This document shows positions 1 to 64,000 of a stretch of DNA of 64,000 nt, piece by piece. Origin of the DNA: Branchiostoma floridae (Eukaryota > Chordata > Leptocardii > Amphioxiformes > Branchiostomatidae). How positions within the stretch are numbered: position 1 is the first letter of the stretch; every line of letters starts with the position of its first letter. The notes beneath the pieces were generated by a model that was not told the origin of the DNA, did no database searches, and worked only from the letters and a program-made list of their open reading frames with translations. Made by a program: the position numbers and the translations under genes. The DNA is taken from assembly GCF_000003815.2 (NCBI RefSeq), contig NC_049985.1, forward strand, positions 19,837,893-19,901,892, read 5' to 3'.

Positions 1-740
1 TTTCTTGGAAGTGCAGGCGCCGGTTTACTTGCAAACTTTTGTCCGTGGACAGCATAACTCGAGAACACTTCGACGGACGCTGATGATATTTGGTGGGTGG
101 GTAGGGGTCTGAAAAACGGAGGTCAAGTTCGATGATGGGCGCCCTAGCGTCTTGCTGAGGTACTGCAGCAGAACATCCATGTTTGATATCTCGCGTTCTG
201 ACCACGCTGCGGTCGTGATTTTTGAGCGGTAGAGAGCCCTCGGGGCAGAGAGTGATTGCTGCGTGTTTGGGTCCCCTTGCGGCTTTCTTGGAACTGCAGG
301 CGGCGGTTTCCTTTCAAACTTCGGGCGAGAATAACTGGAGAACGTGTTGACGGATCATCATGATTTTTGGTATGAAGATGGAATGAGTGATGACCTGCAT
401 AATGAGATGCTTATTATGGAAATATGCAGCTCATTTGCATAATTAATGAGGAAAGTTTATAAGTCCACCTCAGTCCATGATGGGACTTTAAAACTTGTGA
501 CATGTGTGGCTCGGAAAGAGAGAAATGTCGAAAGATATCAATTATGCAAATGGCGAGCTTATTTGCATAATTAATGGGAAATATGAACTTGTTGCCGGAT
601 CGTCATGATTTTCTATATGTGGATAGCCTTAGTGAAAACGTTTATAATGAGATGCTAGTTATGCAAATTAACAGCTAATTTGCATAATCAATGTGGGAAG
701 TTTATAAATCCACTGTCCCTTCTTACCTCTGCTTGGACGT
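1..740 (+). repeat. Interspersed repeat with internal duplication and TTTGCATAATTAATG motifs
   Basis: TTTCTTGGAAGTGCAGGCGC at base 1 recurs as TTTCTTGGAACTGCAGGCGG near 283. The AACTCGAGAACACTTCGACG-type sequence and ATGATATTTGGTGGG match 12700-12760. From 400 to 690, the TTTGCATAAT(T/C)AATG motif recurs three times. No coding signal. Confidence 0.6.
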
Positions 741-1614
741 GTCTTATTGACAGCTGCAGGTGCCATGCAAGTAGATCAAGCTAGCAGGCTGACCTAACCT
801 TGACCCCTGCCCCTGGGTGCCAAATACTCTTACCGACTAGAGCAGGCTTATTTTCAAGGAAAATTATGGAGGATAGGTTGATTTCATGTGTTTTGAACTT
901 CTGCGGTTTTGTTAATAGTTATTTCCATGACAAATGGAGATATAGTTTGGAGTGTGCCTGCGTGTTTGTGTTTCCGGGTCATCTTCCACCTGCAATGTGA
1001 CCTTACAGTACCAACGTCCTTGCTACTCTCGAGTATCAGGTTGCTCAGAGCATTCACTATTATCACGACAACGTCAGGCCAGTCCAATTCAATGTCTTGG
1101 TTCACGGATTCTATTTTTCTGAATTTCAGAAAAACAATTGTATCTCAGCTCTAGACTACCAAAATGAAATCGTCTTAGCACAAGCTTTTGCTTGCAGTCT
1201 TGCACTCATAGAGGTGTGACTTAATCAAATAACATATGTAATTATATGTAATGAGTAGCATACATATGTCTACAGACATCTTTCTACATAACAAACCTGG
1301 TTCATTTGGCAAAGGTATGATTTCGTCGAACTCTAGTTTCAGTTATATTCATGTTGATAAGGACCACAGAAAGATGATCTGCCATGTACTTGCATATTGT
1401 TCATCTATTTGTGGATCTGAATAAACTTTAGAAATATTGAATCTTTTGTCGACAAGAAGGCTGAATTCTGTAATTTGTGGTTGTAGATAACCAATTCTAT
1501 AATATGGTTCTAGATAACCAACTAAGATAACAACGTAGATTGATACAATGCAAACATGAAGTCAGATTTTCATTGTATTTACCTAAAGTCGCTTTTTCTG
1601 TACTCTCTACTCAG
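741..1614. other. Stretch without a recognised gene
   Basis: AT-rich DNA with only short chance frames. The reversed start of the hairpin repeat family lies at about 1310-1340. GGTTCACGGATTCT near 1100 resembles the ends of the 45027 MITE. Confidence 0.5.
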
Positions 1615-1712
1615 GCCCGGGTACAGCTTATTCACGGCAGAGGCACTAACACCGGAGACACCTTCTCACCGGCGGGTTACGAACTACGCCTTGGCTTCGA
1701 ACGAGAAGATGA
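1615..1712 (+). CDS. Uncertain upstream exon-like segment
   Basis: A GC-richer open stretch follows a good polypyrimidine tract and acceptor (TACTCTCTACTCAG, ending 1614). It encodes ARVQLIHGRGTNTGDT, then YELRLGFEREDDG, before running into an interspersed-repeat end (CACCAAGAAGGTTATG) and a TATG microsatellite. It could be an upstream exon of the MACPF gene, since the next exon is also acidic. However, no donor in the phase needed for the 3588 exon is visible, and the segment may be part of the repeat. Confidence 0.2.
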
Positions 1713-1759
1713 TGGGTTTGTATTATTACCTTCACCAAGAAGGTTATGTTTTGGGTAGC

Positions 1760-1845
1760 GTTTGTATGTATGTATGTATGTATGTATATATGTATGCAAG
1801 CATGTATGTATGTATGTAAACTATGTATGTATGTAGAAGACCAGC
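1760..1845 (+). repeat. TATG microsatellite
   Basis: (GTAT)n run following the repeat-end sequence CACCAAGAAGGTTATG at about 1735-1750. Confidence 0.9.
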
Positions 1846-2149
1846 ATACCTCAAGAACGTCTGAATGGATTGTATTGATATTCGGTATATAAGTAGGTCT
1901 TGGTGGGACCAGAAAACGAAGTTTAAAGTTGAAGTTTAAAATAAGTTTAAAAACTTTACGTGTTGCCATGGCAACGAGTTTCTGTAAGGCAAATTTTACA
2001 AAAATCGCTAATTTTGGTTTAAACAATTGGACTTTAAGATTTTCTTCCTAAATTAAACTTCTTTTCATATACCTTTAATGTCTAACACATCTTAGTTGAA
2101 CATTGATAATTAATTATTCATAAATTATGTTAATAAAATGGCGTAATTG

Positions 2150-2726
2150 CTCAAAATCCAAGATGGCCGCCAATATCATGATGCAAATTATAACCAGCTT
2201 ATTTTCACTCGGATGTCATCAGTACTTGGTATTTTCTTACAGAAAGCATTCATGTGAACATTAACGATCCATTTCCATGTGATTTTAGCGTTATATGTTG
2301 AAAAAAATGTATCTTAAGACATTTAAGGTTGATAATCCAAGATGGCGGATAGCTAACCTACAGATGACGTCATTGTATGACGTCATTTGACGTCATCTTG
2401 ACGTTGTTGCGTCAGCATCTGACAACAGGAGTCTTATAACACTTAAATATTGATAAGAAGCCTTTATTGGTAACTTTTTGAGTGAGATATTTAGGTATTC
2501 TTGGAATTCTCCGTTTTAGCCAAATGGTCAATCAATGACGTCATAATTACGTCATATTACGTCATAAAGATATAAAAAATTAGGAATTATAAAACTCGAC
2601 GAGCATAAAACCCCTTGCAAATTTGGTGTTCGTAAAGTAAGCCGTTTTGAAAATACGAAGGGGCTCATTCGCCCCCCCCCCCCAAGTTCAGGGAATGCCC
2701 AAAAAGCCCAGTCTGGATTGGGTTAA
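2150..2726 (+). mobile_element. Interspersed element rich in TGACGTCA sites, copy 1
   Basis: Shares long blocks with 15661-16296: GGTTGATAATCCAAGATG, AACACTTAAATATTGATAAG and a run of TGACGTCA-type sites (2365-2395 and 2535-2570). Its right end AGCCCAGTCTGGATTGGGTT is an inverted match to the left end of copy 2. The left end is unclear. Confidence 0.7.
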
Positions 2727-2889
2727 GTAAACTTTCATATGATTACATATTAATTATGCATATTGGTATCTCATTTGCATAATGAATTTGGACATTGTGT
2801 AAACATCTCAATTCCATTATAGGACCATTGCAACAAGCGACATTTGTAGCTGAGAAGGAGAAAAATATTGATATATAGATATATGCTAT

Positions 2890-3400
2890 GCAAAATAAAG
2901 ACCTAACTAGAGTTCGGCGACCTCATACCTACATGAAAATTTAGAGCATTTGTAAATTTCATGCAAATGACTACCATTTACATAATTTATTTATGGCGAT
3001 GTTCATTATTGACTAACGTACACATGTCACAATTATGAAATTCCCAGTATTAGTCATTACGTGGATTTGCTTTTTCTGTATATATTATGCAAATCAGTTC
3101 CTCACTTGCATATTTGGTATCTGCTTATCTCTCACCTATCATAAATTACATGTGTTACATTTACGTAAGTTCAGCTATTGAAAACAATGGAATTGTACAA
3201 TTTCCTCATTAATTATGTAAATTAAGTTCTCATTTGCATAAAATGTATATCATTATAAACATCTTTGCCTAAGCTACTTGCATGCCAAAAATGATGGCAA
3301 TCCATCATTCCTTTCTATAGTTATCCTCACACACACACACACACACACACACAAACGCAGGGTAAAATATAACCTCCATGACATTTCATGGAGGTAATTA
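2890..3400 (+). mobile_element. Interspersed element with 3' hairpin, copy 1
   Basis: Starts CTAGAGTTCGGCGACCTCAT (about 2898) and ends after a CA microsatellite with the hairpin ACCTCCATG-ACATTT-CATGGAGGT (about 3373-3396). The interior has repeated ATGCAAAT / TTTGCATA motifs. It is closely related to 61508-62570. Confidence 0.75.
3329..3354 (+). repeat. CA microsatellite
   Basis: (CA)n, just before the 3' hairpin of the 2890-3400 element. Confidence 0.9.
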
Positions 3401-3587
3401 GCAAAATTCATGAGAAAATGCTATAAAGTCTTTGTGGTAAATGACATGAACTTCTTACTTGTAGCATTTGAATGTTATGTACAAGTGAACAACGTTGAAC
3501 ATTTCTTATAATGCAAAATGCCGGTTCTGGTCCCTACTACGTATACACGTGGCCTATGGTATGAACTTCTCAGACTTTATTCTACAG

Positions 3588-26437
<22,850 letters not shown>

Positions 26438-26479
26438 GTGAGGAAAACTTCATGGTTTCTTTGCCTTGTGTTCTTTGAT

Positions 26480-27970
26480 TGTCAGTATTGTACATTCATA
26501 TTGTACGTTTACAGGCATACAAATATAAAATACTGTACATGTAGTAACAGGACTGCCGGTTCTAAATCTAAACATGGATACTAAAACTACTTATATATTG
26601 GTTCGGCTCGTTTTCGTCTCTTTGTGAGAAGATATATGTTGATTATTTTGTAGATGGAAAATTATTTTTAATAGTAATCAGAGATTAAAAGTGAAGAAGC
26701 TTCCCTTTAAGATCATTTTAAAGAATATGTTAATACTTATTGATCAATTGCTTCGAGACGGCGACTTTGGCCACGGTGCTGTATTCATATCCATTGTTAT
26801 TCTTTTGTTAATGCAGTGTAGTCAGCGGCCTCCCATTGGTTTCGTGAAGTGGAAAACCGTGAAAACATGGACTGGACACGCAATGGATTGTCGTCTGCTG
26901 ACTCATTATCTCATGTTTAGAAAAAGCACCTAATTACCAGCTAACGCCATGCAAGTAGATTTTCATTGGTTACCTGTTTGGAACACAATTCCAATAGATA
27001 GATAGATAGATTTGAAATTGCTCTGGATGAGTTGTAAAAAAAAAAACATAAGAGAAAATTTTGTAAACATTTGCAGCACATCGTAGGAATGATCAGATAA
27101 TGATGCTTTTCTACCCATGAAATTATGAACTGTGAGGCGACCCCTGGGGTTTAGATACACCGTTTTTCTCATCAAGCCGCAATGAAAACAATATGTCTGC
27201 ATTTATCAATGTCTAAAAACATCATATGGTTGGTAAAATAACATGGGCAGAAATTGTTAGAAATACTGAAACTTGATCTGAAACCGACAAAGCGCCTTGA
27301 TGGAGATAATGATGGTTGTGTTTAAGTCCGATTATCCAACGGCAACTGCAGTGCAATGCTGAGTAATGCTAGGTTCACATTGTAAGCTCGGCCCGGCCGG
27401 GCAGTTTAAAGGAACGAAATATATGATAAGACAGACAACAGCAACAAAATATCATACCAAGAATTATTCAAGATCATAAGTTGTGTGCATATTTATTTAA
27501 ATGTACTTCAATGTTTCCCGTCCAAAAAAGTTCGACCGGGCCCTGGTTAGAAAATGTGACCCTAGCATAAATAGGCTCTTTGATTTAACTAGGGTCTTAC
27601 TAATTCCATTTCTTTTGGCGCTGATAATTGATGATGATTCAAGTTGACTTTAAACTGAACAAACAGTTTGAGATATTTTTTTTTAATGTACCCTAACATA
27701 TGTGCCACAACAGCATTGTATTTAGTAACATATAAAGAGATATGTTGAATAATTATTACTATGACTATCAAAATTAGTCGGCGGCACGGTTACTCCATGA
27801 CGACATTTGTCTGACAATCCCGTCACTGTGTTGCCCTTTTGTAGCTCTCAGGACCACCTCCATTTTAACCATCGTAATCTAAATTTGTTCAAACATCACA
27901 CCCGGTAGATTACTAACTGACTAAATATCTCCATCCGTAAATAACATCATAAGGTTGGCAATCATTCATA
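26480..27970. other. Stretch without a recognised gene
   Basis: AT-rich sequence after the F5/8C exon. No phase-1 exon continuing the gene was found. A short GATA run lies at 26995-27011. Confidence 0.5.
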
Positions 27971-27974
27971 AAGT

Positions 27975-28196
27975 AAGGTTCTTTAGGCACAACCAAGGAG
28001 TACTTACTTCCAACGTTTCGAGAGGGGATACAAGCTGAGCCACGTTTGAGGCACCATTCTTGCTGCTGCAGCGCCACCTACATTGGCTATAAGTAGCAGC
28101 AAGAAGTAGTTTCCAGTCTTTGTACCCTGATGATGGTGTCCGATAGACATCGAAACGTTGGAAGTAATTACTCCATGGTTTTGCCTGAAGAACCTT
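27975..28196. mobile_element. Inverted-repeat element with hammerhead-like core (Penelope-type terminal)
   Basis: Ends AAGGTTCTTTAGGCACAACC (left) and the complement of AAGGTTCTTCAGGCAAAACC (right) form imperfect ~45-bp inverted repeats. The right part contains CTGATGA (about 28128-28134), a GGTGTC-CGATA-GACATC stem-loop, then GAAAC. These are the core elements of a hammerhead ribozyme as found at the ends of Penelope-like retroelements. The stem partner ACTTCCAACGTTTCGA lies at about 28001-28018. Cleavage activity is not established. Confidence 0.5.
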
Positions 28197-28269
28197 GCTA
28201 TACAAATCTCTTCATGTTTTATTTTCTTGAATATCGCAACTTTAGCGCAGCCCTCACACTCTTGTATGG

Positions 28270-28410
28270 CCTAAAATGGCCGAATGGCTAGGCCAGCGGA
28301 CACGAGATTGGTTCGATCACTAGCTTTCTCGGCTAGATAATGTGCCTTTGGGAAAGACACTTCACACGACTTTCGTCACTCCACTCAGGTGCAGTAAGGA
28401 AAGGGTCCTC
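28270..28410 (+). mobile_element. tRNA-derived SINE fragment (plus strand)
   Basis: GGCCGAATGGCTAGGCCAGC resembles an A-box head and GATTGGTTCGATCAC a B box. They are followed by the family core GTGCCTTTGGGAAAGACACT and ACACGACTTTCGTCACTCC, matching 48181-48637 in reverse. Confidence 0.6.
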
Positions 28411-29419
28411 CATTATGATGGTTAAGATGTTGGTACTTAACACCTGATAAGGATTTTATACATATTCAAGATCTGCTTCTCGCGTTTATTGTAGAAGTTA
28501 TGAAATTAACTCATTTAGTGATTAGCTCATTTAGTATCTAATTATGTAAATCATTAATAAGCTATCAACGTACCAAAATCACAACTATAAGTCAACTCGT
28601 TCTTTGATTTAGATGTATTTTCGATCAAAGTCTGAAACAAAATCAACCTTTGCTATTCCGAAAAAGCTGTTAGGGGGTCCAAATCTACACCACTTACTAG
28701 CTGTACCAACAGCAATCTATTACTCAAAATCACTACCATATAGATATCCGGAATATTAGCTTCATTATACGGATGGCATCTACTGGGAATTCCCATACAA
28801 AAAAGAGAAGTCTGGCAAAACAAGATACATTCATTATAAAATCTAAGTGATTATTACCAATTGGAAGGTTGAACAAATGATACGACTACAGTATGACGCA
28901 TTTTTTTCTTGGAAGGGATGCACGTTGTTGCATGTGTGAACCCATGTCATCCATATTAACAAATTTATTTAGTTTTAGAGTCGTATCTGACGTTATTTAC
29001 TGCTAGAAATTAGTTTCAGTAATGACAGCAACGTTAACAGATTTTGTGTTTAGCATAATATTCAAGAAACACACTTGGACTACATAAGTGTTGTAATTCT
29101 TACTACTTTAACTTTGTGCTTGCTGAAGATTATTCAAAGACTCATACATATTCATTCATCATGTAGTTTGAATAAAGTTGCAGTTGTCGTTCAATTTTGT
29201 TGTGGTCAGTGCGTGTATTGCATCGTAATATGGTGCCTGATTTGTTTGTTTTTTTAACAAATCTTTTTACTCAAACTACGTACTAGAAAGCTCAAATAAT
29301 ATTTCTGAGGAAGTTGTTCATATAGAGGGGGGCCAAATATGATAAAAGCATATCTAGAATAAACTTAAACATAAATAACACACACACATACACACATACA
29401 CACACATATAGTTATACTC
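28411..29419. other. Stretch without a recognised gene
   Basis: AT-rich, only short chance frames. A CA-rich run lies at 29380-29410. Confidence 0.5.
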
Positions 29420-29680
29420 CTGTTCTTCACGGGGGTAAGAAGATTATAGCATGTGCAAGAGAAATATACAAAACCCGTAAGTTTTACTGCAGTACCGGGA
29501 TCACAAACCTGGGGGGGGGGGGGCAAAGTCGACCTTCGCCTTCACAACTTCTACCGACCTACCAACCATCATGATAATCCATTAAGATATTCTAAAGTTA
29601 TGTGGTCCAGAAATGTACGGAAACACAAACACACAGGCACAAACAATAATACCTCCAGTTTTAGCGGAGGTATAATCATC
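29420..29680 (+). repeat. Related terminal hairpin of the same repeat type
   Basis: At about 29650-29672, ACCTCC-AGTTTTAGC-GGAGGT follows a CACACAGGCACAAACAAT run, matching the 3' hairpin design of the 2890 and 61508 elements with a different loop. Confidence 0.5.
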
Positions 29681-30189
29681 GCATGTAATCGTTATTGAAA
29701 CAAAACAATGGAACACAGCTGAAATCTGAGTCATCATTGAAACCAGCCTGTTTCAAGTGGCAAGGGTCACCTCAAATCCTGACGCCTTCAGACGTCGGCA
29801 GCGTTAAGAACTACAAGGTTGTACAATGCTTTGGGTTGTTTTAGCTACCTTCATGGTTGCAGAACACAGTTTTTCGCCTACAAAGATTTCTATTGTTAAG
29901 GATATAGGGTGCACTTGAGAAGCATCATGGTAAACGAGAGTGCTGAAGTCGGGATACAATGTAACTGGAAACAACAACAAAAGAGTTGTTTTTGCTGGGC
30001 AACTTTCGTTTATATATATATTTTTTTGTTATTTCTGGGCAAAAGCGGTCTATTTGGACAGGTGGTTGGTTTGAAGAGTATCAACTCACAGCATGCCCGA
30101 GGCATAGAATAGATGGTTTCTGATTTTCGTACAACAAAATTTGCTCCCATAAGTAGACGGCCAAATTGACCCCAAAATGACCGGTGTGA

Positions 30190-30335
30190 CAGCGTTCTCG
30201 CCCCCCCGTGATCTCGCCCCCCCCCCCCCCCAGGGTTGAAATCACTAGCGATCTCGCCCTCCCCTGTTAGTGTTCCCGCCCCCCTACCTCGCCCCCCTTT
30301 AGCGATTTGGCCCCCCCCCCAAAAAAAGGGTTTAC
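30190..30335. repeat. C-tract cluster, inverted partner of 31260-31400
   Basis: Long poly-C runs interleaved with ACTAGCGATCTCGCCC-type spacers. The spacers are in inverted orientation relative to ACGCTAGTGATCTC in 31260-31400. G-quadruplex potential on the minus strand. Confidence 0.6.
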
Positions 30336-31259
30336 ATGATATTTTAGAAGTTGATTGGTATAAATCACACAATGCAGTTTCAGAATGATATAAGTACACG
30401 AGTTTGATACATAACTCCACCCATAGTATTAATATTAACGTAAGTACATGGCAATAAGATAGTTGAACTTGGGTCCCTTGTATTCCCTTTATTGCATGTA
30501 CCTGAGTCTCGACATGAGATATATTTCATTGTATTCACCTGTCCTCAAGCAACCTATATATCTCCAATATGAAGCCTCTATTATGAATTGACCACAGAAG
30601 AACTATGTCATGTCTTTATTGATTATGCAAATAAGGTAATCATTAGAATAATGCACATTTTGGTGTATACACCTGGCCAAGGGGTATCTTCACCTTCAAT
30701 ATGACTATTTTTCTAGTATTTAGAAACTAGTACGTTATATGCACCTACCCTATGGATATCTTCACCTCCAATATGACTGTTTTTCTAGTATTTAGGAACT
30801 GGTGTTTTACCCGTGTTTCTTAAGACTGGTACTTTACCAGTTTTTTGTAGCATCTAGCAACAGGTATATGAACTTGTGCGAAGATAGTGTTTATAATGAG
30901 AAACTATTATTCAATTGTGTTTTTCTTAGTGCTTTGGAAATGTTTTCTGCACAAGAAAGAAAATACTGTGACAAATTGAAAACATATAGCTGACGTGTTC
31001 CGTGCCATAGACGGTGTTGATTTATACGTTCACAATAGCATTGTTTTCTATGCCACCTCTGCCATGTCAGCTGCAAAAAAAATGTCCTTTCAATGTAGTG
31101 TTTGCACCGAACAAGGTATGACATCTTACGGTAATAAGGTGCCATATAGGTACCAGGTAACACACCAACTATGTTACTCCCAGGTGCAGTATAGTACCAG
31201 GTAGCGCGCCTATATGTAGTAACCAGCTGCTCTTAAGACCCCTCCGAGGAATACTAGTA

Positions 31260-31400
31260 ATGCTCTGGGGGGGGGGGGGGCAAAACGCTAAAGGGGGGCG
31301 AAAACGCTAGTGATCTCTGCCCCCGGGGGGGCAAAATCCCTGGGGGGGGGGGGGGGCAAAAACCCTTTCACACCTTTACCCCCCCCCGTGCATCCCCCGG
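31260..31400. repeat. G-tract cluster, inverted partner of 30190-30335
   Basis: Poly-G runs of 10-15 separated by CAAAACGCTAAAG and CAAAATCCCT. The two clusters face each other about 1 kb apart and could be the ends of a MITE-like element. Confidence 0.6.
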
Positions 31401-31599
31401 GACCTTTATTTTTAAAAAAAAAACCTATGAAAGTCAAAATTTCACCCAAACTGGCCAATTTTAGCCCAAAAACCCCCTACCCGGCCCAAAAAAAGGTATT
31501 TAAACCTGCTTAAACTATGCTTTACGTTGACGTATTTCCATCTTTACGGATCTATACACATCTTATACGAGTACGTAAAATTGGCGTTACGTGGTCTTT

Positions 31600-32710
31600 A
31601 CGTATGTTCGGATAGATCCGTATTTGCCGGTTTTTTAAGTTGTCTTTCAGCAGCTTAAAGATGTCGTAAATCATTAACAAACCTCACTTAAATTGCATTT
31701 AAACATTACGTATATAAAACTTTAAGCGTCTTTACCGCTCATTTACGTGTGCGTAAAGATGACCATTAGGTGCTTATAGGTGCGGATAGATCCGTATTTG
31801 CCGTTTTTTTAAGTTGCCTTTCAGCATCTTAAAGATGTCGTAAATGATTAGCAAACCTCACTTAAATTGCATTTAAATATTACGTTTATAAAACTTTAAG
31901 CATCTTTACCGCTCATTTACGTGTGCGTAAAGATGACCATTAGGTGCTTATAGTCGCGGATAGATCCGTATTTGCCGGTTTTTTAAGTTGCCTTTCAGCA
32001 TCTTAAAGATGTCGTAAATGATTATTAAAACGCCCTTAAGACATGTTTAAACTTTTAACGTTTATTACCTCTGAATCATGTATACGTCTCATATACGTGT
32101 GCATTAAGATGGCTATAAGGTGTGTATCAGTGCCCTTTCAGTAGTTTAAAGTTGTCATAAACCCTTATGAAAACACCCTTAAGACATGTTTAAACTTCAC
32201 GTTTATCAGCTCTGAAGCCTTTTTACGTCTCATATACGTGTGCATTTAGATGGTTATAAGGTGTGTATCAGTGCCCTTTCAGTAGCTTAAAGTTCTCATA
32301 AACACTTATAAAAACACCCTTAAGACATGTTTAAACTTCACGTTTATTAGCTCTGAAGCCTTTTTACGTCTCATATACGTGTGCATTAATGTGGTTATAA
32401 GGTGTGTATCAGTGCCCTTTCAGTAGCTTAAAGTTGTCATAAACACTTATAAAAACATCCTTAAGGCATGTTCAATGTTTCCTTTTATTTTCTCTGAAGC
32501 CTCTTTACGTCTCATATACGAGTGCATTAAGAGGATTTTAATGTGTCTATATTTTTCCTTTTAGCAGCTAAAAGTTGTCATAAATACGCACTAAAACACC
32601 CCTAAGACATGTTTAAAGTTATATTTTTACGTCTCATTTAAGTGTGCATTAAGGTGATTTATAAGGTGTGGATAAGTGCCATTTTAGCATACTAAAGTTA
32701 ATCATAAGCA
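31600..32710 (+). repeat. Tandem repeats of ~171 bp and ~140 bp beside the satellite
   Basis: GGATAGATCCGTATTTGCCG recurs about every 171 bp (near 31610, 31784, 31957). From about 32040 a related ~140-bp unit (GTGTGTATCAGTGCCCTTTC, near 32130, 32260, 32405) follows, with TTTACGTCTCATATACG in each. The style matches sequence right of the second satellite array (51800-52400), so both may belong to one older element interrupted by the 15.7-kb insertion. Confidence 0.75.
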
Positions 32711-33174
32711 CGTTTTAAAGCAAGAAAACACAATGAATGAAACTTTGAAATTTTATTGAATTACGAGAAAATATTACATGGGAAAGTAATAAAAAAACTA
32801 CAGCCTACTAGGTATTTATGGCCTTTGATGTTGTCGGCAGTTGAAGCAATCATAACGGCTGTGCAATTCCGTGCAGTATCCAAGTCCACAGTCCCATTTC
32901 CAGTGTCGGGCGAAGCGTCTTGGCTAAAGTTAAAAAGAGCACACAGTTCCATCTGGCCACCACAGGAATAAGAATCCGGTAAGATCTAGAGTAGTAGCCG
33001 TGTTGTTGGATGGTCTCGGATTCTGTGGACGCGAAACATGTTCAGCTTGCAGTCTCGGTTTCTATTAAATTATCCGGGTGGTACGAGGGCCGTGATGTCC
33101 TATTCTGTGTCGATTTCCAACAGCATTAACTTGTACAGAATGATAGCCACCTCCTATCCTTGAGTTAAATTCCG

Positions 33175-33495
33175 TCACCGGGGGTACGTACCGAGTCCTA
33201 GGCGGTAAAAGCAGTGTCGCGGCCACAACTTGCGGGGTAAGAATAGGTCCAAACTTTCTTCAATACTTCTCTTCAAAAATGGACGCCTGGGAAATAACCG
33301 CTCCTTGCCCGTGAATTTGAACCCCCCACTCTTTTCTGCCATTGGATACATCCTATCACATGACACATCTGTGCAATGGCCACAGACGGCCGGACGGAGG
33401 CGTGCGCCCCAAACTGAGTAAGAATTAACGCTGAATACATTTACATCTTGCCTGCCCACGCATATCCCCATAACCCAAACAAACACGAGCAACAC
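33175..33495 (-). CDS. Unidentified ORF with signal-peptide-like start
   Basis: A 106-codon frame on the minus strand starts MLLVFVWVMGICVG, which resembles a secretion signal. It then contains AVCGHCTDVSCDRMYP and a basic region with Arg-Arg and Lys-Arg pairs (PRRPFLKRSIEESL). An overlapping frame downstream (around 33060-33200, minus) is also open. No family is recognised. It sits between satellite repeats, inside sequence that may itself be mobile, so it may be a transposon remnant or chance. Confidence 0.2.
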   Translation of the reverse strand: MLLVFVWVMGICVGRQDVNVFSVNSYSVWGARLRPAVCGHCTDVSCDRMYPMAEKSGGFKFTGKERLFPRRPFLKRSIEESLDLFLPRKLWPRHCFYRLGLGTYPR

Positions 33496-34079
33496 ACTGT
33501 CCAGACTGCTCTTTCTCGACGCTTGCTTGTAGATAAGGAAATAAAATATAATTCATACATTTACTTGTAGTAAGAACTGCTCGCCGTTTAATAGTAAGAA
33601 AAACATAGAGAAAACACCAGTCACTACACAGAACGCATCCTTACCACTACATCCTTATTCTTCAAGCAGAGGTTGAGTCGCGGAGATATTAATAGTAGTA
33701 GTCGGGATTTCTACCGGCTCTTAGCTCGAGGGTCAACTTGCCACAAAGAAAAACTTAGACCCTGGAAGTTCAGAACATATATGCGGTATATTAAAAAGGA
33801 AAGGGTGTCCTCTGTTCGCATAAACTGCACTTCAAAAAATGCCGTATGTTTAGCAGAAAAAGGTAACGTTTCATAAAATCATTGAGACGGTACGTATTTA
33901 TAAGACAATAGATAAAACGGGGGTAGTGACCCCCAGTTTGCTTAAACTGCGTGGATTCAAAGATTAAACACGTCGTATATATATGTGTTCAACAGAAATG
34001 CGCAGCATTTCATATACGTTTGGGCAACATATAAGCTAAACGGGGAGGTCTCCCCTAGTTCGCTTAAACTGCGCGGATT

Positions 34080-34179
34080 NNNNNNNNNNNNNNNNNNNNN
34101 NNNNNNNNNNNNNNNNNNNNNNNNNNNNNNNNNNNNNNNNNNNNNNNNNNNNNNNNNNNNNNNNNNNNNNNNNNNNNNN
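34080..34179. other. Assembly gap
   Basis: 100 N inside the 114-bp satellite array; 100 is a common placeholder length. Confidence 1.
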
Positions 34180-34723
34180 GATTAAACATGTCGTATGTTC
34201 AACAGAAATACGCAGCATTTCATATACGTTTGGGCAACATATAAGCTAAACGGGGAGGTCTCCCCTAGTTCGCTTAAACTGCGCGGATTCAAAGATTAAA
34301 CATGTCGTATGTTCAACAGAAATACGCAGCATTTCATATACGTTTTGGCTACATATAAGCTAAGCGGGGGAGGTCTCCCCTAGTTCGCTTAAACTACGCG
34401 GATTCAAAGATTAAACATTCGTATGTTCAACAGAAATACGCAGCATTTCATATACATTTTGGCAACATATAACCTAAACGGGGAGGTCTCCCCTAGTTCG
34501 CTTAAATTGCGCGGATGCAAAGGTTAAACATGTCGTAAGTTCAACAGAAATACACAGCATTTCAAATACTTTTTGGCAACATATAAGCTAAACGGGGAGG
34601 TCTCCCCTAGTTCGCTTAAACTGCGCGGATTCAAAGATTAAACATGCCGTATGTTCAACAGAAATACGCAGCATTTCATATACGTTTGGGCAACATATAA
34701 GCTAAACGGGGGAGGTCTCCCCT

Positions 34724-34728
34724 AGTTC
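34724..34728. repeat. Left target-site duplication AGTTC
   Basis: Direct repeat flanking the left end of the 15.7-kb element; it pairs with 50445-50449. Confidence 0.7.
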
Positions 34729-35623
34729 GCACCCCATACACATAGCGTTAACAGAAATAACTGTATAACTAAGGTCGGCGTTGGGCAGTCGTTGCTGCGG
34801 TAGGACCTTATCCTTTCATCCTAGGATGAAAGAAGTTAACAGCAGTACTGGTGCCAGGACAACGCTGAACTCGGCGCTTCTATATGAATAACCAGGAGTA
34901 CACTGAGGTCATGCTCCTAGGTCATCTAGAATACAGGTCACCTAATGGACTGTCATGGCCACCATTCGGAAATCGAGCTGTGCCGTCGCGTCGTGGACAT
35001 GCCTAGAAGTTTGCCAACTATGCAGGACCGAAAAACACATGGAAATGTTTGCTGCTACAGTGTGAAGTTCTTCATAGTGTTTGCTTATCATATGGTGGGA
35101 TCGTCAAATAGTAACGGTTTAACGGTTAAATTTTGCTGCTCGAGCGAGCTCGGACAAATTCGCAACATATTGTTTCTCATCATGATCAATAAATAGGTAG
35201 GTATTGTTAAATATTTTCCTTTTTTCAAGGTATTTGGCCATCTTTAAAACGATATTACTTTTCCAGCTGCTTTGTATTGGTTTCAATAATGTGGTGCACG
35301 GCCCGGTGGTAACGTTATATGATTATGAGAGGCATTAAAGGCAACATCAGTATAATCTATAACCTCATAGACTGGTTATTATAAAGGAAGCCTAGTTTAT
35401 ACCTCGGGTTTAGCTAGGCAGTGACTTATGTATGCAATGTAATGTATTTATGGTTTGAAAAGGATAATTTCATTCCCCAGAAAACGTCTAGATCAAAATA
35501 AATGGCAGCGAAATGATATTGAATTCAGGTAATGACAGTGCTCAATGAACTGAATTCACATTTTCCTCAATTTTCATGCCATAAAGCCAGGTAAGATACC
35601 AAACAGCTTATTACGGTAACAGT

Positions 35624-36179
35624 TAGGGGTGGGTACCGGTACAGAAAATTTAATCACATGGCCAATTTACTGCTCTGTCGGCTAAACCCTTCCCCAGCTT
35701 ATAATACTGTCTAATATGCCACACAAGATCTGCTTGGAGCAAGGAGCTCCTTGCTTGGAGATTACAGAAAATTCAGGTCCAGGTTCAGTCCACTGGTCCG
35801 GATCTGAACCTGGACCTAATTATGAATGGTGAATACTCAAAGCAATAGTTAATTTTGCTGAAAAGGAATCTGTTTGGTGGAGTATCCTATCTGCACATAA
35901 ACAATGCTAACTGCCTTAGACCGTCATCACATTTGACTGTAGACACGTGATGAAAATGACTACCAACTCTACTCAGCTCTACGTATACTTTGCTCTTGCT
36001 ATTTTCTTGGACCAATAAGCCTCAAAATGTGTGCGTCTGCCGCCATGGTGCCAGTATAATATGTTCATTTTCCAATCAGTCCAACATCTGGTCTGGTCCA
36101 CTGAATTATTTCAGGTCCGTTTTTTTCTGGACTGGTCCAAAAAGAAAAAAAAACGGTTTTGTACCAGTACCCACCCCTA
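35624..36179. mobile_element. hAT-type MITE, 556 bp, with exact 8-bp target duplication
   Basis: Terminal repeats TAGGGGTGGGTACCGGTAC (left) and GTACCAGTACCCACCCCTA (right). The flanking 8 bp GTAACAGT is identical on both sides (35616-35623 and 36180-36187). Internal CAGGTCCAGGTTCAG-type runs match the copies at 24004 and 48713. It abuts the 51-bp minisatellite. Confidence 0.88.
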
Positions 36180-36212
36180 GTAACAGTTGAAAATAGGTAA
36201 TTGTCTGCATGC

Positions 36213-38675
36213 CAGGGGGTACCGCACAGGTAGCAGTTGGATGGCTTGCTTGTATGGAGACCAGGTAAGGTACCATACAGGTAGCAGTTGGATGGCTTGC
36301 TTGTATGGAGACCAGGTAAGGTACCGTACAGGTAGCAGTTGGATGGCTTGCTTGTATGGAGACCAGGTAAAGCACCGTACAGGTAGCACTTGGATGGCTT
36401 GCTTGTCTGGAGACCAGGTAAGGTACCGCACAGGTAGCAGTTGGATGGCTTGCTTGTCTGGAGACCAGGTAAGGTGCCGTACAGGGAGCAGTTGGATGGC
36501 TTGTTAGTCTGGAGACCAGGTAAGGTACCGCACAGGTACCAGTTGTATGGCTTGCTTGTCTGGAGACCAGGTAAGGTGCCGTACAGGTAGCAGTTGGATG
36601 GCTTGTTAGTCTGGAGACCAGGTAAGGAGCCGTACAGGTAGCAGTTGGATGGCTTGTTAGTCTGGAGACCAGGTAAGGCACCGTACAGGTAGCAGTTGGA
36701 TGGCTTGTTAGTCTGGAGACCAGGTAAGGTACCGCACAGGTACCAGTTGTATGGCTTGCTTGTCTGGAGACCAGGTAAGGTACCGTACAGGTAGCAGTTG
36801 GATGGCTTGCTTGTCTGGAGACCAGGTAAGGTACCGTACAGGTAGCACTTGGATGGCTTGCTTGTATGGAGACCAGGTAAGGTGCCGTACAGGTAGCAGT
36901 TGGATGGCTTACTTGTCTGGAGACCAGGTAAGGTACCGCACAGGTAGCAGTTGGATGGCTTGCTTGTCTGGAGACCAGGTAAGGTACCGCACAGGTAGCA
37001 GTTGGATGGCTTGTTGGTCTGGAGACCAGGTAACGTACCATACAGGTAGCAATTGTATGGCTTGTTAGTCTGGAGACCAGGTAAGGTACCGTACAGGTAG
37101 CAGTTGGATGGCTTACTTGTCTGGAGACCAGGTAAGGTGCCGTACAGGTAGCAGTTGTATGGCTTACTTGTCTGGAGACCAGGTAAGGTACCGTACAGGT
37201 AGCAGTTGGATGGCTTACTTGTCTGGAGACCAGGTAAGGTACCGTACAGGTAGCAGTTGTATGGCTTGTTAGTCTGGAGACCAGGTAAGGTACCATACAG
37301 GTAGCAGTTGCATGGCTTGTTAGTCTGAGACCAGGTAAGGTACCGTACAGGTAGCAGTTGGTTGGCTTACTTGTCTGGAGACCAGGTAAGGTGCCGTACA
37401 GGTAGTAGTTGTATGGCTTGTTAGTCTGGAGACCAGGTAAGGTACCGTACAGGTAGCAGTTGGATGGCTTGTTAGTCTGGAGACCAGGTAAGGCACCGTA
37501 CAGGTAGCAGTTGGATGGCTTGTTAGTCTGGAGACCAGGTAAGGTACCGCACAGGTACCAGTTGTATGGCTTGCTTGTCTGGAGACCAGGTAAGGTACCG
37601 TACAGGTAGCAGTTGGATGGCTTGCTTGTCTGGAGACCAGGTAAGGTGCCGTACAGGTAGCACTTGGATGGCTTGCTTGTATGGAGACCAGGTAAGGTGC
37701 CGTACAGGTAGCAGTTGGATGGCTTACTTGTCTGGAGACCAGGTAAGGTACCGCACAGGTAGCAGTTGGATGGCTTGCTTGTCTGGAGACCAGGTAAGGT
37801 ACCGCACAGGTAGCAGTTGGATGGCTTGTTGGTCTGGAGACCAGGTAACGTACCATACAGGTAGCAATTGTATGGCTTGTTAGTCTGGAGACCAGGTAAG
37901 GTACCGTACAGGTAGCAGTTGGATGGCTTGCTTGTCTGGAGACCAGGTAAGGTACTGTACAGGTAGCAGTTGTATGGCTTACTTGTCTGGAGACAGGGTA
38001 GGTACCGTACAGGTAGCACTTGGATGGCTTGCTTGTATGGAGACCAGGTAAGGTACCGTACAGGTAGCAGTTGGATGGCTTACTTGTTTGGAGACCAGGT
38101 AAGGTACAGCACAGGTAGCACTTGGATGGCTTGCTTGTATGGAGACCAGGTAAAGCACCGTGCAGGTAGCACTTGGATGGCTTGCTTGTATGGAGACCAG
38201 GTAAGGTACCGCACAGGTAGCAGTTGGATGGCTTGCTTGNNNNNNNNNNNNNNNNNNNNNNNNNNNNNNNNNNNNNNNNNNNNNNNNNNNNNNNNNNNNN
38301 NNNNNNNNNNNNNNNNNNNNNNNNNNNNNNNNNNNNNNNNNNNNNNNNNNNNNNNNNNNNNNNNTACAGGTAGCACTTGGATGGCTTGCTTGTCTGGAGA
38401 CCAGGTAAGGTACCGCACAGGTAGCAGTTGGATGGCTTGCTTGTCTGGAGACCAGGTAAGGTGCCGTACAGGGAGCAGTTGGATGGCTTGTTAGTCTGGA
38501 GACCAGGTAAGGTACCGCACAGGTACCAGTTGTATGGCTTGCTTGTCTGGAGACCAGGTAAGGTACCGTACAGGTAGCAGTTGTATGGCTTGTTAGTCTG
38601 GAGACCAGGTAAGGTACCGTACAGGGAGCAGTTGTATGGCTTGTTAGTCTAGAGATTAGGTAATGTATTATACAG
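36213..38675 (+). repeat. 51-bp minisatellite (about 48 units)
   Basis: The unit reads approximately GGTAGCAGTTGGATGGCTTG, CTTGTCTGGAGACCAGG, TAAGGTACCGTACA. At 51 bp (17 codons) it leaves reading frames open, including a 637-codon minus-strand frame at 36106-38019 with 17-residue repeats, which I regard as non-genic. A ~815-bp (16-unit) block is duplicated: 36727-37068 matches 37542-37883. A missing base near 37327 makes it 815 rather than 816. The 38240-38364 gap falls in the array. Confidence 0.92.
38240..38364. other. Assembly gap
   Basis: Run of N inside the 51-bp minisatellite. Confidence 1.
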
Positions 38676-39188
38676 GTACATTTTAGGCCTCAAAAGCTCA
38701 ATTTGACAGCTCTTGGATTAAAAAAATAGCAACATGGTTAGCAAGAAATTGCAAAAACTTGGTGTTAAATAAGTACTAGTACAAAACATAAAGAATAATA
38801 CATTGTCAGCTTGAAAAAAAGCAAGCAAAAGCTACCTCTTCACAGTAGCTGCACCTGTTTGTTGAAAATTATTACAAGTACAGTTTTAATGTATTTAACA
38901 TGTCTTCATGATTGAAATATTTCACTACAAAGACGGATGTGCCAAGTAATGAGCTTATAATTCCCTGTAAGCCAATTTACTATACTGGAAAGTTATTTGT
39001 AATGGTGAAAATATGCTGAATGGCAGGTGTGGTGAATTTTTTCATTTTTGGAAAAATAGGAATGGGCAATAATTCTAATAATCAATTGATTGAATTGGTG
39101 TGACCTTATAAACCTGAGAAAAGGATAAATGCTCCATAGGTGACTGGGTGTTAGAGTTAGATCAAAAGTCACATGTCAGAAGTAGAAC

Positions 39189-39294
39189 TGTGAACATATC
39201 TTTTTTTCCAGGGCATTGATGTCTGTAAACGTGAAATGGCAGAAGTGGAGAAGCTGTTTACACAACAGGAGATGGAGCTCTTCATGCATCCCTG
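39189..39294 (+). CDS. Terminal-exon-like segment of an unidentified gene
   Basis: After a strong acceptor (ATCTTTTTTTCCAG/GGC, exon start about 39211) an open stretch reads GIDVCKREMAEVEKLFTQ, QEMELFMHP and stops at a TGA (39292-39294). The charged, helix-prone composition and good codon usage differ from the AT-rich surroundings. Upstream partners are not clear; an ATG-initiated stretch at 34945 (MDCHGHHSEIELC, then RRVVDMPRSLPTMQD) is a candidate first exon but lacks a good donor. Both lie inside the 15.7-kb inverted-repeat-bounded block, with a minisatellite between them. Start and end coordinates include the acceptor region. I do not recognise the family. Confidence 0.35.
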
Positions 39295-39472
39295 ACATTT
39301 GTCCATAGAATGGTCAAATCACCAGCTTAAGTTGTTAACAACATTGTTGATTGGACAGAAGACTACATATGTATATAGAAAAAGTTGAAGTTGACATGTG
39401 GATTTGTTTCAAAATAGGGTGTCCTGATGATTTGTAAAATCTGTGTGGGGTTGTATAATAATTGGTTCCTTA

Positions 39473-40534
39473 AGCCCCGGTCACAAAGCGCGTACGATTC
39501 CTTGCGATTCCTTCCGATGCGCAGGATAATCGCAGTGCGACATAAGTCGGAAGAAAATCGGAAGCAGTGGTTTAAGTATATAAAGCCGTGGTCACAAAGC
39601 GCGTAGTGCATCGTACGATGAGGTCATAAGAGCGTGCCTGTGTCAATCGCAGTGAATCATAGTAAATCGGGGAGCGTCGTATGGCGAAAAATAGAGCTGA
39701 AATGGATTTTGAACATGTTCAAAATTTCGCTATCGTCGTAAGATTTTATTTGCCCCCATAGCAGAGTGCATGACGGCAATTTTTGTCTACTGATGAGGTT
39801 ATACATTTATGATTTTTTAGCATGTTGTGATGGTTTCAGTTTTCCCTGATATTGTCGATATTGACGAAAAGGGGAAATATATCAGTCGCAACTGCCACAG
39901 TCGCAACCAGAGAACAGCGCGTCACGCACAGGTGATGCAGACAATTGTTTGATCGCTTCATGCACGTGAGTTTATAATTAGATCAAATCTCAGCTCTCGC
40001 CAGTCTTGTGTCAGTTTACCATAATCGTAATAACCATGGGGACAACTCTAACATAAAGGCAGGCTCTATGAGTCGGAAATATATATGATATAATGCTTAT
40101 CATTTGATTTTTGTATGATGGCATCTTTTTGTTGATAGCATATCATGATACGATCTTCGAAAGAGCCTGACACGTAGAGCCGGTAAGCAGGCCGAGATAA
40201 CCATACCAGTACTCACGCTTGATTTGAACTTTTGCTTGTAATACTCTTGTTGTCATGGTCTTTTTTAATTTATTTTTACAGTTAAAGATATTATAGGAAG
40301 GTATTTAACAGCTATGTCCACATTTTGTTGGTTAAAGAAGCACAAAAGCGGTCAGACGGCTATACAGAAGAGACACAAGTGAAAAATCGTGCGACGCTGG
40401 AAAAATTTTGAACACCATCCGATGCGTTGCGATGGCTTGCGATGCTTACGATTTTCTTGCGATGTACTGCGCTCATCGTACGATATGCGGAATAGTCCAT
40501 CGCAAGGAATCGTACGCGCTTTGTGACCGGGGCT
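39473..40534. mobile_element. PIF/Harbinger-like MITE, 1062 bp
   Basis: Terminal inverted repeats AGCCCCGGTCACAAAGCGCG and its complement, extending on through TACGATTCCTTGCGAT. The flanks are TTA at both ends (39470-39472 and 40535-40537), as expected for the 3-bp TWA target duplication of PIF/Harbinger elements. A second, diverged copy of the left end lies inside at about 39588-39625 (AAGCCGTGGTCACAAAGCGC). No transposase. Confidence 0.75.
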
Positions 40535-41750
40535 TTAGATGCCAATTCCATTTGACACCAAGTCATCTGACTCTGAGTGGCACACTCATACAGTTGTGCA
40601 ATAAGCCTCTAAACCTGTATAAAGCTATAATAGTAGTGACATAATGTGTGTTGTATTTAGCACAATATTTTATATTCTTTGATACCAAGTGTAATACTGT
40701 ATGTTAAGTAACATTTGCATATGACCCTGATGGGTAATTAGTGGCTTTGACATGTTCAACTGTTTGTCTAGTTAGCTGTACCTGCATTGAATTGTTCTGC
40801 CAGTTCATTCCAGTGACGCTAAAGAAAAGTGATGGATGTCAAAGGAAACATATATGGAGACTAATCTGTTTTTTACCCAGTTGTATAAACTGATTTGTAT
40901 TTGAAGACTGTAAGTTTCCTTTTCCAATAGGAGTACGATATTTACTGGGATACTGTATATTCATGATAGTTTGATACACCATATTTAGAACACTTATTAA
41001 AACTGAACAGTACCTATTTACTCTTTTGTTTCAAATGTGTTTGATGTGCAGTTTACATAGGGTCATAGGTTCTTTTTTCAATGACCTTGCCCAACAAAGG
41101 TAATATACAGGCTAGAAAATTGATTTTTTAGATTTCAAAGACGTTGACCGGGTTGACCTATCATTGAGTCTTTCCCACCATACCATTCACTGAAATGCAC
41201 ATTTTGATCGCAGAAACATACATTTTAAAGAAATGACCCCACCACCACCAGAAATTCGTTTTTTTTTTCAAGATTTCAAAGACGTTGACGGATTGTACAT
41301 GGCTTGTGGTAAATCCTTTTGAATTAATTTTGAAGTCTGTTCATAACAGGAAGAGGACATATGTAAAACAGCAATTCTACTGAAAACCTTGGAAACTCTT
41401 ATCAGTAGTCAAAATAAGTCACTTCACTTTGTTATACCAGGAACGTGCACAGATCAAGCTGGACCTGATTTTCAGGCAGTCATTGATTTACATATTATCT
41501 AGTCTGACTTAGAATACTTACTCCACATTTTCTAGATTACTGTTTGTAATATGTTCTGCTATGTTCTGTTTTGCTATGAATATCCATCAGTAGTTTATAC
41601 ATTATACACTGAAAAACATTCATTCAACAATCATTTCTATACTTAGCTTTAGAAAACTTATTTCATAATACCATTATTTACAGTATCATGCCCATATATA
41701 GCTACCATGTTAGACAGTGTATGTTGTCCAGGCTTGGAGTGCTTGATAAC

Positions 41751-41913
41751 TTATCTCCAAGCAGATCCTACAGTGGCATTAAGCTAGCCAAGGCCTGTGG
41801 TCAGCCAAGGAGAAAATTGACACCTCAGTGCCGGCTACACCCCTTGGCTACATGTAGCTAATGATACATGTACTACTATTATATTATGACACCGTAGGAT
41901 TTGCTTGAGATAA
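41751..41913. mobile_element. Small MITE, ~163 bp
   Basis: Ends TTATCTCCAAGCAGATCC and GGATTTGCTTGAGATAA form imperfect inverted repeats that continue inward as TACAGTG / CACCGTA. No coding capacity. Confidence 0.65.
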
Positions 41914-41979
41914 CGTGATATCCATGAATGAGAAACTTAGGTAACTTCCTTTTCATCACATCCCTCACATTGATTCTTA

Positions 41980-43760
41980 AGGCCTCTGTGCAAAGCCTTA
42001 TATCTCCTAACAGAATGAAGCGAGAGCAAAGTTAATACCAACACAGATAGATAAGCGTACCAGCCGGCTTTCCTAAAAATTTCACTGAGATATTTCACTC
42101 CTCTCTCATCTTACAGAGAGAAACGCGATTATGTTTGATGCGGTAAAATTTCGCCCGAAATTGTCAAAGGGAACAAGTGCAGTTGACACGCGTCCTCGCT
42201 TTCCGCGAGACCAAAACGTTAAACGTCTTCTACTTTCGCATCTCATCCAAACTACATCAGATTTACTTCAAATTTGGCTGAAATATGCATGAAAGTGTGC
42301 TTAGATGTGATCTGAAACGTCACACGATGTTTGTACTTTGCTATTGAGATACGTGCAGTTGAACTTCTGATAGGAAATCACGCATTTTTGACCTTGCGTC
42401 CAAATAAAAGTTCAAATATCTCCAAAAGTATCATNNNNNNNNNNNNNNNNNNNNNNNNNNNNNNNNNNNNNNNNNNNNNNNNNNNNNNNNNNNNNNNNNN
42501 NNNNNNNNNNNNNNNNNNNNNNNNNNNNNNNNNNNNNNNNNNNNNNNNNNNNNNNNNNNNNNNNNNNNNNNNNNNNNNNNNNNNNNNNNNNNNNNNNNNN
42601 NNNNNNNNNNNNNNNNNNNNNNNNNNNNNNNNNNNNNNNNNNNNNNNNNNNNNNNNNNNNNNNNNNNNNNNNNNNNNNNNNNNNNNNNNNNNNNNNNNNN
42701 NNNNNNNNNNNNNNNNNNNNNNNNNNNNNNNNNNNNNNNNNNNNNNNNGCGGTAAAATTTCGCCCGAAATTGCCCTTGCAACGTATGCAGTTGACAAGCG
42801 GCCTCGATTTCCGCGAGGCCAAAGCGTCTCTTACTTTCGTATCTCATCCAAACTACATCAGATTTACTTCAAATTTGGCTGAAATATGCATGAAAGTGTG
42901 CTTAGATGTGATCTGAAACGTCACACGATGTTTGTACTTTGCTATTGAGATACGTGCAGTTGAACTTCTGATAGGAAATCACGCATTTTTGACCTTGCGT
43001 CCAAATAAAAGTTCAAATATCTCCAAAAGTTTTGGTTAAAAGCACTCAGAAAGAAAGTGGTGGCATCATGAAAGTGTCTTTGACAGACTTATATGAAAAA
43101 CTGCGTCTATTTTACCTTAGATATTTAACCCTACAGGGAGTTTGGTGTAAAACCTACTTTCCGAAGGTGAGCTTTTGAGCGAGGTGAAAATGACAATAGT
43201 TCAAAGCAATATATCTCCCTACAGAATAAAGCAAGAGCTAAGCTATTAACAACACAGGTAGATAATCGTATCAACCCACTTTCCTGAAAATTTCATTGAA
43301 ATATTTCACTCCTATCATGTCTTAGAGAGAAAAACGCATTTACGTATGATGCGGTAAAATTTCGCCCGAAATTGCCCTTGCAAACGTATGCAGTTGACAA
43401 GCGGCCTCGATTTCCGCGAGGCCAAAACGTCTCTTACTTTTGTATCTCTTCCAAACTACGTCAGATTTACTTCAAATTTGGCTGAAATATGCATGAAAGT
43501 GTGCTTAGATGTGATCTGAAACGTCATACGATGTTTGTACTTTGCTATTGAGATACGTGCAGTTGAACTTCTGATAGCAAATCACGCATTATTTACCTTA
43601 CGTGCAAATAAAAGTTCAAATATCTCCAAAACGTTTCAGTGCAAGCAATTAAAAAAGAAAGTGGTGGCATCATGACAGACAGACAGACTTGTATGGAAAT
43701 CTGCGTCTATTTTACGATACATATACCTCTAACCGGACATCATTTGGTGTTTGGTGTCTT
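41980..43760 (+). repeat. ~605-bp tandem repeat (three copies)
   Basis: The block GCGGTAAAATTTCGCCCGAA occurs near 42140, 42749 and 43351, followed each time by CGCTTTCCGCGAGRCC-like sequence, an ATGCATGAAAGTGTGCTTAG stretch and a CTCCAAAAG stretch. The 42435-42748 gap covers part of the second copy. Confidence 0.85.
42435..42748. other. Assembly gap
   Basis: Run of N inside the ~605-bp tandem repeat. Confidence 1.
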
Positions 43761-44206
43761 TTGAGCGGGGTGAAAATAGCATTAGTTCAAACCCTAGTAC
43801 GCTATTCTTTCTAAAACTACAACATATTGGCATCTGTAGACGAAAGGGTATCAAAACTAGCTTTATATATTGACCTACCCGTGCTGTTAACAGGTCCGAT
43901 ATTTCTCCATCCCTACGTACGTAACAATCGATTCATCTAGTACTGTCTTCAAAGGCGCAAAAGTACATGGTATTGTTCGTTTTCAGTACCCTTTAAAGTC
44001 ACATAGACCACGTTTCAATCAACACAGGAACATCATAATTTGAACTAGGATAGCCTATGATATTGTGTAACATAGAATAAAGTCATTTATTAGGCGACCT
44101 ATATATCTTCATTATTTTTTTGTAAAAAACATATTAAGAACTTGTCAGCTGCCCTCTGGCGACATATACCAAAAGTGCAGAATTTGGTCACACACCAGAT
44201 AGAATG

Positions 44207-45013
44207 AACTTTTTTTGGGTTCAAATGACCAAATTTAGCTTTTTTTGACAAAAAGATGGTTTACAAGATTTCAGGAAATTATTCTGCACCCAACAAAGTT
44301 GGTTTGAAGGAAATCGGACACCGTTTGTCGACATCTCATTTTTGGGTTGAAATCTGCTATTTTTGGTTCATAGGGCCAAATTTACATTTTTCGACAAAAA
44401 GAGGGCCTACGTGATGTCAGGAAATTATTCCGCACCCAATAAAGTTGGTTTGAACGAAATCGGACACCGTTTGTCGACATCTCATTTTTGGGTTGAAATC
44501 TGCAATTTTTGGTTCAAAGGGCCAAATTTACATTTTTCGACGAAAAGAGGGCATACGTGATGTCAGGAAATTATTCCGCATCCAACAAAGTTGGTTTGAA
44601 GGAAATCGGACACCGTTTGTCGACATCTCATTTTTGGGTTGAAATCTGCTATTTTTGGTTCATAGGGCCAAATTTACATTTTTCGACAAAAAGAGGGCCT
44701 ACGTGATGTCAGGAAATTATTCCGCACCCAATAAAGTTGGTTTGAACGAAATCGGACACCGTTTGTCGACATCTCATTTTTGGGTTGAAATCTGCAATTT
44801 TTGGTTCAAAGGGCCAAATTTACATTTTTCGACAAAAAGAGGGCATACGTGATGTCAGGAAATTATTCCGCACCCAACAAAGTTGGTTTGAAGGAAATCG
44901 GACACTGTTTGTCGACATCTCATTTTTGGGTTGAAATCTGCTATTTTTGGTTCATAGGGCCAAATTTACATTTTTCGACAAAAAGAGGGCATACGTGATG
45001 TCAGGAAATTATT
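44207..45013 (+). repeat. 146-bp tandem repeat with a 292-bp higher-order unit
   Basis: Five to six units of 146 bp (TTTTTGGGTTGAAATCTGC ... GGCCAAATTTACATTTTTCG ... GTCGACATCTCA). Alternate units are the same: the unit at 44363 matches 44655 and the unit at 44509 matches 44801, differing from their neighbours at CAATTTTTGGTTCAAAG versus CTATTTTTGGTTCATAG. Short open frames in each unit are a by-product. The array ends beside a MITE at 45027. Confidence 0.9.
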
Positions 45014-45026
45014 GATTTACCCTTAA

Positions 45027-45469
45027 GGCCACACCAATTTAATTTCTTGGTTCACGGATTTTTTCATAAAAAATATGGAGCGAAAGGGCGAAATAAAAAT
45101 AAAAATTGTAAAATGTTTGGGGTAAAGGTAAGAGCTAATCCGAAACATAGAGAATAAAAAGTTTTCAGCTTGAAGAAAGTACAAAAACACTATTACTGTA
45201 CAGTAACACCACATGTTCGTTGAAAATTACAAAAGTAGTGTCAGTTTTTATGTTTGTCCCATTCTTAATGAATGAAAAATATAACTGCAATAATAATACC
45301 CACATTTTAAGGAGCTTATAATATAAAGGCCAATTTGCTACACCAGAAAGTTGGTAAATGGTTTCATTAATGGTGAAAATTTGCTGAGTGGCAATTTTTA
45401 TTTTTATTGTTTTTTCCAAAAAAAAGGAGCGAGCGAATCCGTGAACCAAGAAATTAAATTGGTGTGGCC
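45027..45469. mobile_element. PIF/Harbinger-like MITE, 443 bp
   Basis: Near-perfect terminal inverted repeats of about 38 bp starting GGCCACACCAATTTAATTTC, and TAA flanking both sides (45024-45026, 45470-45472). Internal sequence is AT-rich with no coding capacity. Confidence 0.85.
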
Positions 45470-46690
45470 TAACTCAAAAATATTGATGATGGCTATTTAC
45501 CTGCCTTAAAAAGTATGGACTTCAGAAGAAAATTTTTCCCAGGGACCATTGTTTATTTCTGATGACTTGACTGCAGCAAAATAAAGCTTGACAAAAAGGA
45601 TCTAAGTAAATAACTGTCTACCTGGAAAATAGAGGTCAACTTGTTCATACCTTTATATACAATGCACAACTGCATGTGGTCCTGTGTTTGCACTTATTTT
45701 TGTATATGCATGCAAATAAGGAAAACTCATGAATTACCATTATGTATCGTACATAGGGTGAAAGCTCTACACTTAAAGCATGAAATGTACTGTGTTTTTA
45801 AAATCATTTCATCAGGAATAGCTCAACATTATATACCTTAACATTTCCTGGAGAGCATCTTAAACAGACAATTAATCCACCCCTCTCCATATAGCTACCT
45901 GTTCAATGAAACTTTGATAAAACACAGAATTTGAACATTTAAGAAAATGCTCTGCTTCCTTGGTCAATCAGTCATGCCTCAGGGACTTACAGTTACTGAC
46001 AGCATACATATACTGAGGTATATAATTGCAAGCTATTTGTAAATATGGATATGCAAAATGGTTCCTCACAACATTGCATCTAGGATACTGCATGCTACAT
46101 ATTAGCTTTAACATATGACATCTACAGTCCAGAGAGCTATGATTTCAAAGCATCTAAATCTGAGTCATTGTAATTGTCATAGTAACACAGTGCATTGCAA
46201 AAAGCATGCTTCTACTAGCTGTTTATCTTTTTACAAAGAAATTGGGACTTCGTTAATGTTCATTATAACTCTCCCATTTGCATGTTGTAGAAGCAGGTAA
46301 TCCATTGCATAATCAGCTTCTCATCTGCTGTCATCTCATGTGCACTGATGGCCTGCCTGGGTTGAGTGTCATCAGCACCTATAGCAACAACATTACAAAT
46401 TAAAATATTTCAGTGTTGTAATGGACATGATTCTGGTGAAGGTTGCATTAGCAATGTCACTGTATAGCCTTGTTGTCAGTGCCTATTGAAATACATCTGA
46501 TAGCAAGGAAGTATCGTGTCCTGTGATCTTATGACAACAAATAAAGACCTAATGAAATACAGGGAGTATTGTCAAAATACAAACACACTCTCTAAACACA
46601 CACAAACACACTGTACACACAAACACACTGTACACACAAATACACACACACTGTACACACAAAAACACACTCACATATATACATATAGGA
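45470..46690. other. Stretch without a recognised gene
   Basis: AT-rich DNA inside the 15.7-kb element. A CA-rich run at about 46590-46670 includes three spaced CACTGTACACACAAA units. Confidence 0.5.
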
Positions 46691-46808
46691 TACAACATGG
46701 TGTATTCCTTATCGCCTGAGGCACCTGTTCAACTGTGGTTAGGCTGGAGGGTGATCCCACCCACATGAGGGCTGGGACCAAGGGTGATACAGAATACAGC
46801 ATGTTGTA
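46691..46808. mobile_element. Short inverted-repeat element, diverged copy
   Basis: Ends TACAACATGGTGTATTC and GAATACAGCATGTTGTA, matching the 48776-48897 element in ends and length, with a different interior. Confidence 0.7.
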
Positions 46809-46982
46809 AACAGTATTTTACTTTATCTATGTCATACCCACCCAAGAAAAACATTTGTTTCAATGCAAAATGCAGAATTTGAGAAAATTTGGCGTCCTCA
46901 ACGGAAAAATTGTAACAACAGCAATTCTAATGTTTGAATCTCAGTACACATGAAGCATGTTTGAATGATCCTATAGTACTAC

Positions 46983-47017
46983 TACATGGGGTTCTACTAT
47001 TAGTAGAACCCCATGTA
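46983..47017. repeat. Perfect 17-bp inverted repeat with 1-base loop
   Basis: TACATGGGGTTCTACTA, T, TAGTAGAACCCCATGTA. As DNA this would form a cruciform; as RNA, a very stable hairpin. It lies inside the 15.7-kb element. Confidence 0.9.
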
Positions 47018-48180
47018 ATAAGCCAAGTTATCAACCGGTTCCTGAACACTTGTATTGAACACTACCTTGTATCATGGCCTAAGTATGACATACAAATGTA
47101 AATGTTGAGACACACACACACATACTCATATTCACAAAAAGGCATACACACACATCCACACTCACATACACATTCACACTCATAATGCAACATGTAAACA
47201 AAAACATGCATTGATTTCTTTTCTAACAAAAGGGCTTAAAATATCCATAATATGAGGATAATATAGCAATGTGTATTTTGATCTGCTCTGCTTGGTTAAG
47301 TATATTGGTACCTATAGTAGTGAGTTTATCGCTGTCAAAATAACCGAGATTGGTGCTACCACCCCCTTCGTATTAGAAAAAAAAGACTTATCTAAGACAC
47401 AAATTGTTTCATTATTAAGTTGTAAATGCTTTTAAGTTTGCGGGAATTTAATTTTGCGGTAGCGGGAAAAAGGACTGTTCGCGGTGGTTTTAAGTTTGTA
47501 GTAGCACTATGCACTGTAGTCTCTAACTGCCATGGAAAAATGTTTGTGATGGTTTTAAGTTCCCGGTGAATGAAAAAAATTCCTCATTTACAGTTAGCAT
47601 GTTAACTCAATATTGATAATCAAAATCATTGTTTTATTTGCAAAGTCATGCCCAAAGCTAATGGCATACACAGTGAAAAAGTATGAGTAATTTAAGAATG
47701 GAGTACATAACACCAATGTCTTAATATAAAATCAATTATAAAATATAAGGCACTACATTTGATGTTGTGGGGGTTGAATTCTCGTTGAAGGCAATGGTTA
47801 TGAACTGTCTTCCGTACTGAATTATGAGTGAGTAGATAAAAATCAATGACAAATATAAATAAATAAAGAAAATATGGTGAATGTTTGAAAATTTGCTCTT
47901 TAAAATTTCTGGAAAAAGGTATTAGCCTGTTAGTGTTACTGCTACTGCTAGAGTCCTTCTAATAATGAATATACTATATAGTACACCAGCTGCAATGCAT
48001 TATTACACTGAAGGACTAGTCTAGTATTATACTCTGGATGAGAAACAGGCATACGCTAGGTACTCATTTCCACCTAAGTGAGTTTTGGGTTATAAGCCAA
48101 AGGGGTGACTCCACTTTTTAAACAAAAGTTACCATGATGTATCATGCTCAATTTTCTGAATATCAGGGATTCAATTTAAA

Positions 48181-48637
48181 AAATAATTGTTATTGTTATT
48201 GGGTGGGCCGACTACTCACTCTTTGCAGCCAGGGGCTGAATTGCGAGGAGCTTACAATAGGCAGGGCTAGATTGCAAGGCTCTGGAGCGAGCTGCCATTC
48301 GGCGCCACTCAGGTGATCTCAATACCACAGTAATTGTCCCAGGTGCGGCCAAGGTCCTGTAGGATTTGGACCACTCACACCGCACCATCGCACATGTTGC
48401 GGGTTCTTTAACGTGCCTGGGGTATGGCTCTCCCCAGACACGGGACCTCCATTTAACATCCTATCCGAGGGAGGGCCCTAGCTGAAGCTAGCTACTTATT
48501 TTCACCTGAGTAAAGTGGGGAAAGTCGTGTAAAGTGCCTTTCCCAAGGGCACAAGATCGGTGGCACGACATGCCGGAATTGAACCCGCAACCTCTCGGTG
48601 CAGATCCGGAAATGCTCCACTGCGCCACGCGGTCCCA
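48181..48637 (-). mobile_element. tRNA-derived SINE, near full length (minus strand)
   Basis: On the minus strand it begins GGGACCGCGTGGCGCAGTGG (A box), then GGTTGCGGGTTCAATTCCGG (B box), then the core CCCTTGGGAAAGGCACTTTA. It ends with an AATAAC-type tail at 48181-48200. The sequence ACAGTCTATTACT occurs twice just beyond its head (about 48639 and 48665). Related pieces lie at 4750, 24955 and 28270. Confidence 0.75.
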
Positions 48638-48712
48638 CACAGTCTATTACTAATTACTAATTTACAGTCTATTACTGGATCGGCAAGAATTTCTTACGAG
48701 TACGGCATGAAC

Positions 48713-48775
48713 TAAGGGTGGGTACCGGTACAGAAAATTCAGGACTGTCCAGGTCCAGTTCAGGTCCAGATAAAA
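48713..48775 (+). mobile_element. Truncated left end of the same hAT-type MITE
   Basis: TAAGGGTGGGTACCGGTAC followed by CAGGTCCAGTTCAGGTCC is the left end of the 24004 / 35624 family. It is cut off at 48776 by another inverted-repeat element. Confidence 0.75.
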
Positions 48776-48897
48776 TACAACACGGTGTATTCACCCTCGG
48801 TCCAAGCCCTCCCACAGATCGGATCGCCCGACGGTCGAAGGCGTCGGGCGATCCAACCCGCGGGTACCTTGGTTGATACGGAATACACCGTGTTGTA
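48776..48897. mobile_element. Short inverted-repeat element (TACAACACGGTGTATTC ends)
   Basis: 122 bp with ends TACAACACGGTGTATTC and GAATACACCGTGTTGTA, a perfect inverted pair. Inside is another perfect 13-bp inverted repeat, GGATCGCCCGACG / CGTCGGGCGATCC (48821-48833 and 48842-48854). The same family occurs at 46691-46808. Confidence 0.8.
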
Positions 48898-49899
48898 TTC
48901 TAATATTCTATTATATATATCCCACAATCAAACACCAAACAGCCCAAACATCACAGCAGAGCATCCAGTTGTGTCACTGTTGACGTGCCTTTTTTTACCT
49001 CCTTGATTTTACCAATTGAGATACTAAAGTGAGTCTCCAAGCAGACATATTGCTGGATGAAAAAGAGAAAGACTTACTAGCCAGATAGGGATAAATACTA
49101 GTAAGTTGCCATGGCATTTCAGTCAGTAATGTGCAATCTACCCAGCTATCACAGTCACAAGCTCAGTACACCTTTAGCCACCTGACTCCTATTTGTTCAA
49201 TATCTACAGTTTTTCCAGCGACCTCTGGAGTCTGTTAGAGACTAATACTTAGTACTACTCATACTATTATGTATCACGGTACAAGCAACGTTACACTGTA
49301 TAATTTTAAAATTATTATAGTGACCGCTGTCAGTATATCCAAGGAGGTAATAGTATATCCTGTACCCTGAAGGCTTACAAATTGTCCTTGTAACCTCGGA
49401 TTTTCAAAACAAATGCAAGTACCATTGTCATGAGAAAACTGGGCCCTAGAACCTATCATGTAACGTTATAATGTACCTGCAACAGTAGAAAATTATTAAT
49501 TACGTGGAAACAAGGTGGAAATTTTCAAGGAGGTCGGAGAGACCTCCGGGGTGAAAAATTATTCTACCTGTTTGGAATGGATTATGATTTTTCTATGGGT
49601 CATTCATAATCATGAGATACAAAAACGATACCTTGATGTATTAGACCTACCTGTAGATTGGGTTACGTGGAATAAATACGTCCAGTAAGGCACATTTCCA
49701 GGCGTGTACGTGTATAATGGTCAGACATCGAAGTTAGGGCTGCCCATTGACAAGCATGTTGAAATACACTGAATGAAGGCTTCAAAAAAGTACTAACCCA
49801 TAGTTCAATCTTTAAAATTCTTCTCCACCAGAAAGTCACTTGGGTCTAGTTTATAAGCATTCAAAGAAAACAGAGGGTTGTTTGGCTCATTCTCGGAGA

Positions 49900-50190
49900 A
49901 AAGCTCGCTCTATGAAAGAAACCTCACCTTTGACCCATTTTCCCTCCTGATACAACCGGTAGCACCCTATAACTAAAACCTGTCCTTACACCAGCTGAAC
50001 TGCTGAACTGAACAAATTTTGACCCAAACAGGAAAGCTTAGACCCTACCTGTCTCTTCTAACTCAAAAAGTCTCCAGATTGGGCAAAAATTTTCAAGGAA
50101 AAGAAGGATTTTCAAGGATTTTAAGTCACACCCAAATCGTCTTCCCATTTTTTGCCCTCTACCGCGCAACGCAACTCTGACGTCAGCCCT
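49900..50190 (+). repeat. Interspersed repeat shared with 10330-10625
   Basis: CACCTTTGACCC, GAAAGCTTAGACCCTACCTG and GCAACGCAACTCTGACGTC in the order of the 10-kb copy. It lies just inside the right end of the 15.7-kb element. Confidence 0.6.
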
Positions 50191-50444
50191 AATCTCGGCC
50201 CATTCGATAATCTGTGGAGGGCGCCATCTTGGATTAGCCTTCAGTCATTCCCATGACGCACCGCGCCTGTCCGCTCCGCGTTCATCACTGCAGGCCGTAC
50301 GTGCTTGGCGTTGTCCTCGACACAGCACTGCTGATAACGCAGGCTATCCTAGGATGAAAGGATAAGGTCCTACCGCAGCAACGACTGCCCAACGCCGACC
50401 TTAGTTATACAGTTATTTCTGTTAACGCTATGTGTATGGGGTGC

Positions 50445-50449
50445 AGTTC
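50445..50449. repeat. Right target-site duplication AGTTC
   Basis: Direct repeat flanking the right end of the 15.7-kb element; it pairs with 34724-34728. Confidence 0.7.
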
Positions 50450-51760
50450 GCTTAAACTGCGAGGATTCAAAAATTAAACATGTCGTATGTTCAACACAAA
50501 TACGCAGCATTTCATACACGTTTTGGCTACATATAAGCTAAGCGGGGGAGGTCTCCCCTAGTTCGCTTAAACTGCGCGGATTCAAAGGTTAAACATTCGT
50601 ATGTTCAACAGAAATACGCAGCATTTCATATACGTTTGGGCAACATATAAGCTAAACGGGGAGGTCTCCCCTAGTTCGCTTAAACTGCGCGAATTCAAAG
50701 ATTAAACATGTCGTATGTTCAACAGAAATAAGCAGTTATTTCATATACGTTTGGGCAACATATAAGCTAAACGGGGGAGGTCTCCCCTAGTTCACTTAAA
50801 TTGCGCGGATGCAAAGGTTAAACATGTCGTATGTTTTACAGAAATGCCTAGCATTTCATATACGTTTTGGCAACATATAAGCTAAACGGGGGGGAGGTCT
50901 CCCCTAATTCGCTTAAATTGCGCGGATGCAAAGGTTAAACATGTCGTATGTGTAACAGAAATACGCAGCATTTCATATACATTTTGGCAACATATAACCT
51001 AAACGGGCAGTCTCCCCTAGTTCGCTTAAATTGCGCGGATGCAAAGGTTAAACATGTCGTATGTTCAACAGAAATACACAGCATTTCAAATACTTTTTGG
51101 CAACATATAAGCTAAACGGGGAGGTCTCCCCTAGTTCGCTTAAACTGCGCGGATTCAAAGATTAAACATGCCGTATGTTCAACAGAAATACGCAGCATTT
51201 CATATACGTTTGGGCAACATATAAGCTAAACGGGGGAGGTCTCCCCTAGTTCGCTTAAACTGCGCGAATTCAAAGATTAAACATGTCATATGTTCAACAG
51301 AAATACGCAGCATTTCATATACGTTTGGGCAACATATAAGCTAAACGGGGGAGGTCTCCCCTAGTTCGCTTAAATTGCGCGGATGCAAAGGTTAAACATG
51401 TCGTATGTTCAACAGAAATACACAGCATTTCAAAGACTTTTTGGCAACATATAAGCTAAACAGGGAGGTCTCCCCTAGTTCGCTTAAACTGCGCGGATTC
51501 AAAAATTAAACATGTCGTATGTTCAACAGAAATACGCAGCATTTCATATACGTTTTAATTTTCAATTGGGCAACATATAAGCTTAACGGGGGAGGTCTCC
51601 CCTAGTTCGCTTAAACTGCGCGGATTCAAAGGTTAAACATGTCGTATGTTTTACAGAAATACCTAGCATTACATATACGTTTTGGCATCATATAAGCCAA
51701 ACGGGGGAGGTTTCCCCTTCTTTGCGTAAACGGCTGTTCGAAATAGATTATACATGCCGT
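50445..51760 (+). repeat. Satellite array, right part (~114-bp unit)
   Basis: About eleven units of the same ~114-bp repeat, in the same orientation as 33815-34728. A three-unit block at about 50965-51250 closely matches 34440-34728, including the variants ATGCAAAGG, CAAATACTTTTTGG and CATGCCGTATG, which shows higher-order repetition. The last units degrade after 51700. Confidence 0.85.
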
Positions 51761-53620
51761 ATATTCAACAGGTAAGCGCCACATTTCATATAACGTAAGG
51801 GAGCGCTTATAAGCTTAACTTGAGAGGGCTGCCCTTGTGCACAGAAAGATTGAATGCATCATATGCTTTCGGAAAAGTTAAAAAAGAAGATTATTGTACT
51901 TGACCTTGCTGAGGTATTAACATAACATTTTGTACCAGAAAACGCAATTGTCAGTTATGACTGTAAATCTTGCAACTGTTATAAAATAGATGCTTTATCT
52001 TACACCAAACAAAGGCTTATTATATTTGACATATTCGAGGTAAGTTTTGTTAACATATTTTGTAACAGAGAAACAGTACTTGTCAGTTTTGACAGAAAAT
52101 ATCACCATAGTAGTAAAACAGGAAAACGGAGTATCTTTATAACTTTTTGAGACATTTAAGTTGTCTTTTCGGCATACTAAAGTACATTGTAAAATGTACG
52201 GAAAGAAACACGACATATTAAGTTACATTTACAAACGCTGAAATCTTACGTAAAGGCCAGATGTATGTTTCCGATGCCTTTAATAGATCTTAAAATCTGC
52301 TGAAATATCTCTCCGCCTTTAAGGGATTTATACGTAGGTCTGAAACTTTGCTTAAATACGTGTTTTCGTGCTGTGGCTAGTTATCATAAAAAATCGATGA
52401 CACATCAAGCTTGAAAATGACGCGGTCGTTATGAGCAGTGAGTTAGTCCTGTGCGGTGACAATTTTTGGCGGTCGTGGTCGTGCTGGCCAGGTAGTCATC
52501 ATGAATTGAAAAGGTTGCTTAATGATTACGTCAACTGGGAAAATTTGGGGTACCATGAAAAAGCGGTCGTAATGACCAGGTGTCGGCATGAAGGGGTGGT
52601 TGCTTGGACAGGTTTTAATGTAGCACAACATAGCAAAATCGTGTCTTTACTCATTGTCCATATACGTGCCAAATCGAAAAGGGATGGAGGTCAGAGGTAA
52701 GACAATTTTCTTGCACAGTACTAGTGTTTGAATGTCTGTGTGAATGAAGTGTTTTTGACGTCCAGTGGGTGTGCGTTCAAGTTTCTGCACCTCTGTCTGC
52801 AAATGTTCGTTTATCAAATTCTATGATAACTTTAGGAATTCGCAAATACTGATTCAACAATGTCGGATTGTACAACTATGAGATTATGAGGCACTGCTAA
52901 AGACTTTTAAGTAGTACTACTCAGGTAACAGATTATACATTGACTAATGTGTAATAGTGTCACCGACCAAGGCCCGGGTGACTTAACCTAATATGGACAT
53001 ATATTCTATTTTAATGTTTGCACATATTCTACATGTCTGAAACTGGACCGTACATTTTGTCCATTTTATACATGCAGCTACTAAAAGGAACTTTTATTTG
53101 AAACAAACAAAACGGAAAGAAAGATAACAAGGGCCCTTACTTATCTCCTTCATGTATGTACATTGTCTCATTTACCATTTAGGTAAAATAGTAAAATGCT
53201 ATATAAAGAACTTATATATGATCATACAAACACAGTTGAGGCTGTTTTGCAGTTCAAAATCTTACTCAAAAAATTACAAAAGGTTTGAATATACATGTTA
53301 GAAATTGTAGATCTTATCGCGTTAAATAAATTTATAGATTTGTTATCACTCTAAGAATTACAGGAATAGAAGAGTTGGAAAACGCACTAAAATCTAATAT
53401 TTCTTTTACTCATTGTAACAAGTTTCTTTTACCACTATTTGAAACACAAGAGCATCAGTTTGATCCGGATGTCTATCTGGGAAAACTAAATGAGAGCTGA
53501 TTTTAAAATAAGTTTCGTCTGTTTGCCTCATTGACCTCGTCTTCGATCTATCATGGCCGCCGCGTGAGAAGGGGGTATAGGAAAGCCTAGTGTAACCTAT
53601 TTGTTTTATTTTCCCTAGTA
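51760..53620. other. Stretch without a recognised gene
   Basis: 51800-52400 resembles the 31.6-32.7 kb repeats in style (TTTACGTAAGG, TTTAAGTTGTC). 52440-52600 has TGGTCGTAATGACCAGG-type repeat text, also seen near 18760. The 89-codon frame at 52431 is not convincing. Confidence 0.45.
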
Positions 53621-53624
53621 GTCA

Positions 53625-53925
53625 CGTGTATACGTTGCACATGGAAACGACGGGGCGTGCAGGTGGTTGAAACAGTCCGCAATTAAAAATCTACTTCTTA
53701 CGTACCTTTTGAAAAGCTAGGATTAACCCATTTTTGACAAAATTGTCTGCTCTACTACCTTTCAAAAACGTGCCTAGTGCAGTGAACGTTTGCGCTAACA
53801 TAACGGGAAGACATTTGTATCTGTTGCATATCAAAACGACGGGTGATACAGCTGGCAGGAACAGTGCGCAATTAAAATGGTCCCTTTTGTCAAGCTCAGA
53901 TTAACCCGTTTTTCAAGAAAATTGT
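53625..53925 (+). promoter_or_regulatory. Tandemly duplicated upstream segment of the type II membrane protein gene
   Basis: Two diverged copies of a ~110-130-bp sequence lie about 180 bp apart (around 53635-53757 and 53815-53925). Shared blocks are AACGACGGG, CAGTSCGCAATTAAAA, AGGATTAACCC / AGATTAACCC and AAAATTGTCTGCT. Lying just before the first exon, they may duplicate a promoter or 5' UTR. No TATA box is obvious. Function is inference. Confidence 0.35.
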
Positions 53926-54053
53926 CTGCTACCAAAAAAAGAAAAGCGGTGCGTATTGCGCGGTGTGTCTCATGTCTGCACATTCATGTGTTATATAAAG
54001 ACGGAACGGGTCCTGATATTACTAGCGGTGTCTTTGTATACCTAACCGTTGAA

Positions 54054-54456
54054 ATGTACAGCGAAGAACAGCCTGTCCACACCTCAGTCTTGGGATCTGG
54101 CCACGTTAGATCCATCGGGCCGTTGTCCCAATCGTCTCCTGTACGCCCTGGTGGTTCGAGCGGACGAGTCCAGCAAGATGACGACGCTTCTGAAGTGAGT
54201 CAAGAGGGGCAACAGTCGTCTTCAGATCCGTACAAGGAAGCCGAAAGAGTTTACTATACAATAAACAATACTTCAGATCCGTACCAAGAAGCGGAGAGAG
54301 TCTACTATACAATACAGCCACAGAATCCCTCACGGCTTCAAAGCGGAGATGGGCTGCTGCAAACGACTACAGAGGAAGAGTCACCCCAGGAAGGGGTTGA
54401 TGAAGCAAAGACCAGACGTGATTTCAACTTACGTTACGCCAAGGACATGTCTGCAG
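54054..54456 (+). CDS. Type II membrane protein, exon 1: cytoplasmic tail with duplicated tyrosine motif
   Basis: I place the start at ATG 54054 (MYSEEQPVHTSV). The frame is open further upstream, but that part is basic, lacks a good start and overlaps a duplicated promoter-like sequence. The 134 codons give a hydrophilic, Ser/Gln/Glu-rich tail. A 17-residue unit, S-D-P-Y-[KQ]-E-A-E-R-V-Y-Y-T-I followed by a short linker, occurs twice (about 54225-54325). Each unit offers YxxA and YxxI tyrosine motifs. The exon ends GCA-G with donor GTAGTG at 54457 (phase 1), compatible with the transmembrane exon at 62926. Unspliced, the frame stops at 54473. Tyrosine-based signalling or endocytosis is inference. 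Family unknown; type II lectin-like receptors of lancelets have similar layouts. Confidence 0.6.
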
Positions 54457-54889
54457 GTAGTGTGTTCTTCTAAATATTTCTCTCGGTCTCTCTCTCTCAC
54501 TTTGTCATTCATTCTTTCTTTTTCGTTCTTTTACATTATTCCTCCATCTTGGGAAAGCATATAAAATCACTTAGTAACTTACAATGAAATGTTAATACAT
54601 GCAACTTATACAAGTTATAATTACTTATATGCAACACAATTATATAAGTGATTAATAATAGTAATACATTAAAGTTGTAACGATTAAAGCTCTCTTACTC
54701 TTTTCAACCCCGCCTCATGTACATGCTTCTGTTTGCATGCTGTTTTCTGCTAAAATTCCATTCTAGAGTCTTTCCATATAATGTGCTTTAAAGCCATGGT
54801 CGCTAAAGTCGCTTTATAATTCTAGCCACTGCGAGGATGAACTGTTCCCATCGCTCTGCTTCTACTTCCTCTTCATCTACCTCTGCCCC

Positions 54890-55487
54890 TTAGACAATTT
54901 CGACTTGTCTCTCATCAAGTTGTTGGAACACTCTCATAGCAACATTAACACCAAGTCTGTCTGTTATCTCATTTGCTATATCAGATCTGATGCTGTTAAA
55001 TGTAGTGCGTTCAGCTACCAAGTGCCCTACAATATCCTGAGTCATTTTGTCAGATGTTGGGCACAGTCTGTTGTATTGCTTTACTGGAGCAGTGCTTAGA
55101 TGTATGAGGTTTTGCAGGTTACCTCTGTGTTCAGGTTTCATCAGCGTATAGTTTTTTGTTGTTGCCAATATCGTGCTGGCTATTTGGGTGACCACGGCTA
55201 CTTCCGGGATTGTGGATGCTCCCATTTTCCACCTACTTGTCAAAAGTGCTGCTGTGGGAAGCTAATTTACCTTCTTTTCCAAAAACACCACGCACATGTT
55301 TGTTTTTTTCCGGGGCGTATTGAATCATCCGTTTTCTCCCATATTCAAGTATTTCACCTATCAGTTTTTCTAGCCCCGTCCTGGTGCTTGCAAGTAGACA
55401 TAACATCAGCCGGTGCAGGTGATTCACAGTAAGTCTCACCCATACATACGCCACCACCCAGGGCTTGCGAACTCCCGATTTGCCCAA
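54890..55487 (-). pseudogene. Unidentified coding-like remnant, probably of a transposable element
   Basis: Two minus-strand frames abut: 55487-55233 (HLHRLMLCLLASTRTGLEKL, KHVRGVFGKEGK) and 55243-54890 (LATTKNYTLMKPEHRGNLQN, RLGVNVAMRVFQQLDERQ). They overlap by a few bases and look like one protein with a frameshift. The charged, helix-rich sequence is more protein-like than its surroundings. Family unknown. Confidence 0.35.
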
Positions 55488-55589
55488 ACTCGCGAAATTA
55501 AGTGCTCACGAACGGTGTGCATTTGCTTCAATACTCTCCATAATTAGTCTGTGACCAGAACCTCTGGTCGACAGACTTTTAGTTTTGTC

Positions 55590-56235
55590 TGGTTTTCGCG
55601 CGTTCGCAGCTGTATCTATATGTTCCCATTGTCTGAATTCTATGTGGTTTGGCAGGTCCTCTGTACTGTGGTTGACGATGATGCACGTGGATTTTTTTTG
55701 GCGGCAGGTGGTTTTATTATGGATGTTATAAAAATAACACCCCTACAAAATGTTCATCTTCCGGTGTATTGGTCCAGATTCCCTGTATGTGGGTCATGCG
55801 GTAATTGATATTGTCAAGCAGATACGTGGTTTTACCTGATCGTCAAAGTTAAGTCGCGTTCGCACCTATAACTGCATGTTCCCGTTGTCGCATACGTACG
55901 TTGTTTGGCAAGTCCTCTGCACTGAGGTTGACGATGATGCACGTTGTTTTTTTTCGCGGCTGATGGTTGTATTATGGATGTATAAAAATATCACCCCTAC
56001 AATTAGTTCGTCTTGTGGTGTTTTGGTCCAGAGCCGCTTTGTGTGAGCCTTGCCATAATGAAATATTGCAAGCAGATGCGTCATGTTTTCTTGTCGTCAA
56101 ACGCGCGTTCGCACATGTATCTGTAGTTTCCGTTGTCGTATACGTTTGTGGTTTGGCACTGCCAGGTTCTCTGCACAGTGTTAGACGATGACGCACGGTG
56201 TTTTTTTGTCGCGCTAGTTGCTTTCATTATGGATG
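55590..56235 (+). repeat. Tandem repeat, ~240-280-bp unit (three copies)
   Basis: Each unit holds CGCGYGTTCGCA, TGTATCTRTA-like text, GTGGTTTGGCAGGTCCTCTG, TTGACGATGATGCACG and ATTATGGATGT. Copies start near 55595, 55857 and 56098, with a further partial copy at 57390-57560. Confidence 0.8.
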
Positions 56236-56244
56236 TAATAATTA

Positions 56245-56423
56245 AGGGTTAATGACCCGCCCCGAGGTGTATATGGTGTCATAACGCCTGGTCCTTTGCT
56301 ATAACCACCGAATAAAACCACCGAGTGAGCGAAGCGAACGAGGTGGTTTTATTCGGTGGTTATAGCAAAGGACTAGGCGTTATGACACCATATATACCGA
56401 GGAACAGGTGGGTCATTAACCCT
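56245..56423. mobile_element. Long near-perfect hairpin element (179 bp)
   Basis: Arms of about 80 bp: AGGGTTAATGACCCGC ... ATAACGCCTGGTCC, then TTGCTATAACCACCGAATAA, are mirrored to the right, with GAGTGAGCGAAGCGAAC in the centre. The flanks are ATTA on both sides (56241-56244, 56424-56427), a possible 4-bp target duplication. The central GAACGAGGTGGTTTTATT also appears near 20680, at the start of the LINE remnant. Confidence 0.8.
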
Positions 56424-58480
56424 ATTATCATATAGCCTACCCACACTGACCCATTTAAGAGTAGAGTAGAGTAAAGTTTCCGGTTGAGTAGGAGCGATAA
56501 ATTCCTTTATAAAACATACATCTTTTGTTCAGTACATAAATTTGAACAGTGAATTTGAACAACATAAAACTTGTATGTGAAATGTATTTCTGTTCCAAGG
56601 CTTGAAATAAGAACAAAGTCGATTCATTATGTTACAAACGCTCCGTATTTCTCCACTCGCCCATTCTCCAGTTTGTCGAGTTTGTTCGTATCAGGCGCTA
56701 AATCTCTGCCGGCTTTCCTGACGCATTCCGGGATCCCTGTGCTTCACAGCTCTTGAGAATCTCGTTCACTACGAACTCGGACACGACTTCTCCGAAGAAA
56801 GGTAGCATTTTGGTCCTCCAGCGCCATGACCGCTACTCAATGGCGGACCGTGGTGTTGTTGTCGTCTGAACTTGAATGGGCGGGGGTGCAAATAATTTTA
56901 TTTTCCATTTACAGTTTAAATTGGACATGACTTGAAATAGATTTTATTGTCTTAAATATTATAGGTAATTCAATGTTGTTTTAAGACAGCAAATGTTTTC
57001 TTTGAACAAAGAAACACGCACTACCGATGTTAATAGAGGGAGCCATCCCCCCTGCCATGCCTGTACTTATTCCCCTATCTTGGCAGATGGACGATTCCTG
57101 GATATCTCATTCTGATTGGCTAGCGTCATGTTTGCCTGTCCTCCTGATTGGTTTAAACTTTCAAAAGTTTTATCACATATGTGATAATCAAAAATTTAAT
57201 GCATGGCTGTTACGGCGTCATAACCAGGATGAAATCGGGCCTTCTGATTGGCCCACGTCCCCTGGCTATACGATAATGTCAGATATCACCCCTTGAAATT
57301 GTACGTTTCACGATGTATTGGTCCAAGTCTGCTTGTTCAAGCAGATGCGTGATATGTACATCAATTTTACGCGCGTTTTCATCTGTATTTGCATATTTCC
57401 GTAGTCGTTTTATCACGTTTACGCGCGGTCGTATTTGTATCTGTATGTTCTCTGTCTGAATCGTATGTGGTTTGGCAGGTCCGCTATGTACACTGAGGTT
57501 GTCGATGATGCACGTAGGTTTGTTTTGGCGGTGTGTTTCGGTTCTGGGCCGCTTTGACAGTTGTTCACCTTTCTCGAAATATGTTGGATATTTATTTTAC
57601 CATTCACACAAGTTGCTCAAAATTTGTCAACATATGTGACCAGCTGTGGCCAGCTGTGACGAGCTGTTCATGTTGTCAACAGCTGCGACCAGCTGGTCAT
57701 GATGTGTATTATAACATCGATCTACTTTGAATAATCAGAATATGACAGTATCACCTATTTACGGTAATTCTAAATAGCTGCGGGCCAATCACCATTTACG
57801 CTTTAAATTAACATGGTTGGTACCTATATTATGATAATGCTGTATTCATATATACTTGTACATCAGTCTCTTGTCCGACCTCCTTTACAGTGTGGCTGTG
57901 AGTTGACTTTTCGGTCTTTTGTATGACGCTGAATTCCGCGTGTTGTTCAATATTAAAGTTTATGCCTGGCACTGCAGTTGATGGTACGTAACTGATTTTT
58001 CTTGCACTATGCTGTTTTCCCCTTGCTCCGGCATTGTGCCTTTATTATTGAGGTTGGGATCACATATTATAGTAAAAAAATAATTTGCGTGGTTGGTAGC
58101 CAAATGCCTTTATGGTTAGAACGTGTAAAGTCGTTGGAAAGTTGCCGCAACATCTTACAATACGCGTTGCTCAATAGGTAGTGTTTGCTCTCTTCGTTAT
58201 AATGGGGACATGGATGTGAGGTTTCATAGATTCATCAATGAGATTGGAGGAGACAGGAAATGTGGTGTCAGCATCGCTCATTGTGTGCACCTGACACCGG
58301 ATGTTTAGTGAAGAATCACAACTGGATATCAGTAAACCTATGTCATGTTCAGGACCGTAGGGAGAGTAGCGAACAGTAATAGAACACACAATATCCCCAT
58401 CAAATCTCACAGCTAGGCCGTCACCATCCTGATTATAACGATCAACACCGGACAGCATTGACCAAGGTACGTACCTGCTT
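56424..58480. other. Stretch without a recognised gene
   Basis: Intronic. 57390-57560 is a detached copy of the 55590 tandem unit. A short CAGCTGTGGCCAGCTGTGAC cluster lies at 57640-57695. A 95-codon minus-strand frame (58171-58458) has no recognised family. Confidence 0.45.
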
Positions 58481-58659
58481 CATACTCAGACATCACGAGC
58501 AAAATTACATATACCATCTATTCAACACCATGATTAAATACATAAAGAATATAAGCAAACAACAAGCAAAAAGAACATAACAACCAACACTAGAAAGGCC
58601 GACATTTGCTTGAGAGCAAATACAGCATATTTCAGCCATCTCCCTCCCCATGCAACAAT

Positions 58660-59370
58660 AGGCTATTTCAAAATCACCCATTTGAAAAATCACTTTTACT
58701 AATGACGGTTTAACCCAAAAATGAGTCTTACAAAATTCCCCTCCAGTGCACCCTATGTGAATTTGCACAATAGACCAGTCCAGAAATACTCCCACTGAAA
58801 CCTTGGCCTTTTGAATAAGAAACCAAATCCAAAATTGAATTTAGCAAAAAAGGTCCCAGTGCATAAAAAGGTATAATAGACCAGTCTAAAAACACTTCCA
58901 CTAAAATTGAATTTTGAATCATCACCCGTTCAAAACTGAATTTGAAAAAATCCCCCTTCCGTGTGCAAAAAAATGGACTCTTCCATGTAAAGTAGAGCAG
59001 TCCAAAAATACATCCGCTAAAATAGGACTTTGACATAATCACTGAAGTCCAAAAAATGGATTTAAAAAAAAAAGCCCCCTCTATGCAAGAATGGACTCTT
59101 CCAGAACACCCATGTAAAATTGCAAATTAGACCAGTCCAAAAATAACCCTACTGAAAGACTTTGACAAACTAGAAGTCACCAAAGTCCAAAATATGAATT
59201 TTGAAAAATCCCCCCTCCGTGCGAGAATAGACTCTTCCAGCACACATTCTGTAAAATTGCAAAATAGACCTGTCCAAAAATGCATCCACTGAAAGACTTC
59301 ACCAGTCCAATGATGAATTAAAAAAAAAAAAAAACGAACCCCTCCGTGTAAGAATGGACTCTTCCAGATA
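58660..59370 (+). repeat. Degenerate tandem repeat (TAGACCAGTCCAAAAAT unit)
   Basis: TAGACCAGTCCAAAAAT or close variants recur near 58771, 58870, 58992, 59126 and 59262, with TGGACTCTTCCA and CCCCCTCCGTG between. Spacing is about 105-140 bp. Confidence 0.75.
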
Positions 59371-59509
59371 ACACCGGGCTCGCTGATTGGCTGCCACCCC
59401 CCCTCTTTAGGATATAGATTCAGGCTAAGTGATTGGTTACCTATCTAATTAGATTAAATAGACATATATGCCAGTAGGTCCAATCTGCAGCTGGGGGTCA
59501 ACGACCTTA

Positions 59510-60212
59510 AGGTCATTGACCCCTCTGGCTATTGGAAAATGACAAAAAAATCCCCAAATATATCATTTTGACGTAGTCTATGACAAAAATTATACATGTG
59601 TCATTTGAATAAATATCTAGTGCACCCTTTTACCAAAATTTAGGTCATTTGGTTTTAAAACCAGAGCACAATAGCCAAAAGTGTACTTTTTGGTCATAAA
59701 ATGGCCAAATAATCGCAAAATTGAGCATTTTATTGTACCGTATGCCTCAAGTGTTATTGAATCCATGTGCGCATATGTCTAGGGCACTCCTATACTAAAT
59801 TTCAGGTCATCCGGTTCTAAAACCAAGGTACAGGAGCCAAAAGTGTCCTTTTTTGGTAAAAAAATGACCAAAAAATCGCAAAAATAAGTATTTCGTTATA
59901 CTGTACACCACAACTGATATTGAATCTATATGGGGGACTTATCAAGGCACATCTGTACCAAATTTCAGCTCATTCGGTTATAATACCAGGGTACAGGGGG
60001 CCCAAATATACAGTTTTGGTCTTAAGATGACCAAAAAACCTTAATAAAATCATTTAAGAGACAGATATGGAAAAAATGAAAAAAACGTCCGAGGGTATTG
60101 GCCCACTCTACCCTTGTGCCAAATTTCAAGTCATTCGGTTGAGGAACAAGGGAGATACCGTGTTCTGAAGATTTGACAGGAGAAAGAAAGAAAGAAAGAA
60201 AGAAAGAAACAT
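59510..60212 (+). repeat. Degenerate tandem repeat (ACCAAATTTCAGGTCATTCGG unit) ending in a GAAA microsatellite
   Basis: About four units of ~140-190 bp, each with AAATTTCAGGTCATYCGGTT, an ACAGGAGCCAAAAGTGTCC-type block and an AATGACCAAAAAATCGCAAA-type block. (GAAA)n at 60180-60208 closes the block. Confidence 0.75.
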
Positions 60213-60289
60213 TACGAATACAATATATTTCACCATACCTATGGTATGGCTGAAATATAAAAATACCAAACCGACGTCACAGACTATGT

Positions 60290-61250
60290 TACCTACGGTC
60301 ACTTGTTTTCCATTCACTCCTTCTCGGTACACTTTGTACAGCATTGCTTGTGTCCATACTGTATCATATGCCTTTTTCGTATCCAGAAAGCACCCATAGA
60401 CTTACTGTTCCTTTACCTGTGGTGGTTGAGTACTTCTTGTACTGTATAGACGGTAGTTATGTTGCAACATTTTATCTGACCCCCACTCTGTAGCTCATGT
60501 GGGATGCCTCTTGCTAACAGCCAAGGTCTCCATCTGTTGTATAGCACCTTCTCCCACATTTTCTCCATTACATTTAAAGGATTTTTCCTCTGTGGGAGTC
60601 CAGGTTAGTTTTATTCGCCTCCCCTTGCTTAAGAAGGGGGATTTTGATTTTTTCTTTCTATTCTTTAGATATGTAGTCTATTTCTCTCATCATGTTGAAC
60701 AATACCCTCATTCTTGCTCAAAGTGTTTTTCCTCCATATTCAATGTTCTCATATGTTAGTCCATCATTGTCTCAAGCCTTGCCAATTTTGCAACAGCCTG
60801 CAGACTGACACAATCTCTGTGAATAGGAAGGGCTCTTCAAGTATGTCCTCCAAGTTGTTGTGGCTTTCTTTTTCCATCTCAATTACTTCTTCGGTGATTA
60901 CTTTTTGGCGTGATTCATCGAACCATTCACTCTCTTCTTCCTGTTCATTTCCGAGTGTTTCAAAATGGCTGGCCCAAGCCTCTCTCACTTCTTTGGCATG
61001 GGGGCAGTCAGGAATCGATCCCCAGTCTCACTGCCTGTGATCTGTTTGCTTTCTCTTTTCTGTTTCTTTTTCCAGAAGATTTTAGCATCGGTCTCTGACA
61101 ACTCTGCTAGCTCTTAATTCTATTGTGCTTCCTGTAGTAGTTTTGTTCTCCTCAGCTCAGTTTTACTTTCTTTGTACTTCTTTGTACTTCTTGTATAAAT
61201 AATTGTCCCTTTCTCTTAGTTTCCCTGCCTCCTTCCATTGCAAAATGACT
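60290..61250 (-). mobile_element. LINE reverse-transcriptase remnant in the intron of the membrane-protein gene
   Basis: Read on the minus strand, 60764-60988 resembles the region before the RT core (AWASHFETLGNEQE, then LEEPFLFTEIVSV). About 60340-60400 reads LDTKKAYDTVWTQAMLYK and VYREGVNGK, an RT motif-A region (LD-x-x-KAYD). Frames are broken and the YADD box is not seen, so it is a partial, inactive copy of a different subfamily from the one at 21 kb. Confidence 0.7.
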
Positions 61251-61507
61251 TCATAAAAAGACGTCATATATATTTTCACTATCGCTTTCAATCCGTAAAA
61301 CTGGTTCATGTTTTAAGTTCCATCCTCTCAACATATAACCCGAAATGTACATGAATCCGACTGAAAACGTTCACAATAATGTGTTTTTATAAGAAAATAC
61401 CAAGTAGTGATTAAATTCGATTATAATTTTCATTCTGATATAATCTGCTATCTTATATTTTGACCAATTACGTCATCACATTAGCAGATTATGCATATCT
61501 AATTATA

Positions 61508-62570
61508 AACTAGAGTTCGGCGACCTCATACCTCCATGAAAATTTAGAGCTTTCATAAATTTCATGCAATTGACTAACACATTCATATAATTTATGCATG
61601 GTGTTGTTCATCAACATACACATGTCATTAATCATAAAGTGGTTTTGCAATTTTTGCATAAATTATCCAAATAAGTTCCTCATTACCATATTTGGTATCT
61701 GCTTATATTCCACCTATCATAATTAACATGTGTTACATGTATTGAGGTCCAGTTATTGAAAACAATGGAACTATACAATTTCCTCATTAATTATGCAAAT
61801 TAAGTCCTCATTTGCATAACATGCATATCATTATGAACATCTTTGCCCAAGCTACCTGCATGCCTAAAATGATGCCAATCCGTCGTTCCTTTCTGCAGTT
61901 ATCCTCTTTGAAGTGTCTTGACAAAAATGCCCCTGCAGTTCCACAATTAAATGTTAGGGGGCTGAAACTTGCCCCAATATGTCATGGCACTTAAAGCTAT
62001 CTACCACGTAAATGTCAAGACCATGGCATGTCTGAAACAAGAGATACATTGAAAAAACTGCTATTATAGAATATTCTCATTAATTATGCAAATGTACTCC
62101 TATTTTGCATAATTAGTATTTTATCGTGTACAAAATTGTCTAAGGTACCTACATACCAAAAATCATGAAAATCCGTTGTTCCCTTCTTGAGTTATCCTCT
62201 TCAGAAGTTTTTGACAAAAACGCCCCTGCTATCCCAAAACTAGACGCTAGGGGGCCAAAACTTATGTCATTTCTTCCTGAGCACAAGAGCTATCTAACAC
62301 TCAAAAATCGTGACCATAGCATGTTCAGAACACCGAGATAGCAAAACCGGAAGTTGCGCTGCAGTACCAAGGGGAGCCGCTAGAGGGCCCAAAATCTAAT
62401 CATTTCCAGCTTTCATCACACACTACCAACACACCAAGTATGAAAGCAATCCACCCAGCCGTTCTTGAGTTATCTTGTTTACACACACACACACAAACAC
62501 ACAGACAGACAGACAGACACACAAACGCAGGGTAAAATATAACCTCCATGACATTTCATGGAGGTAATTA
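61508..62570 (+). mobile_element. Interspersed element with 3' hairpin, copy 2 (longer)
   Basis: Same start (CTAGAGTTCGGCGACCTCAT) and same ending (CAAACGCAGGGTAAAATATA, then the CCTCCATG/CATGGAGG hairpin) as 2890-3400. It is about twice as long because an internal unit is repeated, with TTATGCAAATTAAGTCCTC and the CAAGCTACCTGCATGCC region. Reverse-strand starts of the family are seen near 1310-1340 and 15345-15380. Confidence 0.75.
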
Positions 62571-62925
62571 CATTAAAATATATACAGATATTTATGAAAA
62601 CAAGTGTGATTTGGCAAGAAAACCTTCAATCTTTTTGTTTAAACCCGAAGTAGTAAATTTTGTCAAATATGCCTTTCAGAAACCCGTTGCCATGGCAACA
62701 TGAAAAATGATAAACTTACAGTAGTTTTGCAAATTGTTGCCAACAAATTCATTTGAAAAGTCACTTAGTTTGGTTGTCCTAGCAAAAGCTGTTTTGAAGT
62801 TATACGACGTCAAAGTTAGCTCTTGCACTTTTACCCCCCCCCCCCCATATGTATCATGATAGGGTTAACTGACTTAGATAGAAACGTGCATTATAATAAC
62901 CGACGGAAATTGTCTTGTCTAGCAG
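62571..62925. other. Stretch before the transmembrane exon
   Basis: 62640-62870 carries GTTGCCATGGCAAC and TATACGACGTCAAAGTTAG plus a C-run, resembling reverse copies of the TGACGTCA-rich repeat family (compare 15660-15720 and 1960-1990). Confidence 0.5.
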
Positions 62926-63062
62926 ACAGCTCATACCAAGGTAGGACAATCAGCCGCCGTGCTCTCATCCGGACCTACAGCAGATACATGGTCGCAGGGG
63001 TGACTGTCTTGGCAACCCTGGTCATTGTGGGACTCATCCTCATTTTGTTCAAACATAAAGAG
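62926..63062 (+). CDS. Type II membrane protein, exon 2: transmembrane segment
   Basis: Exon bounded by TCTAGCAG and GTAAAA, phase 1 in and phase 0 out. It encodes SSYQGRTISRRALIRTYSRY, then a hydrophobic segment of about 22 residues (VAGVTVLATLVIVGLILILF), then KHKE. Arg-rich residues before the segment and the absence of a signal peptide indicate a signal anchor with the N-terminus in the cytoplasm. It joins exon 54054-54456 (GCA-G|AC) and exon 63387-63498 without a frame break. Confidence 0.72.
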
Positions 63063-63386
63063 GTAAAAGCTGAAGTCTAAAAAACTCTTTTCTTGTACTT
63101 TTGAGTTTACTAGATAAACAAGTCTTTATTTGTTTAGCACTTTCATGTATCGATGGATAACATCTAGGGGACAAAATGATATTTATTATGATTTTGTGTT
63201 CCTTTGTTGTTGTTTTAACTATTACTGAAGGAAGCAGTTAACACTAGCCTTTTATCAATAGTGGCTTACTTTCTAAAATGGATGCAAGGTCATGATCAAC
63301 TTTGTTTAAATATCCTCAGTACCTACTAAGGTCTATATTTCCCCTCCTTTTTTGAGATTTGACTATCGTTGATATTGTTTCTCAAG

Positions 63387-63498
63387 GAAATATTGCGACA
63401 GTCTACCACTATTGATGATTTGAACCGCGACCTTGACAGGGCGAAAAACCGAATTGCCGTCTTGGAGTGGCGTCTTCAGGAGACAAGCAAGACGTTCA
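63387..63498 (+). CDS. Type II membrane protein, exon 3: start of coiled-coil stalk
   Basis: Exon bounded by TTTCTCAAG and GTAAGA, phase 0 in and phase 1 out. It encodes EILRQSTTIDDL, NRDLDRAKNRIAVLEWRL and QETSKTF. Hydrophobic residues fall in a heptad-like pattern (I, L, L, I, L, L), so a coiled-coil stalk outside the cell is likely. The rest of the gene, probably carrying a ligand-binding head, lies beyond the window; the last 500 bases show no further exon. Confidence 0.68.
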
Positions 63499-64000
63499 GT
63501 AAGATGCTGATTTCCTTATCAGAGCTGCATGTAAAATTAGGACAACCTCTGTCTATTTATTTACCTTGTAATTTGAATCAACAACTGTTTTGTGGCTTAA
63601 CGAAATTCCCATGAAGCTGTGACATCCTTTTGCCGTACGAACGTATTATAAAAGCGTTATAAGTTTCCATCAATCGAAGCATTGCTTCGCCTGTGATTTT
63701 CATTGTTTGGGAACACATTAGCATGAAATTATGACACAAATGTGTTGAAATGTGCCCGTAAGTTCTAACAAGAAGGAAAAATGTCGAGACTTTGCATGAT
63801 GTACAAAAGGACCAACAAACTGGTGGACATACCGACAGATAAGTATCTAATACCAGCTCAAAAAAGAAATAGAAACAGCCATGCCTTCAAGTACCAGTCT
63901 TACAAACCTAGGATTGATGTGTTCGAAAATTCGTATTTTCCCAGAACGTAGGGTGGAATATGTAATCACCACGCACAGAAGGGGCATCTTCTCTGGATAG
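63499..64000. other. Intron at the window end
   Basis: No exon continuing the membrane-protein gene is visible before the window ends. Confidence 0.5.

Follow-up and report, generated by a model that had tools for sequence, protein, structure and literature searches.

A block of 15,714 bp at positions 34730-50443 of the window (the whole stretch of 64,000 nucleotides of Branchiostoma floridae DNA analysed here) is, on the evidence of its sequence, a real and recently mobile DNA transposon without a recognisable gene, one of a multi-copy family of giant elements. We regard it, with a probability of about 0.85, as a giant non-autonomous cut-and-paste transposon of the KDZ (Kyakuja-Dileera-Zisupton) group, mobilised in trans, and the mover is probably the transposase of rare, larger KDZ relatives. 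KDZ would most likely be the superfamily that a preliminary description of this DNA, made from the letters of the window, had left unnamed.

Limits and target site of the element

Inverted-end detection found a pair of 99 bp (34729-34827 and 50346-50444) that is 100% complementary, and the same ~115-bp satellite lies on both flanks (left array, 33813-34722, units of 113-122 bp; right array, 50451-51718), with the element in exact register, as expected for the inverted-repeat-bounded insertion into a satellite array originally described. Deleting the element but leaving one AGTTC yields a junction unit of exactly 115 bp. Of the 15 other gap-free units, 14 match it at 85-97% identity and the divergent first one (33813) at 63%, so that removal does restore a satellite unit. 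The identical 99-bp terminal inverted repeats (TIRs) first described exist as a pair, but the TIR of the element itself is 98 bp. The left TIR (34730-34827, plus strand), also located by a genome search with the terminus, starts CACCCCATACACATAGCGTT, and the right TIR (50346-50443, minus strand) has the same sequence on comparison of the ends.

Reading of the junctions gave a left target-site duplication TAGTTCG (34723-34729), in satellite register, and a right one CAGTTCG (50444-50450), matching at six of seven bases; the first base of the right copy differs from both the left copy and the satellite. The best reading is a 7-bp duplication with one base altered rather than AGTTC with GCAC ends, since 11 of 21 pairs of related termini carry an exact 7-bp duplication abutting CACCCC...GGGGTG. 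Because this is the conserved end in other copies, the element spans 34730-50443, and the G preceding and the C following these ends in the window copy are part of the target copies. The 5-bp duplication with GCAC termini, as previously proposed, was therefore abandoned: G precedes CACCCC in just two of the 11 exact cases (C4 and C12), and in C11, a close sibling, this base is T. N gaps occur within the element (38240-38364 and 42435-42748), a further one (34080-34179) lies 550 bp left of it, and some other copies contain N runs, all of which might suggest an assembly artefact or a chance inverted repeat, but both junctions are free of N, 20 other pairs have like ends and 11 pairs carry the exact duplications, making this explanation exceedingly unlikely.

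Related copies and their target duplications

Rather than occurring only here, which would have spoken against transposition, the window terminus (family 1) had 29 matches in the genome, 20 of which formed 10 inward-facing pairs 0.16-21 kb apart. A sister family, which shares with family 1 the first 11 terminal bases (11 of 11) and the motif CACCCCATACANNTANCGTT, had 36 terminus matches; 22 made up 11 pairs, 7.8-35 kb in length. These termini are marked by CACCCCATACA, TIRs in these families measure 98-137 bp, and alignment showed that the interior, not the termini alone, is common to the copies. A scan of IMG/VR with a 26-base terminus gave no matches.

The window copy was 98.4-99.8% identical to C6 in the five blocks where C6 was comparable, and 99.1-99.5% identical to C11 in two blocks. 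Among themselves, C4, C19, C226 and C10 were 98.8-100% identical in blocks B, C, E and F, and 88-96% in block D, save for C19 and C226 at 99.6%. In the sampled blocks, identity between copies from separate loci reaches 99-100%, so mobility has been recent. The transposition and the clean empty site that had been suggested are both supported. Heterozygosity in sequenced amphioxus species is given as 3.2-4.2% in PMC12500494. Left/right TIR identity was rejected as an age clock because copies share ends (the first 98 bases are identical among C4_R, C19_R, C226_L and C10_R) while left and right differ within most copies.

Exact 7-bp duplications flush with the ends were spread over the two sister families, at a chance of ~6e-5 per pair. 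At the other 10 of 21 pairs no exact 7-mer abutted the ends, and four of these pairs lacked any duplication; sister pair C18 had just five bases in common, and no exact 8-bp duplication was found among the 21 pairs. Non-autonomous elements of two other superfamilies have to be weighed here. One is a hAT element (hAT5 or hAT7 type) or a MuDR-like one, and PMC12730594 does list hAT groups whose duplications measure 5 and 7 bp. The 11 exact 7-bp cases oppose the 5-bp reading, and scans of the window copy, C19, the sister copy C5a and the minus strand of segment L062 (see below) contained no hAT or MULE domain. The other is a member of the P superfamily from the Galileo/1360 branch, in which long TIRs, tandem repeats in some copies and, for Galileo, mostly 7-bp duplications are described (PMC4168063). 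No P transposase appeared in the same scans, however, and unlike published P-group sites, the 10 target sites covered by the test (7-mers were finally assigned at 15) had no palindromic motif, with 15 matches against 17.2 in shuffles (P=0.77). As a KDZ domain also lies inside a paired 35-kb element, a hAT or MuDR-like identity is improbable, and an origin in the P superfamily equally so. Dada families with defined ends, as reported in PMC3706591, have no TIRs and the ends of Ginger1 and IS481EU are TGT (PMC2836005, PMC10045372); these candidates were set aside.

Coding content of the copies

Six-frame Pfam searches found no transposase in the window copy (minisatellite 36218-38678 and N gap 42435-42748 excluded), in agreement with the preliminary description, and none in C19 or C5a; nor was a KDZ remnant seen in the window copy. 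Ten more open frames of 121-166 aa from other fetched copies gave nothing over the Pfam cut-off, and the window contained no tRNAs and no RNA families at gathering score. A Polinton/Maverick or other virus-like element would fit a size of 13-21 kb, but the duplications are 7 bp, not 6 bp, six-frame scans of the window copy, C19 and C5a gave no integrase or polymerase domain, and the sole viral-named match, CoV_E, scored 11.2 bits, far under its cut-off of 32, leaving such an origin a negligible chance. The earlier exclusion of Polintons is upheld on these grounds, as is that of Transib/ProtoRAG, given duplications of 7 bp rather than 5 bp and the domain scans.

Other matches were discarded. 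SMEK_N and Csd3_N in the window copy fell below cut-off like CoV_E, as did Tox-MPTase3, DUF7077, DUF3974, DNA_ligase_ZBD and PhaC_N in C19, MORN_DRC7, RepB-RCR_reg and DUF433 in segment L059, ZZ_ADA2 in L062 and DUF809 in one C14 frame. DUF7694 in C19 exceeded its cut-off (59.5 bits, no single stretch passing) and was found, like YibY, in minisatellite frames; neither was used. RVT_1 (34.6 bits, over cut-off) at 17-289 of L059 belongs to the flank, as the element begins at 301.

KDZ domains in rare relatives

The search for relatives coding for a transposase, as advised initially, led to a KDZ domain in two elements with these termini. Genome-wide, KDZ (PF18758) had 12 matches at eight loci, all above cut-off. 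One, C10:1741326-1742897, sits between the ends of the only 35-kb relative, a paired sister element (C10:1733475-1768566) with an exact 7-bp duplication, CGCTAGC. The second is on C300, where L062, the segment 1.4-9.4 kb inside a family-1 terminus at C300:17600, read on the minus strand, matched KDZ at 39.8 bits (cut-off 26.6). At 2169-2345 of L062, and in the C300 copy only, lay CxC1 (PF18802, 31.9 bits, cut-off 26.9) and CxC2 (PF18803, 28.5 bits, cut-off 27). No second terminus was detected for the C300 copy; C300:1-8199 lay outside the sequence read.

At both loci the KDZ pieces lie inside a terminus and read inward in the same order, at 7.9-9.4 kb in C10 (domain positions 51-110 and 162-213, ~1.2 kb apart) and 9.0-10.7 kb in C300 (51-103 and 163-215, ~1.5 kb apart). 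The chance of at least two of eight KDZ loci falling in such intervals is ~6e-5 when 20 kb is counted inside every unpaired end. Six-frame reading met stops within some KDZ stretches (one in C10, two in C300), which could be introns or decay. The other six KDZ loci had no exact copy of these termini nearby, and the KDZ domain of the 35-kb element may belong to a nested KDZ element.

We infer that the rare coding relatives make a KDZ transposase, which would recognise the terminal repeats with their core CACCCCATACANNTANCGTT, cut out the gene-free element and insert it with a 7-bp stagger between the joins; gap repair would then produce the 7-bp duplication. The window copy would have entered a satellite unit in this way, with one duplicated base changed afterwards.

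Comparison with known KDZ elements

In the account of PMC12730594, Kyakuja families have 7-bp duplications and CA..TG termini, and Zisupton and one Dileera family have 8-bp duplications. The amphioxus elements share with Kyakuja the duplication length, the termini and, in relatives only, the KDZ transposase, but fungal Kyakuja are described there without TIRs and no TET/JBP domain was found in Pfam scans of the amphioxus copies. With Zisupton of fish, fungi and nematodes they share the KDZ transposase, TIRs and apparently a gene in pieces (PMC12730594, PMC9297572, the latter naming B. floridae homologues), differing in their 7-bp rather than 8-bp duplications. The comparison suggests that, within KDZ, having TIRs is not tied to a duplication length of 7 or of 8 bp. 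Giant KDZ transposons of the algae Ectocarpus and Chlamydomonas, as presented in PMC12477816, exceed 10 kb and reach 30-32 kb, keep nested insertions through later transposition and often have a pseudogenised transposase gene. The amphioxus elements resemble them in group, size and kept nested insertions, but come from a chordate, with no recognisable transposase in any scanned copy of 7.8-19 kb and the KDZ gene in rare relatives.

Most non-autonomous DNA transposons are small. In this animal genome, gene-free elements of 8-21 kb have apparently been mobile recently and repeatedly, beside a very rare KDZ gene, which makes KDZ-driven movement of such long DNA in trans testable and offers a concrete source for amphioxus structural variation. 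Our literature search found no published amphioxus family of giant KDZ elements.

Interior of the gene-free elements

Tentatively, and with considerable doubt, we suggest a two-part chordate system in which rare KDZ elements of ~35 kb give the transposase, and the more numerous gene-free elements of 8-21 kb, with tandem arrays and near-invariant non-coding islands in common, travel in trans. The retained interior would itself be under selection, perhaps because it aids transposition or replication or helps the element to evade silencing.

On the minus strand, the near-invariant stretch 46289-46449 of the window copy resembles an exon, but copy C1 has a 2-bp deletion inside it and no gene is claimed. 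A hidden multi-exon gene was likewise discounted, with a third-position excess in just two of 183 comparable ORFs (at least 30 aa, minisatellite excluded). The 51-bp minisatellite (36218-38678, ~46 units listed, interrupted by the N gap at 38240-38364) aligned in eight of nine other copies, the exception being C11, which is truncated. Because 51 is divisible by 3, the long ORFs of this minisatellite are artefacts of the repeat. An imperfect tandem repeat of ~600 bp (41988-43791, including the N gap at 42435-42748) matched the sister copy C5b in two short stretches (71 and 176 bp, 68-72%), and a 146-bp tandem array of 5.5 units (44213-45013) is present in C5b too, at ~71%. Just beyond this array, at 45026-45470, a MITE-like element is nested, bounded by perfect inverted repeats of 35 bp.

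An element inserted in a satellite array

The block at 34730-50443 is real and of recent origin, a giant non-autonomous DNA transposon that most likely belongs to the Kyakuja-Dileera-Zisupton (KDZ) type. A 99-bp perfect inverted pair, with its ends 15.5 kb apart, was found in the window, and a search across all 64 kb yielded no terminus copies beyond the element's own pair. The identical ~115-bp satellite type flanks both ends, and when the block and one duplicate of the repeated bases were taken out, the junction unit was exactly 115 bp and shared 85-97% identity with 14 of 15 gap-free satellite units (63% with the divergent first unit). The restored unit is an internal empty-site control for the insertion, unavailable at ordinary loci. 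Adjoining the element's 146-bp array is a nested MITE-like element (45026-45470) with perfect 35-bp inverted ends, to which an end-like match also occurs at 1073-1111.

Two terminus families and a 7-bp target-site duplication

We searched the B. floridae assembly (513,431,437 bases, 431 contigs) for termini, the resulting counts being lower bounds. The 99-bp terminus (family 1) had at least 29 matches, of which 20 formed 10 inward-facing pairs and nine were unpaired. Besides the window copy (15.7 kb), the pairs were on contigs C6 (12.6 kb), C1 (15.1 kb), C4 (15.7 kb), C14 (two, 17.3 and 14.3 kb), C19 (19.4 kb), C226 (21.0 kb, about 8 kb of it N), C10 (16.6 kb) and C5 (a 0.16-kb hairpin). A looser pattern search revealed a sister terminus, CACCCCATACAAGTACCG, whose 137-bp end had at least 36 matches, 22 of them forming 11 pairs (7.8, 10.0, 11.9, 12.9, 13.0, 13.1, 13.2, 13.3, 13.6, 14.2 and 35.1 kb). 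Common to both families is CACCCCATACANNTANCGTT; 56 of its 57 listed exact genome matches were ends of either family, and the remaining one, at C19:9536463, continues differently. We place the families in one superfamily because the Repbase rule for non-autonomous elements, as given in the source, asks for the same duplication length and aligned terminal positions 1-11 (PMC4455052). A dispersed repeat starting CACCACATACACGTAACGTT, one mismatch from the terminal core, was listed at 29 places (e.g., C1:15517882, C7:12235071, C153:2451 and 8532), among which no inward-facing pair of plausible size stood out. Another related end, CACCCCATACAACTACCGGT, occurred at C8:3301561 (-), C8:3315388 (+) and C8:1903818 (-).

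An exact 7-bp repeat lay flush with CACCCC...GGGGTG in 11 of 21 pairs: ATAGGGG, AGGTAAC, TAATGAC and GATCTAA in family 1, and CTGTCGC, AGACACT, CGCTAGC, CGCCATG, TCGATGA, ACCCTAT and GATGCAT in further pairs. On C6 and C19 the 7-mer was repeated but with four additional bases at the left end. The duplication matched at 6/7 positions in the window copy and the C5 hairpin, the right copy starting with C in both, and at 5/7 on C9; five bases were common on C18, and none was found at C1, C14:6543115, C8 or C204. Given this survey of 21 pairs, we read the window duplication as TAGTTCG/CAGTTCG, where the preliminary description had a 5-bp repeat, and the element as 34730-50443. The additional bases, between target copy and left terminus, were GGTG on C6 (stretch L005) and CACG on C19 (L048). 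The C5 hairpin (L027, C5:20532287-20532448) is a 162-bp palindromic miniature of two termini face to face, with a 6/7 duplication whose right copy starts with the same altered base C as in the window.

Gene content and KDZ transposase loci

In six-frame Pfam scans, with stops written as X, no transposase came up in the window copy outside its minisatellite (36218-38678) and N gap (42435-42748), nor in the C19 copy or sister copy C5a. A long-ORF screen of the remaining copies gave minisatellite as the largest frames, and ten non-minisatellite ORFs from other copies (121-166 aa) had no Pfam match above cut-off.

The KDZ transposase domain PF18758 had 12 matches at eight loci genome-wide, every one above cut-off, and no match in 14 control genomes. 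One locus is on C300, where a family-1 terminus (17503-17600), 96% identical to that of the window, has an interior that diverges from the family after 144 bp. In L062, the stretch 1.4-9.4 kb inside this terminus, the scanned minus strand matched PF18758 (39.8 bits, cut-off 26.6) and the associated cysteine clusters CxC1 (31.9 bits, cut-off 26.9) and CxC2 (28.5 bits, cut-off 27); no second end of this copy was found in the examined part of C300. A second locus, C10:1741326-1742897, is situated between both ends of the 35.1-kb sister element, which has the exact target duplication CGCTAGC. In both, the domain reads inward: the piece starting at position 51 precedes the one starting near 162, and the pieces lie 7.9-9.4 kb (C10) or 9.0-10.7 kb (C300) inside a terminus. 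If the family intervals are taken to be every paired element and the 20 kb inward of each unpaired end, the chance of at least two of eight loci falling within them is about 6e-5. No exact copy of the terminal core lay near the other six (C15, C11, C6 twice, C19 and C14).

The 24.7-kb contig C300 also has a family-1 end at 23634-23731, in the same orientation as that at 17503-17600 and 6.1 kb from it. On the strand opposite the KDZ pieces, a 255-aa open frame (L062 7495-8001, continuing into L008, where the 255 aa were read) is possibly a second gene; it is basic, with a CKQC motif.

Relation to known KDZ elements

Giant KDZ elements, the kind to which the window copy most likely belongs, are already known: those of Ectocarpus reach 30.3 kb, with nested insertions and an often pseudogenised transposase, and a 31.7-kb element moved in Chlamydomonas (PMC12477816). 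The typical Zisupton gene has many exons, with 18 and 31 in Pristionchus, and BLASTP hits included lancelet homologues (PMC9297572). Kyakuja elements of Laccaria have 7-bp duplications and CA..TG ends without TIRs, and 8-bp duplications are reported for Zisupton and a Dileera family (PMC12730594); the parts of these sources drawn on here do not mention a 7-bp duplication combined with long TIRs in any named KDZ group. Literature searches, with Repbase outside their coverage, found no published description of the amphioxus family. What is new appears to be the host, the lack of genes at such a size and the combination of 7-bp duplication with long TIRs.

Recent mobility and shared interior

The window copy shared 98.4-99.8% identity with the C6 copy (five sampled blocks) and 99.1-99.5% with C11 (two sampled blocks). 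Among themselves, the C4, C19, C226 and C10 copies were 98.8-100% identical in sampled blocks B, C, E and F; in block D their identity was 88-96%, only the C19/C226 pair being higher (99.6%). Heterozygosity in sequenced amphioxus species is given as 3.2-4.2% (PMC12500494), and therefore copies at separate loci can be closer than alleles. Within the common interior, a 51-bp minisatellite aligned in eight of nine copies and the 146-bp array in all nine; the C11 alignment, over 10 kb compared, stops inside this array. Non-coding islands at 46289-46449, 40919-41119 and 45609-45759 were near-identical between two subfamilies that have a median window-wise identity of 87%, which could be explained by selection, gene conversion or a cis-acting site.
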